From NCBI RefSeq assembly GCF_001590835.1, contig NZ_LTAQ01000012.1:124001-188000 (forward strand): a stretch of DNA of 64,000 nucleotides, given 5' to 3'. The notes beneath the pieces were generated by a model. The model was not told where the DNA came from. It did no database searches and worked only from the letters and a program-made list of their open reading frames with translations. The position numbers and the translations under genes are program-made. Origin of the DNA: Bacillus gaemokensis. Its GTDB lineage: Bacteria; Bacillota; Bacilli; Bacillales; Bacillaceae_G. Positions 1 to 64,000 of this stretch are shown here, piece after piece. The stretch's first letter is position 1. Each line of letters opens with the position of its first letter.

Positions 1-1
1 T

Positions 2-97
2 GAAGCACAAATCGTTCCATGTCCTGTGAACTGTAAACCAATTTGCTTAACATATGATTTAATGATGATTAATAATCAGTTACGTAAGAAAGCATAG
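2..97 (+). CDS. 3' end of an unidentified gene (partial)
   Basis: An open frame runs in from the window edge and stops at TAG 95-97, giving the last 31 residues of a protein. The tail contains three cysteines spaced C-x3-C-x3-C (CPVNCKPIC) and ends in a basic NQLRKKA. The cysteines could bind metal, but I do not recognise the family from so short a piece. It lies just upstream of a siderophore-binding lipoprotein on the same strand. About 200 bp containing hairpins separate the two, so they are probably separate transcripts. Whether it is a real coding end depends on the sequence upstream of the window. Confidence 0.5.
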   Translation, partial: EAQIVPCPVNCKPICLTYDLMMINNQLRKKA

Positions 98-205
98 ATG
101 AATGATGTCCCTCCTATTTTGATAGGAGGGGTCACATTCTAATGGACGTTGAGCTTCTCATTTTAGATGGGAAGTTGAACGCCCGTTAGGACGGGTTACA
201 TACAA
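98..205. repeat. hairpin-rich intergenic element, bcr-like
   Basis: Three stem-loops lie in a row: CCCTCCTAT/ATAGGAGGG (about 109-130), a 10-bp G.U-containing stem around 154-178, and CCCGT/ACGGG around 182-196. Read on the minus strand it contains TAACGGGC followed by a C-rich hairpin, which resembles the repeats at 42.7 and 44.4 kb. I infer membership of the same repeat family. The first hairpin has no T-run, so it is not an obvious terminator. Confidence 0.35.
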
Positions 206-298
206 CGATTAATAAATATATATTAATTTAAAGTTGTTTGTAGTTTCTTATAGTTATATACAACTTATAAGAGAAATACATCCAGAAGGAGTGGGAAT

Positions 299-1240
299 AT
301 GAAGAAATTCAAAGCAGCATTACTAGCAATGGTACTAGTAGTTACTTCTGTACTATTTGCAGCTTGTACTTCTGATAAGAAAGAAGAAAAGAAGGCAGAT
401 GCAAAAGCTGAAGAGCGCACTGTACAAGATGCAAAAGGGGAAATTAAAATTCCTGCAAATCCAAAGAAAATTGCTGACCTTAGTGGTTCAACAGAAGAAT
501 TATTAATCTTTGGTATGAAACCAATTATTACTGCAAATACATCTCAGGAAAAAATTGATGCACATATTGCAGATAAATTAAAAGATGTAAAACCAGTTGG
601 CTCTGCTTGGGGCGATAAAATTAACGTCGAGGCAGTAATAGCTGCAAAACCAGATTTAATCATTTTGAATAATCGTCAAGAAAAAATCTATGATCAATTA
701 TCTAAAGTTGTACCAACAATTATGCTAAAAACTCCAGTAGATCAATGGCGTCCAAAATTTGAAGAGTTAGGTAAAATCTTCGGTAAAGAAAAAGAAACAA
801 CAGCATGGTTCAAGAGATATGATGAAAAAGCAAGCAAGTTACATGATAAAATCGTTGCAAAAACTGGCGATGCGAAGTTCATGAAAATGGCTGCATATCC
901 AAATGCGTTCCGTGTATACGGTGACTACGGTTACGGTAGCGTAATCTTCAAAGACTTAAAATTACCAGCAGTTCAAGGTACACCAACTGACAAACCGCTA
1001 GTACAAGTACAAAAAGAAGCGTTAATCGATTACAACCCAGATTACCTATTTGTATTTACAACTGGTGATGGCTCTCAACGTCTAAAAGAATTCCAAGAAG
1101 AAACAATTTGGAAAAACATGAACGCTGTTAAGAACAATCATGTATTTACAATCAAAAACGAAGACCTAAATAAAGGATACTTCCCACTTGGTAAAGAAAT
1201 GATCTTAGACGAAGTTGCGGATTTCGTTTTAGGAAAATAA
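299..1240 (+). CDS. siderophore/iron ABC transporter substrate-binding lipoprotein (FeuA-like)
   Basis: A 313-residue periplasmic-binding-protein-type lipoprotein. It has a lysine-rich start, a hydrophobic segment and a lipobox LFAAC with the lipidated Cys at residue 23, then a charged linker. The body is of the class III (FecB/TroA-fold) kind, with the segments NPKKIADLSGSTEELL near the start and NPDYLFVF near the end. By family knowledge it presents ferric siderophore to a membrane permease outside the cell. An AGAAGGAGTGG ribosome site precedes the ATG. No permease or ATPase gene lies beside it, and a strong terminator follows, so it is a solitary binding protein that must share a permease encoded elsewhere. 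I saw no good Fur box upstream, only AT-rich inverted repeats. The exact siderophore cannot be read from the sequence. Confidence 0.85.
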   Translation: MKKFKAALLAMVLVVTSVLFAACTSDKKEEKKADAKAEERTVQDAKGEIKIPANPKKIADLSGSTEELLIFGMKPIITANTSQEKIDAHIADKLKDVKPVGSAWGDKINVEAVIAAKPDLIILNNRQEKIYDQLSKVVPTIMLKTPVDQWRPKFEELGKIFGKEKETTAWFKRYDEKASKLHDKIVAKTGDAKFMKMAAYPNAFRVYGDYGYGSVIFKDLKLPAVQGTPTDKPLVQVQKEALIDYNPDYLFVFTTGDGSQRLKEFQEETIWKNMNAVKNNHVFTIKNEDLNKGYFPLGKEMILDEVADFVLGK

Positions 1241-1248
1241 TAAAAGAG

Positions 1249-1284
1249 AAATCACCTTCGCATTGGCGAAGGTGATTTTCTTTT
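1249..1284 (+). terminator. Rho-independent terminator after the siderophore-binding gene
   Basis: The stem ATCACCTTCGC/GCGAAGGTGAT has a short loop and is followed by TTTTCTTTTTT. A close copy of this terminator lies at 2246-2282. Confidence 0.85.
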
Positions 1285-1717
1285 TTATAGGCGTACCGCC
1301 GACATTTTAATGAAAATATACACTAAGAAAATTACGATACAATTCGCACTCGTTTTCTTACTCTGAGGAAGTTTTCAAAAAATGGTTACCCATTTTCTGG
1401 AGTGATACTTTGATTTTGGGAATGCGTTTTGGAACCGAAAAACAAGTATTTTTAAGGATGTTGGACAATTAATAATCTAAATACCATAAACGTCCGTTCC
1501 TGGTCAAAGAAACCTGCAGCATAGAGTTTTATCTTCTAGAAAATTTCTTAGTATACGATATCCGCGTTTTGTCAGTAAGACCTCTTGTATATCGTAATCA
1601 TGCTAGAGTAACATAACCTATGATTATCGGTAACAAACTAAAAAGGCCTATCCTTTCTCTCAAAGAATGCCCATTTTTATAGAATTCTTCATTAAAAACA
1701 AAAGATCATTAACAATC
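1285..1717. other. intergenic stretch without a supported gene
   Basis: Over 400 bp with no convincing ORF on either strand. Read on the minus strand, about 1500-1600 has a short open frame (DIQEVLLTKRGYRILRNFLE) that looks protein-like but has no start, no ribosome site and an early stop. It may be a decayed gene fragment. Nothing else is recognisable. Confidence 0.4.
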
Positions 1718-1993
1718 TTACCAATGTTTTCGATCACAACAAACAACGAAAAATTTACAACAACACTTATGTTTCGGTTTAAAACACTTATCTTTCTTAC
1801 ACTTCCAACAATTACAATGATGTTTATCCTTAGACTTCCAACAATCAGAATGATGTTTATCCTTAGACTTCCAACAATCAGAATGATGTTTATCTTTAGA
1901 CTTCCAACAATCAGAATGATGTTTATCCTTAGACTTCCAACAATCAGAATGATGCTTGTCCTTAGACTTCCAACAATCAGAATCCCAGCTCAT
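1718..1993 (-). CDS. small Cys/His/Lys-rich repeat protein, possible spore-surface protein
   Basis: A 91-residue protein built of MSWD, five identical 11-residue repeats SDCWKSKDKHH, and a Cys-rich tail (CNCWKCKKDKC, KCCCK, CC). It has 14 cysteines, no signal peptide and no membrane segment. The start is supported by an excellent ribosome site, GAGGAGGT, about seven bases before the ATG on the minus strand. The opposite-strand frame has no comparable site. I do not recognise a named family. Composition (Cys, His, Lys, Trp) fits either metal binding or a crosslinked, insoluble structural protein such as those of the Bacillus spore coat or exosporium. A CATAGAATA sequence upstream matches the SigK -10 pattern CATAnnnTA, which would suit a late mother-cell gene. 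The function is inference. Confidence 0.7.
   Translation of the reverse strand: MSWDSDCWKSKDKHHSDCWKSKDKHHSDCWKSKDKHHSDCWKSKDKHHSDCWKSKDKHHCNCWKCKKDKCFKPKHKCCCKFFVVCCDRKHW
1817..1981 (-). repeat. five tandem 33-bp coding repeats
   Basis: Five in-frame copies of a 33-bp unit encode SDCWKSKDKHH. The copies are nearly identical at the DNA level (for example tttatcctt versus tttatcttt versus cttgtcctt on the plus strand). This suggests recent expansion and likely copy-number variation between strains. Confidence 0.9.
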
Positions 1994-2026
1994 TCTCTTA
2001 TACCTCCTCTCAATTAAGGTTCATAT

Positions 2027-2035
2027 TATTCTATG
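2027..2035 (-). promoter_or_regulatory. candidate SigK -10 element for the repeat-protein gene
   Basis: On the minus strand CATAGAATA lies about 35 bp before the ATG and matches the SigK -10 consensus CATAnnnTA. The AC expected at -35 is present only with long spacing (about 20 bp), so the call is tentative. Confidence 0.3.
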
Positions 2036-2111
2036 TTTTAGTAGAAAAACTGCTTGTTCATCAACCTATTATTTTATTTTTAACATGACAAATCATTCTC
2101 GGTAGTAAACA

Positions 2112-2138
2112 AAAAGCACTCATTTTGGGTGCTTTTCT
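2112..2138. terminator. terminator-like hairpin with no matching gene
   Basis: The stem AAAAGCAC/GTGCTTTT lies upstream of the minus-strand repeat gene and of ywfO. No gene end is next to it, so it may be the remnant of a lost transcript. Confidence 0.4.
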
Positions 2139-2245
2139 CAGGTTATGGAGAAAGTCTTTTTCATCATTCTTTTCTATTTTTATGTATCCAAAAATAAATA
2201 AGAATCAGGGTGTTAAGAATTCTAAAGGGTTTCTAAACAATCTGA

Positions 2246-2282
2246 AAACCACTTTCGCCAAGGCGAAGGTGATTTTCTTTAT
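2246..2282 (+). terminator. second copy of the 1249-1284 terminator
   Basis: A stem close to CACTTTCGCC/GGCGAAGGTG is followed by ATTTTCTTTATATAGG, nearly the same right arm and tail as the terminator at 1249-1284. No gene ends immediately before it. The two copies bracket the segment holding the Cys-rich gene. Confidence 0.6.
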
Positions 2283-2383
2283 ATAGGGGAATTTTATGCA
2301 TTTCTTTAGTCTTTCATTTCTTTCTGTTTCCTATTTCGTTTATAATATAAAGTAAGAATGCAGTAAGGAAGGAGGGTGTCGAT

Positions 2384-3688
2384 ATGGTATATTTAAACGA
2401 CAAACTCAGCGAAACAAAAGTGTTTAAAGACCCAGTACATAAATATGTACACGTACGCGATCGCGTGATTTGGGATTTAATCGAAACGAAGGAATTTCAA
2501 CGTTTGCGCCGTATTAAGCAGCTTGGAACGACATTTTTTACATTTCACGGTGCGGAACATAGTCGCTTTACTCATTCATTAGGTGTATATGAGATTATTC
2601 GTCGTATGATTGATGATGTATTTGATGGCAGACCAAACTGGAATGCAGAAGATAGATTGTTATGTTTATGTGCAGCACTCTTGCATGATGTCGGACATGG
2701 TCCATTTTCTCATTCGTTTGAAAAAGTTTTTTCATTAGATCATGAGAAGTTTACTCAAAAAATCATTGTTGGTGATACGGAAATCAATGATGTATTAAGC
2801 CGTGTAGACCGTGAGTTTCCGCAAAAGGTAGCAGATGTCATTGCGAAAACGTCTAATAATAAATTAGCAATTAGTATGATTTCAAGCCAAATTGATGCAG
2901 ATCGTATGGATTATTTATTACGAGATGCCTATTTCACTGGTGTAAAGTACGGGAATTTTGATATGGAGCGTATACTGCGTGTAATGCGTCCGTATGGAAA
3001 TCAAGTAGTGATTAAAAATAGCGGCATGCACGCTGTAGAGCATTATATTATGAGCCGCTATCAAATGTATTGGCAAGTGTATTTTCATCCGGTAACGCGC
3101 AGTGCAGAAGTGATTTTAACAAAAATTTTACATCGCGCGAAAACATTACATGAGCAGTACTATACATTTAAATATCACCCTGTTCATTTCTACTCTTTAT
3201 TTGAAGAAGAAGTAACGGTAGCAGATTACATCAAGCTAGATGAGAATATCATGTACTACTACTTCCAAGTATGGCAAGATGAAGAGGATCAAATTTTAAG
3301 CGATTTATGTCGCCGCTTTATGAATCGAAATCTCTTTAAATACGTAGAATTTACAGAGAATCATGGTTTAGATAATTGGATGGAGTTAAGTAGTTTATTT
3401 AAAAAGATTGGACTTGATCCAGAATACTATTTAGTCGTTGATTCTACATCAGATTTACCGTATGACTTTTACCGAGCGGGAGAAGAAGAAGAGCGTCTAC
3501 CAATCTTACTTCTTATGCCAAACGGGGAACTTCGAGAGCTCTCTCGTGAATCGGATATTGTGGAAGCAATTACAGGTAAGAAGAGAAGGGATCAAAAACT
3601 GTTCTATCCGCATGATTTAATCTATGAAGATGGAAGAAAAGGAAAATATAAAGAAAAAATTATTCGGCTATTAGAAGGAAAAAAATAA
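2384..3688 (+). CDS. ywfO: HD-domain phosphohydrolase YwfO
   Basis: A 434-residue HD-superfamily hydrolase, matching YwfO-type proteins in length. Metal ligands are visible in order: His64 (SRFTH), the His101-Asp102 pair in LLHDVGHGPFSH, and His105 and His110. The downstream D in IDADRMDYLLRD also belongs to the SAMHD1-like signature. By family these are nucleotide (dNTP) or phosphate-ester hydrolases; the substrate here is not shown by the sequence. The start has a good ribosome site, AAGGAAGGAGGGTG. It is a single-gene transcript ending at a hairpin, with the convergent ywhB downstream. This opens the block syntenic with B. subtilis ywf/ywh. Confidence 0.92.
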   Translation: MVYLNDKLSETKVFKDPVHKYVHVRDRVIWDLIETKEFQRLRRIKQLGTTFFTFHGAEHSRFTHSLGVYEIIRRMIDDVFDGRPNWNAEDRLLCLCAALLHDVGHGPFSHSFEKVFSLDHEKFTQKIIVGDTEINDVLSRVDREFPQKVADVIAKTSNNKLAISMISSQIDADRMDYLLRDAYFTGVKYGNFDMERILRVMRPYGNQVVIKNSGMHAVEHYIMSRYQMYWQVYFHPVTRSAEVILTKILHRAKTLHEQYYTFKYHPVHFYSLFEEEVTVADYIKLDENIMYYYFQVWQDEEDQILSDLCRRFMNRNLFKYVEFTENHGLDNWMELSSLFKKIGLDPEYYLVVDSTSDLPYDFYRAGEEEERLPILLLMPNGELRELSRESDIVEAITGKKRRDQKLFYPHDLIYEDGRKGKYKEKIIRLLEGKK

Positions 3689-3717
3689 GAAGCAGCCTGA
3701 TGACTGCTTCTTATTAA
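3687..3717. terminator. bidirectional terminator between ywfO and ywhB
   Basis: The perfect stem AAGAAGCAG/CTGCTTCTT separates convergent genes. The minus-strand side is followed by a long T-run (ATTTTTTT) overlapping the end of ywfO. Confidence 0.8.
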
Positions 3718-3729
3718 AGAAACCTGAAA

Positions 3730-3915
3730 TTATTTGTCGCTTAAGCGTTTTCCGCCAACTGCATAATGATTTTTAGACATTTCTTCGATGAAAACAACGA
3801 TGTTTTCTTCAGGAGCACCAGTTGTTTCGCTTACTGCTGCAGTTACTTTCTCAGCAAGAGCTTTCTTTTGTTCTTCTGTGCGTCCTTCTAACATTTTCAC
3901 TGTTACGTATGGCAT
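3730..3915 (-). CDS. ywhB: 4-oxalocrotonate tautomerase family protein YwhB
   Basis: A 61-residue tautomerase subunit. The start chosen is the ATG at 3915, which gives Met-Pro-Tyr-Val, because this family uses Pro as the N-terminal catalytic residue after Met removal. An upstream TTG would bury it. The ribosome site AAAGGAGCG sits 8 bases before this ATG. The conserved core GRTEEQKKALAEKVT and the arginine-containing C-terminus are present, and the size is that of the hexameric 4-OT family. The physiological substrate in Bacillus is not established by sequence. It is transcribed towards ywfO. Confidence 0.9.
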   Translation of the reverse strand: MPYVTVKMLEGRTEEQKKALAEKVTAAVSETTGAPEENIVVFIEEMSKNHYAVGGKRLSDK

Positions 3916-4026
3916 ATACAATCGCTCCTTTTATGTAAGTTACCATCTTATTATAACGGATTCTAGGGAAGAACAATCGGAAAAACAAATATTTTCTTTT
4001 TTGACATAATGAAGAGGAGATGAACT

Positions 4027-4701
4027 ATGGATCAATTATTTAGGTATCCACTGCACCAAATTCCATTGGTAGCAATGGCTATTATTATTGCTTTGTCTGT
4101 ACATGAATTTGCCCATGCATATGTTGCATATAAGTTTGGAGATGACACAGCGAAAAGACAGGGACGTTTAACGTTATCACCAATATCTCATTTAGATCCT
4201 ATTGGTATGATTGCCATATTAATTATTGGATTTGGTTGGGCACGCCCAGTACCTGTTAACCCGTATAACTTTAAAAAACCACGTCTCGCTGGAGTTTTAG
4301 TTTCTATTGCAGGACCGATTAGTAATCTTATTTTGAGTGCTATAGGCTTAATCATTTGGTACAGCTTGTTAAAGTTTGGAGTACTAGGTGCCGTTCCATT
4401 TGCAGTAGCGGATACGTTAGGCCAATTCTTTGAAATTTTCATTGTTCTGAATATCGTTTTACTTGTTTTCAACTTATTACCGATTCCACCACTTGATGGG
4501 TATCGTGTGATTGAAGATTTAGCACCGGCAAATGTTCGTGCGAAAATGACGCAGTATGAGAAATATGGATCAATTGCCTTATTGATTCTTGTTATTACAC
4601 CATTGAGCAATTATACAATTCAACCGATTTTCCAAGTGGTAATACCATATGTATTAGGAGTTTTACAAAGTATAATTGCACCTATATTTGGGCTTATATA
4701 A
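4027..4701 (+). CDS. ywhC: site-2 protease (M50) family membrane protein YwhC
   Basis: A 224-residue integral membrane metalloprotease. The zinc motif HEFAH is at residues 26-30 inside the first hydrophobic segment. The second ligand motif lies in LLPIPPLDGYRV, with the Asp in the expected NxxPxxxLDG context. Several further membrane segments are visible. Family knowledge: M50 proteases cut substrates within the membrane; YwhC-type proteins are the short form without a PDZ domain. It is followed 26 bp later by ywhD on the same strand, so the pair is probably co-transcribed. The start is backed by GAAGAGGAGATGAACT. Confidence 0.92.
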   Translation: MDQLFRYPLHQIPLVAMAIIIALSVHEFAHAYVAYKFGDDTAKRQGRLTLSPISHLDPIGMIAILIIGFGWARPVPVNPYNFKKPRLAGVLVSIAGPISNLILSAIGLIIWYSLLKFGVLGAVPFAVADTLGQFFEIFIVLNIVLLVFNLLPIPPLDGYRVIEDLAPANVRAKMTQYEKYGSIALLILVITPLSNYTIQPIFQVVIPYVLGVLQSIIAPIFGLI

Positions 4702-4727
4702 GTAAATGAGTGAGGAGGAGTTTACAT

Positions 4728-5237
4728 ATGACAGAGAAAAAGAAAAAAATTGGTTTTAATATCGTGAAGAACGATTCGACAGATGGACATGGTGGCTTTG
4801 GTGTTGGAGCGCTAAGTCTTGAAAATATTTCACCTGTTTTCGTGGATGTAATAGAGCAAACTGCATTCGTTGATATTGGTGCGATGCACGCGCGTAGTAC
4901 TGTGGAAAAAGGGATTAAGTTCTTAACAAATAAAGATGAAGTTCCAAACGGAAAGCCGTATTGGCTTGTGTGGGTAACGATTGAGAGAACGGCAACAGGT
5001 GCTTATTATGCAGGTGTAACAGCTTGTGAAATGACAGTTGATCGTGAAATTCGCCGTGGTTATAAATCACTTCCAGAGCATGTAAATAAGATGGATAAAT
5101 CATTAAAACGTCACATCATGATTGACCATATGGACGAATCATCTAAGAGAGTGCTCGGCACATTCTTAAAAGAGCATAACGAAGCAATTTGGAACGAATC
5201 TAGCGAAGAGTTGCGTCATGCATTATTAGGAGAATGA
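4728..5237 (+). CDS. ywhD: conserved protein YwhD
   Basis: A 169-residue cytosolic protein starting MTEKKKKIGFNIV. The ATG at 4728 is preferred over the upstream GTG because GAGGAGGAG sits directly in front of it. It resembles the YwhD family of Bacillus, whose function is unknown. The sequence is soluble and mixed alpha/beta, with no membrane segment or catalytic motif that I can name. It follows ywhC in the same order as B. subtilis, and the pair ends at a strong hairpin. Confidence 0.88.
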   Translation: MTEKKKKIGFNIVKNDSTDGHGGFGVGALSLENISPVFVDVIEQTAFVDIGAMHARSTVEKGIKFLTNKDEVPNGKPYWLVWVTIERTATGAYYAGVTACEMTVDREIRRGYKSLPEHVNKMDKSLKRHIMIDHMDESSKRVLGTFLKEHNEAIWNESSEELRHALLGE

Positions 5238-5238
5238 A

Positions 5239-5277
5239 AAGAAAGGCTGGCGGATTTCCGCTAGCCTTTCTTTTTTT
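5239..5277. terminator. bidirectional terminator ywhD/pbpG
   Basis: A long stem AGAAAGGCTgGCGG/CCGCtAGCCTTTCT with TTTTTTT after it sits between convergent ywhD and pbpG. Confidence 0.9.
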
Positions 5278-7329
5278 CTACCATGGAAAATATTTTTTCC
5301 ACCAACTGTCCTTTTTCTTCTCTTTTCCAGCCTTTTCGAATTCTTCTTTATCATCAACATGATCCGTACAATATTCAGTCGGTTCTGTTCCTTTTGCAAA
5401 ATACATTTTCACAGAAGTAGGGCACCCCTTGGTCGCAATTTTTCCGTTTTCAGGATTGATATTTAAAGAAACGATGTCACTTGGTTGTTTGAATTCCTTG
5501 TTAGGTTGTCCCTCTAATCCTTTTTCCATCGTACTGGCCCATATTTTTTTTGCGTAACCTTGTTCTGCCGGATTTGAAATAGATTTTGGCTGATCGTATC
5601 CTATCCAAACGCCCGTTACAAGCTGAGGAGTGAAACCAATCATCCAACTATCTGTTTCTGTAGAACCAGATTTTCCTGCATATGTGCGGGATAGTTTTGG
5701 AAGAAGGGATTGCCCTGTAACGGAGGCATATCCGCTTAGCTTTTTATTGAACATACCGGTCATCATTTCTTCCATTACAAACACATTGCCTTTATCGAGA
5801 ACTTGTTTGCTTTCTAAATGTGCATCATATAAAATATTGCCTCCATGATCGACAACACGGCGAATGAAGGTCGGCTTTACTTGCTTCCCGCCGTTGGCAA
5901 ACAGACTATAGGCACTAACCATTTCAATTGGTTTTACAGGAGAAGTACCAAGGGCAAGGGACGGTACATCTTTTAGAGAACTTTTAATACCAAACTGTTT
6001 GGCAGTTTTCGTAAGTGAATCTTCACCTAAAAATAAGTGTGTTTTCACAGCGTATACGTTATCTGATACGGCAAGGGCCTGCGCCATTGTTACAAAATCA
6101 TCGGCGTAGTAGTCATTATAGTTTTTGGGGTTATATTTAGAAACACCATCACCTAATGTAAATACTGTATATTCACTTTTTAAGCGAGTTGCTGGTGTAA
6201 ACCCTTTTTCTAATGCAGCGTAATATAAAAACGGTTTAAAGGTAGAACCCGGTTGACGAGCGGCTTGGATTGCTCTATTAAATTGGCTCTCTTTGTAATC
6301 TTTTCCGCCGACAAGAGCTGCTACTTCACCTGTTTTCGGGTTCATTGAAACAAGAGCCGTTTGTATATTTGTTGTGTCCGGGATTGTATCCTTTACAGCT
6401 TGTTCGGCTATTGTTTGCAGTTTTGGGTCTAATGTCGTATAAATACGAAGCCCACCTCGCTGTAATGTTTGTTCAGTTAACCCAACATCATGAAGGAGAG
6501 ATGTTTTTACAGCATCTTGGAAATAAGGTGCGACTTCTGCAACTTCTTTCGTTTCTAGCGAAGCAAATGTCAGTTTTTCTTTTTTTGCAGAGCGTGCTTG
6601 TTCTTTCGTGATATAGCCTTGCTCTACCATTTCATCTAAAATGAGCAATTGTCGTTGTTTTGCTCGTGCTTCTTTTAAATAAGGAGAATATAAGCTAGGG
6701 CCTTTCGGAATACCAGCAAGCATACTGGCCTCTGCCAAAGTTAAATTTTCCGCTGTTTTATCGAAATACATCCGGGCAGCTGCTTCAATACCGTAAGCGC
6801 CGTGTCCGTAATAAATCGTATTTAAATATCCTTCTAAAATATGATTCTTACTGTAATTGACTTCAAGCCGAACGGTATACATTGCCTCTAGTAGCTTTCG
6901 TTTCCATGTCTTATCGTGATCTAAATAGAGGTTACGGGCATATTGCTGCGTAATGGTACTAGCACCTTGTACTTTTGCCATTGCTTTTAGATCTGCAACG
7001 ATTGCGCCAGCAATCCGTTTTATATCGAAACCATGGTGATTGTAGAATCTCTGATCTTCAATGGAGAGTGTAGCCTCTCTAACATAAGGAGACATTTGAT
7101 CAAGAGAGATGTTATAGCGTTTTTGCATCCCGTTGCTTTGTCCCATGACAGAATCATCATTAGCATAAAAGAAACTAGTCTGGGGGACGGCGATAGGAGG
7201 CGGTCCCATAATTTTCGCCGCAATAATGATAATAAAAAAGGAAAAAACAAAGAAAAGAACGCATGAAAAAAGTGCGGTGAAGAAAAGACGTTTATACTTT
7301 TTGAGCTTTGGATTCATAGTTTGATCCAT
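5278..7329 (-). CDS. pbpG: class A penicillin-binding protein (PBP2d, PbpG)
   Basis: A 683-residue bifunctional peptidoglycan synthase. After one N-terminal membrane anchor come the transglycosylase motifs (SIEDQRFYNHHGFD, GASTITQQ, GYLNTIYYG). The transpeptidase domain follows with STFK (Ser near residue 362), SDN, and KSGST. It polymerises lipid II and crosslinks the glycan outside the membrane. B. subtilis PbpG, its syntenic counterpart, is a SigF-dependent forespore PBP used for germ-cell-wall synthesis. I infer the same role. The start at 7329 is favoured because the GAGGGG site touches the earlier ATG (7338) but lies 9 bases before this one. Confidence 0.92.
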   Translation of the reverse strand: MDQTMNPKLKKYKRLFFTALFSCVLFFVFSFFIIIIAAKIMGPPPIAVPQTSFFYANDDSVMGQSNGMQKRYNISLDQMSPYVREATLSIEDQRFYNHHGFDIKRIAGAIVADLKAMAKVQGASTITQQYARNLYLDHDKTWKRKLLEAMYTVRLEVNYSKNHILEGYLNTIYYGHGAYGIEAAARMYFDKTAENLTLAEASMLAGIPKGPSLYSPYLKEARAKQRQLLILDEMVEQGYITKEQARSAKKEKLTFASLETKEVAEVAPYFQDAVKTSLLHDVGLTEQTLQRGGLRIYTTLDPKLQTIAEQAVKDTIPDTTNIQTALVSMNPKTGEVAALVGGKDYKESQFNRAIQAARQPGSTFKPFLYYAALEKGFTPATRLKSEYTVFTLGDGVSKYNPKNYNDYYADDFVTMAQALAVSDNVYAVKTHLFLGEDSLTKTAKQFGIKSSLKDVPSLALGTSPVKPIEMVSAYSLFANGGKQVKPTFIRRVVDHGGNILYDAHLESKQVLDKGNVFVMEEMMTGMFNKKLSGYASVTGQSLLPKLSRTYAGKSGSTETDSWMIGFTPQLVTGVWIGYDQPKSISNPAEQGYAKKIWASTMEKGLEGQPNKEFKQPSDIVSLNINPENGKIATKGCPTSVKMYFAKGTEPTEYCTDHVDDKEEFEKAGKEKKKDSWWKKYFPW

Positions 7330-7405
7330 CTTTTTCATCCCCTCGTTATATACTTCTATTAGTATTGAGGGTTTTTTCGTATTTTAAACAAGGAAGTGTA
7401 CAAAA

Positions 7406-7438
7406 TGAAAAAGAGCTCCTTTCTTAAGAAAGGAGCTC
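7406..7438 (-). terminator. terminator overlapping the end of the GDPD gene
   Basis: The perfect palindrome GAGCTCCTTTCTTAAGAAAG continues to GAGCTC. The TAA stop of the GDPD gene sits in its centre, and a T-run follows on the minus strand. Confidence 0.9.
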
Positions 7439-8149
7439 AAAAGCGCGCATTGGCCAATCTGTAATAATAACATCAACGCCGTAATCAATCATTGTTTGTA
7501 AGTCTTTCCGCTTATTGATTGTATACGGGCGGAACACATAGCCTTGTTCTTGTGCTGCCTGTACAAATTCTTTTGTTAACAGCTTGAAATTTGGGTGCAA
7601 TCCAACTGCTTCTCTTTTTTGGGCTTCAATAATTGGATCAGAAAGTGGTTCATCGTATAAAATAGCTCTCGGAATTTCCGGGGCGATTTCTGCGAGTAAT
7701 GAAACAGATTCATGGTTAAAAGATGAAAATATGATTTGATTAGAAAGATGGTACTCACGTACAAGATCAACAACTTTTCCCTCGATATTTGGATAATGAA
7801 TCACATCTGTTTTTAATTCAATATTTAATTGTAAATTTGTTGTAGAGAGCCAAATGAATACTTCACGTAAGGTTGGAATCTTTGCTTCATGGAAAGAAGA
7901 ATCTTTATGGCTTCCCGCATCGAGAGCTTGTAATTCTGCTACTGTTTTTTCAGAAACAAGTCCCATTCCATTTGTTGTACGATCAACAGTTTCATCATGA
8001 ATTACAACAAGCTCACCATCTTTTGAAAGATGGACATCAAGTTCAATACCATGAGCGCCAACACGTTCGGCTTCTTGAAAAGCAATCATTGTATTTTCTG
8101 GATGTGTACCTTTGACTCCGCGATGGGCAAAAATAAGTGGTTGTTTCAT
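7424..8149 (-). CDS. glycerophosphodiester phosphodiesterase
   Basis: A 241-residue cytosolic GDPD of the short UgpQ type. The signature HRG followed by HPENT is at the N-terminus. ELDVHLSKDGELVVIHDETVDRTTNG carries the metal-binding acidic pair and second His, and IELK and DWP follow near the end. It hydrolyses glycerophosphodiesters to glycerol-3-phosphate and an alcohol. No signal peptide is visible, so it acts inside the cell. AAGGAGAT lies before the ATG. It is monocistronic, divergent from the MerR-type efflux operon with about 150 bp between them. Confidence 0.92.
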   Translation of the reverse strand: MKQPLIFAHRGVKGTHPENTMIAFQEAERVGAHGIELDVHLSKDGELVVIHDETVDRTTNGMGLVSEKTVAELQALDAGSHKDSSFHEAKIPTLREVFIWLSTTNLQLNIELKTDVIHYPNIEGKVVDLVREYHLSNQIIFSSFNHESVSLLAEIAPEIPRAILYDEPLSDPIIEAQKREAVGLHPNFKLLTKEFVQAAQEQGYVFRPYTINKRKDLQTMIDYGVDVIITDWPMRAFELLS

Positions 8150-8242
8150 TCGAAAATCTCCTTATCGTTTCATTTCTTTCATTATGAAACTGCTATGAGA
8201 AAAATACAATCTATATGACAAACATTTACAAAAGTATAACAC

Positions 8243-8271
8243 TTGCATAAAAGTTAACGTTAACGTAAAAT
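8243..8271 (+). promoter_or_regulatory. MerR-regulated promoter with palindromic operator
   Basis: TTGCAT (8243-8248) and TAAAAT (8266-8271) are separated by 17 bp. The spacer contains the perfect palindrome GTTAACGTTAAC (8253-8264). A palindrome between -35 and -10 is the classical MerR-family operator position, so the regulator at 8301 probably controls this promoter. Confidence 0.65.
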
Positions 8272-8300
8272 GTAATAATCTGATGAAGGGAGGAATAAAC

Positions 8301-8708
8301 ATGTATAAGATCGATGAAGTAACGAAACAAGTTGGATTAACAAAACGGACTCTTCGTTATTATGAGGAAATTGGTTTAATTCATCCACCGGAGCGTAGCG
8401 AAGGGAATATTCGTCTTTATACTGATGATGATATTGCACGTATTAAAAAAATTGTAGAAGCGAAAGAAGTATTAGGAATCACACTTCAAGAAATGCAGCA
8501 TTTCTTATCGTTAAAAGAGCGTATGGAACAAAGGCGAAATAGTGACAATCCACGTGACCGTGAAGTGATTCAAGACATTCGGGATATGCTGGAGAGCCAA
8601 GTACAAACGCTAGATATAAAAATGAAGCAAATGCAGCGCGTGAAAGCAGAATTAGAGAATAGTTTAGATCGCGCAAGCAAATTTTTGGAGGAAACAAAAG
8701 GAGAGTAA
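8301..8708 (+). CDS. MerR family transcriptional regulator
   Basis: A 135-residue regulator. The N-terminal winged helix-turn-helix reads YKIDEVTKQVGLTKRTLRYYEEIGLI, followed by wing residues with RLYTDDDI. A long coiled coil (about residues 75-130) serves for dimerisation. No effector-binding domain and no cysteine metal site remain, so it resembles the small YfmP-like regulators that control a neighbouring efflux gene. The ATG at 8301 is chosen for its GGGAGGAATAAAC ribosome site. The stop overlaps the start of the transporter (TAATG), implying translational coupling. Confidence 0.9.
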   Translation: MYKIDEVTKQVGLTKRTLRYYEEIGLIHPPERSEGNIRLYTDDDIARIKKIVEAKEVLGITLQEMQHFLSLKERMEQRRNSDNPRDREVIQDIRDMLESQVQTLDIKMKQMQRVKAELENSLDRASKFLEETKGE

Positions 8709-9877
8709 TGAATATGGAGAGCAAACAAAAATTAGGGAGACTGATTACAGTGCTGGCTACTTTCCTTGCCTTTTCAGGCATCGGAGTAGTTGATCCCATC
8801 TTGCCGATCATTGCTGAAAAAATCGGTGCAACACATTGGCAGGTGGAAATGTTATTTACAGCATATATTTTAACAATGGCAATTATGATGTTGCCAGCTG
8901 GTTTATTTGCAGCTCGGTTTGGCGATAAACGAATGATGACGATTGGTTTAGCAATTGTAACTGTATTTGCTTTTATATGTGGGATATCACAAACAATTGC
9001 CCAATTATCTATTTTTCGTGCTGGCTGGGGATTAGGAAATGCGATGTTCTTCGCAACAGCGATGACATTATTAATTGCTCTTAGTAAAGAAGTACATGAG
9101 GCAGTAGGTTTATATGAAGCAGCGATTGGTTTAGGGATGGCAGGTGGTCCATTGTTAGGTGGGTTACTCGGTGGACATTCTTGGCGTTATCCATTTTTTG
9201 CGACAAGCTTTTTAATTGTATTAGCATTTATTCTTGTTTTCTTTTTTGTAAAAGAACCGGAGCGCAAAGTAAAGCGTAAAGCAGCTGGCTTGGAGGAATT
9301 ACTTAACCTTATTAAATATAAACCATTTATGCAAGGTGCAATTTCAGGCATGTTCTATTATTATGGATTTTTTGTTGTATTAGCATATTCACCACTTGTT
9401 ATGCATTTATCGGCTATTCAACTCGGCTTCGTATTTTGCGGATGGGGACTTGCGCTAGCATATGGATCTGCGATATTAGCGCATAAATTAGAAGGAAAAT
9501 ATGAGCCGAAAGCATTGCTGCGTTTTAGTTTATTCGTATTTGCGATTGTATTAATTGCGTTATTCTTTGTCGAAGTTATGTGGTTACAAATTATTCTTAT
9601 CGTTCTATCAGGATTAGCGTCGGGATTAAATAACGCTTTATATACAAGCTATGTGATGGATATTTCACCTTATGAAAGATCTATTACATCAGGTGTATAT
9701 AATTTCGTTCGTTGGCTTGGCGGGGCAATTGCGCCAATTTTATCAGGAATTATTGGCCACGCGATTTCACCACAAAGCCCATTTTTAGTTGGAGGCGTTG
9801 TTGTATTAGTGGGCTGCGTTATGATTTTGATCCCTGTTCGTGAAACGGCGGAAGTAGAGACAAAAACCCTTTCTTAA
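8708..9877 (+). CDS. MFS drug-efflux transporter
   Basis: A 389-residue major facilitator with about 12 membrane segments. The loop between segments 2 and 3 carries a motif A-like sequence, ARFGDKRMM. The proline/glycine-rich PILPIIAEKIG follows the first segment and GGPLLGGLLGG is a motif C-like stretch, typical of proton-driven drug antiporters of the DHA1 type. It starts inside the stop of the merR-type gene; a second ATG at 8714 is an alternative. YfmO, paired with YfmP in B. subtilis, is a comparable arrangement. The substrate is unknown. The gene ends in a terminator. Confidence 0.9.
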   Translation: MNMESKQKLGRLITVLATFLAFSGIGVVDPILPIIAEKIGATHWQVEMLFTAYILTMAIMMLPAGLFAARFGDKRMMTIGLAIVTVFAFICGISQTIAQLSIFRAGWGLGNAMFFATAMTLLIALSKEVHEAVGLYEAAIGLGMAGGPLLGGLLGGHSWRYPFFATSFLIVLAFILVFFFVKEPERKVKRKAAGLEELLNLIKYKPFMQGAISGMFYYYGFFVVLAYSPLVMHLSAIQLGFVFCGWGLALAYGSAILAHKLEGKYEPKALLRFSLFVFAIVLIALFFVEVMWLQIILIVLSGLASGLNNALYTSYVMDISPYERSITSGVYNFVRWLGGAIAPILSGIIGHAISPQSPFLVGGVVVLVGCVMILIPVRETAEVETKTLS

Positions 9878-9891
9878 GAAAGGGTTTTCTT
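9862..9891 (+). terminator. terminator after the MFS transporter
   Basis: The stem AACCCTTTC/GAAAGGGTT straddles the stop codon and is followed by TTTCTTTATT. Confidence 0.85.
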
Positions 9892-10006
9892 TATTGTTAA
9901 ATATAGTGTTTTTTTAATATGCGAACAAAAACGATCTGACTAAAATATATTTTCGGTATTTTTGTACTTTTAACTATACTTTTTGCATGTTTTGTTTTAT
10001 TTTTGT

Positions 10007-10030
10007 TAGGGGACATTAATGATGTCCCTA
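10007..10030 (+). promoter_or_regulatory. hairpin in the speE leader
   Basis: GGGACAT/ATGTCCC with a five-base loop lies about 35 bp before the speE start. It has no T-run after it and does not cover the ribosome site. Its function is not evident. Confidence 0.4.
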
Positions 10031-10063
10031 TTATAAATTTGCAGCGAAAGGCGTGATTGTACG

Positions 10064-10891
10064 ATGGAACTATGGTTCACTGAAAAACAAACAAAACATT
10101 TTGGAATTACGGCGCGTATTAACCGCACATTACATACGGAGCAAACAGAATTTCAAAAGCTTGATATGGTTGAAACTGCAGAATTCGGAAACATGCTTAT
10201 TTTAGATGGCATGGTTATGACGACAGAGAAGGATGAGTTCGTTTATCATGAAATGGTAGCGCACGTACCTTTATTTACACATCCAAACCCTGAGAATGTA
10301 TTAGTTGTTGGTGGCGGCGATGGCGGTGTTATTCGTGAAGTTTTAAAACACCCAAGTGTAAAGAAAGCAACGCTTGTTGAAATTGATGGGAAAGTAATTG
10401 AGTACTCTAAACAGTACTTACCAACAATTGCAGGTGCATTAGATAATGAGCGCGTTGAAGTGAAAGTAGGAGACGGTTTCCTACACATTGCAGAAAGCGA
10501 AAATGAATATGACGTAATCATGGTTGACTCTACAGAGCCAGTAGGACCAGCAGTAAACTTATTTACAAAAGGATTCTACGCTGGAATCTCTAAAGCGTTA
10601 AAAGAAGACGGTATTTTCGTTGCGCAAACGGACAACCCTTGGTTCACACCAGAATTAATTACAACTGTGTTTAAAGACGTAAAAGAAATCTTCCGGATTA
10701 CACGTCTATACACAGCAAACATCCCAACGTACCCAAGCGGACTTTGGACATTCACAATTGGATCTAAACAACATGATCCACTAGAAGTAAGAGCAGAACG
10801 TTTCCACGAAATCGAAACGAAATACTACACAAAAGAACTGCATAAAGCAGCTTTCGCGTTACCGAAATTTGTTGGAGATTTAATTAAGTAA
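10064..10891 (+). CDS. speE: spermidine synthase SpeE
   Basis: A 275-residue aminopropyltransferase that moves the aminopropyl group of decarboxylated SAM to putrescine. Visible motifs are the N-terminal beta segment ending in [19 protein letters not shown], the nucleotide loop [16 protein letters not shown], the LVEID acidic strand, and [10 protein letters not shown] with the active-site Asp. Length matches the family. It is followed by speB on the same strand, as in B. subtilis ywhF-ywhG. Here the two are separated by about 360 bp filled by an intergenic repeat, so co-transcription is less certain. Confidence 0.96.
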
Positions 10892-11130
10892 TAAAAGCGG
10901 AAGCCACCGAGTATTCTAGGTGCTGTAGCTGGACAATAGAAAAGCGGAAATGCCCCGTTTAGGGCCGATTGGCTAAAGTTCTTTCACACAGAAAGTGATT
11001 TTTACTTTCTTGTGTGGAAGGTTTTTAGACACGAGGTCCTGGGCATTGTAGCTAGACAGAATAAAAGCAGAAGCGGCTCATTTAAGGTGTACGATAGAAC
11101 GGACATGCTAGCAGCTGAAGCTATTATAGA
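10889..11130 (+). repeat. family A intergenic repeats (AAAAGCGGAAG units)
   Basis: A truncated unit (about 10892-10935) is followed by a full type 1 unit, which begins AAAAGCGGAAATGCC and ends GTAGCTAGACAG. The type 1 unit holds a long hairpin, CTAAAGTTCTTTCACACAGAAAG pairing with CTTTCTTGTGTGGAAGGTTTTTAG (about 10972-11029). A degenerate third unit follows. The same units recur at 12.1, 17.3, 45.6, 47.4, 48.7 and 55.4 kb. This is the kind of bcr repeat known from the B. cereus group. Confidence 0.75.
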
Positions 11131-11255
11131 AAAATAATCTTCGCTTTTGTTAAAAGAAGATTGAGGTAAATCGAGAAAGAGGAGCACCGTGCTCCAAATT
11201 TGAGAAATAATGAAAGGTTGGGATACCTTAAGTTCCACATAAGGAGGAAAAGAAT

Positions 11256-12128
11256 ATGCGTTTTGATGAAGCTTATTCAGGTAAAGTATTTATTAACAGT
11301 CATCCAAGTTTTGAAGATGCAGAGGTAGTAATTTACGGAATGCCAATGGATTGGACAGTAAGTTACCGTCCAGGTTCTCGTTTTGGCCCTGCACGTATTC
11401 GTGAAGTATCGATTGGACTAGAAGAGTACAGTCCATATTTAGATCGTGAGCTAGAAGAAGTAAAATATTTTGATGCTGGTGATATTCCACTTCCATTTGG
11501 GAATGCACAGCGCAGCATAGACATGATTGAAGAATATGTAACAAAACTATTAGATGCCGGTAAGTTTCCACTAGGTCTCGGTGGTGAGCACTTAGTGTCT
11601 TGGCCAATTTTTAAGGCAATGGCAAAAAAATATCCGGATTTAGCAATCATTCATATGGATGCTCATACCGATTTACGTGAGTCCTATGAAGGAGAGCCTT
11701 TATCTCACTCTACACCAATTCGTAAAGTGTGCGATTTAATTGGTCCGGAAAACGTATATTCTTTCGGAATTCGTTCTGGAATGAAAGAAGAATTCGAGTG
11801 GGCAAAAGAAGTAGGCATGAATCTATACAAATTTGACGTGTTAGAACCGTTAAAAGAAGTATTACCAAAGCTTGCAGGACGCCCAGTTTATGTCACAATT
11901 GACATTGACGTATTAGACCCAGCTCACGCTCCTGGAACAGGAACATTAGAGGCTGGCGGTATCACATCTAAAGAATTATTAGATTCCATTGTAGCAATTG
12001 CAAATTCAAATATAAATGTAGTTGGAGCGGACTTAGTAGAAGTAGCTCCAATCTACGATCACAGTGACCAAACACCAATCGCAGCAAGCAAATTCGTGCG
12101 GGAAATGCTTCTTGGTTGGGTGAAATAA
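11256..12128 (+). CDS. speB: agmatinase SpeB
   Basis: A 290-residue ureohydrolase that converts agmatine to putrescine and urea, the step before spermidine synthase. The binuclear manganese ligands are visible in GGEHL, HMDAHTDLRE and TIDIDVLDPAHAPGTGT. The start has a strong AAGGAGGAAAAG site. The neighbouring speE places it in the arginine decarboxylase route to polyamines. The downstream stretch is a repeat rather than a gene, and the nearest terminator is at 12331. Confidence 0.96.
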   Translation: MRFDEAYSGKVFINSHPSFEDAEVVIYGMPMDWTVSYRPGSRFGPARIREVSIGLEEYSPYLDRELEEVKYFDAGDIPLPFGNAQRSIDMIEEYVTKLLDAGKFPLGLGGEHLVSWPIFKAMAKKYPDLAIIHMDAHTDLRESYEGEPLSHSTPIRKVCDLIGPENVYSFGIRSGMKEEFEWAKEVGMNLYKFDVLEPLKEVLPKLAGRPVYVTIDIDVLDPAHAPGTGTLEAGGITSKELLDSIVAIANSNINVVGADLVEVAPIYDHSDQTPIAASKFVREMLLGWVK

Positions 12129-12247
12129 AAGCGAAGGCAGCTTGCTCAGAATCGCAGGTCATTGGAGCACTCGACCGAGAAGCGCTTTTGGCTTCGACCG
12201 AGAGTGTGAAATGGCCGGAGGTTCTAGCTGCCGCAGCTAGATAAAAA
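12125..12247 (+). repeat. family A repeat, type 2 variant
   Basis: One unit begins AAAAGCGAAGGCAGCTTGC at the speB stop and ends TTCTAGCTGCCGCAGCTAGA. Its reverse-oriented near twin is at about 55520-55640, with the same GACCGAGAAGCGCTTTTGG core. Confidence 0.75.
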
Positions 12248-12330
12248 TAAAAGCGAATGTCAAATTTTGCAGTATCCATATATCGGCGCTTTTGCAAAAT
12301 TCGACATCCGCTTACGCAGTACGTATAAGA

Positions 12331-12373
12331 AAAAAGGAGCGAGTCCCACTGGGTGGAACTTGCTCCTTTTTTT
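12331..12373. terminator. bidirectional terminator speB/PfoR-like gene
   Basis: AAAAAGGAGCgAGT pairs with AACTtGCTCCTTTTTTT. It serves the end of the minus-strand membrane gene and the rightward transcript from speB. Confidence 0.85.
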
Positions 12374-13409
12374 ATGCAATTTTCTCTTCTGAAGAGATTC
12401 CGCGAATTTCATCTGCGGACCGAATCGGATATTTACGGAATACGATTGTCCCAATATATCCAATGATTGTGGTCACGATTCCACATAGTACAGCGGCAAT
12501 TGCTACTTTTATGACATCATTGAATCCAAAGAGAACAAGTAGTCCTGGAATTGGTGATGCTGTACCAGGCGCATTGTTTACAAGTTGGAATAAGGATGTA
12601 ATAATCCCAGCCAGTGCACCACCGACAAAGTTTGTCGTATAGATTGGAATTGGATTTGCTGCTACCACATCAGCTTGTGTTAATGGTTCAATTGCTACAG
12701 CGATTGTATCTTTTTTTGAACAAATCTTTAAACGTTTAAAGAAAATAAAGTTCATTGGAGCGGAGGCGGCTACTGCCAGACTACCAATAGCCATTGGTAA
12801 ACCTGTTAATCCTAGCATAGCGGTTAGTGCCATGGAGCTTAATGGAGATGTAGAAATAACTGTTATGAGTCCGCCAAGCATGATCCCCATAATAATTGGG
12901 CTTTCTGTCGTTGCGATTGAAATGATAGAGCCAATTTTTCCAAGTGTTGCATTTACAAGGGGATCCATAAGCATAGCCATTCCACGTGAAAGTGGTGCTG
13001 CGATGAATAAAATTGCTAAAAATTCTACACCAGCGGGCAATTTCTTTTCGAGGAATTTCACGACAAAGGCGCAAACATATCCAGCGAAAAATCCTGGTAA
13101 AATGCCAAATCCACTAGAGGCAATACCGATTAAAACAGCATATACAGGAGATACACCGATTGCGAGTGCCACTAAAATCGCAGCTGCGACACCGCTCATA
13201 CTACCGGAAGCTTGTCCGACCGATTGTAAGAAACTGTTATGAAACATTTCGCCACCGATATAACGATGAAATGCTTCAATAAGAAAGCTTGCGATTGCAG
13301 CATTGGCTAAAGCACCCATCGCCTTCATTCCGTAAGGAGCACGAAAGCTAAAAAGTGTAAAAAGAAAAAGTACAACGAGTAGTAGTGCTAAACCTTGCAA
13401 GATAGCCAT
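12372..13409 (-). CDS. PTS_EIIC_2 / PfoR-like integral membrane protein
   Basis: A 345-residue protein that is almost entirely membrane segments (about nine or ten), rich in Gly, Ala and Ile. It contains repeated glycine-rich loops such as GVSPVYAVLIGIASSGFGILPGF and PLSSMALTAMLGLTGLPM. It resembles the PTS IIC-like family that includes PfoR, described in Clostridium perfringens as a regulator of the perfringolysin O gene. It lacks IIA and IIB domains and phosphorylation sites, so it is not a complete PTS permease. Its own substrate is unknown. The ribosome site AAAGGGGAC is moderate. Confidence 0.75.
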   Translation of the reverse strand: MAILQGLALLLVVLFLFTLFSFRAPYGMKAMGALANAAIASFLIEAFHRYIGGEMFHNSFLQSVGQASGSMSGVAAAILVALAIGVSPVYAVLIGIASSGFGILPGFFAGYVCAFVVKFLEKKLPAGVEFLAILFIAAPLSRGMAMLMDPLVNATLGKIGSIISIATTESPIIMGIMLGGLITVISTSPLSSMALTAMLGLTGLPMAIGSLAVAASAPMNFIFFKRLKICSKKDTIAVAIEPLTQADVVAANPIPIYTTNFVGGALAGIITSLFQLVNNAPGTASPIPGLLVLFGFNDVIKVAIAAVLCGIVTTIIGYIGTIVFRKYPIRSADEIRGISSEEKIA

Positions 13410-13522
13410 TTGAAAAATGTCCCCTTTTGATTTTTGTTATAAAAATTTGTATTATCCAATAATAATACAAAAATTGCTCGAACGGAAAATTTTTTTCTTA
13501 GGAAAATACTACAAACAATTCT

Positions 13523-13540
13523 CCTTACACGATTGTAAGG
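13523..13540 (+). promoter_or_regulatory. BceR/YxdJ-type response-regulator operator upstream of yxeA
   Basis: CCTTACACGATTGTAAGG is a perfect inverted repeat containing TTACA-N4-TGTAA. That is the TnACA-N4-TGTAA pattern described for BceR, PsdR and YxdJ sites of B. subtilis. A further half site, GTGTAAGACA, follows at about 13544. TATAAT at 13584-13589 is a candidate -10. In B. subtilis yxeA lies next to the YxdJ-controlled yxdLM genes. Confidence 0.65.
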
Positions 13541-13642
13541 AAAGTGTAAGACATTTCGATAGAGTATAGTATGTCCTTTTCCGTATAATACAAATATGAG
13601 TATAGGAATGGTAAGGAAGATATACAAGCAGGAGGAACATAT

Positions 13643-14005
13643 ATGAAATTGGTAATTAGAGTTTTAGTCGTTTTTGCCATTCTTTTAGGTGGAACGGCAT
13701 ATTATTTACAATCAAAAACAGAAGGTGTAGAGGCCTTTGTCGATAATTTCTTTTCAAATAAAGAAATACAAGATTATTACGCGGTTATAAATAAAGGTGA
13801 GAAAAAAGATGATGAATATTTATATACATTAAAGGGCTACACAGAAGATGGAAAGCAACAAACCATTAAAAAGATGGTAAATCGTCAGCTACATCCAGGT
13901 GCTTTTATAAAAATTTATGCGAAGGGGATGCAAGGAAAAGGCTGGGCTGAAGTGTCAAAAGAAGAAATTCCAGAGAAAGCATTAAAACAATTACAGAAAT
14001 CATAA
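13643..14005 (+). CDS. yxeA: YxeA family exported protein
   Basis: A 120-residue protein with an N-terminal signal peptide or anchor (IRVLVVFAILLGGTAYYL) and a small extracytoplasmic domain. The segments YYAVINKGEKKDDEYLYTLKGYTEDGK and LHPGAFIKIYAKG are typical of the DUF1093/YxeA family. Its biochemical function is unknown. In B. subtilis the family is linked to antimicrobial-peptide-responsive YxdJK/BceRS-type signalling. The matching operator at 13523 supports that link here, although no Bce-type transporter lies in this window. GCAGGAGGAAC precedes the ATG. Confidence 0.82.
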   Translation: MKLVIRVLVVFAILLGGTAYYLQSKTEGVEAFVDNFFSNKEIQDYYAVINKGEKKDDEYLYTLKGYTEDGKQQTIKKMVNRQLHPGAFIKIYAKGMQGKGWAEVSKEEIPEKALKQLQKS

Positions 14006-14033
14006 AAAGGAGCGAATTATTCGCTCCTTTTTT
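14004..14033. terminator. bidirectional terminator yxeA/LD-carboxypeptidase
   Basis: The perfect stem AAAGGAGCGAAT/ATTCGCTCCTTT with T-runs on both sides lies between convergent genes. Confidence 0.9.
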
Positions 14034-15018
14034 AATGTGTTAACAACGTGATAGAAGATTGCTGTTGATTTGAAATGATTTTTACGCGCCCGCCAATTGG
14101 GAAAGTAAAAATAGGTGTCGTATGGCCAAAGTTGGCATTTGCAATTACAGGAATATGAGAAAGTTCTCCTTTTGAATAAATCATTTCTTGGATATCTTCT
14201 ATTACAGCTTCGGATTCTTTTTGCATTCTTCCAATTACAATGCCTTTTACATGTTTAAAATCAGGCTGCTGAATGAGAGAGTGTAAATAACGGTCAAAGG
14301 TTTTAACAGTAGCTTTTCCTGTTAAAGCATCTTCTTCTAAAAATAATATTTTGTCTCGTAAGCTCGGCATATATGCTGTTCCTTGCAGCAAATTGAAGGT
14401 ACTCATATTACCACCGACTATTTCTCCAACTGCTTCTCCTTCATGTATGGAAACATACCCTTCGTTTTGAAAGAAAGATCGATTTTCTTGGTCCATATAC
14501 CAAGGGTCATCGCTCCATGTTTCCGCAGGCTGTATTTCTATAGGCTCTTCATATGCAAGACATTTTAAAAAGTAATCGATTGTATAATCTAGTCCTTTCT
14601 CCATTCCAAATGAAGAAAAGTGAGGACCTGAATATGTAATAAGATTAGTCTTTGTATAAATTGCATTGCCCAGAGCGGTAATATCGGAATAACCACAGAA
14701 GATTTTTGGATTCTTGCGGATTAAGTCATAATCTAGATGTTGCAACAGGCCGTTAGAATTATAGCCCCCGAGTGTTGTTAAAATTGCTTTTACGCTTTGA
14801 TCAGCGAAAGCTTCATGGAAATCTTGAATTCGTGAAGAAACAGAAGAAGAAGCAAATCGATCAATTTCTTCTGCGTTTTTTGAAAAGGTAACGCGAAACC
14901 CCATATTTTTTAATCTTTTAATAGCGAGGTTACTTGTATAATCTGAAACGATACTTAAACTACAAGATGGTGAAATGACCCGAATTTCATCGCCTTGTTT
15001 TAATTTTGATGGTATCAT
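14032..15018 (-). CDS. LD-carboxypeptidase / MccF-like peptidase (S66)
   Basis: A 328-residue serine peptidase of family S66. The nucleophile lies in IFCGYSDITAL, after the oxyanion stretch TTLGGYNSNGLL. The catalytic Glu is in FLEEDA and the His in NANFGHTTPIFTFPIG. Members either trim murein tetrapeptides or, as MccF, cleave acylated nucleotide antibiotics such as microcin C. The YMDQENRSFFQNEG insertion is closer to the MccF subgroup, but I cannot decide between these roles. The start at 15018 follows AAAAGGGGCG; an upstream in-frame extension has no ribosome site. No signal peptide is visible. Confidence 0.85.
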   Translation of the reverse strand: MIPSKLKQGDEIRVISPSCSLSIVSDYTSNLAIKRLKNMGFRVTFSKNAEEIDRFASSSVSSRIQDFHEAFADQSVKAILTTLGGYNSNGLLQHLDYDLIRKNPKIFCGYSDITALGNAIYTKTNLITYSGPHFSSFGMEKGLDYTIDYFLKCLAYEEPIEIQPAETWSDDPWYMDQENRSFFQNEGYVSIHEGEAVGEIVGGNMSTFNLLQGTAYMPSLRDKILFLEEDALTGKATVKTFDRYLHSLIQQPDFKHVKGIVIGRMQKESEAVIEDIQEMIYSKGELSHIPVIANANFGHTTPIFTFPIGGRVKIISNQQQSSITLLTH

Positions 15019-15221
15019 TTGAAACGCCCCTTTTAATAAAAGAAAATTTAGATTTAACTGATATTTTAACATGGATGATACATACTTATAAATTGTTTTT
15101 TCGAAACGGGGTTTTCCTGATTTTTCAGCAGACAGACATAGGTTTTTTTTGATATGATAGGAAAAGTGATTTAATATAAGATTTATTTAATATCTATAAC
15201 ATATTGAAAGGTGTGCAAGAC

Positions 15222-15659
15222 GTGGAGAAACAACTTGCAGGCTTGCCAGTACACGTTCATTTCGTAACAGAAATCCGTGAAGGGGCACGAAAGGAAACTA
15301 TTGCTTTTGACGCAAATGGTCAATACTATGTAAAGGGTCAAAGTACATATGTAACGTTTCAAGAGCCGAACGAACAAGGCGAAGTAAAGACAATCATCAA
15401 AATTCAAGATGAACAAGTTCTCATTATGCGTTCAGGTGCTGTTTCTATGCGTCAGGCGCATGCAAAAGGTGAATGGACAACTGGTACGTATACGAGTGAA
15501 CTTGGTACGTTTGCATTGCAAACGAAAACTGATAATGTTCTTTTTAAATGGTCGGACGAGAAGAAAAAAGGACAACTCTTTTTAACGTACGCATTGCTTC
15601 TAAGTGAACAAGAAGCGGGTCGATATACAATTACGATTAATTTGAAGGAGGCAAAATAA
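15222..15659 (+). CDS. ywiB: DUF1934 beta-barrel protein YwiB
   Basis: A 145-residue protein rich in beta strands, of the YwiB/DUF1934 family (calycin-like barrel). The function is unknown. The GTG at 15222 is chosen because GAAAGGTG lies 8 bases before it, giving [14 protein letters not shown] at the N-terminus. It overlaps argS by one base (TAATG), as in B. subtilis, so the two are translationally coupled. Confidence 0.88.
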
Positions 15660-17329
15660 TGAATTCTTTAGAACAAGTAAAAGAACTAATTAAGGAAGAA
15701 ATTAAAGCTGCTGTATTAAAAGCAGAGTTAGCAACAGAAGAACAAATTCCAAACGTTGTATTAGAATCTCCAAAAGATAAAACACACGGTGACTTCTCTA
15801 CAAACATGGCGATGCAACTTGCACGCGTTGCGAAAAAAGCACCTCGTATGATTGCAGAAGAATTAATTGCAAACTTCGATAAAGCAAAAGCTTCTATTGA
15901 AAAGATTGAAATTGCTGGTCCTGGTTTTATTAACTTCTACATGGATAACAGCTATTTAACAGACTTAATCCCAGCAATTGTTACTGCTGGCGAAACTTAT
16001 GGTGAGACAAACACTGGTAAAGGTGAAAAAGTACAAATTGAGTTCGTATCTGCAAACCCAACAGGTGACCTTCACTTAGGCCATGCACGTGGCGCAGCAG
16101 TAGGTGACACGTTATGTAACGTACTAGCAAAAGCAGGATACGATGTATCTCGTGAATACTACATTAATGATGCTGGTAACCAAATTCATAACTTAGCGCT
16201 TTCTGTTGAAGCTCGTTACATGCAAGCGTTAGGTTTAGAAAAAGAAATGCCAGAAGACGGTTACCATGGTGCAGATATCATCGGAATCGGAAAACGTTTA
16301 GCAGAAGAGTTCGGCGATCGTTATGCAAAAGCTGATGAGAAAGAAAGCTATGAATTCTACCGTGAGTACGGTTTAAAATATGAATTAGCAAAACTTCAAA
16401 AAGACTTAGAAAGCTTCCGTGTGAACTTCAATGTATGGTTCTCTGAAACATCACTATACAAAAACGGAAAAATTGATGAAGCACTTGCAGTATTAAAAGA
16501 GCGTAATGAAATATTTGAAGAAGACGGAGCAACTTGGTTCCGTTCTATGACTTACGGCGATGATAAAAACCGTGTGTTAATTAAAAACGATGGTTCTTAC
16601 ACATACTTAACGCCAGATATCGCGTATCACCGTGATAAATTGGAGCGCGGCTTCGATAAATTAATTAACATTTGGGGTGCTGACCACCATGGTTACATTC
16701 CTCGTATGAAAGCTGCAATCCAGGCACTGGGCTATGATAAAGATACACTAGAAGTAGAAATCATCCAAATGGTACAACTATACCAAAACGGTGAAAAAAT
16801 GAAAATGAGCAAACGTACAGGTAAAGCTGTTACACTTCGTGAGCTTATGGAAGAAGTGGGCGTGGACGCAATGCGCTACTTCTTTGCAATGCGTAGTAGT
16901 GATTCTCATTTAGACTTTGATATGGACTTAGCTGTATCAAAATCTAATGAAAACCCTGTATACTATGCACAATACGCTCATGCACGCGTATGCAGTATCC
17001 TTCGTCAAGGTGAAGAGCTTGGATTAACTGCAGGCGGAGATGTAAACTACAAACTTGTTGCTTCTGAAAAAGAAGTAGACTTACTGAAAAAACTTGGTGA
17101 ATTCCCAGTGGTAGTTGCGGATGCAGCACAAAAACGTCTGCCACACCGCATTACAAGCTATGCGTTTGAATTAGCTGCAGCACTTCACAGCTTCTACAAT
17201 GCAGAAAAAGTATTAAACCAAGATAACTTAGAGTTAAGTAAAGCTCGTTACGAATTAATGCGTGCAGTACGCATCACACTTCAAAATGCATTAGCATTAG
17301 TTGGTGTATCTGCGCCGGAGAAAATGTAA
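15659..17329 (+). CDS. argS: arginyl-tRNA synthetase
   Basis: A 556-residue class I aminoacyl-tRNA synthetase. The N-terminal Add1 domain recognising the tRNA D-loop covers about residues 1-110. The HIGH motif appears as HLGHARG, the KMSKS motif as KMSKRTG, and the C-terminal anticodon-binding helical domain ends in the usual VGVSAPEKM. It charges tRNA-Arg in the cytosol. It is the second gene of a ywiB-argS unit. GAAGGAGGC within ywiB supplies the ribosome site. A block of repeats follows the stop, and the first good terminator is at 17571. Confidence 0.97.
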
Positions 17330-17332
17330 TAA

Positions 17333-17570
17333 CGAAAAGCGGAGCCGATTGTTTAGTCGCGGTGGCTAAGGTTCTTTTCCACAGAAGTTGCTTTTTACCT
17401 TCTTGTGGGGAAAGTTCTTAGACTCAAGGGACTAGGAGGCAGAGCTAGACAAAGAAAAGTGGAAGCAGCTTGCTCAGAATAGGAGGTGGATGGAGCTCCT
17501 GACAGAGAGGCGTAGTGTGCCTCGGAGGAAGGCGCGAAACCACCGAGTATTCTAGCTGCTGGAACTAGAT
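17333..17570 (+). repeat. family A repeats: one type 1 and one type 2 unit
   Basis: The type 1 unit (about 17335-17452) carries the CTAAGGTTCTTTTCCACA/TGTGGGGAAAGTTCTTAG hairpin. The type 2 unit (about 17454-17570) carries GATGGAGCTCCTGACAGAG and GCCTCGGAGGAAGG arms and ends TTCTAGCTGCTGGAACTAGA. Both begin AAAAG(C/T)GGA. Confidence 0.8.
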
Positions 17571-17600
17571 AAGAAAGAGACCATGAGTGGTCTCTTTCTT
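17571..17600. terminator. bidirectional terminator argS/secreted protein
   Basis: AAGAAAGAGACCA/TGGTCTCTTTCTT with a 4-base loop lies between convergent genes. Confidence 0.85.
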
Positions 17601-17604
17601 ATTA

Positions 17605-17982
17605 TTATCGAATTGTATAATCAACCGAAAACGTAACAGGACTATAGTAAACAAAAGGAGCATGGAACTGTACGTACATATTTCCGTCTGTTTTTGCAGT
17701 GAAAATTCTTCCGTAGCCATCAGAGTAATGACCGATAAGTTTATCGTTTACATCATAAACGCTGTAGCTAGGTGTTCTGCTGTTAAGTTGAATTGTTAGT
17801 TCTTGCCCCTTTTGGAGATAAACAGCTTCTTTTTCAGAACTGCTACCTGTACGAAGAGAATAGTACTTTGTAAAGCTTTGCTCTTGGATCGTTGCCGCAG
17901 CAGCTTTTGTTTCAGGAATGAAAGCGGTAGCGCCTGTAATTCCAGCTAAAGTTAATGCACCTGCAAGAATCATTTTTTTCAT
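17605..17982 (-). CDS. secreted protein of unknown function
   Basis: A 125-residue protein with a clear Sec signal peptide (MKKMILAGALTLAGITGATA, cleavage probably around the AxA sites near residues 30-34). The mature domain of about 90 residues is rich in Tyr, Ser and beta-strand patterns (YYSLRTGSS, TIQLNSRTPSYSVYDVNDKLIG). It looks like a small all-beta extracellular domain. I do not recognise a family. AGGAGGAATTGAG precedes the ATG, so expression is likely. It has its own terminator. Confidence 0.75.
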   Translation of the reverse strand: MKKMILAGALTLAGITGATAFIPETKAAAATIQEQSFTKYYSLRTGSSSEKEAVYLQKGQELTIQLNSRTPSYSVYDVNDKLIGHYSDGYGRIFTAKTDGNMYVQFHAPFVYYSPVTFSVDYTIR

Positions 17983-18093
17983 AATCTCAATTCCTCCTTG
18001 TTTAGTGTAACTATTTTTGTTACAGTTAGTATTTTACATGATAATAGCCTGGAATAAATATGCTTTTATGTATATTTATTTTTTCTCAATAGA

Positions 18094-18122
18094 AAAGCCA
18101 CCGTTTTCAAACGGTGGCTTTG
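18094..18122. terminator. terminator after the aminopeptidase gene
   Basis: AAAGCCACCGT/ACGGTGGCTTT with a TTTTC tail on the minus strand, just after the M28 gene stop. Confidence 0.85.
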
Positions 18123-18129
18123 ATTATTA

Positions 18130-19530
18130 TTAAGCAGCCTTTTGCCCTGTTTGTCCAGCTGGTTTTTGAAGAACATCATAGACACCAGTACCAATAACTT
18201 CTAACGCCATTTTCATACGCTCTGGTGAGATGTTTTCTAAAACGCTATCTTGTGGTGTGTGGTATACCTTTTCAATGTGATAGATAAGTGGATCCCAACT
18301 GTCGACCCCCATCCAAATAAATAGTGCAGAAGGGATGCCCGCGTAAGCAAATGGTACATGGTCACTAGAGCCGAATTTTCCTTGAAGAACAAGGTCATTA
18401 TTTAGCTGTTTACTAGCATTTAATGCTGCGTCTGTTACAAGATTCGTAGAACCATCAGGTGTCATCGCATATAAATTTTTTGCTTTATCATAGTTTGTAG
18501 CAACCATATCAGCATTGAACACGCCTAAAATACGATCGCGTTCTTGTTGTGATAAGTTATCAACGTAGTGTTCAGAGCCAATTAGGCCCATCTCTTCTGA
18601 ACCGAAAGCAATAAAGCGGATTTCTTTGTCAGTTTCTACATTTTGAAATGCTCGAGCGAGTTCTAATACCAATCCTGTTCCAGAAGCATTATCATTCGCC
18701 CCTGGTGCTCCAGCAACGCTGTCATAATGGGAACTTACAATAACAGCTTGTTCATTTCCTGTGCTGTTTTTTGGTTTCTTTTTCGCAATAACATTTAGAG
18801 ATTGTAAGTTTGATTCATGGCGTGCTTTTAAAGAAAGAATTGTACTACCCTTTTTAGCTAATTCTTCTTTGAAGGCATTACCTTGTGCATAAGCAAGACC
18901 AAATACAGGGATGGATTGTTTCTTTGTTAATCTTGGATTGAAAGTTTGTCCATAGTTGCCGCGACCACCAATTAAACTATATAAGAGGACACCTTTAGCA
19001 CCTTTGGCTACAGCATTTTCTACCTGCTTGTTGTAATCTGCTACTGTCGCTCCTCTTTCGAATAAAACAATTTTTCCACTTACTTCATTTGGAATTTCAG
19101 CTAGTTTTGTCCCGTTTTTAACAAAAATGAGGGGAGCTGTAACAGCCTCAGTTGAAATCAGAGAATTTGGGGCAGCGCCTGCTTGCCAATTTCGTGATTG
19201 AGACATTGGTGAGTCGATGAAGCCAACATATTGATCTGGTACAGAAAATGGCTGATATTCCACTTCATATCCCATTGATTTTAACTGCATCCCAACGTAT
19301 CGGGAAGCCCATTTTTCTGATTGTGTCCCGCCAGGGCGTGGGCCAATTGTTTCTGATAAAAAACGGATGTGTTCAATTGCACGGTTAGTATCAATTTGCC
19401 CTGTAACAGGCGAGGTTTTGACGGTTTCTGACGGGGAATCAGCTTTTGCTTGTCCAATCGGAGTTAAGCTAAAAGCGAGTGTTGTAGCAAGCAAGGAGCT
19501 TACTATTTTTTGTTTCAGTGATTTTCTCAT
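18130..19530 (-). CDS. secreted M28 aminopeptidase with PA domain (YwaD-like)
   Basis: A 466-residue exported zinc aminopeptidase. A signal peptide (SLLATTLAFSLTPIGQAKA) is followed by a PA domain insert (about residues 125-240, with KIVLFERGATVADYNKQVENA). The M28 catalytic ligands appear in order: SSHYDSVAGAPGANDNASG, SEEMGLIGSEHY, FNADMV and the C-terminal His in YHIEKVYHTPQD. It removes N-terminal residues from extracellular peptides and probably works alongside the neutral protease encoded further on. The start at 19530 is supported by AGGAGAGG; an upstream extension has no such site. Confidence 0.9.
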   Translation of the reverse strand: MRKSLKQKIVSSLLATTLAFSLTPIGQAKADSPSETVKTSPVTGQIDTNRAIEHIRFLSETIGPRPGGTQSEKWASRYVGMQLKSMGYEVEYQPFSVPDQYVGFIDSPMSQSRNWQAGAAPNSLISTEAVTAPLIFVKNGTKLAEIPNEVSGKIVLFERGATVADYNKQVENAVAKGAKGVLLYSLIGGRGNYGQTFNPRLTKKQSIPVFGLAYAQGNAFKEELAKKGSTILSLKARHESNLQSLNVIAKKKPKNSTGNEQAVIVSSHYDSVAGAPGANDNASGTGLVLELARAFQNVETDKEIRFIAFGSEEMGLIGSEHYVDNLSQQERDRILGVFNADMVATNYDKAKNLYAMTPDGSTNLVTDAALNASKQLNNDLVLQGKFGSSDHVPFAYAGIPSALFIWMGVDSWDPLIYHIEKVYHTPQDSVLENISPERMKMALEVIGTGVYDVLQKPAGQTGQKAA

Positions 19531-19822
19531 ATTTTCCTCTCCTATTCTTCTATTCTCTCTGACTGACAAAAGAAGACGGATAACGACTCTATTCTACCTT
19601 TAATTATCTGTATTTTCAATTAATTTAAGTTGAGAAATAAGGTAAACCCTAATCAGTAGGGGGCTTACTGCCTACGAATAGCGTGATAAAAATGTGAATA
19701 TTGTTGTATGCATATTTTTAGAAGGGGTGTATATGCTATTATCTTAGATAAAGGTTCGCTTTCAATTTTGAAGGCCCCTAAATTGCATGAATCTAGTGTA
19801 CCCAAGCTTTAGATTATGTAGC

Positions 19823-19854
19823 GAAAAAGAAATCCTAGGTGGGATTTCTTTTTC
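19823..19854 (+). terminator. terminator with no intact gene upstream
   Basis: GAAAAAGAAATC/GATTTCTTTTTC followed by TTAT. No intact plus-strand gene ends before it. Confidence 0.7.
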
Positions 19855-19936
19855 TTATGCTTGAACCTTTTGAAGACGATGAGTGTCATGTTTCCACATT
19901 TCATGATTATCATCAATATATGTAAGGCATCCATAT

Positions 19937-19972
19937 GAAAAAAGAGAAATCACCGTTGATTTCTCTTTTTTT
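19937..19972. terminator. terminator of map
   Basis: AAAAAGAGAAATCA/TGATTTCTCTTTTTTT is a long stem with T-runs both ways, 46 bp beyond the map stop. Confidence 0.85.
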
Positions 19973-20018
19973 GTATAGAAAAAGGAATGCATCTTTCTAC
20001 TTGCATTCCTTTCATTTC

Positions 20019-20765
20019 CTACACTTCAGTTAATATAATTGGTTCGCCACGTGTTACGACAATTGTATGTTCACATTGTGCAACAAGACTCTTATCTGGT
20101 GTTACGAATGTCCAGCCATCATCACCACGTTCAATGATGTGGTCAGCTTTCATAGAGATGAAAGGTTCTACCGCGATAACAAGACCATCTTTAAGAAGTG
20201 AATTATCCATTGGATCATAATAGCTTAAAATGTGATTTGGTGCTTCGTGTAAGCTAAGACCAATGCCATGTCCTGTTAGGTTTTGGATGACTTGATAGCC
20301 ATTTTTGTGTGCGAAATTAGAAACCGCACGGCCAATCTGGTTTTGTTTTGAACCAGCTTTGATTTTTTTCATTGCTGCCCAAAATGCATCTACAGCAGCT
20401 TGGCAAAGTTTTTCTTTTTCCTCATCTTGCCCAAGAACGAAAGAAATACCTGTATCTGCATAATAGCCATCAAGTGCAGCAGATACGTCAACGTTTACTA
20501 AGTCGCCTTCTTTTAGTACACGATTTCCTGGAATACCATGGGCTACTTCTTCATTTACACTAATGCAAGTTACACCCGGAAAATTATATTCTTTTTCAGG
20601 TGCCGAAATAGCACCGTGCTCATCTAATACTTTTTTACCAATCAAATCAAGCTCTTTCGTTGTCATACCTGGCGTCGCTTGTTTTTTCATTTCTTCGCGT
20701 GCAAGTGCAACGATACGGCCGATTTTTCGTAAAGCTTCTAAATCTTGTTCGTTACGAATAATCAT
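20019..20765 (-). CDS. map: type I methionine aminopeptidase (second copy, YflG-like)
   Basis: A 248-residue metalloprotease that removes N-terminal Met. The five metal ligands are visible: two Asp in NVDVSAALDGYYADTG, His in LTGHGIGLSLHE, and Glu in VAVEPF and CEHTIVV regions. VAHGIPG supplies the substrate His. Length is that of type I without an extension. Because the essential Bacillus map gene lies in the ribosomal-protein cluster, I infer that this is the paralogue equivalent to B. subtilis YflG. The ATG at 20765 is preferred over a GTG nine bases upstream, but GAGG and AAGGAC allow either. Confidence 0.92.
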   Translation of the reverse strand: MIIRNEQDLEALRKIGRIVALAREEMKKQATPGMTTKELDLIGKKVLDEHGAISAPEKEYNFPGVTCISVNEEVAHGIPGNRVLKEGDLVNVDVSAALDGYYADTGISFVLGQDEEKEKLCQAAVDAFWAAMKKIKAGSKQNQIGRAVSNFAHKNGYQVIQNLTGHGIGLSLHEAPNHILSYYDPMDNSLLKDGLVIAVEPFISMKADHIIERGDDGWTFVTPDKSLVAQCEHTIVVTRGEPIILTEV

Positions 20766-20827
20766 AAAAACCACTGTCCTTCCTCAAATATATCTTACAC
20801 GATTGTATCATGTTTATTTTTGTCCTG

Positions 20828-20845
20828 CTACTTGTGTACAAGTAG
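20828..20845. promoter_or_regulatory. 18-bp palindrome in the map / yvfR-like intergenic region
   Basis: CTACTTGTGTACAAGTAG is a perfect inverted repeat located 63 bp before the map start. It could be an operator, but no matching regulator is recognised. Confidence 0.4.
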
Positions 20846-20909
20846 TCTCCTTTTGGGGGTGTTTTGAAAGGGGGTGTATTAATTATTTGATGGGTCTCAT
20901 AGGGATTTC

Positions 20910-20923
20910 ATGACAATTGTCAT
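20910..20923. promoter_or_regulatory. palindromic operator candidate upstream of the ABC/kinase remnant
   Basis: ATGACAATTGTCAT is a perfect 14-bp palindrome, followed after 6 bp by TCATGTCATGA-like half sites. It sits about 85 bp before the remnant operon. It may be the binding site of the NarL-type response regulator encoded there. This is inference from position only. Confidence 0.4.
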
Positions 20924-21005
20924 ATTCATGTCATGACGTATTTTACTGTTTTCCATCTCTTGCAATTTATACAATGTAAATATAAGGACCGACGGAGGTG
21001 GAGAG

Positions 21006-21362
21006 ATGGAAAAGATTATTGAAGTAAATGGTGTTTCGAAAACATTTAAACATAAAAAGGCTGTAAATAACGTTTCATTTCATGTGGAGAAGGGACAGAT
21101 TGTTGCACTACTTGGGCCGAATGGCGCAGGGAAAACAACAACAATCTCAATGATGCTTGGGCTAAAGGATCCATCAGAAGGAAGTGTTTCTATATTTGGA
21201 AAGAGTCCTAAACATCGGGCTGTTCGTAATCGCCTTGGTGCAATGCTGCAAGAAGTAAGTGTAATCGATAGTATATCGGTGGAGGAAACAAATTCAGGAA
21301 CGTTGTTAACAGTAAAAGTTCCAATTGTCATTAGAACAGGAAAAGATGGGGTGAGAGCATGA
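21006..21362 (+). pseudogene. in-frame fusion remnant: ABC ATPase N-terminus joined to histidine-kinase C-terminus
   Basis: A 118-residue ORF. Residues 1 to about 95 are the start of an ABC ATPase, with Walker A GPNGAGKTTT and the Q-loop region LGAMLQEVSVIDSISVEE. The signature LSGGQ, Walker B and H-loop are absent. From about residue 97, NSGTLLTVKVPIVIRTGKDG reads as the last strand of a histidine-kinase ATPase domain (G-T-x-L-x-V-x-x-P). The stop overlaps the response-regulator start (ATGA), as a kinase gene normally would. This fits a YvfRSTU-like operon (ATPase, permease, kinase, regulator) that lost about 3 kb between positions 21285 and 21300, keeping frame. It cannot work as a transporter ATPase. 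A strong GGAGGTGGAG site precedes it. Confidence 0.8.
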
Positions 21363-21961
21363 TTCGAATTATTATTGCTGAAGATCAGCGGATGCTGCGC
21401 GGGGCACTAGGAGCCTTGCTTGATTTAGAAGACGATATTGAAGTGGTTGGGCAAGCTGAGAATGGGGAAGAGGCTTTGAAGCTAATTGAATCATTGCAGC
21501 CGGATGTCAGTATTATGGATATCGAAATGCCGATTCAAAGTGGATTGGATGTTGCTGAAACATTACAGAAGAAAAAATCACCATGCAAAATGATGATCTT
21601 AACAACATTTGCGCGGCCAGGTTATTTTGAAAGAGCAATGAAAGCTGGCGTTCATGGGTATTTATTAAAGGATAGCCCAAGTGAAGATTTAGCAGCCGCA
21701 ATTCGCAATGTGATGAAGGGGAAACGAGAGGTTTCTCCTGAATTAATGTTTGGGTTGTGGCAAGAGAAAAATCCATTATCAGATCGTGAGAAAGAAGTAC
21801 TTCTGTTAGCGAAAGAAGGAAAAACAGCAAATGAAATTGCGAAGGCACTTTATCTTTCGCCTGGTACAGTGCGGAATTACATTTCAGAGGTACTAACGAA
21901 ATTAGATGCTAAAAATAGAATTGAAGCTATTACAATTGCAGAAGAAAAGGGATGGATATAG
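21359..21961 (+). CDS. yvfU: NarL/LuxR-type response regulator (YvfU-like), orphaned
   Basis: A 200-residue two-component regulator. The receiver domain shows AEDQ acidic residues near the start, phospho-acceptor Asp54 in SIMDIEMP, Thr in LTTFARP and Lys in LLKDSP. The C-terminal LuxR-type helix-turn-helix contains LSDREKEVLLLAKEGKTANEIAKALYLSPGTVRNYISEV. The protein appears intact. Its presumed sensor kinase has been reduced to the fusion upstream, so it is now an orphan. It may be silent, or driven by another kinase or acetyl phosphate. It is closest in kind to B. subtilis YvfU/DesR. Confidence 0.85.
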   Translation: MIRIIIAEDQRMLRGALGALLDLEDDIEVVGQAENGEEALKLIESLQPDVSIMDIEMPIQSGLDVAETLQKKKSPCKMMILTTFARPGYFERAMKAGVHGYLLKDSPSEDLAAAIRNVMKGKREVSPELMFGLWQEKNPLSDREKEVLLLAKEGKTANEIAKALYLSPGTVRNYISEVLTKLDAKNRIEAITIAEEKGWI

Positions 21962-22002
21962 AAAAAGATGTTTACCGACATGCATGGGTAAACATCTTTT
22001 TT
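21962..22002. terminator. bidirectional terminator yvfU/nprB
   Basis: AAAAGATGTTTACC/GGGTAAACATCTTTTTT lies between convergent genes. Confidence 0.9.
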
Positions 22003-22003
22003 G

Positions 22004-23764
22004 TTAGTTTCCTTTTTGTATTTCTACGACTTTATTTACTTTTGCTAAAGATTTATATCCATGTGCTTGGAATGCTTTTTCAAATTCTGTTGAAGTAGTA
22101 TTACCATATAAATCTTTTGCAGCTTGTACAATGTGAGATTGTAGGGATTCGAAATCTTCTGCTGAAGTAGCATAGTTTTGTAAAGCACGCATAACCACTT
22201 TACTTACTTTTTCGTTTCCTTGCTTTTGAACAGATACACCGTTGTATGTTTTTCCTTCAGCTAATTGGTATAGGACATGGCTAATAATACCTGAATTCAC
22301 ATGGGATTCTTGATCATTTCCATCATTATAAAATTCTTGTAAGTTTGTATATAGCTTTTGTCCACCGTCGCCAATTTCTTTCGGGATATCTCGGATTGTT
22401 AGACCACCTAATGTATCGCCCATAATCCAATTTCCTTTATCTTTTTTTACATAAAATTCGATTTGTGTACCCCAGAAATCTGCAAGGCCTTCATTCAGTG
22501 CATCTGTTTCAGTATTTGGATATTTGATCATATTATTTTTTGTTGTGCCACTAAATACAGCATGTCCGAATTCATGAGCCGTTACATCAAGAGCAGAAGT
22601 TAATTTACCATTTAAACCATCTCCGAAAACCATCTGATTCCAAGCCGGATGCCAAAATGCATTTACATAGTTTTCTTTGATACCATCACTCACTTCAGTA
22701 GAATCAAATCCATGCACACTTGCAACAACTTTTGTGTCTTTATTATCGTAGCTTTTTAAATTGTGTTCTTTCTTAAAGTAATCATAAATATTGCTCATGT
22801 TTTTCATAGCGCCAGCTGCTTCTTTATCTGCAAAATTAGTCGTGTTACTAGAAATAAGCGTACCAGGGTAACCTGCTTGACTCTCGCCACCTTTTGCATC
22901 CGCGTAATTTGCATTATAAATATAAATGCCCTTACCACGAGATAAGTCGGCTAAATAAAACTTGCCATCAGCACCTTTTGCGATATTAAATAATACATTT
23001 TCTTGTAATGCATTTATGCCAGTTCCCTGTTCTTTAGCTGGAGATAGCGAAGGGAGGGTTGCTTTGTTAATAGGGGTATTCTCTTTATTTTTAATAAATT
23101 TCTCCTGAAACAGTACGTCTCTATTTCTTAAATCAATGATTGCGTTGCCACTTATAACTTGGGCATTGTTTTCATATGTAAAAGTAATGACTTCTGCATA
23201 TGTGAAACTCTCATCTTTTTTCTTATAAATGACAGTTTCACTAGAAAACTCTTTTTCAATTGCATCACTCGAAATTTGTAATGTATTACGTAATGAAGAT
23301 TTTACTTCATTTTTCGACAAAAAATTTGTTATAGTAAGATTAGGTTGCTGTTCTAAATTTTGGGCGACCTTACCACTAACAGTCGTAATTACCCCATTTT
23401 TATCTACTTTAACAATGATGTCTTGACCGTATACTTTATAGCTTTTATAAGTTTGGGCAAGACGTACTTCTGTTTGATTTTCTTTTATTTCTTTGTTAGT
23501 AGGTTGAAAATCAACATTTTTTTCAGTGGTAACTTGTTCTTGTTGCGCTTTTGCCCCATCTACTTCACCTTTTAAGTATTTTTTAGCAATGTTTTCTTTT
23601 GTATCATTTTGCGGTTCGGTTAATTTACCAATTGTTAATCCAGGCTGAGCAATTTCAACTTTGACATCATTTTTATCAACTTCCTGGGCATGAATAACTT
23701 CTGTCGATAAAGGACAGAGTAGCCCGAAAGTGAGAAGTGCACTAGTAATTTTTTTATAATTCAT
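22004..23764 (-). CDS. nprB: neutral protease B, M4 bacillolysin family
   Basis: A 586-residue secreted zinc metalloprotease precursor. It has a signal peptide (about residues 1-27), a long FTP/PepSY-type propeptide (to about residue 250), and the M4 catalytic domain. The zinc motif is HEFGH at about residue 395, with the third ligand in ALNEGLADFWG. The transition-state His lies in ESHVNSGIISH. It degrades extracellular protein. It diverges from plcR and shares the PlcR box at 23835, matching the known nprB-plcR-papR arrangement of B. cereus and its place in the PlcR regulon. The start at 23764 is chosen for GGGAGTG six bases ahead. Confidence 0.92.
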   Translation of the reverse strand: MNYKKITSALLTFGLLCPLSTEVIHAQEVDKNDVKVEIAQPGLTIGKLTEPQNDTKENIAKKYLKGEVDGAKAQQEQVTTEKNVDFQPTNKEIKENQTEVRLAQTYKSYKVYGQDIIVKVDKNGVITTVSGKVAQNLEQQPNLTITNFLSKNEVKSSLRNTLQISSDAIEKEFSSETVIYKKKDESFTYAEVITFTYENNAQVISGNAIIDLRNRDVLFQEKFIKNKENTPINKATLPSLSPAKEQGTGINALQENVLFNIAKGADGKFYLADLSRGKGIYIYNANYADAKGGESQAGYPGTLISSNTTNFADKEAAGAMKNMSNIYDYFKKEHNLKSYDNKDTKVVASVHGFDSTEVSDGIKENYVNAFWHPAWNQMVFGDGLNGKLTSALDVTAHEFGHAVFSGTTKNNMIKYPNTETDALNEGLADFWGTQIEFYVKKDKGNWIMGDTLGGLTIRDIPKEIGDGGQKLYTNLQEFYNDGNDQESHVNSGIISHVLYQLAEGKTYNGVSVQKQGNEKVSKVVMRALQNYATSAEDFESLQSHIVQAAKDLYGNTTSTEFEKAFQAHGYKSLAKVNKVVEIQKGN

Positions 23765-23834
23765 CTCTAACACTCCCAATCTAGTATTTGTATGAGATGA
23801 ATTTTAAAGAAAATTCGATAAATTTCATATATAT

Positions 23835-23850
23835 TATGCAATATTACATA
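23835..23850. promoter_or_regulatory. PlcR box between nprB and plcR
   Basis: TATGCAATATTACATA matches the PlcR box TATGnAnnnnTnCATA exactly. It lies 71 bp before nprB and 82 bp before plcR, so it can serve both plcR autoactivation and nprB activation. Confidence 0.93.
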
Positions 23851-23858
23851 TCAAAAAA

Positions 23859-23865
23859 TGTCGAA
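23859..23865 (+). promoter_or_regulatory. Spo0A box in the plcR promoter
   Basis: TGTCGAA is an exact Spo0A-box core, nine bases after the PlcR box. Spo0A repression of plcR through such boxes is established in B. thuringiensis and B. cereus. ATTCGATA near 23813 is a weaker second match. Confidence 0.65.
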
Positions 23866-23931
23866 AAACCATTATTGTAGTGGTATGACAACTTAAAAAG
23901 TTAGATTTCTGTAATGGGATGGTGAGCTATT

Positions 23932-24786
23932 ATGCACGCAGAAAAGCTAGGAGCCGAAATAAAGAAAATTAGAATATTGAGGGGTTTAACACAAAAACAG
24001 TTGTCTGAGAATATATGTCATCAATCAGAAGTGAGTAGGATTGAGTCAGGAGCAGTATACCCAAGTATGGATATACTTCAAGGAATTGCAGCAAAATTAC
24101 AAGTTCCCATCATTCATTTTTATGAAGTTCTCATTTATTCTGATATTGAAAGAAAGAAGCAGTTTAAGGATCAAATTATATTACTTTGCAAACAAAAGAA
24201 GTATAAGGAAATTTACGATAAAGTTTGGGCTGAACTCCAAAAAGGTAAATATCATTCTGAATTTCAACAATTTCTTCAGTGGCAGTATTATTTATCAGCG
24301 TATATGTTAAAAAAGGTGAATTATGAATATTGTATTTTGGAACTAAAAAAATTACTAAATCAGCAATTAGTAGGGATTGATGTATTTCAAAATTTGTACA
24401 TAGAAAATGCCATAGCAAATATTTACGCAGAAAATGGGTATTTCAAAAAAAGTATTGAGTTATTTGAAAGTATTTTAAAACAATTGGAATCTCTACATAG
24501 CAATGAAGAATTTGCTGTAAAGATTAGGTATAATCATGCTAAAGCGCTATACTTAGATGAACGATATGAAGAGGCATTTTACCAAGTTAGAAAGGCGATT
24601 GCAATTTCTTGTCGTATTAACAGCATGGCATTAATTGGACAATTATATTATCAAAAAGGTGAGTGTCTTGAAAAATTAGGATATGCAGAGGAAGAGATTA
24701 AAGGAGCCTATGAAAAAGCACTGTTCTTCTTTGATTTATTAGAGTTACATGCGTATAAGGAGACACTATTAAAAAAATTAATTTAA
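23932..24786 (+). CDS. plcR: PlcR, quorum-sensing virulence regulator
   Basis: A 284-residue RNPP-family regulator. The N-terminal helix-turn-helix (residues about 6-62) has the near-invariant stretch TQKQLSENICHQSEVSRIES. After a linker helix come five TPR-like helical repeats (about 70-284) that bind the PapR heptapeptide. The frame is intact through the codon region that is nonsense in B. anthracis, so the protein should be active. It activates genes for phospholipases, haemolysins, enterotoxins and proteases through the box TATGnAnnnnTnCATA. Such boxes flank it on both sides. The C-terminal repeats differ from the ATCC 14579 protein as I remember it, in line with a different peptide type. 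Confidence 0.96.
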   Translation: MHAEKLGAEIKKIRILRGLTQKQLSENICHQSEVSRIESGAVYPSMDILQGIAAKLQVPIIHFYEVLIYSDIERKKQFKDQIILLCKQKKYKEIYDKVWAELQKGKYHSEFQQFLQWQYYLSAYMLKKVNYEYCILELKKLLNQQLVGIDVFQNLYIENAIANIYAENGYFKKSIELFESILKQLESLHSNEEFAVKIRYNHAKALYLDERYEEAFYQVRKAIAISCRINSMALIGQLYYQKGECLEKLGYAEEEIKGAYEKALFFFDLLELHAYKETLLKKLI

Positions 24787-24814
24787 AAGGATATGTGAAT
24801 TGGGGTTTTATGGA

Positions 24815-24830
24815 TATGCATTATTGCATA
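24815..24830 (+). promoter_or_regulatory. PlcR box of papR
   Basis: TATGCATTATTGCATA is an exact PlcR box 55 bp before the papR ATG, with TATAGT (24853-24858) as a candidate -10. It gives papR its own autoinduced promoter. Confidence 0.93.
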
Positions 24831-24885
24831 TAATATGGATAAATTTTCATGGTATAGTGAAAGAAAAATGTGTGGGTGATGGAAT

Positions 24886-25032
24886 ATGAAAAAGCTACTT
24901 ATTGGTAGTGTGTTGACGTTAGCAATGGTATGGGGTATTTCTTTAGGAGATACATTTGTAGAGAAAAGTCAGGTAATAACTGATAATAATCAAGAAGTAC
25001 AATTAGCTTCTGATTTACCGTTTGAATATTAA
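24886..25032 (+). CDS. papR: PapR signalling-peptide precursor
   Basis: A 48-residue precursor with an N-terminal secretion signal (MKKLLIGSVLTLAMVWGISL), a short spacer, and the signalling sequence ASDLPFEY at the extreme C-terminus. Both length and layout match PapR. The peptide is exported, trimmed, re-imported by Opp and bound to the PlcR TPR domain. The mature heptapeptide would be SDLPFEY. The ones I recall end in PFEF or PFEH, so the final Tyr marks a specificity variant. The ribosome site GGTGATGG is weak. The gene is followed directly by a bidirectional terminator. Confidence 0.95.
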   Translation: MKKLLIGSVLTLAMVWGISLGDTFVEKSQVITDNNQEVQLASDLPFEY

Positions 25033-25078
25033 TAAAAAGAAACAACCGCTTTATGATTGTAGTGGTTGTTTCTTTTTT
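25033..25078. terminator. bidirectional terminator papR/GGDEF-EAL
   Basis: AAAAAGAAACAACC/GGTTGTTTCTTTTTT. The GGDEF-EAL stop codon lies in its loop. Confidence 0.85.
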
Positions 25079-27735
25079 AATAGATTCCATACATCTTTAC
25101 TAGAAACAGGTTTGCTAATTAAGAAACCTTGAATGTGATCACAATTTTGGTTGTGTAAGAATGACCATTGTTCCTCAGTTTCAACCCCTTCAGCAATGAC
25201 ACTAAGTTGTAAATCTTTTGCCAGTGTAATAATCGAAGAAGTGATAGCTTCTTCTAGTGGGTTTTTATTAATTTCGCTTATAAACTCCCTAGCAATCTTC
25301 AAGGTATGGATTGGATATTTTGTTAAGTAAGACAACGAGCTGTATCCTGTTCCAAAGTCATCTATTGAAATTTGAACACCAAGCTCCTGAAGGCGCTCTA
25401 GTTTTTCAATAACGGATTGTTTTTTGTTAAGTGCGATACTCTCAGTAATTTCTAAATCTAATGCTTCCGGAGGTAACTGCGTTCTTTCTAATACCTCTGA
25501 GATGATAGGGATTAAATCTATATGATTAAATTGTACAACTGATAAATTGACACCTACTTTTAAATAAGTAAACCCTTGATCGTGCCATTTTTTTGCTTCC
25601 TGACATGCAGTTTGAAGAATCCACTTTCCAAGCTCGATAATAAACCCTGTTTCCTCCGCAAGAGGGATAAATTGTGTAGGTGATACAATCCCAAGCTTTG
25701 GATGTTTCCAACGAATCAAGGCTTCGAAGCCGATGATACGTTTTGTCTGTGTATGAACCTGAGGTTGATATTGTAAGAAGAATTCGCTTTGTTGTAATGC
25801 TTTTGAAAGCTCTCCTTCTAAAAATTGTGTTTCTTGTTCGACAATACTCATTTCTTTTGAGAAGAAAACAAATTTGTTTTTTCCTGTTGCCTTTGCGCGG
25901 TACATAGCAATATCTGCATGTTTCATAAGCTCCGTTACATTTGTTCCAAGCTCTGGATACATTGCAACGCCAATGCTAGGTGTTACAGATAACTCTTCAT
26001 TTTGGATAAAGAAAGGTTTGTTTAGTGCTGTTAGTAGTTGCTCTGCTATACATTTGGCATCTTTCTGTGTATAAATATTTGGTAACAGGATTGTGAATTC
26101 ATCTCCTCCTTGACGCGCGACAACATCTTTTGGGTGCAAAGAAGCTTGTAGCCTTTTGGAAACTTCAATTAATAACATATCTCCAACGTTATGTCCAAGT
26201 CGATCATTAATCTTTTTAAAGCGATCTAAATCTACAAATAATACTGCTAGAGATGTTCTTCTTCTACTAGCTTCATGTAGAGCATCATGTAAATCTTTTT
26301 CGAATTTTCGGCGATTCGGTAAACCTGTAAGTGCGTCATGAAATGCTAAATGTTCAATTTGTAATTGCTTCTCATTCAATTCAGTAATGTCACGAGCGAT
26401 GCCGAACATCCCTACTACGAATTCTTCAACTAAAATTGGAATGAGTGTAATGTGTAGATGATAGTAATAGTTTTCTTTCATTTTTGTACGTGTTTCTAAA
26501 GTTTGTGGTGTACCATCTTTTGTGTGCTGTAATGCAGTTTCTACCAATTCATAATCCTTTTCATCAATGAAATGTAAAAGGGAATAGCTAGTATCTTCGC
26601 AATAGTATGCTTTAAATAAGTTGGCACAAGCCTTATTTGTACTTTGAAATTTTCCATTTAGATTGAGTGAAAAAACGGCATCAGGATGATCCTCAAATAG
26701 TGATTTATATTGTTGTTCGCTTCTGGAAAGAGCAATAATGCCTTCTTTTACTTTATCCTCTAGTTTGGTAGTTAGGTCTTCGTATGTATGAACTAAATTT
26801 TGATTACCTTTCCACATATAAAATTGGCGCAAGAATAATAAGAGAAGGGAAGCTCCGAAACCAATGAACATAAACTTTTCTTGTGAAAACCTCGAGATGA
26901 TAAAAATTGAGACCATAAATATGCTGAAATATGGCAAAATAAATCGAATATAATCAAAGTGATAGTATTTTACTTTTGTCTCATTTACAACAGGCCTATC
27001 TAAAACATATAGTAATGCAGATAAGCCAATTGATAAGAGAGAGATTGTATGAATGAAATAAGTTACTTCCGCAGAAATTTTTATGCCTCTATATAGCTGG
27101 TGAATATAAATATATCCGTAAATGAGTATAGTAGAGAAGCCAATGATTAGTGCCATCCTACTAGTAGAGTGTTGTTCTCTTCTATATAGACTAATAACAG
27201 CATATACAACTAATGATTGTGCGATAAAATAACCTGTTAATATCCACATTTCTATTGTGAGAGTATAAATGTTTGAAATGTTAAGAATGACGGTGAATGT
27301 AAAGTATGCAGTCATAATGGTTATGAATATACTATCGAATAAAAATTGCAATAAACCTTGCATAGAATAATTTCTTGTGAATTTTACCGTGAATGCGATA
27401 AACAATAGAACGTACTGTATGATAAAAAATGGCATCGCTTCGTATGAAAAAACAGCTTGTTTATAAATAGAAAATGAATAGAAATACAATGTAACTTCCA
27501 TTACAAATCCAAACAAGCAGGTACATAAAATAAGAATCCAAAAAAAATTTTCACCACCAGAAAGTCGGTGAATTGCTTTATATAAGCAATAGCAGGTTAG
27601 GAGAGCCGAGAAGCAAAATAAGAAAAGGATCCCAACTTCTTTCCCCGCCCAATTTTTGGGAAGTAAGATAATCCATAAGAAAAATATAAAACAATATAAG
27701 ATAATAAAATTTATGTATAGTTTATGTTTAGGCAT
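25051..27735 (-). CDS. membrane-bound PAS-GGDEF-EAL cyclic-di-GMP protein
   Basis: An 894-residue signalling protein. About nine or ten N-terminal membrane segments (residues 5-310) are followed by a PAS domain (about 340-455), a GGDEF domain with an intact GGDEF motif near residue 545, and an EAL domain. The EAL domain has EALIRW near residue 670, DDFGTGYSSL and the later ETEEQW. Both diguanylate cyclase and phosphodiesterase motifs look intact, so the net activity cannot be predicted. It probably couples an envelope or light/redox signal to biofilm or motility control. One of the named B. cereus Cdg proteins may correspond, but I cannot assign which. It converges on papR. Confidence 0.9.
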   Translation of the reverse strand: MPKHKLYINFIILYCFIFFLWIILLPKNWAGKEVGILFLFCFSALLTCYCLYKAIHRLSGGENFFWILILCTCLFGFVMEVTLYFYSFSIYKQAVFSYEAMPFFIIQYVLLFIAFTVKFTRNYSMQGLLQFLFDSIFITIMTAYFTFTVILNISNIYTLTIEMWILTGYFIAQSLVVYAVISLYRREQHSTSRMALIIGFSTILIYGYIYIHQLYRGIKISAEVTYFIHTISLLSIGLSALLYVLDRPVVNETKVKYYHFDYIRFILPYFSIFMVSIFIISRFSQEKFMFIGFGASLLLLFLRQFYMWKGNQNLVHTYEDLTTKLEDKVKEGIIALSRSEQQYKSLFEDHPDAVFSLNLNGKFQSTNKACANLFKAYYCEDTSYSLLHFIDEKDYELVETALQHTKDGTPQTLETRTKMKENYYYHLHITLIPILVEEFVVGMFGIARDITELNEKQLQIEHLAFHDALTGLPNRRKFEKDLHDALHEASRRRTSLAVLFVDLDRFKKINDRLGHNVGDMLLIEVSKRLQASLHPKDVVARQGGDEFTILLPNIYTQKDAKCIAEQLLTALNKPFFIQNEELSVTPSIGVAMYPELGTNVTELMKHADIAMYRAKATGKNKFVFFSKEMSIVEQETQFLEGELSKALQQSEFFLQYQPQVHTQTKRIIGFEALIRWKHPKLGIVSPTQFIPLAEETGFIIELGKWILQTACQEAKKWHDQGFTYLKVGVNLSVVQFNHIDLIPIISEVLERTQLPPEALDLEITESIALNKKQSVIEKLERLQELGVQISIDDFGTGYSSLSYLTKYPIHTLKIAREFISEINKNPLEEAITSSIITLAKDLQLSVIAEGVETEEQWSFLHNQNCDHIQGFLISKPVSSKDVWNLLKKKQPLQS

Positions 27736-27813
27736 TGTATAACTCCATCTCGATAAGATATTAATCTAAATAATAACATATAAAGAATAACGGAATCGCA
27801 AAAAACGTTACAA

Positions 27814-28767
27814 TTACCATTGTAACGTTGCACCACTTATTCGTTTTATTCCTCGTATAGCAGTGAGCTCATTGACTAATTGAAAAAGTGCTAATTCTTT
27901 TTGCTTACTTTCAATCATAATATCGAAATCCTGATTTACTGCTTTCGTAATGTGTAAAAAAGGCTTTATAAATGCGGCATCAATATAATTAGCATGGGAT
28001 CTGAATTCCTTTTCTGATTTCGGTGAAGAAATATGAACTTTAGGGATGGTATTTGTATGATGCCATGTTTTAAAAATAGCCGGCAGTAGTTCTTCTAACG
28101 GTTCATCACAAAGGTTTGCCGTGTGATGATGATAATCAAAGACGAAAGGGATTTTTTCTTGTTGGCAAACAGTTAATGTTTCAGAAGCTGTATATGTTTT
28201 ATCATCGTTTTCAAGTGTCATTTGTTGTTTGATATATGAAGGAAGTTTTTTTATATTTTCATGAAAGCGTATAAGGGCTGCTTCCTTATTACCATATGCA
28301 CCGCCTACATGGATATTGATATAGGAGGAATCTGCTAATCCCATAGCGTTCAAAATGTTATAATGATATGTCATGTCTAAAACAGCATTGTCTGTAATAT
28401 GAGGTTTTTCACTCGTAAATAATGTGAATTGATTCGGGTGAAAACTTACTCGTAAGTTATGTTCTTGAATTGAATCTACCGTATTTTTCCAAAGTAGTGC
28501 GAATGTATGAATATAATCGAAATCTACTTCAGGATGTGTTGCGAGTGGAACGATAGAAGATGATAATCGATATAATGGAATTTCATGTGCGATATTGTAA
28601 TGCAGGATACGTAATGTATGCATAAGGTTTTGTTCGGTAACATTATAGAGCTTTTCCTCTCGTTCTTGTTTTTTTAACTTGCTCCAAGTTGTAAATGTCA
28701 TTGTTTTTGCAGGAGAGCAGTCATGCAGTGCAACTGCATGTGAGACATATCCAAAGCGCATAATCAT
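27814..28767 (-). CDS. uvsE: UV damage endonuclease UvsE
   Basis: A 317-residue TIM-barrel repair endonuclease that nicks 5' to UV photoproducts. Recognisable segments are [61 protein letters not shown] and FDYHHH, which carry the metal-binding His, Asp and Glu residues. Its place next to the cardiolipin synthase and fadF matches B. subtilis ywjD-ywjE-ywjF. The ATG at 28767 is chosen because AAAGAGG precedes it by 8 bases. Confidence 0.94.
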
Positions 28768-28797
28768 ATGAAACACCTCTTTCTTTTATAAGTTGTT

Positions 28798-29991
28798 TTA
28801 TAAGAAAAATGATAACATTGTCCCAATCCACTCTTTTCCTTTATCAACAAGAGAGCGGGAGTTAACATCCTTCCAAGAAAGTAGTGCCGCCCCCTCTATA
28901 TCCTTGCTAATTTTGGTCTTAATCTCCTTTATAAAAGTCGAATCGTATAGGAGACAATTTATTTCGTGATTGATATATAAACTTCTCATGTCAACATTGG
29001 CTGTTCCGATATCGCAAGTATGGTCATCTACCATAATAATTTTTGCATGGAAAAATCCTTCTTGAAATTCATAAATGTTACAACCTGCCTTCATCAACTT
29101 CCGGCAGTATGGTAATTTAGCTTCTCGAACGAGTGGGTGATCTGCTTTTTTCGGAACGAGAATGGTGATACGAACGCCTCGTTTTTTCGCTTGTAATAGG
29201 GCATCCATAATTCTTTTTCCAGGAATAAAATAAGGTGTGCCAATATATAATTCTTCTTTGGCACTTTCAATAAGGTTTAAGAACGTTTGTTGTAAGTAAG
29301 CACCGTCTGTTGGGATGAAGCGATGTAGTACGGTGCCTGGTAATTGCTTTGGAAAATAGATCGTATCCCTTAGTAAATTTTCAGCAGTATCATCGCGCCA
29401 ATCATGTAAAAACTGCGTTTGTAAATCTTGTACGCCTTCTCCAGTCAGACGTAAATGATAATCGCGCCATGGTCCCAACCTAGCATCGTGTCCCAAGTAT
29501 TCTTCCCCGATGTTGAAGCCCCCAATATAGCCAATCTTTCCATCAATGATTGTAATTTTTCTATGGTTTCTTTGATTCGCAGAAAAAAAGAGAAATGGAA
29601 ATTTAATGTTATGGCAAAACGAAAAAGAGACACCGTGTTTTTGTAACGAGTGGATGGATTCTCTTGATAATTGGTGACTTCCAAGACGATCGAGGAGGAG
29701 GCGAACTTGGACTCCTTGTTTTGCTTTGTCGATAAGTAGTTGTAAAAAGGTTTGACTTATTTCATCATTTTTAACGATAAAAAATAAAATATGAATATGG
29801 TGCTGTGCTTGTTTGATATCGGTAAATAAGTCATTATATAAATCCTTTCCATATGTATAAAGTTGAAAATTGCTTCGGCGTAAAGGAAACGAGCGAGGCT
29901 TGATTCGTTTTAAATGAAGCTTTCTTCCATATGAAAGGTCTATCGTGATCCATAGGGCAAAACATAGTAGTAAGAGAGATAAAAAAATCAT
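28798..29991 (-). CDS. clsB: cardiolipin synthase (YwjE/ClsB type)
   Basis: A 397-residue phospholipase D superfamily enzyme. One N-terminal membrane segment is followed by two HKD motifs: HRKITIIDGKIGYIGGFN and HAKIIMVDDHTCDIGTAN. It condenses phosphatidylglycerol to cardiolipin at the membrane. It has one membrane anchor rather than the two of the main cardiolipin synthase, and synteny points to the minor enzyme YwjE. AAAGGAGGGAG precedes the ATG. It lies 30 bp upstream of uvsE on the same strand, so the two are probably one transcript. Confidence 0.92.
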   Translation of the reverse strand: MIFLSLLLLCFALWITIDLSYGRKLHLKRIKPRSFPLRRSNFQLYTYGKDLYNDLFTDIKQAQHHIHILFFIVKNDEISQTFLQLLIDKAKQGVQVRLLLDRLGSHQLSRESIHSLQKHGVSFSFCHNIKFPFLFFSANQRNHRKITIIDGKIGYIGGFNIGEEYLGHDARLGPWRDYHLRLTGEGVQDLQTQFLHDWRDDTAENLLRDTIYFPKQLPGTVLHRFIPTDGAYLQQTFLNLIESAKEELYIGTPYFIPGKRIMDALLQAKKRGVRITILVPKKADHPLVREAKLPYCRKLMKAGCNIYEFQEGFFHAKIIMVDDHTCDIGTANVDMRSLYINHEINCLLYDSTFIKEIKTKISKDIEGAALLSWKDVNSRSLVDKGKEWIGTMLSFFL

Positions 29992-30133
29992 TACCGAACT
30001 CCCTCCTTTGTATTCATTTTCACCTTGCTATTTGTGGGCAATAAGACCTCTTGTTGATTAAAGCTTCACTTTTTACTTTCCCCCAAATAAACAGCTTTAT
30101 GAAAAAATGTGTTGTTGTATAACAAAAAAACTG

Positions 30134-30161
30134 TTGACTGAATGCTCACTCATTATATAAT
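30134..30161 (+). promoter_or_regulatory. FadR-type operator overlapping the fadF promoter
   Basis: TTGACT (30134-30139) and TATAAT (30156-30161) are spaced 16 bp apart. The spacer is the inverted repeat TGAATGCTCACTCATTA (30139-30155), matching the B. subtilis FadR site TGAATGAmTAnTCATTCA at both arms. Repression by the TetR protein at 36987, relieved by long-chain acyl-CoA, is the inferred control. Confidence 0.8.
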
Positions 30162-30247
30162 GGAGGTAGGGGATATAATTCAGAAAATTTATTATTTTCT
30201 AAGATTCTGAAAGAGAAAGGACTTACAAAGAGAGGGGTAGCATAAAA

Positions 30248-32359
30248 ATGAATAGCTTACTGATCATGAATTGGCTGGCTGCCATTGCTGTTATTGCTTA
30301 TGCAGGATATTTGTTTGTGTATCTTATACGAACGAGGATGGCCTACATACAATTAGGAAAAAAGGTAGAATTTGATCGCCGCTTTAAAGAACGATGGGAC
30401 ATTCTTAAGGTCAATGTTTTTGGTCAAAAAAAATTATTGAAAGATAAAAAAAGCGGTATTATGCATGTTATGTTTTTTTACGGATTTATTCTTGTCCAAT
30501 TTGGAGCAATTGACTTCGTTTGGAAAGGATTAGCACCAGGATCACATCTTCCACTTGGACCACTATACCCTGCATTTACATTCTTCCAGGAAATTATCAC
30601 ACTTATGATTTTAATCGCAGTTTTTTGGGCTTTTCATAGAAGATACGTTGAAAAACTTGTTCGTTTAAAGCGTAACTTCAAATCAGGTCTTGTTCTTATT
30701 TTTATTGGAGGCTTAATGCTTTCTGTACTACTAGGTAATGGGATGGGCATTATATGGCATGGCGAAGAGCTTTCGTGGAGTGAACCAATCGCTTCTGGAA
30801 TCGCTTACGTTTTCTCGGGAATAAATGAAACCGCAGCCATTTCTGTGTTCTATTTCTCTTGGTGGGTGCATCTACTTATTTTGTTAACGTTTTTAGTTTA
30901 TGTACCACAGTCTAAACATGCACATTTAATTGCTGGACCAGTTAATGTATTCTTTACTCGTCTTTCTAATCCAGGGAAACTTGAAAAAATTGATTTTGAA
31001 GATGAAACACAAGAAACATTTGGGGTTGGGAAAATTGAAGACTTCAGGCAGACACAGCTTATCGATCTATACGCTTGTGTAGAGTGTGGCCGTTGTACAA
31101 ATATGTGCCCGGCAACGGGAACGGGCAAGATGTTGTCGCCGATGGATTTAATTGTAAAGCTTCGTGATCATTTGACTGACAAGGGGGCAGCAGTGACATC
31201 ACGGGCGCCGTGGGTTCCGACAGTTGCTTTTAATAATACACAAGGAAATCAGTTAGCGATGATGGCATCTCATACAGGCCAACAAGAGTCGGCTGCTACA
31301 GCACTTGCATACGATCCAAGCTTGATTGGTGACGTTATTACAGAAGAAGAAATTTGGGCATGTACAACGTGTCGGAACTGTGAAGATCAATGTCCAGTTA
31401 TGAATGAGCACGTTGATAAAGTCATTGATCTGCGCCGTTACCTCGTGTTAACAGAAGGAAAGATGGACGCGGAAGCGCAGCGTGCTATGACGAATATTGA
31501 GCGCCAAGGTAATCCGTGGGGTCTGAACCGTAAAGAGCGTGAAACATGGCGCCAAGGTGATGATGAAGTAACAGTTTCGACTGTAAAAGAGAAAACAAAA
31601 GCTGGCGAGGAATTTGAATATTTATTTTGGGTGGGCTCGATGGGATCTTATGATAATCGCAGTCAGAAAATTGCAATATCATTTGCGAAGCTGATGAATA
31701 AAGCAGGCATTTCCTTTGCGATTCTTGGTAATAAAGAAAAGAACTCTGGAGATACACCGCGTCGTCTTGGGAATGAATTTGTATTCCAGGAGATGGCTAC
31801 AAAAAACATTGAAGAATTTGAAAAAGCAGGTGTGAAGAAAATCGTTACGATTGATCCGCATGCCTATAACACATTTAAAAATGAGTATCCAGACTTTGGC
31901 TTACAAGCGGAAGTCTATCACCATACAGAACTATTAGCAGAGTGGGTGAAAGAGGGGCGCTTAACGCCAGTTCACCGAATTGAAGAAACAATTACGTATC
32001 ATGATTCCTGTTATTTAGGAAGATACAACGAAGTATACGAAGCGCCGCGCAGTATTTTAAAAGCGATTCCAGGCGTAAGTGTTGTTGAAATGGAACGTAA
32101 TCGTGAAACCGGAATGTGCTGCGGCGCAGGCGGCGGGCTAATGTGGATGGAAGAAACGACTGGCTCGCGTATTAACGTTGCGCGTACAGAGCAAGCACTT
32201 GCAGTGAAACCATCAATTATTGGTACTGGATGTCCGTATTGCTTAACTATGATTAGTGACGGTACGAAAGCAAAAGAAGTAGAAGAACAAGTTCAAACGC
32301 TAGATGTAACAGAGATTTTAGAACGCTCTGTTATCGGGCCTAAGAAAGAAGCGATGTAA
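30248..32359 (+). CDS. fadF: FadF-type iron-sulfur electron-transfer membrane protein
   Basis: A 703-residue protein resembling heterodisulfide reductase subunits and B. subtilis YwjF/FadF. An N-terminal membrane domain of five or six segments (residues 1-230) is followed by two 4Fe-4S motifs: CVECGRCTNMCP near 276 and CTTCRNCEDQCP near 371. Two C-terminal CCG-type cysteine motifs follow (HDSCYLGR, MCCGAGGG). It probably passes electrons from acyl-CoA dehydrogenase via ETF to the respiratory quinone pool. It is the first gene of the beta-oxidation operon, and the FadR-type operator lies on its promoter. Confidence 0.9.
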   Translation: MNSLLIMNWLAAIAVIAYAGYLFVYLIRTRMAYIQLGKKVEFDRRFKERWDILKVNVFGQKKLLKDKKSGIMHVMFFYGFILVQFGAIDFVWKGLAPGSHLPLGPLYPAFTFFQEIITLMILIAVFWAFHRRYVEKLVRLKRNFKSGLVLIFIGGLMLSVLLGNGMGIIWHGEELSWSEPIASGIAYVFSGINETAAISVFYFSWWVHLLILLTFLVYVPQSKHAHLIAGPVNVFFTRLSNPGKLEKIDFEDETQETFGVGKIEDFRQTQLIDLYACVECGRCTNMCPATGTGKMLSPMDLIVKLRDHLTDKGAAVTSRAPWVPTVAFNNTQGNQLAMMASHTGQQESAATALAYDPSLIGDVITEEEIWACTTCRNCEDQCPVMNEHVDKVIDLRRYLVLTEGKMDAEAQRAMTNIERQGNPWGLNRKERETWRQGDDEVTVSTVKEKTKAGEEFEYLFWVGSMGSYDNRSQKIAISFAKLMNKAGISFAILGNKEKNSGDTPRRLGNEFVFQEMATKNIEEFEKAGVKKIVTIDPHAYNTFKNEYPDFGLQAEVYHHTELLAEWVKEGRLTPVHRIEETITYHDSCYLGRYNEVYEAPRSILKAIPGVSVVEMERNRETGMCCGAGGGLMWMEETTGSRINVARTEQALAVKPSIIGTGCPYCLTMISDGTKAKEVEEQVQTLDVTEILERSVIGPKKEAM

Positions 32360-32382
32360 CTTTTGAGAATATATACAACTTT

Positions 32383-32412
32383 AGAAGGAGGTGCAAGATT
32401 TGCACCTCTTCT
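32383..32412 (+). promoter_or_regulatory. hairpin between fadF and the thiolase gene
   Basis: The near-perfect stem GGAGGTGCAA/TTGCACCTC contains an ideal AAGGAGGTG ribosome site in its left arm. There is no T-run after it. A second small stem, TGAGC/GCTCA, is at about 32427-32441. It could modulate downstream translation or mark an RNA-processing site. Confidence 0.5.
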
Positions 32413-32471
32413 CAACGTATGGATATTGAGCGGACGCTCAGCTCCGAAAAAAAGAAATGGGGGAAAGAAAC

Positions 32472-33653
32472 TTGGCAAAAACAGTTATTTTAAGTGCGGC
32501 AAGAACACCGGTTGGAAAGTTTGGGGGAACTTTAAAGGATGTAAAGGCAACGGAACTTGGAGGAATTGCAATAAAAGCTGCGCTTGAGCGAGCGGATGTT
32601 TCTGCAAATGCCATTGAAGAAGTTGTATTTGGAACTGTTATTCAAGGCGGACAAGGACAAATTCCTTCACGCCAAGCTGCAAGAGAAGCAGGGCTTCCTT
32701 GGGAAACACATACAGAAACAGTAAATAAAGTTTGTGCCTCTGGACTTCGTGCTGTAACGTTAGCGGATCAAATGATTCGTGTTGGCGATCAAACGCTTAT
32801 TGTAGCGGGCGGAATGGAATCGATGAGCAATAGTCCTTATATCTTACAAGGCGCACGCTGGGGATACCGAATGGGACATAACGAAGTTGCTGATTTAAAT
32901 GTAGTAGATGGCTTAACGTGTTCATTTTCTGGCATACATATGGGTGTGTATGGCGGAGAAGTCGCGAAGGAAGATGGAATCTCTCGCGAAGCGCAAGATG
33001 AGTGGGCATATCGCAGTCATCAGCGTGCCGTTGCCGCGCAGAAGGAAGGACGTTTTGAAGAAGAAATCGTTCCTGTTTCAGTGAAGCAAAGAAAAGGAGA
33101 TCCAATTGTTGTAGCGCAGGATGAAGCACCTCGTGAAGATACAACTGTTGAAAAGTTAGCAAAGTTAAAGCCTGTATTTGATAAGACGGCAGCGGTAACG
33201 GCGGGGAATGCACCAGGGTTAAATGACGGTGGTGCGGCGCTTGTGCTAATGAGCGAGGACAGAGCGCAGCAAGAAGGAAGAAAGCCGTTAGCAACGATTT
33301 TAGCGCATACAGCAATTGCGGTAGAAGCGAAGGATTTTCCGAGAACACCAGGTTATGCGATTAATGAACTATTGAAGAAAACAGGTAAGAAAGTAGAAGA
33401 AATTGATTTATTTGAGATTAATGAGGCTTTCGCAGCAGTTGCGATTGCAAGTGCAAATATTGCAGGGATTGATCCTGAAAAGATAAACGTAAACGGCGGA
33501 GCGGTGGCAATGGGGCACCCAATTGGAGCGAGTGGAGCACGTATTATTGTTACGCTTATTCATGCACTGAAGCAGCGCGGCGGAGGAATTGGAATCGCTT
33601 CGATTTGTAGCGGCGGCGGTCAAGGCGATGCAATTATGATTGAAGTTCATTAA
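32472..33653 (+). CDS. mmgA: acetyl-CoA acetyltransferase (thiolase)
   Basis: A 393-residue thiolase. The acyl-binding Cys is in [10 protein letters not shown] near residue 88. [10 protein letters not shown] carries the catalytic His, and CSGGGQGDA the second Cys. It performs the thiolytic last step of beta-oxidation or the reverse condensation. A TTG start at 32472 gives [15 protein letters not shown], the usual N-terminus of this family, with GGGGGAAAG about 8 bases ahead. Starting five codons earlier at the ATG has no ribosome site. It is the second gene of the operon. Confidence 0.92.
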
Positions 33654-33671
33654 CAAAAAGGGGGAGAAAAA

Positions 33672-34523
33672 ATGAGTGTACAAAAAATTGTTGTAATTGG
33701 TGCTGGGCAAATGGGTTCGGGTATTGCACAAGTATGTGCAATGGCAGGTTATGACGTATATATACAAGATTTGAAACAAGAGCAATTAGACAGAGGGCTA
33801 GCTATTATTACAAAGAATCTAGCACGCCAAGTAGAAAAAGGAAGAATGGATGAAGAGTCAAAGGAAGCCGCGTTAAATCGTCTTACGGCGACGCTTGAAT
33901 TAGATTGTGTAAAGGAAGCGGATCTTGTCATTGAGGCAGCCGTTGAAAAAATGGATATCAAAAAGAAAATTTTCGCGAATTTAGATGAAATTGCACCAAA
34001 GCATGCAATTTTGGCAACAAATACATCGTCTTTACCAATTACAGAAATTGCAGCGGTAACAAAGCGTCCCGAGAAAGTAATTGGCATGCACTTTATGAAT
34101 CCTGTTCCAGTTATGAAGCTTGTAGAAATTATCCGCGGACTTGCAACAGACGATGCAGTGTATGAAACAATTGAAGACATTACAAAGAAAATTGGGAAAG
34201 TACCAGTTGAAGTAAATGACTTCCCAGGATTTGTTTCTAATCGTATTTTATTACCGATGATCAATGAAGCGATTTATACGCTATATGAAGGTGTGGCGAC
34301 AAAAGAAGCAATTGATGAAGTAATGAAGCTTGGTATGAATCACCCAATGGGGCCACTTACATTAGCAGACTTTATCGGTTTAGATACGTGTTTATACATT
34401 ATGGAAGTGCTACATGAAGGACTAGGGGATAGCAAGTACCGTCCATGTCCATTACTGCGTAAATATGTGAATGCAGGTTGGTTAGGCCGAAAAACAGGTC
34501 GTGGCTTCTACGTATACGAATAG
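33672..34523 (+). CDS. mmgB: 3-hydroxybutyryl-CoA dehydrogenase
   Basis: A 283-residue NAD-dependent 3-hydroxyacyl-CoA dehydrogenase. The Rossmann loop is [11 protein letters not shown], the catalytic segment is [14 protein letters not shown], and the C-terminal dimerisation domain ends [15 protein letters not shown]. It interconverts 3-hydroxyacyl-CoA and 3-oxoacyl-CoA. It lies 18 bp after the thiolase gene with AAGGGGGAG as ribosome site, so it is in the same operon. Its short-chain preference is inferred from similarity to Hbd/MmgB. Confidence 0.93.
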
Positions 34524-34613
34524 GGAACAGAAAAGGTAGGTCTTCCTCTTTTTTTCAAAGTAGTGGTCTTACCAAATTGTTAAAAAAGATATATAGCAAA
34601 TGGGGGCGGGCAT

Positions 34614-35744
34614 ATGAATTTTCAGTTTACAGAAGAGCAACAAATGATGAGAAAAATGGTTCGAGATTTTGCTCAAAAGGAAATCGCCCCCTTTGTTCCA
34701 AGTATGGAACAAGGGGTGTTTCCTAGGGAGATTTTAAAGAAGATGGGTGAGCTAGGACTGATGGGGATTCCAGCGCCAGCGAAATATGGCGGGGCAGAAA
34801 TGGACTTTATTTCTTACATTTTGGCCATTGAAGAACTATCAAAAGTAAGTGCGACAATTGGTGTTATTTTAGCGGTACATACATCTGTTGGTACAAACCC
34901 AATTTTATATTTTGGAACAGAGGAACAAAAACAAAAGTATGTTTCTAAACTCGCAACGGGTGAATATTTAGGAGCATTTGCTTTAACAGAGCCGAATGCA
35001 GGGTCTGATGCAGGGAGCTTAAAATCTCGTGCGGTAAAACAAGGTGACCATTATGTTATTAATGGATCAAAAGTGTTTATTACCAATGGAGGCGAGGCGG
35101 ATACATATATTGTATTTGCTTCTACGAATCCAGAGGCAGGAAAGAGTGGAATCTCCGCATTTATTATAGAGAAAGATACACCGGGTCTAATCGTTGGAAA
35201 AGATGAACATAAGATGGGGCTGCTTGGTTCTCGTACAGTGCAGCTGACATTTGAAGATATGAAAGTACCAGCCGAGAATTTGCTTGGTGAAGAAGGACAA
35301 GGCTTTAAGGTAGCGATGGCGAATTTAGATGTTGGTCGTATTGGCATTGGAGCACAGGCGCTTGGAATCGCTGGGGCAGCGCTCACATGTGCAGTGGATT
35401 ATGCGAAGGAACGCGAGCAGTTTGGGAAGCCGATTGCTGCGCAGCAAGGACTCGGCTTTAAGTTAGCGGATATGGCAACAGGTGTAGAAGCTGCAAGGCT
35501 ACTTGTATATAGAGCAGCTTCGCTTAGAGCGCAAGGACTTCCGTGCGGGAAGGAAGCATCTATTGCGAAGCTATTTGCTTCCAAAACAGCGGTTGATGTT
35601 GCAATTGAAGCGGTGCAAGTATTTGGTGGTTACGGTTATACGAAAGATTATCCAGTGGAGCGGTTTTTCCGCGATGCGAAAATTTGTGAAATTTATGAAG
35701 GAACGAGCGAAATACAAAGGCTTGTTATTAGCCGAGCGTTATAA
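34614..35744 (+). CDS. mmgC: acyl-CoA dehydrogenase (first copy)
   Basis: A 376-residue FAD enzyme forming the trans-2-enoyl-CoA. FAD and substrate-binding motifs are [14 protein letters not shown] and FITNGGEAD. The catalytic Glu lies in [17 protein letters not shown], and the dimer segment is [22 protein letters not shown]. It is similar along its whole length to the next gene, suggesting an old tandem duplication. The ribosome site is GGGGCGGGC-like and modest. Chain-length specificity cannot be told from the sequence. Confidence 0.92.
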
Positions 35745-35770
35745 CGAGAAGAGGGCGGGGAGGAAAGAAC

Positions 35771-36910
35771 ATGCATTTTAAGTTATCAGAAGAACATGAA
35801 ATGATACGAAAAATGGTTCGAGATTTTGCGAGGAACGAAGTAGCACCGACAGCGGCGGAGCGCGATGAAGAGGAACGATTTGACCGCGCTTTATTTGACC
35901 AAATGGCAGACCTGGGTTTAACAGGGATTCCATGGCCTGAAGAATACGGTGGTATTGGAAGCGATTACTTAGCGTATGTAATTGCCGTAGAAGAGTTATC
36001 GCGTGTCTGTGCTTCGACAGGTGTAACGTTATCTGCACATACTTCGCTTGCTGGATGGCCTGTTTATAAATTTGGAACAGAGGAACAAAAACAAAAGTTT
36101 TTACGTCCGATGGCGGAAGGAAAGAAAATTGGTGCATACGGTTTAACGGAGCCTGGTTCTGGTTCTGATGCGGGCGGAATGAAGACGACTGCAAAACGTG
36201 ATGGTGACCATTATATTTTAAATGGTTCAAAGATTTTTATTACAAACGGCGGCATCGCTGATATTTACATTGTCTTCGCATTAACTGATCCAGAATCAAA
36301 GCAGCGCGGCACGAGTGCATTTATTGTAGAAAGTAGTGCACCTGGATTTTCGGTTGGGAAGAAAGAAAGTAAGCTTGGAATTCGCTCTTCCCCAACGACA
36401 GAAATTATGTTTGAAGAATGCCGCGTTCCTGTAGAGAACTTACTTGGCGAGGAAGGACAAGGATTCAAAATTGCGATGCAGACGCTAGACGGTGGCCGTA
36501 ATGGTATCGCAGCGCAAGCTGTTGGTATTGCACAGGGAGCGTTAGATGCTTCTGTGGATTATGCGAGAGAACGACATCAGTTTGGGAAACCGATTGCCGC
36601 GCAGCAAGGAATTGGTTTTAAACTTGCGGATATGGCTACGGGTGTAGAAGCTGCGCGCCTATTAACATATCAAGCAGCTTGGTTAGAATCAGAAGGACTT
36701 CCATATGGGAAAGAATCGGCGATGTCGAAAGTGTTTGCTGGAGATACAGCGATGAAGATAACGACTGAGGCAGTGCAAGTGTTTGGTGGCTACGGTTATA
36801 CGAAGGATTATCCAGTAGAACGCTTTATGCGCGATGCAAAGATTACGCAAATTTATGAAGGAACACAGGAAATTCAAAGACTTGTAATTTCTCGTATGTT
36901 AACGAAATAA
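35771..36910 (+). CDS. acdA: acyl-CoA dehydrogenase (second copy, AcdA)
   Basis: A 379-residue acyl-CoA dehydrogenase homologous to its neighbour. It shares [45 protein letters not shown] and the catalytic Glu in [14 protein letters not shown]. In B. subtilis acdA follows fadF directly; here the thiolase, mmgB and mmgC genes lie between them. GGGGAGGAAAG precedes the start, 26 bp after the previous stop. The two copies may differ in chain length. A hairpin follows before the regulator gene. Confidence 0.92.
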
Positions 36911-36928
36911 AGAGAAGCAGTAATGGAC

Positions 36929-36957
36929 AAAAGCGTAGGTGTTTCCTACGCTTTTTC
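36929..36957 (+). terminator. terminator between acdA and the TetR gene
   Basis: AAAGCGTAGG/CCTACGCTTTTT followed by CC. It may reduce transcription into the regulator gene 30 bp beyond. Confidence 0.8.
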
Positions 36958-36986
36958 CTTCCAAATGATAGAGAGAGGTGAAGGGG

Positions 36987-37616
36987 ATGGTTAAGCACAA
37001 TGTGCATGCATCTGTAAAGGATGAGAAGTTGGTTGCGCTGCGGCGTGAACAAATGATCAAAGGAGCGGTGCAGCTTTTTAAGCAAAAAGGGTTTCCACGT
37101 ACGACAACGAGGGAAATTGCAAAAGCAGCAGGATTTAGTATTGGTACACTTTATGAATATATTCGTACGAAAGATGATGTTTTGTATTTAGTATGTGATA
37201 GCATTTATGAACACGTAAAAGAGCGATTAGAAGAAGTGGTGTGCACAGAGAAAGGAAGCGCCCAGAGTTTAAGAGTGGCAATTACAAACTATTTTAAAGT
37301 GATGGATGAATTGCAGGAAGAAGTATTAATTATGTATCAAGAAGTCCGCTTTCTGCCGAAAGAATCTCTCCCATATGTATTAGAAAAAGAGTTTCAAATG
37401 GTAGGGATGTTTGAAAATATTTTAGAGCAGTGTACGCAAAATGGTACATTTACATTAACTTTGAAGGAAATTCAGTTGCTTGCTCATAATATTTTTATTC
37501 AAGGACAAATGTGGGGCTTTAGACGCTGGGCTTTGCAAAAACTTTATACATTAGAGGAGTATACAGAAATGCAAATAAGGTATGTATTACATGGAGCACA
37601 TATGCTTCCAAAATAA
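36987..37616 (+). CDS. fadR: TetR family regulator, FadR-type
   Basis: A 209-residue TetR regulator. The N-terminal helix-turn-helix reads IKGAVQLFKQKGFPRTTTREIAKAAGFSIGTLYEYIRTKDDVLYLV. The all-helical ligand domain follows, with Arg-Trp-rich GQMWGFRRWALQK. It closes the beta-oxidation operon, and a FadR-like operator overlaps the promoter at 30134. I infer an acyl-CoA-responsive repressor of these genes. The ATG at 36987 has AGAGAGG 8 bases ahead; the upstream GTG is worse placed. An attenuating hairpin separates it from acdA. Confidence 0.85.
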   Translation: MVKHNVHASVKDEKLVALRREQMIKGAVQLFKQKGFPRTTTREIAKAAGFSIGTLYEYIRTKDDVLYLVCDSIYEHVKERLEEVVCTEKGSAQSLRVAITNYFKVMDELQEEVLIMYQEVRFLPKESLPYVLEKEFQMVGMFENILEQCTQNGTFTLTLKEIQLLAHNIFIQGQMWGFRRWALQKLYTLEEYTEMQIRYVLHGAHMLPK

Positions 37617-37987
37617 AATCGGGTTTTGTGTTTCTTACTAATGGCGAGTCATTAGTAATCGAGATTTTTCGGTTAATTACTCTCTTAATTTCTTCATAAT
37701 CTTGAGAAGTGTACTGTACTGTCTGTGAACAGAGAACTGAAAGGGGTATAATGGTAATTCCCTATACACGTGATAAGTTCCTTAATTGAGACATGCTACA
37801 AAAAGGCATCGTTGAAAGAATGTCCCATAAATAATAGCCCATCATAACTTTTATCAATTACTCATGAAAGTTTCCCGTTTTTTTTGTAGCATATTTGTTG
37901 AAGTTTTGTTTATAATGAATAGTATGGATTTTTTTAACTAGGTCGTTATATATAGGATTATATTTTAAGAAAGGAAGTGCCGCATAA
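37617..37987. other. 371-bp intergenic region upstream of rpoE
   Basis: No gene is supported. It holds a 9-bp inverted repeat TTACTAATG/CATTAGTAA (37635-37658) and a 100-bp stretch bounded by 12-bp inverted repeats ATGCTACAAAAA/TTTTTGTAGCAT (37793-37892). TATAAT at 37911-37916 is a candidate rpoE -10 with no good -35. Confidence 0.5.
37793..37892. repeat. 100-bp stretch bounded by 12-bp inverted repeats
   Basis: ATGCTACAAAAA at 37793-37804 and its exact inverse TTTTTGTAGCAT at 37881-37892 enclose 76 bp. The size and ends recall a miniature element, but a regulatory RNA fold is equally possible. Confidence 0.4.
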
Positions 37988-38515
37988 GTGGATTTTAAGA
38001 AATATTCACCAGAAGAGCTAAAAGAATTATCCATGATTGAAGTTGTACATAGTGTTTTAGAGGATAAAAGACAAGCAACGTCATTCCATGATTTAGTTCA
38101 AGAGATCGCTCAAGTGCTGGGACTGTCTAAAGAGCAAGTTGCTGCGAAGATCGCACAATTTTATACAGATTTAAATATCGATGGACGTTTCATTAATTTA
38201 GGAGAAAATCGTTGGGGAATACGCAGCTGGTACCCGTACGAGCAAATTGATGAAGAAATCTTACCTCAAGCTAAACCTAAGAAAAAGCGTAAGGTTGAAG
38301 ATGACGAAGATTTTGATGACTATGTTGAAGAAGATGAAGATGACTTCGACGGTGACGCTGAAGACGAAGATAATGATGTAGAAGATTTAGACGAGGTTCT
38401 TGAAGATGACGAAGACGATGATCTTGACGATTTAGAAGAAGATGATGAAGAATTCGCTGAAGAAGAACTTGAGTATGATGAAACAGAAAAAGAAGAAGAA
38501 GAGGAAGAACTGTAG
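37988..38515 (+). CDS. rpoE: RNA polymerase delta subunit
   Basis: A 175-residue protein. The folded N-terminal domain (residues about 1-90) includes [16 protein letters not shown] and [16 protein letters not shown]. It is followed by a basic hinge (KPKKKRKVE) and a long Asp/Glu tail (about 80 residues), the standard delta architecture. It displaces nucleic acid from RNA polymerase and speeds recycling. The start is GTG at 37988, preceded by AAAGGAAGTG. The pyrG promoter begins at its stop codon. The acidic tail is low-complexity and prone to length change. Confidence 0.95.
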
Positions 38516-38518
38516 TTC

Positions 38519-38557
38519 TTGACTTTTCATTATCGTCCATGTAGAATCATTTTTGGG
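38519..38557 (+). promoter_or_regulatory. pyrG promoter with GGG transcription start
   Basis: TTGACT (38519-38524), 17 bp, TAGAAT (38542-38547), then GGGCTC at 38555, eight bases after the -10. The GGGC start is the feature needed for reiterative G addition when CTP is low, known for B. subtilis pyrG. Confidence 0.85.
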
Positions 38558-38600
38558 CTCTTTAAAACAAGACGATAATACTTTTAAAGTGTAAATATAA

Positions 38601-38657
38601 AAGAAAATTGCTCCCTACTTATTACTTTTTGTGATGAGGGGAGCAATTTTCTTTTTT
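38601..38657 (+). terminator. pyrG leader attenuator
   Basis: AAGAAAATTGCTCCC pairs with GGGAGCAATTTTCTT and is followed by TTTT. The left arm contains CTCCCT, which extra G residues on the 5' end of the RNA can pair with to form an antiterminator. The hairpin lies about 115 bp before pyrG and also ends rpoE transcription. Confidence 0.88.
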
Positions 38658-38739
38658 GTTTTTTGTTTAGAAAATAAAAAGAGTCTAACAATAAGATAGA
38701 TACAGTGTTATCTACATACGTTGCGCTTTGCAACGGTGA

Positions 38740-40380
<1,641 letters not shown>

Positions 40381-40386
40381 GATAAG

Positions 40387-40415
40387 AAAAGGCGCCCGAA
40401 CTTGGGCGCCTTTTT
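40387..40415. terminator. bidirectional terminator pyrG/ywjG
   Basis: AAAGGCGCCC/GGGCGCCTTTTT between convergent genes. Confidence 0.9.
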
Positions 40416-40416
40416 G

Positions 40417-40944
40417 TTATTCATATTCGTTTATCATTTCATCAATTGTGAATTTTAATCCGTGATAAGCAAATAGAGATAAGATTAAACTTGGGAATCC
40501 ATAACGATGGCCTTCATCATCTGGAATTAAGCCTTTTAGCAATCTTATATCAATATGTACATCTGTATATTGTTCTAGGGATTCGGCTCCCTCTTGCACA
40601 GCTGAAATACCAACAATGGATTGCCCTTCTTCTTGAAGTTTTTTTGCGATAGAAGTAATTTCTTCATCTGTTGAAAAACGACTGATGAGAAGTACGCGGT
40701 CTGCAGAAGTAACTTCTGCTTGCTTTCCATTTTCTATTAAGCGTTTTGCATGTTTCATTGGTTCTGCGCCATGCAGGGCTTCAGAAACAACACCCTCCAT
40801 TTCATTTGTACCATGTAAATAAACAATACCATCACCAATTAAGGCTTGGGCAAGTAGACGTGCACTATCTTCTATATTCATTTCTTCTTTTTGAGAAATT
40901 CTTGTGAAATAGCCGCTCAGCTGGGTAGAAAAAATTTTTAACAT
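40417..40944 (-). CDS. ywjG: DUF2529 SIS-like protein YwjG
   Basis: A 175-residue protein of the YwjG/DUF2529 family. The pattern resembles a SIS sugar-isomerase fold (GDGIVYLHGTNEMEGV, VLLISRFSTDEE, KLQEEGQSIVGISAV), but no catalytic role is known to me. The ATG at 40944 is chosen because AAAGGAGTATCACA precedes it; an in-frame extension of 27 codons upstream has no ribosome site. It diverges from spo0F, the same order as in B. subtilis. Confidence 0.88.
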   Translation of the reverse strand: MLKIFSTQLSGYFTRISQKEEMNIEDSARLLAQALIGDGIVYLHGTNEMEGVVSEALHGAEPMKHAKRLIENGKQAEVTSADRVLLISRFSTDEEITSIAKKLQEEGQSIVGISAVQEGAESLEQYTDVHIDIRLLKGLIPDDEGHRYGFPSLILSLFAYHGLKFTIDEMINEYE

Positions 40945-41062
40945 TGTGATACTCCTTTCGATCGTTGTAAGGCGGCTTTTATTATAGCTTATTTTTTTCG
41001 AAAGGCGAAGTAATAGAACTAGCATAACAAAATAGGAGACGGTAAAATAAGATAGAATAGGA

Positions 41063-41090
41063 AGGAATTTGGTAAAGGATAGCGAAAGTA
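41063..41090 (+). promoter_or_regulatory. candidate SigH promoter of spo0F
   Basis: AGGAATTT (41063-41070) and GCGAAAGT (41081-41088) resemble the SigH -35 AGGAwwT and -10 GAAT with suitable spacing and one -10 mismatch. spo0F of B. subtilis has a SigH promoter, which supports the reading. Confidence 0.4.
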
Positions 41091-41148
41091 AATCGAATAA
41101 GATATAAGAAGCTTTTAATCTTGTATTTACACAGAAAGGTTGGGGGTT

Positions 41149-41517
41149 ATGGAAGGGAAAATTTTAATCGTTGATGATCAGTATGGCATTCGTGTGTTAT
41201 TGCATGAAGTGTTCAAAAAAGAAGGTTATCAAACGTTCCAAGCAGCGAATGGATTTCAAGCTTTAGATATCGTAAAAAAAGATAATCCTGATTTAGTTAT
41301 TTTAGATATGAAAATTCCAGGTATGGATGGTATAGAGATTTTAAAACATGTAAAAGAAATTAATGAAGACATTAAAGTGATTTTAATGACTGCTTATGGA
41401 GAACTTGATATGATTCAAGAAGCGAAAGATTTAGGAGCTTTAATGCATTTTGCGAAGCCGTTTGATATCGATGAAATTCGTCAAGCGGTGAGAAATGAAA
41501 TCGCTGTAGAAGCATAA
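41149..41517 (+). CDS. spo0F: sporulation phosphorelay response regulator Spo0F
   Basis: A 122-residue single-domain receiver. Acidic pocket VDDQ (Asp9, Asp10), phospho-acceptor Asp53 in [13 protein letters not shown], Thr in LMTAYGE and Lys in FAKPFD are all present. It carries phosphate from sporulation kinases to Spo0B and on to Spo0A. There is no output domain, as expected. The ATG at 41149 is favoured over an upstream TTG because it gives the usual N-terminus and AGAAAGG lies ahead. It is transcribed away from ywjG and upstream of fbaA. Confidence 0.95.
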
Positions 41518-41584
41518 AAAGTGAAATTTTTATAAAAAATATGGAAAAAAGCGTTTACATGGACTGATGAGCAGGTGAATACAG

Positions 41585-41613
41585 TTGAGTTTTTGAGTAC
41601 AAGTTGTTATCCT
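41585..41613 (+). promoter_or_regulatory. candidate fbaA promoter
   Basis: TTGAGT (41585-41590), 17 bp, TATCCT (41608-41613). A perfect leader hairpin, CGATAAG/CTTATCG, follows at 41681-41696, before the AGGAGG ribosome site. Confidence 0.45.
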
Positions 41614-41728
41614 ATTGAGTGTAGAAAAAAGTCCGGTATGTAAATATACATATTTTACCTTATTCTGGTCATACTACCAGCGATAAGAACTTATCGGATA
41701 CAAAAAATGTTTTTTAGGAGGATTCATC

Positions 41729-42586
41729 ATGCCTTTAGTTTCCATGAAAGAAATGCTAAACAAAGCACTAGAAGGAAAATACGCAGTTGGTCAATTCAAC
41801 ATGAACAACTTAGAGTGGACTCAAGCTATCTTAGCTGCTGCGGAAGAAGAAAAATCTCCTGTAATCCTAGGTGTATCTGAGGGTGCAGCTCGTCATATGA
41901 CTGGTTTCAAAACAGTTGTAGCTATGGTTAAAGCTTTAATCGAAGAAATGAACATCACTGTTCCTGTAGCGATTCATCTTGACCACGGTTCAAGTTTCGA
42001 AAAATGTAAAGAAGCAATCGATGCAGGTTTCACATCTGTAATGATCGACGCTTCTCACCACCCATTCGAAGAAAACGTTGAAACTACTAAAAAAGTAGTA
42101 GAATACGCACACGCTCGTAACGTATCTGTAGAAGCTGAGCTTGGTACAGTTGGCGGACAAGAGGACGACATCATCGCTGAAGGCGTTATCTACGCTGATC
42201 CTACAGAGTGTAAACACCTTGTTGAAGCAACAGGTATCGATTGCCTAGCTCCAGCTTTAGGTTCTGTACACGGTCCTTACAAAGGTGAGCCTAACTTAGG
42301 ATTTAAAGAAATGGAAGAAGTTCGTGACTTCACTGGTGTACCTTTAGTACTTCACGGTGGTACTGGTATCCCAACTGCTGATATCGTGAAATCTATTTCT
42401 TTAGGTACTTCAAAAATCAACGTAAACACTGAGAACCAAATCGAGTTTACGAAAGCTGTTCGTGAAGTATTAAACAAAGACCAAGAAGTTTACGATCCTC
42501 GTAAATTTATCGGACCTGGCCGCGAAGCTATCAAAGCAACTGTTATTGGTAAAATGCGTGAATTCGGTTCTAACGGTAAAGCGTAA
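41729..42586 (+). CDS. fbaA: class II fructose-1,6-bisphosphate aldolase
   Basis: A 285-residue zinc aldolase of glycolysis and gluconeogenesis. Zinc ligands are visible in IHLDHGSS and VLHGGTG, with the catalytic Asp in HLDH and the phosphate loop NVNTENQ. Codon use is strongly biased towards highly expressed codons compared with its neighbours. The ribosome site is TTTTTAGGAGGATTCATC. It is followed by a terminator. In B. subtilis a transaldolase gene lies between fbaA and murAB; here there is none. Confidence 0.97.
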
Positions 42587-42603
42587 GAATAAAATTCCGT
42601 TTT

Positions 42604-42636
42604 GGAAACCGTCTAGTCTTTTAGGCGGTTTCCTTT
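42604..42636 (+). terminator. fbaA terminator
   Basis: GGAAACCG/CGGTTTCC with a TAGTT-rich tail. Confidence 0.75.
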
Positions 42637-42699
42637 AGTTGTATAATGAAAGCGTGAACATGTTGTAAGATTTCATAAATTCTTTCATGTAGGCCTGGT

Positions 42700-42830
42700 A
42701 TGACGCGTATATAAGAGAGATTGATAAGCGTCGCTTGACGGACAGTTAGCCTTCATCTATTCGCCCGGGGACTTATCTGTTTTAAGGTGGGAGCTTACTG
42801 CTTGTTAAGTTTAGAGTGAAGAAAAATAAA
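42700..42830 (-). repeat. family B intergenic repeat, reverse orientation
   Basis: Read on the minus strand it has TTAACAAGCAGTAAGCTCCC and AACTGTCCGT, matching TTAACGGGCAGTAAGTCCC and AACTGTCCGT of the copy at about 44381-44455. It fills the gap between fbaA and murA2. Confidence 0.65.
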
Positions 42831-42952
42831 AAATATTAAGAACTTTTTATTGATAGTTTGCTGAACGAATGAGATTCTTAAGGAAAGCCTTGCTTTTTTT
42901 ACCAAGTAGGAGAAAGCAGAAGGTAAATACATTCACAAGAAGGGAGCTCAAC

Positions 42953-44242
42953 ATGGAAAAGTTACTGATTGAAGGTGGACGACCTTTAAACGGATCAATT
43001 CGCGTGAGTGGTGCGAAAAACAGTGCTGTTGCTCTAATTCCAGCGACGATTTTAGCTGATACTCCAGTGACCATCGGTGGTGTACCTAATATTTCAGATG
43101 TAAAAATGTTAGGAGACTTATTAGAGGAAATTGGAGGAGTTGTAACGTATGGTCAGGAGGAAGAGATGACAGTTGATCCTTCCAAAATGGTTGCGATGCC
43201 TTTACCAAATGGGAAAGTAAAAAAATTACGTGCTTCTTATTACTTGATGGGCGCTATGCTTGGTCGTTTTAAAAAAGCTGTAATTGGGCTTCCTGGTGGA
43301 TGTCACTTAGGACCTAGACCAATCGATCAGCACATTAAAGGGTTTGAAGCACTAGGTGCACATGTTACAAATGAGCAAGGTGCTATTTATTTAAGAGCGG
43401 ATGAACTGCGAGGAGCGCGTATTTATTTAGATGTTGTTAGTGTAGGAGCAACAATTAACATTATGCTGGCAGCTGTACGAGCAAAAGGCAGGACAGTGAT
43501 TGAAAATGCTGCAAAAGAACCAGAAATTATTGATGTTGCTACATTGTTAACAAGTATGGGCGCAAGAATTAAAGGTGCTGGTACAGATGTGATTCGTATT
43601 GATGGTGTGGATTCTCTACATGGCTGTCACCATTCTATTATTCCAGATCGCATTGAAGCTGGTACGTATATGATTTTAGGAGCTGCAGCTGGTGGAGAGG
43701 TAACGGTTGATAATGTCATTCCGCAACATCTAGAATCAATTACTGCAAAGCTAAGAGAAGCTGGTGTGCAAGTGGAAACGAATGACGATCAAATTACGGT
43801 GAACGGTAATAGGAATTTGCGGATAGTTGATGTAAAAACACTTGTATATCCAGGGTTTCCGACAGATTTGCAACAACCTTTTACAACGCTACTAACAAAG
43901 GCGCATGGTACAGGAGTTGTAACAGATACAATTTATGGAGCCCGTTTTAAACATATCGATGAACTGCGCCGGATGAATGCGCAAATTAAAGTAGAAGGCC
44001 GTTCTGCTATCGTAACAGGTCCTATTGCTTTGCAAGGAGCAAAGGTAAAAGCGAGCGACTTACGAGCGGGAGCTGCACTTGTGATTGCAGGATTAATGGG
44101 TGAAGGAATTACAGAAGTTACAGGGCTCGAGCATATTGATCGAGGCTATGAAAATATAGTAGACAAGCTTAAAGGACTTGGTGCAAACATTTGGCGGGAA
44201 CAAATGACGCAGCAAGAAATTGAAGAAATGAAAAATGCATAA
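42953..44242 (+). CDS. murAB: UDP-N-acetylglucosamine 1-carboxyvinyltransferase (MurA2/MurAB)
   Basis: A 429-residue enzyme of the first committed step of peptidoglycan synthesis, transferring enolpyruvate from PEP to UDP-GlcNAc. The catalytic Cys is Cys117 in [11 protein letters not shown]; this is the residue alkylated by fosfomycin, so no resistance substitution is seen. [13 protein letters not shown] near the N-terminus and [13 protein letters not shown] near the end are typical. Synteny (fbaA, glpX, rho) points to the second Bacillus paralogue. The ATG at 42953 is chosen for AAGGGAGCTCAAC; a 28-codon upstream extension lacks a site. Confidence 0.94.
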
Positions 44243-44319
44243 GGTTTTATGAATCAATTGATTGCGAGTCGTGTATCACCTAGCAGAAAACTAGCTAGTG
44301 TAAAATAAAGATGAAGTGG

Positions 44320-44520
44320 TGGTGCTTCCGTTAATGGGGGACGAAGAATCACTACTAACGGAAGCTACACTTTACCCAGCATTAACGGGCAGTAAGTCCC
44401 TCATCTTAAGGTTAAGAGAGAAACGTGGAAGATAGGTGAGGGACAACTGTCCGTAAATGCCCGATTCGTTCAACTAACCATCGGTGGGGGGAAGAACGCC
44501 TCACCGATGGAAGTTTCACT
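44320..44520 (+). repeat. family B intergenic repeat with terminal hairpins
   Basis: The left hairpin GCTTCCGTTA/TAACGGAAGC (about 44326-44366) is followed by TTAACGGGCAGTAAGTCCC. A GTCCCTCATCTT/AGATAGGTGAGGGAC stem comes next. The right hairpin CCATCGGT/ACCGATGG (about 44480-44512) closes the element. A related inverse copy is at 42700-42830. Confidence 0.7.
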
Positions 44521-44584
44521 TTATAGAAAGAAACAGTTCACAACATACGGCATAAATATTAAGACTTAAAGGAGAGGGATTATT

Positions 44585-45550
44585 GTGGAAAGAAGTTTAT
44601 CTATGGAGTTAGTACGTGTAACGGAGGCTGCTGCATTATCATCAGCGCGTTGGATGGGACGCGGGAAAAAAGATGAGGCAGATGGCGCGGCAACATCGGC
44701 AATGCGCGATGTGTTCGATACAATTCCGATGAAAGGTACAGTTGTAATTGGCGAAGGGGAAATGGATGAAGCGCCAATGCTATACATCGGGGAAAAATTA
44801 GGTACAGGATATGGACCACGTGTCGACGTCGCTGTTGATCCGTTAGAAGGAACAAATATTGTGGCAGCTGGAGGCTGGAATGCACTCGCTGTTATTGCAA
44901 TCGCGGATCATGGTAATTTGTTACATGCTCCTGACATGTACATGGATAAAATTGCGGTTGGCCCAGAAGCAGTTGGCGCAGTTGATATTGATGCGCCTAT
45001 TATTGATAACTTACGCGCCGTTGCAAAGGCGAAAAATAAAGATATTGAAGATGTTGTTGCAACAGTTTTAAATCGCCCACGTCACCAAGCGATTATTGAA
45101 GAAATTCGTAAAGCTGGTGCTCGTATTAAATTGATTAATGATGGCGATGTAGCTGGAGCGATTAATACAGCATTTGATCGTACAGGCGTAGATATTCTAT
45201 TTGGCTCTGGCGGTGCACCTGAAGGCGTTCTTGCCGCGGTTGCATTAAAATGCTTAGGTGGAGAAATTCACGGAAAACTTCTTCCGCAAAATGAAACTGA
45301 ATTAGCACGTTGCAAAAAGATGGGTATTGAAGATATCAATCGTATCCTTCGTATGGAAGACTTAGTAAAAGGGGACGATGCGATCTTTGCGGCAACAGGT
45401 GTAACAGATGGAGAGTTATTACGTGGCGTTCAATTTAAGGGCAGCGTGGGTACAACAGAATCCCTTGTTATGCGTGCGAAATCTGGTACAGTTCGTTTCG
45501 TTGACGGACGTCATAGCTTAAGTAAAAAACCGAATTTGGTTATTAAATAA
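44585..45550 (+). CDS. glpX: class II fructose-1,6-bisphosphatase GlpX
   Basis: A 321-residue metal-dependent phosphatase of gluconeogenesis. The signatures [15 protein letters not shown] and [18 protein letters not shown] carry the Mg-binding acidic residues. Lithium-sensitive FBPase fold motifs [11 protein letters not shown] and [21 protein letters not shown] follow. The start is GTG at 44585, with AAAGGAGAGGG about 7 bases ahead. It opposes the flux of the fbaA direction and corresponds to B. subtilis ywjI. Repeats follow the stop. Confidence 0.95.
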
Positions 45551-45845
45551 AAAGTGGAAACGGCTTGATCAGCTCTGGTTGGCTAAGGTTCTCTCGCACA
45601 AAAGGCGCTTTTTGCCTTTAGTGCGGGAGGTTCTTAGACATGAAGAGCTAGCCGTTGGAACTGGATTACAATAAAAGCGGAAGCGGCTCGCATAGAATGG
45701 GAGGGGGATGGAGCTTCTGACATAGAGGCGCTTTTTGCCTCGCAGGAAGAAGCGAAGTCACCGATCATTCTAGCTGCTGGAGCTGGATAAATAAAAACGG
45801 AAGCAGCTTGCTTAGAATGAGATAAATAGAAAAAATGGAAGCAAT
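45551..45845 (+). repeat. family A repeats: type 1, type 2 and a truncated unit
   Basis: Type 1 (about 45550-45670) has the CTAAGGTTCTCTCGCAC/GTGCGGGAGGTTCTTAG hairpin. Type 2 (about 45674-45790) has GATGGAGCTTCTGACATAG/GCCTCGCAGGAAG and ends TTCTAGCTGCTGGAGCTGGA. Fragments beginning AAAACGGAAGCAGCTTGC follow. Confidence 0.8.
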
Positions 45846-45849
45846 GTAA

Positions 45850-45883
45850 AAAGCGGAGACAAATTTTCTTGTCTTCGCTTCTT
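45850..45883 (+). terminator. terminator upstream of rho
   Basis: AAGCGGAGACAA/TTGTCTTCGCTT followed by CTTGTATTTG. It is the first terminator after glpX, placed beyond the repeats. Confidence 0.65.
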
Positions 45884-46044
45884 GTATTTGTGTTACAACG
45901 TATTGATTAAAACTAGATAAAAGGGTTACAATAGTGAATATTACTCTACTTGAACTTATTGCCTTTCATTATTATGTATTTGCCTTCCGTATTTTTTCCC
46001 TTTACCCATGTGAAAAGAGAATAACATTAAAGTGTGGTGTCTGA

Positions 46045-47316
46045 ATGAATTTGTCAATTGCAGCATTAGAAAACATGAAATTAAAAGAGTTATATGAGCT
46101 TGCGAAAGAATTCAAGATTTCGTATTACAGCAAATTAACAAAGAAAGAGTTAATTTTTGCTATATTAAAAGCTCGAGCAGAAAAAGAAGGTTTCTTTTTC
46201 ATGGAAGGTGTACTGGAAATTATTCAATCAGAAGGGTTTGGATTCCTACGTCCAATCAACTATTCTCCAAGCTCGGAAGATATTTATATTTCAGCTTCGC
46301 AAATTCGTCGTTTTGATTTGCGTAATGGGGATAAGGTTTCTGGTAAAGTACGGCCTCCTAAAGAAAATGAACGCTATTTTGGATTGCTACAAGTTGAAGC
46401 GGTAAATGGAGATGATCCAGAATCAGCAAAAGAGCGTGTGCATTTCCCTGCACTAACACCTCTATATCCAAATCGTCAAATGAAATTGGAGACAGAGCCG
46501 AAGAAACTATCGACACGCATCATGGATTTAATTGCACCAGTTGGATTTGGACAACGTGGTTTAATTGTTGCGCCTCCAAAGGCTGGTAAAACGATACTGT
46601 TAAAAGAAATTGCTCACAGTGTCACAACAAACCATCCAGAAGCTGAGTTGATTGTACTTTTAATTGATGAGCGTCCAGAAGAAGTAACAGATATTGAACG
46701 TTCCGTCAAAGGTGATGTTGTAAGTTCTACTTTCGATGAAGTGCCGGAAAATCATATTAAAGTAGCTGAGCTTGTATTAGAGCGTGCGATGCGTCTTGTT
46801 GAGCACAAAAAAGACGTTATCATTTTAATGGATAGTATTACCCGTTTAGCACGTGCTTACAACCTTGTTATTCCACCAAGTGGACGTACACTATCGGGTG
46901 GTATTGACCCAGCTGCGTTCCATAGACCGAAACGATTCTTCGGAGCTGCTCGTAACATTGAAGAGGGTGGTAGCTTAACAATTTTAGCAACAGCCCTTGT
47001 CGATACGGGTTCTCGTATGGATGATGTGATTTACGAAGAATTTAAAGGAACAGGAAATATGGAGCTTCATTTAGATCGCTCATTAGCTGAGCGTCGTATC
47101 TTCCCGGCGATTGATATTCGTCGTTCTGGAACGCGTAAAGAAGATCTATTAATTCCGAAAGAACATTTAGACAAGCTATGGGGTATTCGTAAAACAATGC
47201 GTGATACACCAGACTTTGTTGAAGGGTTCTTACGTAAACTTCGTCAAACAAAAACAAATGAAGAATTTTTACAAAACATTGTTGCAGATTCTAAAAGATA
47301 TGTAACAACGAAGTAA
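46045..47316 (+). CDS. rho: transcription termination factor Rho
   Basis: A 423-residue hexameric RNA helicase. The Rho N-terminal domain (residues 1-45) is followed by a cold-shock-like RNA-binding domain (about 50-120, with GFGFLRP). The RecA-type motor has Walker [11 protein letters not shown] and Walker [14 protein letters not shown]. The Q-loop [20 protein letters not shown] and R-loop follow, and the C-terminus is standard. The ribosome site before the ATG is weak (GTGTGGTG). The long leader from 45884 may carry the autoregulation known for rho genes, but I see no clear attenuator in it. It ends with a terminator. Confidence 0.96.
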
Positions 47317-47331
47317 AGGGATACGGTGATG

Positions 47332-47363
47332 ACTCGCTTATTTTATACTAAGCGAGTTTTTTC
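47332..47363 (+). terminator. rho terminator
   Basis: ACTCGCTTA/TAAGCGAGTTTTTT. Confidence 0.9.
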
Positions 47364-47429
47364 ATGCCTTTTTTGAGAGGGAATTCGAGCTGAATAATCA
47401 GTTTGCGATTTTAGAGTAGCTAGTTTTGT

Positions 47430-47535
47430 TGGCAAGAATGGTCGGTGGCTTCGCGTCTTCCTGCGAGGCAAAAAGCGCCTCTGCGTCAGAAGCTCCATCC
47501 CCCTCCCATTCTGTGCGAGCCGCTTCCACTTTTAA
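47430..47535 (-). repeat. family A repeat, type 2, reverse orientation
   Basis: On the plus strand it reads GGCAAGAATGGTCGGTGGCTT through CTCCATCCCCCTCCCATTCT to CGCTTCCACTTTT, the exact inverse layout of the 45674-45790 unit. Confidence 0.8.
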
Positions 47536-47560
47536 TTTATAAAAAGACAAAAACAGGTAG

Positions 47561-47589
47561 TTGCAAAATGAAGTTAGCCTTGTTATAAT
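47561..47589 (+). promoter_or_regulatory. rpmE2 promoter
   Basis: TTGCAA (47561-47566), 17 bp, TATAAT (47584-47589). It leaves a leader of about 90 bp before the ribosome site GGAAGGAGATG. Confidence 0.75.
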
Positions 47590-47684
47590 TTCATCATATG
47601 TGTTTCATCATTATAGTTGTATTTGCAGCTAAAGATGAAAAACTCTGTTTCGAAAATGATTCAGGGCGGAAGGAGATGAAAAGA

Positions 47685-47930
47685 ATGAAAGCAGGAATTC
47701 ATCCGGATTACAAGAAAGTTGTATTCATGGACACAAACACAGGCTTCAAATTCTTAAGCGGATCTACTAAAGGATCTAGCGAAACGGTTGAGTGGGAAGA
47801 TGGAAACACTTATCCATTACTAAAAGTTGAGATCAGTTCTGATTCTCACCCATTCTATACTGGACGTCAGAAGTTTGCTACTGCAGACGGACGTGTTGAC
47901 CGCTTCAACAAGAAATACGGTCTTAAGTAA
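47685..47930 (+). CDS. rpmE2: 50S ribosomal protein L31 type B (zinc-independent)
   Basis: An 81-residue L31 starting [20 protein letters not shown]. It has no cysteines, so it lacks the CxxC zinc ribbon of the C+ form. The insert [38 protein letters not shown] is typical of type B. The true start is the ATG at 47685 with GGAAGGAGATG ahead; the frame is open further upstream but without a site. It occupies the rho-tdk slot where B. subtilis carries the zinc-containing RpmE. It has its own promoter and terminator. Confidence 0.95.
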
Positions 47931-47940
47931 TAAAAAACAT

Positions 47941-47980
47941 AAAACAGGCAAGTGTATCTATTCGCTTGTCTGTTTTTTTT
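47941..47980 (+). terminator. rpmE2 terminator
   Basis: AAACAGGCAAG/CTTGTCTGTTTTTTTT. Confidence 0.9.
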
Positions 47981-48040
47981 GCGAAAATATTAAACCTTTA
48001 CCCTACTTTGGATAAGAAAAGTAGATGAAAGGAGAGCTCA

Positions 48041-48625
48041 ATGTACTTAATAAATCAAAACGGTTGGATTGAAGTGATTTGCGGGAGTATGTTTTCTGGA
48101 AAATCAGAAGAGCTCATCCGCCGTGTACGCCGTACACAATTTGCAAAGCAACAGGCAATTGTATTTAAACCATGTATTGATAACCGTTATAGTGAAGAAG
48201 ATGTTGTATCACATAATGGATTAAAGGTAAAAGCAGTTCCTGTTTCAGCTTCAAAAGATATCTTTAACCATATAACAGAAGAAATGGATGTTATTGCAAT
48301 TGATGAGGTGCAATTCTTTGATGGGGACATTGTGGAAGTGGTGCAAATATTGGCAAATCGTGGCTATCGTGTCATTGTAGCCGGTTTAGACCAAGATTTC
48401 CGTGGTCTACCATTTGGACAAGTTCCTCAGCTGATGGCGATTGCCGAATATGTAACAAAGCTGCAAGCAGTTTGTTCTGTATGCGGATCTCCAGCAAGCC
48501 GTACACAACGTTTAATTGATGGAGAACCAGCTTCATTTGATGATCCAATCATTTTAGTTGGAGCTTCAGAATCGTATGAACCTCGTTGTCGTCATTGTCA
48601 TGCTGTACCTACAAAACAAAGATAA
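48041..48625 (+). CDS. tdk: thymidine kinase
   Basis: A 194-residue type II thymidine kinase that salvages thymidine with ATP. P-loop [10 protein letters not shown], Walker B IDEVQFF, and the lasso/zinc elements CSVC and CRHCH near the C-terminus are present. GAAAGGAGAGCTCA precedes the ATG. In B. subtilis several genes (ywkA to ywkD, including racA) lie between tdk and prfA. Here the space is filled by family A repeats instead. Confidence 0.96.
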
Positions 48626-48628
48626 GTG

Positions 48629-48656
48629 AAACTCGCTACATAGAGCGGGTTTTTTT
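48629..48656 (+). terminator. tdk terminator
   Basis: ACTCGCT/AGCGGGT with one G.U pair, followed by TTTTTT. Confidence 0.75.
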
Positions 48657-48679
48657 CGAAGATAGATGAAGAGTGGTGG

Positions 48680-49062
48680 AGGTCGTCTGGACTTTTAAGA
48701 TATATCTAGCTACGCCTCTTAGACCCTTGCGTCTAATAACCTTCCCCACAAGAAGGTAAAAAGCACCTTCTGTGGGAAAGAACCTTAGTCACCGGGTCTA
48801 AACAGTCGGCTGCGCTTTTAATTATATCTAGCTTCAGCGGCAAGAATGGTCGGTGGCTTCGCTTCTTCCTGTGAGGCAAAGAACGCCTCTAAGTCAGAAG
48901 CTCCATCCCCCTCCCATTCTGTGCGTGCCACCTACGCTTTTAAATGATATCTAGTTCCGGTGGCAAGCTCTTCGCGTCTAATAACCTCCCGCACTAAAGG
49001 TAAAAAGCACCTTTTGTGCGAGAGAACCTTAGCCGGTCAGAGCTGAGCGAGCCACCTCCACT
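48680..49062 (-). repeat. family A repeats, three reverse-oriented units
   Basis: In order: type 1 (about 48685-48823, hairpin CTAATAACCTTCCCCACA/TGTGGGAAAGAACCTTAG), type 2 (about 48835-48942), and type 1 (about 48950-49062). All face the minus direction. They fill the tdk-prfA interval together with a weak prfA promoter region. Confidence 0.8.
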
Positions 49063-49140
49063 TTTAAATATAATTTGCGTTTTTTTGATTAAGTACCATA
49101 TACTAATTGTATTAGATACTAGGATGTAGAGGTGAATGAT

Positions 49141-50208
49141 GTGTTAGATCGTTTGCAAGCTGTAGAAGATCGTTATGAGAAGTTAAATGAGTTGTTAAGT
49201 GATCCAGAGATTATTAGTGATTCGAATAAGCTTCGTGAGTATTCAAAGGAACAATCTGATATGCAACAAACGGTAGAGGTGTACCGTGAGTATAAAGATG
49301 TTCGTGAGCAATTACGTGATGCAAAGGCAATGTTAGAAGATAAGTTAGATGCTGACATGCGTGAAATGGTAAAGGAAGAAGTTTCTGAGTTAGAGGGACA
49401 AGAGAAGGAATTGTCAGAGCGTCTGAAAATTTTACTTGTTCCGAAAGACCCGAATGATGATAAAAACGTTATCGTGGAGGTTCGTGGAGCTGCTGGTGGC
49501 GATGAGGCTGCTTTATTTGCTGGTGATTTATACCGTATGTATAGCCGTTATGCTGAGGTGCAAGGTTGGAAAACTGAAATTATCGAAGCGAGCTATACAG
49601 AGTTAGGTGGATATAAAGAGATTATCTTTATGATCAACGGTAAAGGCGCTTTCGCAAAGCTGAAATTTGAAAATGGTGCACACCGCGTACAACGTGTTCC
49701 GGAAACGGAATCTGGAGGACGTATCCATACTTCTACAGCAACTGTAGCTGTATTACCGGAAGCGGAAGAAGTAGAAATCGATATTCATGAAAAAGATGTT
49801 CGTGTTGATACGTTTGCTTCTAGTGGTCCTGGAGGACAAAGTGTTAATACAACGATGTCAGCGGTACGTTTAACACATTTACCGACTGGTGTAGTTGTGT
49901 CTTGTCAGGATGAAAAGTCACAAATTAAGAACAAAGAAAAAGCAATGAAAGTATTACGTGCGCGTGTTTATGATAAGTTTAGACAAGAAGCGCAAGCTGA
50001 GTACGATCAAAACCGTAAACAAGCTGTTGGTACGGGAGACCGTTCAGAGCGTATTCGTACGTATAACTTCCCGCAAAACCGTGTTACAGACCATCGAATC
50101 GGTTTAACGATTCAGAAGCTAGATCAAATCTTACAAGGTAAGTTAGATGATTTCATCAATGCCTTAGTGATGGAAGATCAGGCGCAAAAGATGGAGGCAG
50201 CTGAGTAA
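49141..50208 (+). CDS. prfA: peptide chain release factor 1
   Basis: A 355-residue factor for UAA and UAG stop codons. The GGQ motif is in [12 protein letters not shown] and the stop-recognition loop in [14 protein letters not shown]. The coiled N-terminal domain covers about residues 1-100. A GTG start at 49141, giving [19 protein letters not shown], is chosen because it matches the family N-terminus and has AGAGGTG 6 bases ahead. The stop overlaps prmC (TAATG), so its own methylase is translationally coupled. Confidence 0.97.
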
Positions 50209-51059
50209 TGCGTGTCTATGAAGCCCTGAAATGGGCTTCTTCTTTTTTACAAGAAAATGGGCGAGATGCAAATGCGGGAGAAATTGTCCTTTGTCATGTA
50301 TTAAAGACGAATCGAACAGGCTTAATGATGAACATGCGTGAAGAGATGTCTGAGGAACAAGAAAAAACTTTTACAGAATTTATCCACAAACATGCGGATG
50401 GAATTCCTGTTCAATATATGATGGGTTATGAAATGTTTTATGGTCGTTCATTTTTTGTAAATGAAGAAGTACTAATCCCAAGGCCAGAAACAGAAGAACT
50501 TATAGTAGGCGTGTTAGAGAGAGTTCAGCGCAAGTTTGATAAGCAAGAACTACATGTAGCTGATATTGGAACTGGAAGCGGGGCAATTTCAATTACGCTC
50601 GCTTTAGAAAATCAAAACCTTCATGTGTATACAGTAGATATTGCGCAGGAATCTATTGAAGTTGCGAAAGAAAATGCGAAAACATTAGACGCAAATGTAA
50701 CGTTCTATCATGGGGATTTATTATCACCATTTTATGAAACGGGGCAGAAATTAGATGTTGTTGTTTCAAATCCTCCATACATCCCAGAAGAAGACTGGAG
50801 AGGCCTTTCTTCGGTTGTGAAAGAGCACGAACCGAAGCGTGCACTTGTTGGTGGAGAAGATGGACTAGATTTTTATCGTCGTTTTATGGAAGAATTGCCA
50901 AATGTATTACAAAATAAAGCGATTGTTGCTTTTGAAGTAGGTGTAGGGCAAGGTGAAGATGTAAAAGGATTATTACAGCAAACATTTCCACATGCTTTTG
51001 TAGAAGTTGTTTTTGATATTAATGGAAAAGATCGTATGGTATTTGCAGAAATGGAGTAA
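50208..51059 (+). CDS. prmC: release factor glutamine methyltransferase PrmC
   Basis: A 283-residue SAM-dependent methylase that modifies the GGQ glutamine of release factors. The SAM loop is VADIGTGSGAISI and the catalytic NPPY is in VVSNPPYIPEEDW. A helical N-terminal domain binds the factor. It overlaps prfA by one base. The C-terminus runs into its terminator, whose stem includes the stop codon. Confidence 0.96.
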   Translation: MRVYEALKWASSFLQENGRDANAGEIVLCHVLKTNRTGLMMNMREEMSEEQEKTFTEFIHKHADGIPVQYMMGYEMFYGRSFFVNEEVLIPRPETEELIVGVLERVQRKFDKQELHVADIGTGSGAISITLALENQNLHVYTVDIAQESIEVAKENAKTLDANVTFYHGDLLSPFYETGQKLDVVVSNPPYIPEEDWRGLSSVVKEHEPKRALVGGEDGLDFYRRFMEELPNVLQNKAIVAFEVGVGQGEDVKGLLQQTFPHAFVEVVFDINGKDRMVFAEME

Positions 51060-51084
51060 GGGTTAACTTTACTCCATTTTTTTA
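51050..51084 (+). terminator. prmC terminator
   Basis: AATGGAGTAA/TTTACTCCATTTTTTT. The stem includes the stop codon region. Confidence 0.88.
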
Positions 51085-51087
51085 TAT

Positions 51088-51240
51088 AAATCCATTGTGA
51101 CTTTTCAACATATAAGTCGCTGCCACGAAGCACAAAAGTTGACCTGCTCTCGTTTCCTCTCTCTGTTTTAACTTGGCATGGGGCAGGAAAAAGCTCTGAC
51201 CGCTTCTATGCATAACTGGATGCACAAAAGAAATATTTTA
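51088..51240 (-). repeat. family C intergenic repeat, reverse copy
   Basis: It contains CAACATATAAGTCGCTGCC, CATGGGGCAGGAAAAAG and CTGACCGCTTCTATGCA in this order. The same series recurs at 56650-56815 and, inverted, at 53938-54095. Confidence 0.8.
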
Positions 51241-51318
51241 TGTAGGTTGTTCAGTTTTGGTTTTTCAATTTGTATTTACATATCCTTGAAAGTTTTTCTA
51301 TAGATTGAGAATTTAATA

Positions 51319-51348
51319 GTTTAGAAAGAAGAAAATGTGTCTACACTG
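51319..51348 (+). promoter_or_regulatory. candidate SigF promoter of spoIIR
   Basis: GTTTA (51319-51323), 15 bp, GTCTACACTG (51339-51348) resembles the SigF elements GywTA and GGnrAnAnTw with some mismatches. spoIIR is a SigF gene in B. subtilis. Confidence 0.4.
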
Positions 51349-51372
51349 TTTACAGAAGGGACGGTGTAGGAG

Positions 51373-52224
51373 ATGAAAAAACAAGCGATTGCCTATTTTC
51401 TTTTATTATTAATTGGTGCACAGTTACTTGTGCAGTTTGGATATATGAAAGCTGATGCAAAGGGGCCGACTGTTATTCCAAAAGAAGCTGTTCGATTACG
51501 GATTTTGGCAAATAGTGATTCGAAAGAAGATCAAGCACTAAAACGTAAAGTGCGCGATGAAGTAAAAGCGCAAATTGATGGCTGGGTAGCAGATTTAAAA
51601 TCGTTTGAAGATGCACGTCGCGTTATCCAAAGTCACATCCCTGAAATTGAAAAGACGGTTGCGAAAACATTAAAACAAGAAGGAAGTAAAGAATCATTTC
51701 AAGTTACATTTGGAAAAAATATAAAGTTCCCTACAAAAGTATATGGGAATTTTATTTATCCCGCAGGGGAATATGAAGCGGTACTTATTTCAATCGGTAA
51801 AGGGGAAGGCGCAAATTGGTGGTGCGTGTTATTCCCGCCGATGTGTTTCCTAGACTTTTCTAGTGGAACAGCTGTCAAAAAGGAAGAGCATGTTGTAAAA
51901 GCGGAATCTGTGGAGGAAGAGGAACAACCGGTGACAACGCAGAAAGAAAAAGAAATTGTATCTGAAAATAAAGAAGTGGATGCAAGACAGGCAGCTAGAA
52001 AAGGAGTACCGAAAAAAGAGGTTACTCCGAAAGTGAAAACAACTGTGAAGGAGACAAAAGAAGAATTAAAACAAGAAGAAATAAAATCTGTGGAAAAAAC
52101 GGAAGAGCCTGTGGAAAAGAAAGAAGAAAAATCAAATGAAACAGTACAAGTAGAAGAGGAAGAGGAACAACCGAAAGTAAAGTTATTTATTGTCGAAGCA
52201 TTTAACTCTTTATTTTCTAGGTAA
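51373..52224 (+). CDS. spoIIR: stage II sporulation protein R
   Basis: A 283-residue secreted forespore signal that triggers SpoIIGA cleavage of pro-SigE in the mother cell. A signal peptide (QAIAYFLLLLIGAQLLVQF) is followed by the SpoIIR domain (about residues 35-165) with VRLRILANSDSKEDQALKRKVRDEV and ANWWCVLFPPMCFLD. A Lys/Glu-rich low-complexity tail of about 100 residues (about 175-270) follows, then a hydrophobic end VKLFIVEAFNSLFSR. The tail is longer than in the B. subtilis protein as I recall it. A SigF-like promoter is seen upstream. Confidence 0.94.
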   Translation: MKKQAIAYFLLLLIGAQLLVQFGYMKADAKGPTVIPKEAVRLRILANSDSKEDQALKRKVRDEVKAQIDGWVADLKSFEDARRVIQSHIPEIEKTVAKTLKQEGSKESFQVTFGKNIKFPTKVYGNFIYPAGEYEAVLISIGKGEGANWWCVLFPPMCFLDFSSGTAVKKEEHVVKAESVEEEEQPVTTQKEKEIVSENKEVDARQAARKGVPKKEVTPKVKTTVKETKEELKQEEIKSVEKTEEPVEKKEEKSNETVQVEEEEEQPKVKLFIVEAFNSLFSR

Positions 52225-52235
52225 GTACTATTTGT

Positions 52236-52271
52236 GTATCCCTCCTCATATATAGAATTGAGGGGGGATAC
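52236..52271 (+). promoter_or_regulatory. hairpin sequestering the ywlB ribosome-binding site
   Basis: GTATCCCTCCTC (52236-52247) pairs over 12 bp with GAGGGGGGATAC (52260-52271) around a 12-base AT loop. The right arm is the Shine-Dalgarno region of ywlB (GTG at 52275). No T-run follows, so it is a translational control element rather than a terminator. Confidence 0.65.
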
Positions 52272-52274
52272 GTT

Positions 52275-52733
52275 GTGAAAAAGATCGGTTTTGCTACAGA
52301 AGCTGATATTGAAAGATTACATTCTTTTTTCGGACAAGCTAATAAAAAAGATGATAAAATAAATGAGTTATATGAGCAGTTTATGATGCTTGAAGATGAC
52401 GGAGAAATAGAAGCTGTTATTGGTTATGAACAAGAAGGGGAGGATGTTCTCATTCGTTCTTGCTTGTTCACACCAAATGTGGATAACCAGACTTTCTTAT
52501 ACTTTTTTGAAATGTTTTTGCAGTATATGAAAGAGAAAAGTATTCACCAATTGTATTTACTCACAAATCATCCACAATCTGTGACGATATTTCAGTTTTT
52601 TCACTTTACCACTGTGGAAAAAGATAAAGTTCCAGAGGATATTCAGCAGCTAGAACATTTTTGTAAAAATATAAAACAGCAAAATGTAATAATACTAAAT
52701 TGTCAGCTATTCACAAAGTTATCCACGGATTAA
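52275..52733 (+). CDS. ywlB: YwlB-like protein (degenerate GNAT family)
   Basis: A 152-residue protein between spoIIR and ywlC, the position of B. subtilis ywlB, a GNAT-type acetyltransferase. Segments such as IGFATEADIERLHSFF and a central strand-rich part fit a GNAT fold, but the acetyl-CoA loop (Q/RxxGxG/A) is not obvious, so activity is doubtful. The start is GTG at 52275, whose ribosome site is buried in a 12-bp hairpin. The gene carries DnaA-box sequences inside its coding region. Confidence 0.7.
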   Translation: MKKIGFATEADIERLHSFFGQANKKDDKINELYEQFMMLEDDGEIEAVIGYEQEGEDVLIRSCLFTPNVDNQTFLYFFEMFLQYMKEKSIHQLYLLTNHPQSVTIFQFFHFTTVEKDKVPEDIQQLEHFCKNIKQQNVIILNCQLFTKLSTD

Positions 52734-52900
52734 TCAGGTTTATCCACATTTTGTGGATAAACCTTGTTTGTCTTTTGGGTAAATCTCATAGTAAACTACA
52801 AATAGATAAGTATTATATGGAAGAAAAGGACGTGGAAAAAAATGCATACAAATATGTGGGTTGTGGATAATGTTGTGGAAATAAAAAAATATTATCCACA
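52478..52900. promoter_or_regulatory. DnaA-box cluster over ywlB-ywlC
   Basis: Exact DnaA boxes TTATCCACA or TGTGGATAA lie at 52478-52486, 52740-52748, 52752-52760, 52862-52870 and 52892-52900. A near box TTATCCACG is at 52719-52727, and a further exact box at 53615-53623. The 52740 and 52752 boxes form the palindrome TTTATCCACA/TGTGGATAAA. The ywlC region is a known DnaA-binding locus in B. subtilis, as I recall from DnaA binding studies. Confidence 0.8.
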
Positions 52901-53885
52901 ACTACAAGAAGCAGCAAGATTATTAAGAGAAAATGAAGCGATTGCCTTTCCGACAGAAACGGTATACGGACTAGGGGCAAATGCGATGAATGATGAAGCG
53001 ATTGCGAAAATTTTTGAAGCAAAAGGCAGACCAAGTGATAATCCACTAATTGTCCACATTGGTGCAAAATCACAGTTAGAAGGAATTGTTAGAGAGATTC
53101 CGCCCGTTGCGGAAGTATTGATGAAGCACTTTTGGCCAGGACCATTAACCATTATTTTGCCTAAAAAAGAGGGTATTTCTGAAAAGGTTACAGCAGGTTT
53201 AGATACAGTTGGAGTTAGAATGCCAGATCATCCAGTAGCACTTGCTCTTATTGAAGAAGCCGATGTACCCGTTGCCGCACCGAGCGCCAATCGTTCTGGG
53301 CGCCCGAGTCCGACTTTAGCATCTCACGTATATGAAGATTTAAATGGGAAAATTGCTGGTATTGTTGATGGTGGTGCAACAGGTGTTGGTGTTGAATCAA
53401 CAGTAATAGATTGTACGAGTGAAGTGCCGACGATTTTACGTCCAGGTGGTATTACGAAGGAGCAGTTAGAAGAAGTAATTGGAACTGTTTCGTTAGATCC
53501 TGCGTTAAAGGACGAAAAAGAAAAACCGAAGTCGCCAGGGATGAAATATACACATTACGCACCGAAAGCTCCACTTCGTATCGTTGAAGGATCTCGTGAT
53601 TTTATTCAACAACTTGTGGATAAGAAACAAAGTGAAGGTTATACAGTTGGTGTATTAACGACAGAAGAATATCAACATGTGTATAAAGCAGATAGCGTAT
53701 TGTCTTGTGGTATGCGAAGTGATTTGGCAAGCGTTGCAACTAAATTATACGATGTACTTAGAACATTTGATGCAAGAAATGTAGATGTAATTTATAGTGA
53801 GTCGTTTCCAAATGAAGGAATCGGGAATGCGATTATGAACCGTTTAACGAAAGCGGCAGGACATCATATCATTATTGAAGAGTAG
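52842..53885 (+). CDS. ywlC: L-threonylcarbamoyladenylate synthase YwlC (TsaC2/Sua5 type)
   Basis: A 347-residue enzyme making the threonylcarbamoyl-AMP used for t6A37 of ANN-decoding tRNAs. The YrdC domain (about residues 15-205) shows FPTETVYGLGANA, KGRPSDNPLIVHI, PSANRSGRPSPT and STVIDCT. The C-terminal Sua5 domain (about 235-345) follows SPGMKYTHYAPKAPL. Its first codons are built from DnaA boxes (TGTGGATAA, TTATCCACA), so expression may respond to DnaA and replication status. GGACGTGG lies before the ATG. Confidence 0.95.
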   Translation: MHTNMWVVDNVVEIKKYYPQLQEAARLLRENEAIAFPTETVYGLGANAMNDEAIAKIFEAKGRPSDNPLIVHIGAKSQLEGIVREIPPVAEVLMKHFWPGPLTIILPKKEGISEKVTAGLDTVGVRMPDHPVALALIEEADVPVAAPSANRSGRPSPTLASHVYEDLNGKIAGIVDGGATGVGVESTVIDCTSEVPTILRPGGITKEQLEEVIGTVSLDPALKDEKEKPKSPGMKYTHYAPKAPLRIVEGSRDFIQQLVDKKQSEGYTVGVLTTEEYQHVYKADSVLSCGMRSDLASVATKLYDVLRTFDARNVDVIYSESFPNEGIGNAIMNRLTKAAGHHIIIEE

Positions 53886-53937
53886 ACGAGTATGTAGCGC
53901 GTCTTTCTATAGGAATACAAATTGAAAAACGGCATAA

Positions 53938-54095
53938 AACCTTTCTTTTTAGGTGGGAGAGAGCGTCCGACCGTGCATAGAAGCGGTCAGATCCTTTTTT
54001 AACCCCATGCCGAGTAAAAATAGAGAGAAAAAATAAGTGCGGATCACCTTTTGTTCTTCGTAGCCCGTAACTTGTATGTTAAACAATCAAAATGG
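53938..54095 (+). repeat. family C intergenic repeat, forward copy
   Basis: It begins CTTTCTTTTTAGGTGGGAGAG and passes CATAGAAGCGGTCAGA and AACCCCATGCC, to TTTTGTTCTTCGTAGCC. It is the inverse of the copies at 51088 and 56650. Confidence 0.8.
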
Positions 54096-54127
54096 AATTA
54101 TATAGAACACTTTCATAGATTCTATTT

Positions 54128-54171
54128 CTCCTCGGATGAGCATATTGTGAAGTAGCACGTCCGAGGAGGGG
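54128..54171 (+). promoter_or_regulatory. hairpin sequestering the mntP ribosome-binding site
   Basis: CTCCTCGGATG (54128-54138) pairs over 11 bp, with one G.U, with CGTCCGAGGAG (54158-54168) around a 19-base loop. The right arm overlaps the Shine-Dalgarno GAGGAGGGG (54163-54171) of mntP (ATG at 54177). It is not a yybP-ykoY riboswitch by eye. It looks like a translational switch or thermosensor. Confidence 0.65.
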
Positions 54172-54176
54172 CAAGA

Positions 54177-54725
54177 ATGACGTTTGAACAGCTAGTACCT
54201 TTAATTATTATGGCATTTGCCTTAGGGATGGATGCTTTTTCTGTAAGCCTCGGCATGGGTATGGTGACATTAAGGATGCGGCAAATTTTTTATATTGGTG
54301 TGACAATAGGTGTATTTCATATTATTATGCCATTTCTAGGTATGGTCCTTGGACGCCTTTTATCAGAAAAATTTGGCCAAGTTGCTACTATTGCTGGAGC
54401 TATTTTATTAATCGGATTAGGATTTTATATTATGTATTCTTCTATTTTAGAAAGTGAAGAAACAAGGTCTACTCCTGTTGGGATTAGTTTATTAGTATTT
54501 GCATTTAGTGTAAGTATTGATAGCTTTTCGGTTGGGCTCAGCCTTGGGATCTACGGAGCGCAAATGGTTCTAACAATAGTGCTTTTTGGAGTAGTTAGTA
54601 TGATATTAGCATGGAGTGGATTATTGATTGGCAGACATGCAAAGCGTATGCTTGGTACATATGGCGAAGTATTTGGTGGTATAATTCTTGTTGGTTTTGG
54701 AATATGCCTTCTTTTTCCACTATAA
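54177..54725 (+). CDS. mntP: manganese efflux pump MntP
   Basis: A 182-residue inner-membrane exporter with six membrane segments in two three-helix repeats. Conserved acidic motifs [12 protein letters not shown] (segment 1) and [12 protein letters not shown] (segment 4) carry the Asp residues needed for Mn export. It corresponds to B. subtilis ywlD. The ribosome site is strong but folded into the hairpin upstream, suggesting translational regulation. Confidence 0.93.
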
Positions 54726-54761
54726 TCTTGCTATCGTGTAAGGAAATGAAGGAGGAGAAAT

Positions 54762-54893
54762 GTGGAAGCGTTACTGAAATGGTACATTCGGTTTTTAACA
54801 TTTTTCCCAAAATGGTTACGCAGGCTCTTTGTTTGGGGTATTATTTTGCAAATTGTAGTACTTGGCTGGATTAAATTGATTCGTGAATGGTAA
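54762..54893 (+). CDS. 43-residue membrane miniprotein
   Basis: A GTG start at 54762 is preceded by the near-perfect ribosome site GAAGGAGGAGAAAT. It encodes MEALLKWYIRFLTFFPKW, an RRLF junction, then one hydrophobic helix VWGIILQIVVLGW and the basic end IKLIREW. It is rich in Trp, Phe and Arg, with one predicted membrane segment. It lies 36 bp after mntP on the same strand and may be co-transcribed with it. I do not recognise a family. The strong site and clean ORF support a real small gene. Confidence 0.65.
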   Translation: MEALLKWYIRFLTFFPKWLRRLFVWGIILQIVVLGWIKLIREW

Positions 54894-54979
54894 GTTAAGT
54901 TCCTTTCTGTACAAAATATAGTTCCTATTCATATTCGTTATAACAAATATAAATCATATATGTAGAAAGGATGATATGA

Positions 54980-55255
54980 ATGACAAGAGTAAAGCAGCTT
55001 TGTGGCATTATTATTAGTTTCTTTGTCTTTTGGTTCAGTATGCTCGGTGTACAAATGTTTGCTGAGTTTTTAGATATAGATTCTTTAAAATTTATTGAGG
55101 GTAAAACAGAAGCGGCACGTATGTTTTATTCACCTTATCCATTCTTTATTGTATTTATCATTACACTTCTTTCATTATATTTCTTTGTTTTAAAACTTGG
55201 AAAGCCGAAGAAGGAGAAGGTGCCTACGTTAGAGGAGAAGCGAGAAGAAGTATAA
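54980..55255 (+). CDS. small two-segment membrane protein
   Basis: A 91-residue protein with two membrane helices (CGIIISFFVFWFSMLGVQMF and PFFIVFIITLLSLYFFVLKL) and a charged C-terminal tail KPKKEKVPTLEEKREEV, predicted cytoplasmic. AGAAAGGATGATATGA lies ahead of the ATG. The function is unknown. It follows the 43-residue membrane protein and mntP, so all three might form one transcript ending at the hairpins after 55264. Confidence 0.65.
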   Translation: MTRVKQLCGIIISFFVFWFSMLGVQMFAEFLDIDSLKFIEGKTEAARMFYSPYPFFIVFIITLLSLYFFVLKLGKPKKEKVPTLEEKREEV

Positions 55256-55266
55256 GTTTCAGATAA

Positions 55267-55383
55267 AAGAGGAGAAAACCAATCATCTACTAACCAACTA
55301 TTGTGATAGAAGTCGATGATCACCTTTTCCTTTTTTCTAGGATAAAAAAGACCAGCTTAAGTGATGTTTAAGCTGGTCTTTTG
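55267..55383 (+). terminator. two consecutive terminators after the small membrane protein
   Basis: A weaker stem (GGAGAAAA...ATCATC with GATGAT...TTTTCC, about 55267-55336, then TTTTTT) is followed by the strong AAGACCAGCTTAA/TTTAAGCTGGTCTTTT at 55346-55383. Confidence 0.75.
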
Positions 55384-55399
55384 GCTTTTGAATTAATGA

Positions 55400-55885
55400 T
55401 CTGTCTGAGAGGCAAGAATGGTCGGTGGCTTCACGTCTTCCTGCGAGGCAAAAAGCATCTCTCTGTCAGAAGCTCCATCCCCCTCGCATTCAGGGCGAGC
55501 CACTTGCGCTTTTAAAATATATCCAGTTCCGACGGCTAGAATCTTCGGCCATTTCACCCCCTCGATCGAAGCCAAAAGCGCTTCTCTGTCGGAAGCTCCA
55601 ATGTCATGTGATTCTGAGCGAGCTGTCTCCGCTTTTAAATATATCCAGCTCCCCCTCCTAGGCCCTTGCGTCTAAGAACCTTCCCCACCAGAAGGTAAAG
55701 AGCACCTTCTGTGGGAAAGAACCTTAACCACCGGGCCTAAGCAGTCGGTTCCACTTTTAAATATATCCAGTTCCAGCGGCAAGCTCTTCGTGTCTAAGAA
55801 CCTTCCGCCCAAAAGGCAAAGAGCGCCTTGTGTGCGAAAGAACCTTAGCCAGTCAGAGCTGAACGAGCCGTCTCCACTTTTAAAT
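55400..55885 (-). repeat. family A repeats, four reverse-oriented units
   Basis: In order: type 2 (about 55408-55518), type 2 variant with the TCGAAGCCAAAAGCGCTTC core (about 55522-55640), type 1 (about 55645-55760, hairpin TAAGAACCTTCCCCACC/CTGTGGGAAAGAACCTTA), and type 1 (about 55765-55885). It is the longest array in the window, and its last unit abuts the stop of the flavin reductase gene. Confidence 0.8.
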
Positions 55886-56491
55886 AGGCCTTACAAGTTC
55901 AAATTGTTCTCCTAATTTAGCATAGTTGTGTCCTGCTAGTCGGCTTACTGGCTTTAGTCCTTCTGCGTGAATTCGGCCGTTTTCATATAGGTGTTCTGCG
56001 ACATGGAAACGAACGACGCGCCCGATTAGTAGGTCACATGCTGGGGAGTCTTCTGTTCCCCCTAGTGGGATGGCGCGTTCTAGTATGCATTCCATTCGAA
56101 TATTTGCTTCTTTTACGCCAGGTACTGAGATGACATCACTTTCGATAGGAGTTAGTTTGGCTAATTCAATTTCACTTTGATTGGGAGGAAGGTTTGCAGC
56201 AGTTTCGTTAATCGCTCCCACGTAGGATTCGTCAGAAATATGTACAACAAATTCACCTTGTTCAATTGCATTTCGAGAGGTATCTTTATGTTCTCCTTCT
56301 TTTCGTTGCACTGAAACAGAGATGAGTGGAGGGTTGGCAGCAACAATATTAAAGTAGCTATAAGGAGCGCCGTTTAAAACCCCGTCTTTTGTAACAGAAG
56401 TTACGAATGCGACTGGGCGCGGAATAATACTTCCTGTTAATAATTTGTAATTATCTTTTTCTGTTTGTTCATTTGGATTGATCGACAACAT
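55880..56491 (-). CDS. flavin reductase-like (FMN-binding split barrel) protein
   Basis: A 203-residue protein of the flavin-reductase-like FMN-binding split-barrel family. N-terminal YKLLTGSIIPRPVAFVTSVTKDGVLNGAPYSYFNIVAANPPLISVSV is the FMN-binding core, followed by GEFVVHI. Members reduce free flavin or hold FMN for electron transfer. The partner is unknown, as no monooxygenase is adjacent. GGAAGGGAGATTAC precedes the ATG. The last codons and the stop border a repeat array, and no terminator was seen on the minus strand directly after it. Confidence 0.88.
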   Translation of the reverse strand: MLSINPNEQTEKDNYKLLTGSIIPRPVAFVTSVTKDGVLNGAPYSYFNIVAANPPLISVSVQRKEGEHKDTSRNAIEQGEFVVHISDESYVGAINETAANLPPNQSEIELAKLTPIESDVISVPGVKEANIRMECILERAIPLGGTEDSPACDLLIGRVVRFHVAEHLYENGRIHAEGLKPVSRLAGHNYAKLGEQFELVRPI

Positions 56492-56610
56492 ATTTGTAAT
56501 CTCCCTTCCTCGATATGAATACTTCTTTGTTTGTTTACAAGATAGTGGAGGGAAACTCCTGCTAAAAAAATATTTTTTTGACGTTTTTTGTAGAGGAATC
56601 CAAAAAGAAA

Positions 56611-56641
56611 AGGAGTAGATTTCAGTTTGAAATCTACTCCT
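56611..56641 (-). terminator. minus-strand terminator (doxX side)
   Basis: AGGAGTAGATTTCA/TGAAATCTACTCCT with TTTTCTTTTT following on the minus strand. It is the first good terminator downstream of doxX. Confidence 0.75.
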
Positions 56642-56649
56642 ATCATTAA

Positions 56650-56815
56650 TAAATATATAAATCCACTTTGATTTTTCGACATATAAGTCGCTGCTATGAA
56701 GAACACAAGGTGACCTGCACTCGTTTTCTCTTTTTGTTTTAAACTTAGAGCATGGGGCAGGAAAAGGGTCTGACCGCTTCTATGCAAGGTCGGATGCTCT
56801 CTCCCACTTAAAAAG
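56650..56815 (-). repeat. family C intergenic repeat, reverse copy
   Basis: It contains CGACATATAAGTCGCTGC, AGCATGGGGCAGGAAAAGG, CTGACCGCTTCTATGCA and CTCTCTCCCAC in the same order as at 51088-51240. Confidence 0.8.
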
Positions 56816-56873
56816 AAAGGTTTTATGTCATTTTTTAATTCGCACTTAAATATCTTGAAACTGAGATAGTTGA

Positions 56874-57260
56874 TTAAAGTAAAACGTAAGCGCCAGGTCC
56901 GATTAAAGCAACGCCAACTGCAACTGCGATTAACATTAAGTTATATTCGAAACCATTTTGTGTTACCCAGTATCCATTTTTACCGTGAACTGTAAAGATT
57001 GCCACTAGCATTGTGCCAACGATAAATAATGCACCAACCCAAGTGAAGATACCTGCTGCAAATAAGAAACCGCCTAATAGCTCAGTTGTGCCAGCCATAA
57101 ATGCCATGAATACGCCAGGACGTAAACCAATTGATTCCATCCAACCACCTGTTCCTTTTAGGCCATGCCCACCAAACCAACCAAATAATTTTTGAGTACC
57201 ATGACCCATGAATGTAATCCCAATAATAAGACGAATAATAAGAAGACCGATGTCCATCAT
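56874..57260 (-). CDS. DoxX family membrane protein (CatD-like)
   Basis: A 128-residue protein with four membrane segments of the DoxX/DoxD family. RLIIGITFMGHGTQKLFGWFGGHG at the start and GTTELLGGFLFAAG in the middle are typical. Relatives include B. subtilis CatD and MhqP, linked to quinone and thiol-stress responses. The promoter carries two inverted-repeat operators of the MarR/DUF24 style, which supports a quinone-responsive role by inference. Tandem ATGs leave the exact start open by one codon; TTGGAGGTTTTATAA precedes them. Confidence 0.88.
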   Translation of the reverse strand: MMDIGLLIIRLIIGITFMGHGTQKLFGWFGGHGLKGTGGWMESIGLRPGVFMAFMAGTTELLGGFLFAAGIFTWVGALFIVGTMLVAIFTVHGKNGYWVTQNGFEYNLMLIAVAVGVALIGPGAYVLL

Positions 57261-57283
57261 TTATAAAACCTCCAAAAAGTTAT

Positions 57284-57336
57284 TTACTTATCTTATGTAA
57301 GTAATGATAAATCAGTAACTTACTTTAGTCAAGTAA
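57284..57336 (-). promoter_or_regulatory. doxX promoter with paired operators
   Basis: On the minus strand TTGACT (57332-57327), 17 bp, TATCAT (57309-57304). Two inverted repeats overlap it: TTACTT-N5-AAGTAA (57320-57336) on the -35, and TTACTTA-N7-TAAGTAA (57284-57304) at the transcription start. The arrangement fits a dimeric MarR- or HxlR-type repressor. Confidence 0.72.
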
Positions 57337-57649
57337 CTTTTGATAAAAATATGGAGGAAATTTTACAAATCGATAACAAAAAACAAAATGTTGTAAAGAC
57401 CTCTAGACAAGTTAGGGGAAAAAAGAGAGAATATAAGAGAAGAAGTGAATTCCATCATTGTTATTCAGACAATCTGAATTGACTGGAATTTTACAAAGCG
57501 ATACAATAAGATTCTATTGGTAAAAAAGCACTTCATTTCGAAAGCGTTTTTACAATATAATATTTGAAGTATGAAGTCTTACGTGTATCTCAATCTTTAC
57601 TAGGGATTGCCCTATACATTTGCAAGCTAATTATAAGGAGGACTATCCT

Positions 57650-58147
57650 ATGTTTAAAAAATTATTCGGTCTTGGTTCAAAAACAAATGAAGAAACAATC
57701 GTAGCTCCCTTAACTGGAGAAGTGAAAAATATTGAAGAAGTACCAGATCCAGTATTCGCTGGTCGTATGATGGGTAACGGTGTTGCAATCGTTCCAACTG
57801 AAGGTGTTGTTGTATCACCAGTAGATGGCGAAATCGTACAATTATTCCACACAAAACATGCTGTTGGAATTAAAGCGAAAAACGGTACAGAAATCTTAAT
57901 CCACGTTGGTTTAGAAACTGTAAAAATGGAAGGCGAAGGTTTCGAAGCACATGTATCTGAAGGACAAGCTGTAAAGAAAGGCGACAAATTAATTTCTTTC
58001 GACTTAGAATTAATTCGCGAAAAAGCAAAAAGCACAATTACTCCAATCGTAATTACAAACACAGATGCAGCTGAATCTATTAACACAACTGTAGATGTAT
58101 CAGCTACAAAAGGTGCAACTGAAGTAATGAAAGTTACAATGAAGTAA
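57650..58147 (+). CDS. PTS glucose-type EIIA protein
   Basis: A 165-residue stand-alone EIIA (Crr-like) phosphocarrier. The phospho-accepting His lies in GTEILIHVGLETVKM, with the partner His in FHTKHAVGI. It takes phosphate from HPr and passes it to EIIB domains of partner permeases lacking their own EIIA. No other PTS gene is adjacent. The ATG at 57650 is chosen for AAGGAGGACTATCCT. The upstream region has a partial cre-like GAAAGCGTTTTTA near 57540, too weak to assign. A strong terminator follows. Confidence 0.92.
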   Translation: MFKKLFGLGSKTNEETIVAPLTGEVKNIEEVPDPVFAGRMMGNGVAIVPTEGVVVSPVDGEIVQLFHTKHAVGIKAKNGTEILIHVGLETVKMEGEGFEAHVSEGQAVKKGDKLISFDLELIREKAKSTITPIVITNTDAAESINTTVDVSATKGATEVMKVTMK

Positions 58148-58158
58148 TGATTTTTTGT

Positions 58159-58197
58159 AAGGAATCCATTTTATGTGAAATGGATTCCTTTTTTTAT
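58159..58197 (+). terminator. EIIA gene terminator
   Basis: AAGGAATCCATTT/AAATGGATTCCTTTTTTT. Confidence 0.92.
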
Positions 58198-58288
58198 TTA
58201 ATGATGAGATTTTTTTCATGTGATGCTTTAGTTGTGTATGATACTATATTGAAGGTACTTGGAACTAGGGCTTCACATATATGTGGAT

Positions 58289-58334
58289 AAGGCGTATTTC
58301 TCTTAGGAAAAATAAAGGAGGAATACGCCTTTTT
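58289..58334 (+). terminator. terminator-like hairpin in the ywlE leader
   Basis: AAGGCGTATT/AATACGCCTTTTT with a 23-base loop containing GGAGG. It lies 80 bp before ywlE and after the EIIA terminator, so it ends some short RNA of its own or acts as an attenuator. Confidence 0.65.
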
Positions 58335-58413
58335 GCATGTTCACATTTCTTTTGTTCCATTGTAATGTACGTTATGATGAATATAGAGTATTCACCATAA
58401 GGAGTGATTTTAG

Positions 58414-58854
58414 ATGAAGCGAGTGTTGTTTGTTTGCACTGGAAATACATGTCGTAGCCCGATGGCAGAGGCGTTGCTTCGTCACTATGGAGAAGGGGAA
58501 GTTGACGCGAAGTCTGCTGGTGTTTTTGCATCTCCTGGAAGTGATGCGTCTTTACATGCGAAAGAAGCATTAGCGGAGAAGGGGATTTCAATTATGCATA
58601 CCTCACAGCAAGTAACGGAAGAAATACTTGAATGGGCGGATACTGTGTTGACGATGACAGAAAGTCATAAGCAGCTTGTACTTAGGTACCATCCAAGTGC
58701 AGAAGCGAAGTTGCATACATTATATGAATTTACAGAAGGTATCAGTAAAGATATTTCAGATCCATTTGGCGGTTCTTTGTCTATTTATCAAGCAACATTA
58801 ATAGAGATGGAAAAACTTGTACAAACTTTACTGAAAAAACATTCAGAAAGTTAA
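58414..58854 (+). CDS. ywlE: protein-arginine phosphatase YwlE
   Basis: A 146-residue low-molecular-weight phosphatase. The P-loop C-x5-R is VCTGNTCRS (Cys8, Arg14), and the general-acid Asp is in ISDPFGGS. The Thr of the loop (Thr12) is the residue that selects phospho-arginine over phospho-tyrosine in YwlE. It reverses McsB arginine phosphorylation and so limits ClpCP degradation and CtsR/HrcA signalling. Order ywlE-rpiB-ywlG-glyA-upp matches B. subtilis. Confidence 0.94.
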
Positions 58855-58987
58855 TGTTTCGTGTATAATACGATATTGGAGATGATCTTGCTAGGAATGA
58901 GCAAGTTTCGGGTTGATGTAACAATATATGAATGGTGAGAAAGAATTCCATTGATAAAAGTTGTACTAAAATTTTGGAGGGGTCAAA

Positions 58988-59431
58988 ATGAAAGTAGTAG
59001 TAGCATCTGATCATGGTGGCATGAATATCCGTAAAGAAATCGTAAGTTTATTAGAAGAATTAAATATCGAATATGTTGATTTAGGATGTGAATGTGAAGA
59101 AGGATCTGTTGATTACCCTGATTTTGCATTTCCAGCAGCAAAAATGGTTGCAAACGGTGAAGTAGATCGTGGTATTTTAATTTGTGGAACAGGTATTGGT
59201 ATGTCAATTGCAGCAAATAAAGTACACGGTATTCGCTGTGCATTAGTTCACGATACATTTAGTGCAAAAGCAACAAGAGAGCATAATGATAGCAACATGT
59301 TAGCGATGGGTGAGCGTGTAATCGGAGCTGGTTTAGCACGTGACATCGCACAAATTTGGTTAACAACTGCTTATGAAGGTGGACGTCACGAAAATCGTGT
59401 AGGGAAAATTAAAACATACGAAACGAAGTAA
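58988..59431 (+). CDS. rpiB: ribose-5-phosphate isomerase B
   Basis: A 147-residue isomerase interconverting ribose-5-P and ribulose-5-P. ASDHGG at the N-terminus, the catalytic Cys in GILICGTGIGMSIAANK and the HNDSNMLAMGERV segment are typical of the RpiB/LacAB fold. TTTTGGAGGGGTC gives a good ribosome site. It corresponds to B. subtilis ywlF and precedes ywlG by 66 bp. Confidence 0.94.
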   Translation: MKVVVASDHGGMNIRKEIVSLLEELNIEYVDLGCECEEGSVDYPDFAFPAAKMVANGEVDRGILICGTGIGMSIAANKVHGIRCALVHDTFSAKATREHNDSNMLAMGERVIGAGLARDIAQIWLTTAYEGGRHENRVGKIKTYETK

Positions 59432-59497
59432 TAGATTCTAACTTCTATCGGGACGTAATATAATTTGTTGAACCAACCTGTGAAAGGAAGAGGCGTA

Positions 59498-60070
59498 ATG
59501 ACGGAAATAGTAAAAGTGAAAGAGCAGCTACAAACATCGCTTTCTGATTTTCAAGAGCAAGCTTCACTGCAAAGCGGTCAAATTTTTGTAGTGGGCTGTA
59601 GCACGAGCGAAGTGCTAGGAGAGAGAATAGGGACATCTGGAACGATGGAAGTGGCAGAAGCGATTTTTTCTGAACTAAAACAATTTCAAAAGCAAACGGG
59701 TATAGAATTGGCATTTCAATGCTGTGAGCATTTAAATCGTGCTTTGGTGATAGAGAGAGAAGTAGCAATGAAATATCAATTTGAAATTGTAACCGTTACG
59801 CCTGTTAGATCAGCAGGTGGTGCACTAGCAACATATGCCTATCACAATCTGAAGGATCCTGTAGTGGTGGAATTTATTAGGGCAGATGCGGGTATGGATA
59901 TTGGTGATACGTTCATTGGTATGCATCTTAAACATGTAGCAGTTCCAATTCGTACACGTATAAAGGAAATTGGAAACGCGCATGTTACGATGGCTAAAAC
60001 ACGTGCGAAACTTATTGGGGGAGCCCGTGCTGTCTATGCCGCAGTAGAAGAAACTATTACTTGTAGTTAA
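59498..60070 (+). CDS. ywlG: conserved protein YwlG (UPF0340)
   Basis: A 190-residue protein of the YwlG family, conserved next to glyA in Bacillus. Motifs include [16 protein letters not shown] and [37 protein letters not shown] is near the end. The function is unknown. The start at 59498 is chosen because GAAAGGAAGAGG lies ahead and it gives the family N-terminus [11 protein letters not shown]. It probably shares a transcript with rpiB. Confidence 0.92.
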
Positions 60071-60128
60071 AAGCAGAGAAACCGAAAGTCCTACTGAACC
60101 TTTCTATTATATAAGAGGTACGGAGTCT

Positions 60129-60194
60129 GACTTTTTATATCATAAAAGAAAAGGCCAAACTTGGTCTTTTTTTTCTTTTATGATATAGAAAGTC
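60129..60194. repeat. 66-bp near-perfect inverted repeat before glyA
   Basis: GACTTTTTATATCATAAAAG, continuing to GGCCAA, pairs with TTGGTC, then T-rich sequence, then CTTTTATGATATAGAAAGTC. There is one mismatch and a 4-base bulge. The centre (AAAGGCCAAacTTGGTCTTTTTTTT) works as a terminator for ywlG, but the arms extend about 20 bp beyond what a terminator needs. Confidence 0.75.
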
Positions 60195-60319
60195 ATGTTA
60201 GAATGTAGTTGAAAACATGAAGGTTCGAAAGAATTACAACTTGAATTTTCGTTTTTTCTGAATAAATAGGAAAAAACTAATGGGAATTGGTGTAATTCGT
60301 TCAGAAAAGGGGGATTTTG

Positions 60320-61561
60320 GTGAATCATTTAAAACGTCAAGATGAAAAGGTATTTGCTGCAATTGAAGCAGAACTAGGAAGACAGCGTTCAAAAATTGAA
60401 TTAATTGCTTCAGAAAACTTCGTAAGTGAAGCTGTAATGGAAGCGCAAGGTTCTGTTTTAACAAACAAGTATGCAGAAGGATATCCTGGTAAACGTTACT
60501 ATGGTGGCTGTGAGCACGTAGACGTAGTAGAGGATATTGCACGTGATCGCGTAAAAGAAATTTTCGGTGCTGAACATGTGAATGTTCAACCGCATTCTGG
60601 CGCACAAGCGAACATGGCTGTATACTTCACGATTCTAGAGCATGGCGATACAGTACTTGGTATGAACTTATCCCACGGTGGTCATTTAACACACGGAAGC
60701 CCTGTTAACTTCAGTGGAGTACAATATAATTTCGTAGAATATGGTGTTGATGCTGACTCTCACCGTATCAATTATGATGATGTGTTAGCAAAAGCAAAAG
60801 AACATAAGCCAAAATTAATCGTTGCAGGTGCAAGTGCGTATCCTCGTGTGATCGATTTCAAGAAATTCCGTGAAATCGCAGATGAAGTAGGTGCATATTT
60901 AATGGTAGATATGGCTCATATTGCTGGTTTAGTTGCAGCGGGCTTACATCCAAATCCAGTGCCACATGCACATTTTGTTACAACAACAACACATAAAACA
61001 TTACGTGGCCCACGCGGCGGTATGATTCTATGTGAAGAGAAATTTGCGAAGCAAATTGATAAATCGATTTTCCCTGGTATTCAAGGTGGACCACTTATGC
61101 ATGTAATTGCTGCGAAAGCTGTTGCGTTTGGTGAAGCACTACAAGAGGATTTTAAAATATATGCACAAAATATCATTAACAATGCAAACCGCTTAGCAGA
61201 AGGTCTTCAAAAAGAAGGACTTACACTTGTTTCTGGTGGAACAGACAATCATCTTATCTTAATTGATGTTCGTAACCAAGATATTACAGGTAAAGTGGCA
61301 GAGCACGTGCTAGATGAAGTTGGTATTACAGTGAACAAGAACACAATTCCATTTGAAACAGCAAGCCCATTCGTAACAAGTGGTGTACGTATTGGTACAG
61401 CGGCGGTAACATCTCGTGGCTTCGGTCTAGAAGAAATGGATGAAATTGCAGCAATCATTGCTCACACGTTAAAAAATCATGATAATGAAACTGCACTAGA
61501 AGAAGCAAGTAAACGTGTAGAAGCATTAACGAACAAATTCCCAATGTATACAGATCTATAA
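60320..61561 (+). CDS. glyA: serine hydroxymethyltransferase
   Basis: A 413-residue PLP enzyme converting serine and THF to glycine and methylene-THF. The PLP lysine is in [14 protein letters not shown]. Other conserved segments are [22 protein letters not shown], and the phosphate-binding [12 protein letters not shown]. The start is taken as GTG at 60320, with AAAAGGGGG 6 bases ahead; a TTG one codon earlier is too close to the site. The product begins [12 protein letters not shown]. It ends in a terminator. Confidence 0.97.
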
Positions 61562-61573
61562 TAAGAATGAATG

Positions 61574-61613
61574 AAGACTGCCGAAACGTATATGGTTTCA
61601 GCAGTCTTTTTTT
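61574..61613 (+). terminator. glyA terminator
   Basis: AAGACTGCCGAAAC/GGTTTCAGCAGTCTTTTTTT. Confidence 0.92.
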
Positions 61614-62588
<975 letters not shown>

Positions 62589-62595
62589 GACAACA

Positions 62596-62627
62596 GACGA
62601 GAGGGGATTCCCTGCTCGTCTTTTTTG
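62596..62627 (+). terminator. upp terminator
   Basis: AGACGAG/CTCGTCTTTTTT with an internal GGGGATTCCC loop. Confidence 0.88.
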
Positions 62628-63119
62628 TATAAATATTGCTAGTGGGGGAGGGGAAGGTGAATGTATACACATATGGAATTTTTTGTATATACAACATAAC
62701 TTGCATATACACCACATATACTATAGAAGTCTAACTTCTAATGAGCGCCATATTATAGAAGGAAAACGTTATATCGTAAAAATATAATGGTGACAAACTT
62801 GTGAACTTTTTCTTCTATTATAAGGAGAAAACTTCTAGAAATTACATATCTTCCACCAGTATTTTGAAGGGGAACGTTTTCATTTTTGGTAAGAAATGAC
62901 TAATACTCAAATTTTTTGATTTTTTACGATTTCTCGTTGACACTGTTAATACCCTATTGTATGCTAACAACGGGGATAGATGGTAGGGCTTTCAGTGACA
63001 AATATACATCTATTTTGTGACGAAAAAGTAAACTTTTTATTTTGTATAGGATTTATGCAAAAAAATGAGTTATTATTAACACATCGTGAATGAGGTTACA
63101 TAATTGGAGGGATGAATCC
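62628..63119. other. long atp-operon leader region
   Basis: About 490 bp with no supported gene. A short open frame ending at 62787 (TSNERHIIEGKRYIVKI) has no start or ribosome site. The atp promoter lies within the region, leaving an untranslated leader of about 150 bp. Confidence 0.5.
62937..62965 (+). promoter_or_regulatory. atp operon promoter
   Basis: TTGACA (62937-62942), 17 bp, TATGCT (62960-62965): a consensus -35 and a moderate -10, about 155 bp before atpZ. Confidence 0.7.
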
Positions 63120-63340
63120 TTGCAAAAAGACGATCGCAACCCATTGAAAGCATATGCTTTAATGACAGGAATTCTTGCTCAGTTAGTCGGTTCCATTCTT
63201 ATTGGAATTTTCGGTGGGCAATGGATAGATGGTAAGGTTGGAACGTTTCCATTGTTTCTTATTATAGGCTTACTGCTTGGATTAGGAACAGGAGTTTACG
63301 CAATGATTCGACTCATTCGACATTATTATTCGGGAGAGCA

Positions 63341-63344
<4 letters not shown>
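63120..63344 (+). CDS. atpZ: AtpZ/AtpI family small membrane protein
   Basis: A 74-residue protein with two membrane helices (ALMTGILAQLVGSILIGIFGG and FPLFLIIGLLLGLGTGVYAMI). It belongs to the AtpZ family found before atpI in many Firmicutes operons and suggested to act in Mg/Ca transport or F0 assembly. A TTG start at 63120 is chosen because TTGGAGGG lies 8 bases ahead; the frame's earlier ATG at 63090 has no site. It overlaps atpI by four bases. Confidence 0.85.

Positions 63345-64000
<656 letters not shown>

What the first reader, a model, noticed from the sequence alone, without database searches (positions are those of the whole stretch)
21006..21961. An ABC-transporter/two-component operon collapsed into an in-frame ATPase-kinase fusion with an orphan response regulator
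The ORF at 21006 begins as an ABC ATPase (Walker A intact) and, after about residue 96, becomes the last strand of a histidine-kinase ATPase domain, ending in the ATGA overlap with the response regulator. About 3 kb (rest of the ATPase, permease, most of the kinase) must be missing. The frame is preserved, so translation into the regulator is kept. The regulator looks intact and is left without its sensor.
Basis: partly seen in the sequence, partly recalled or inferred. Interest (0 to 1): 0.75.

Follow-up and report, generated by a model that had tools for sequence, protein, structure and literature searches.

The report
Collapsed sensor-transporter operon, regulator left behind
In this Bacillus cereus-group sequence a deletion of about 2.4 kb has removed most of a known four-gene sensor and transporter operon, leaving its promoter region and an intact regulator gene but no sensor at that spot; it is a real but small natural loss in a known system that influences the virulence regulator gene plcR.

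Summary
The ORF at 21006-21362 is the first 95 codons of a YvfR-type ABC ATPase joined in frame to about the last 23 codons of a YvfT/DesK-type histidine kinase, ending in the ATGA overlap with an intact YvfU/DesR-type response regulator. In 67 intact relatives the ATPase and regulator starts lie 2,745-2,942 bp apart (median 2,780); here 353. So about 2.4 kb is missing, not 3 kb. The operon is known (BC5355-BC5354-yvfTU, next to plcR), and kinase relatives sense cold. The kinase's own promoter should be lost too. A conserved operator-like palindrome (20910-20923) remains upstream, so the regulator probably sits behind its own binding site without its kinase. Among 72 related loci five others are disrupted: a Cohnella case resembles this one, out of frame and with other breakpoints, and in one genome a matching kinase lies elsewhere, a warning that 'orphan' needs the whole genome, which is not held. 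No conspecific sequence was found, so exact breakpoint, flanking repeat, strain frequency and assembly error stay untested. Modest interest.

The parts
20908..20936 (+). Operator-like element upstream of the operon (palindrome ATGACAATTGTCAT at 20910-20923, then a half-site)
   Evidence: The core TGACAnnTGTCA lies within 200 bp upstream of the ATPase start in 65 of 71 relatives; in the window it starts 95 bp upstream. The full 29-base element occurs once in the window, but that pattern was copied from the window, so its expectation of 0 proves little. PMC7726353 describes Pdes-like regulator-binding repeats in these promoters (passages). Binding in this strain is inferred.
21006..21290 (+). 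5' remnant of the YvfR-type ABC ATPase gene, codons 1-95, Walker A intact; everything after, including signature motif and Walker B, absent
21290..21291 (.). Deletion junction (position good to a few bases; no undeleted conspecific sequence to fix it)
   Evidence: ATPase homology ends at codon 95; the kinase-tail profile aligns to residues 92-116
21291..21362 (+). 3' remnant of the YvfT-type histidine kinase gene, about the last 23 codons plus stop, in frame with the ATPase remnant
21359..21961 (+). Intact YvfU/DesR-type response regulator (receiver plus LuxR-type HTH), 4-base overlap with the kinase remnant
   Evidence: Pfam Response_reg 1.4e-24, GerE 1.3e-16; DesR 4ldz_A E 9.3e-76; one departure (C51S) at 64 conserved columns
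21961..22002 (+). Stem-loop followed by T run after the regulator gene, probable terminator
   Evidence: -19.5 kcal/mol, z -7.39. The consensus scan did not list it. [quoted passage not shown]

Best explanation
The locus is a decayed yvfRSTU-type operon (BC5355-BC5354-yvfT-yvfU in B. cereus). One internal deletion of about 2.4 kb joined codon 95 of the ATPase gene to about the last 23 codons of the kinase gene. Shown by sequence: the two remnants, the intact regulator, the retained operator-like palindrome and the stem-loop. Inferred: the 118-aa fusion cannot act as an ABC ATPase or as a kinase and is at most a leader ORF. The regulator is transcribed only from the operon's first promoter, because the region of the separate yvfT promoter fell in the deletion. 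Without YvfT the regulator is mostly unphosphorylated, apart from any cross-phosphorylation, so its targets are not switched on by cold. The strain should then resemble the laboratory yvfTU mutant of ATCC 14579, with plcR expression reduced by up to about half in stationary phase and little other effect, which would explain why the loss is tolerated. About 0.95 that it is a deletion remnant of this operon; about 0.6 for the functional outcome.
For: Junction and homologies. 67 of 71 related loci have the full gene order with a nearly constant span. Flanking synteny: the aminopeptidase upstream is 81% and the GGDEF-EAL protein downstream 60% identical to the neighbours of the intact operon in E. 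panaciterrae. PMC2588459 (abstract, background, results up to the PlcR-regulon section, discussion): operon, yvfT transcript start 25 bp before its start codon, plcR at 50% in the mutant, PlcR regulon mostly unaffected. PMC7726353 (abstract and passages): kinase relatives respond to cold; Pdes-like repeats upstream of the transporter genes. Operator core in 65 of 71 relatives.
Against: No undeleted conspecific sequence and no reads, so an assembly error is not excluded. A kinase gene elsewhere in the genome is possible: in G044 an intact 369-aa kinase lies apart from a transporter-regulator operon that lacks one. PMC2588459 found no autoregulation of the operon in ATCC 14579 under its conditions and no shared motif by MEME among affected promoters. 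The scan for sigma-70-like promoters at the locus gave 4 sites against 4.0 expected, so the promoter itself is not identified here. Allowing two mismatches, the palindrome is found once in the window while 3.69 are expected by chance, and that one is at the operon, not near plcR; an effect on plcR would be indirect or use another site. DesR-type regulators can be phosphorylated by non-cognate kinases, so 'unphosphorylated' is a guess.
Confidence: 0.62

Rival explanations
1. The regulator still works: it is driven by a kinase encoded elsewhere (a relocated YvfT, a DesK-like kinase or another) or by acetyl phosphate, and the deletion mainly removed the transporter.
For: The regulator has one departure at 64 conserved columns; 64 regulators of other loci have 0 to 10. 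G044 shows a split arrangement with an intact kinase elsewhere. BA5598 and SA1313 phosphorylate DesR, and YvfU can act at the des promoter when overexpressed with YvfT (PMC7726353, abstract and passages). The operator-like site is retained.
Against: A recent deletion would also leave the regulator intact. In B. subtilis YvfT/YvfU and DesK/DesR do not cross-talk at normal levels. No genome is held in which to look for another kinase.
Confidence: 0.25
2. Assembly or sequencing artefact: the real genome has the full operon.
For: PMC2588459 reports yvfTU near plcR in all 14 strains of its Figure 1 legend; no reads are available here.
Against: The junction is clean and in frame, the flanks are syntenic, and internal deletions of the same operon with other breakpoints stand in two other species' records, though those too are unverified drafts.
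Confidence: 0.07
3. The 118-aa ORF is a selected fusion protein, for example a leader peptide for translational coupling or a nucleotide-binding partner of the regulator.
For: Frame kept through the junction; 40 of 63 relatives have the 4-base kinase-regulator overlap that suggests translational coupling.
Against: About one in three deletions keeps frame by chance; none of 72 loci shows such an in-frame fusion; everything after codon 95 of the ATPase, including signature and Walker B, is missing; the Cohnella case is out of frame with an intact regulator.
Confidence: 0.04

Closest known systems
BC5355-BC5354-yvfT-yvfU of B. cereus ATCC 14579 (PMC2588459)
   Same: Same place beside nprB-plcR-papR, same regulator type, stem-loop at the operon end
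   Different: Here the permease, most of the ATPase and most of the kinase are gone, and with them the region of the separate yvfT promoter
DesK/DesR and YvfT/YvfU of B. subtilis; BA5598/BA5597; SA1313/SA1314 (PMC7726353)
   Same: Regulator related to DesR (PDB 4ldz); these promoters are described as carrying Pdes-like repeats
   Different: No kinase at the locus
Collapsed operon in Cohnella sp. GbtcB17 (L024)
   Same: An ATPase start and a kinase end flank the gap; regulator intact; palindrome ATGACAATTGTCAT retained
   Different: Breakpoints at about ATPase codon 8 and kinase residue 326; out of frame; at E up to 1e-20 the only kinase match in that genome lies beside a DesR-like regulator
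DegU of Listeria monocytogenes, an orphan response regulator
   Same: A regulator called orphan in print (PMC8711649, title and start of abstract in a search listing)
   Different: Another regulator (kinship not tested); reported as functional, which is not established here

Membership tests
YvfRSTU (ABC transporter plus DesKR-like two-component) operon | Response regulator of the YvfU/DesR type | tested here: met
   82% identity to E. panaciterrae; DesR structure E 9.3e-76
YvfRSTU (ABC transporter plus DesKR-like two-component) operon | Complete ATPase, permease and kinase genes upstream | tested here: not met
   Only ATPase codons 1-95 and about 23 kinase codons remain; it is a remnant, not a working member
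YvfRSTU (ABC transporter plus DesKR-like two-component) operon | Palindromic operator about 90 bp upstream of the ATPase start | tested here: met
   Window 20910-20923; core in 65 of 71 relatives
YvfRSTU (ABC transporter plus DesKR-like two-component) operon | Place next to plcR-papR in the B. cereus group | tested here: met
   PlcR 284 aa matches 2qfc, E 3.8e-155; protease and PapR-like ORFs alongside
Orphan response regulator | No cognate kinase gene beside it | tested here: met
Orphan response regulator | No cognate kinase gene anywhere in the genome | not testable with these tools
   No whole genome is held for the window
Orphan response regulator | Functional without its kinase | not testable with these tools
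   Needs expression data

The most novel reading that the evidence does not exclude
Loss, decay or removal of the kinase from this operon while regulator and operator stay is a recurrent, tolerated or even favoured outcome (window; Cohnella GbtcB17; G065; G044 by apparent relocation). It would leave a kinase-independent or re-wired, self-controlled regulator that tunes plcR in some B. cereus-group strains.
Probability: 0.12. Interest if true: 0.5.

Novelty: new member of a known kind. Interest (0 to 1): 0.3.

Why it matters
It looks like a natural counterpart of a published laboratory mutant: a B. cereus-group strain that has lost the YvfT sensor beside plcR. It lets one ask whether sensing through this operon matters for plcR in nature, and how a regulator fares once its kinase is gone. 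The other disrupted loci suggest that the operon comes apart repeatedly, though the numbers are small and partly from draft genomes.

Tried and rejected
Pfam and NCBIfam searches with the 118-aa ORF gave only the ATPase half; the 23-residue tail alone gave nothing in Pfam or PDB, so a kinase-tail profile was built instead.

Search for a close relative of the window: genome contigs (58 loci, best 82%), 19 genomes of the family of G001, viral contigs (one weak hit over 29 residues), plasmids (7 records, 65-77% identity), phages (no match). A search of the same 19 genomes for PlcR gave 2 matches of 30% and 55% identity, so none looks like a B. cereus-group genome. Breakpoint microhomology was therefore not assessed.

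A second copy of the operator near plcR or nprB was sought and not found. The ATPase query was two residues too long at its start; searches used the corrected start. An earlier count gave 302 aa and 2,755 bp for the E. panaciterrae ATPase and span; the corrected values are 299 aa and 2,749 bp.

The idea that only the kinase, never the regulator, is lost was dropped: Bacillus methanolicus DE0196 (L055) has a regulator frameshift with a full-length kinase match, and the loci were found through the regulator, which biases the count. As a check from the kinase side, of the 40 best kinase matches (258 of 397 genomes had a match; the list shown is capped) 39 have a regulator beside them (coordinates; G056); the exception is G044.

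A review on Bacillus fatty acids (PMC4525379, passages) and a toxin study of B. cereus strains with identical yvfTU (PMC1888693, passages) added nothing decisive; the latter found YvfTU not responsible for toxin differences between its strains.

Full report
What is there. The ORF at 21006-21362 and the regulator ORF at 21359-21961 are as described, with the ATGA overlap. The first 95 residues are an ABC ATPase start with Walker A: Pfam covers profile positions 1-79 of 137, and identity to the Ectobacillus panaciterrae ATPase is 71% over residues 1-95. At codon 96 the homology ends abruptly. The remaining 23 residues fit the C-terminal strand of the operon's kinase: a profile from 63 relatives' kinase tails puts this ORF first among 2,520 six-frame ORFs of the window (E 3.7e-4, next 0.58). 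Of 1,000 shuffles of the tail 860 were reported with a score and none reached the real one. Pfam and PDB did not recognise the tail on its own.

Which operon. The neighbours are methionine aminopeptidase (TIGR00500), a thermolysin-like protease (weak match, below the model's cut-off), a full-length PlcR (PDB 2qfc, E 3.8e-155), a short ORF where papR is expected, and a GGDEF-EAL protein. The names nprB and papR rest on their order, as given in PMC2588459; the short ORF matched no family. This is the plcR locus of the B. cereus group. In E. panaciterrae the intact operon lies between relatives of the same aminopeptidase (81% identity) and GGDEF-EAL protein (60%). In the B. cereus group the operon is known. 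PMC2588459 (abstract, background, results up to the PlcR-regulon section, and discussion) reports yvfTU near plcR in the 14 strains of its Figure 1 legend, the ABC genes BC5355-BC5354 upstream in ATCC 14579, a separate yvfTU transcript starting 25 bp before yvfT, and plcR expression at 50% in a yvfTU mutant two hours into stationary phase, with most of the PlcR regulon unaffected. PMC7726353 (abstract and passages) shows that the kinase relatives BA5598, SA1313 and, with its own regulator, YvfT respond to cold, and describes regulator-binding repeats like those of Pdes upstream of the transporter genes.

How much is missing. Compared were the 58 loci of the genome-contig scan, 40 regions that I chose by hand, mostly full-length regulator matches, from the capped match list of a 397-genome draw (293 genomes with a match), and six further regions. 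After removal of loci with identical regulator DNA this gave 99 regulator loci, of which 71 have the ATPase homologue upstream. In 67 of the 71 all four genes are in place by my criteria (permease match over 180 residues; kinase match over 300 residues ending within 120 bp of the regulator). Their start-to-start distance is 2,745-2,942 bp, median 2,780; single values can be off by up to about 20 bp, because they run to the start of the regulator match. The window has 353 bp, so about 2.4 kb is gone.

Other disrupted loci. The four exceptions among 71 are: L053 Cytobacillus citreus (ATPase residues 1-80 run into the regulator from about residue 70, with a stop at the joint); L091, genome G044 (no kinase between permease and regulator, but an intact 369-aa kinase, 46% identical to the E. 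panaciterrae one, with no ATPase, permease or regulator match in the 7.5 kb fetched around it); L112, genome G065 (kinase in broken frames, regulator intact); L055 Bacillus methanolicus DE0196 (regulator frameshift, kinase match full length). A fifth, L024 Cohnella sp. GbtcB17, is outside the 71 because too little ATPase remains: about eight ATPase codons, then kinase residues 326-366 in another frame, then an intact regulator. In L024 and L053 the breakpoints differ from the window's, so I take them as independent events. These are partly draft genomes, and single-base breaks may be sequencing errors.

The control site. A perfect palindrome ATGACAATTGTCAT starts at 20910; its core begins 95 bp upstream of the ATPase start. 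Within two mismatches it is the only match in the window, where 3.69 are expected by chance, so the count itself proves nothing; the search with the whole 29-base element used a pattern copied from the window. The evidence is conservation: the core stands within 200 bp upstream of the ATPase start in 65 of 71 relatives. It fits the repeats described in PMC7726353, whose figure I did not see. Against a strong role, PMC2588459 found no autoregulation and no common motif in affected promoters. The sigma-70-type scan gave no more sites than chance (4 against 4.0).

The regulator. It departs at one of 64 columns that are at least 95% conserved among 64 regulators of other loci (C51S); the 64 themselves have 0 to 10 departures. 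It looks intact, as expected if it works or if the deletion is recent. A strong stem-loop follows it.

How it most likely works. Transcription from the operon promoter runs through the short fusion ORF into the regulator. The fusion lacks most of the ATPase and the kinase core, so it should have no enzymatic role. The regulator has no kinase at the locus, so it is most likely idle or weakly active, and the strain should behave like the yvfTU mutant. This is inference. A relocated or non-cognate kinase is the main rival.

Limits. No whole genome is held for the window, and no close relative of it was found in the collections searched. Hence there is no exact breakpoint, no repeat test, no strain frequency, no read check and no genome-wide kinase search. 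In the held library 25 papers name yvfT or yvfU; I saw titles and starts of abstracts of all 25 and opened three in part (PMC2588459, PMC7726353, PMC1888693). Nothing I saw describes this natural deletion; most papers of subscription journals are not in that library.

Noticed in passing
window 22004-25032 compared with L001 6001-8753: In Ectobacillus panaciterrae the GGDEF-EAL gene follows the operon directly; in the window the protease, plcR and papR-like genes lie between, as if that block came in beside yvfU in the B. cereus lineage.
   Followed up: partly
window 23932-24786 and 24886-25032: PlcR is full length (284 aa) and the PapR-like ORF ends in SDLPFEY. A full-length PlcR argues against B. 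anthracis, in which it is truncated (start of abstract of PMC10017872).
   Followed up: partly
L133 1480-2589 (genome G044): An intact YvfT-type kinase gene stands alone, away from a transporter-regulator operon that lacks one: apparently a natural split of a two-component system.
   Followed up: partly
L053 5742-6384: Cytobacillus citreus: a different internal deletion of the same operon that also removed most of the regulator's receiver domain.
   Followed up: partly
L055 about 5953-6581: Bacillus methanolicus DE0196: frameshift in the regulator with a full-length kinase match; real or sequencing error unknown.
   Followed up: no
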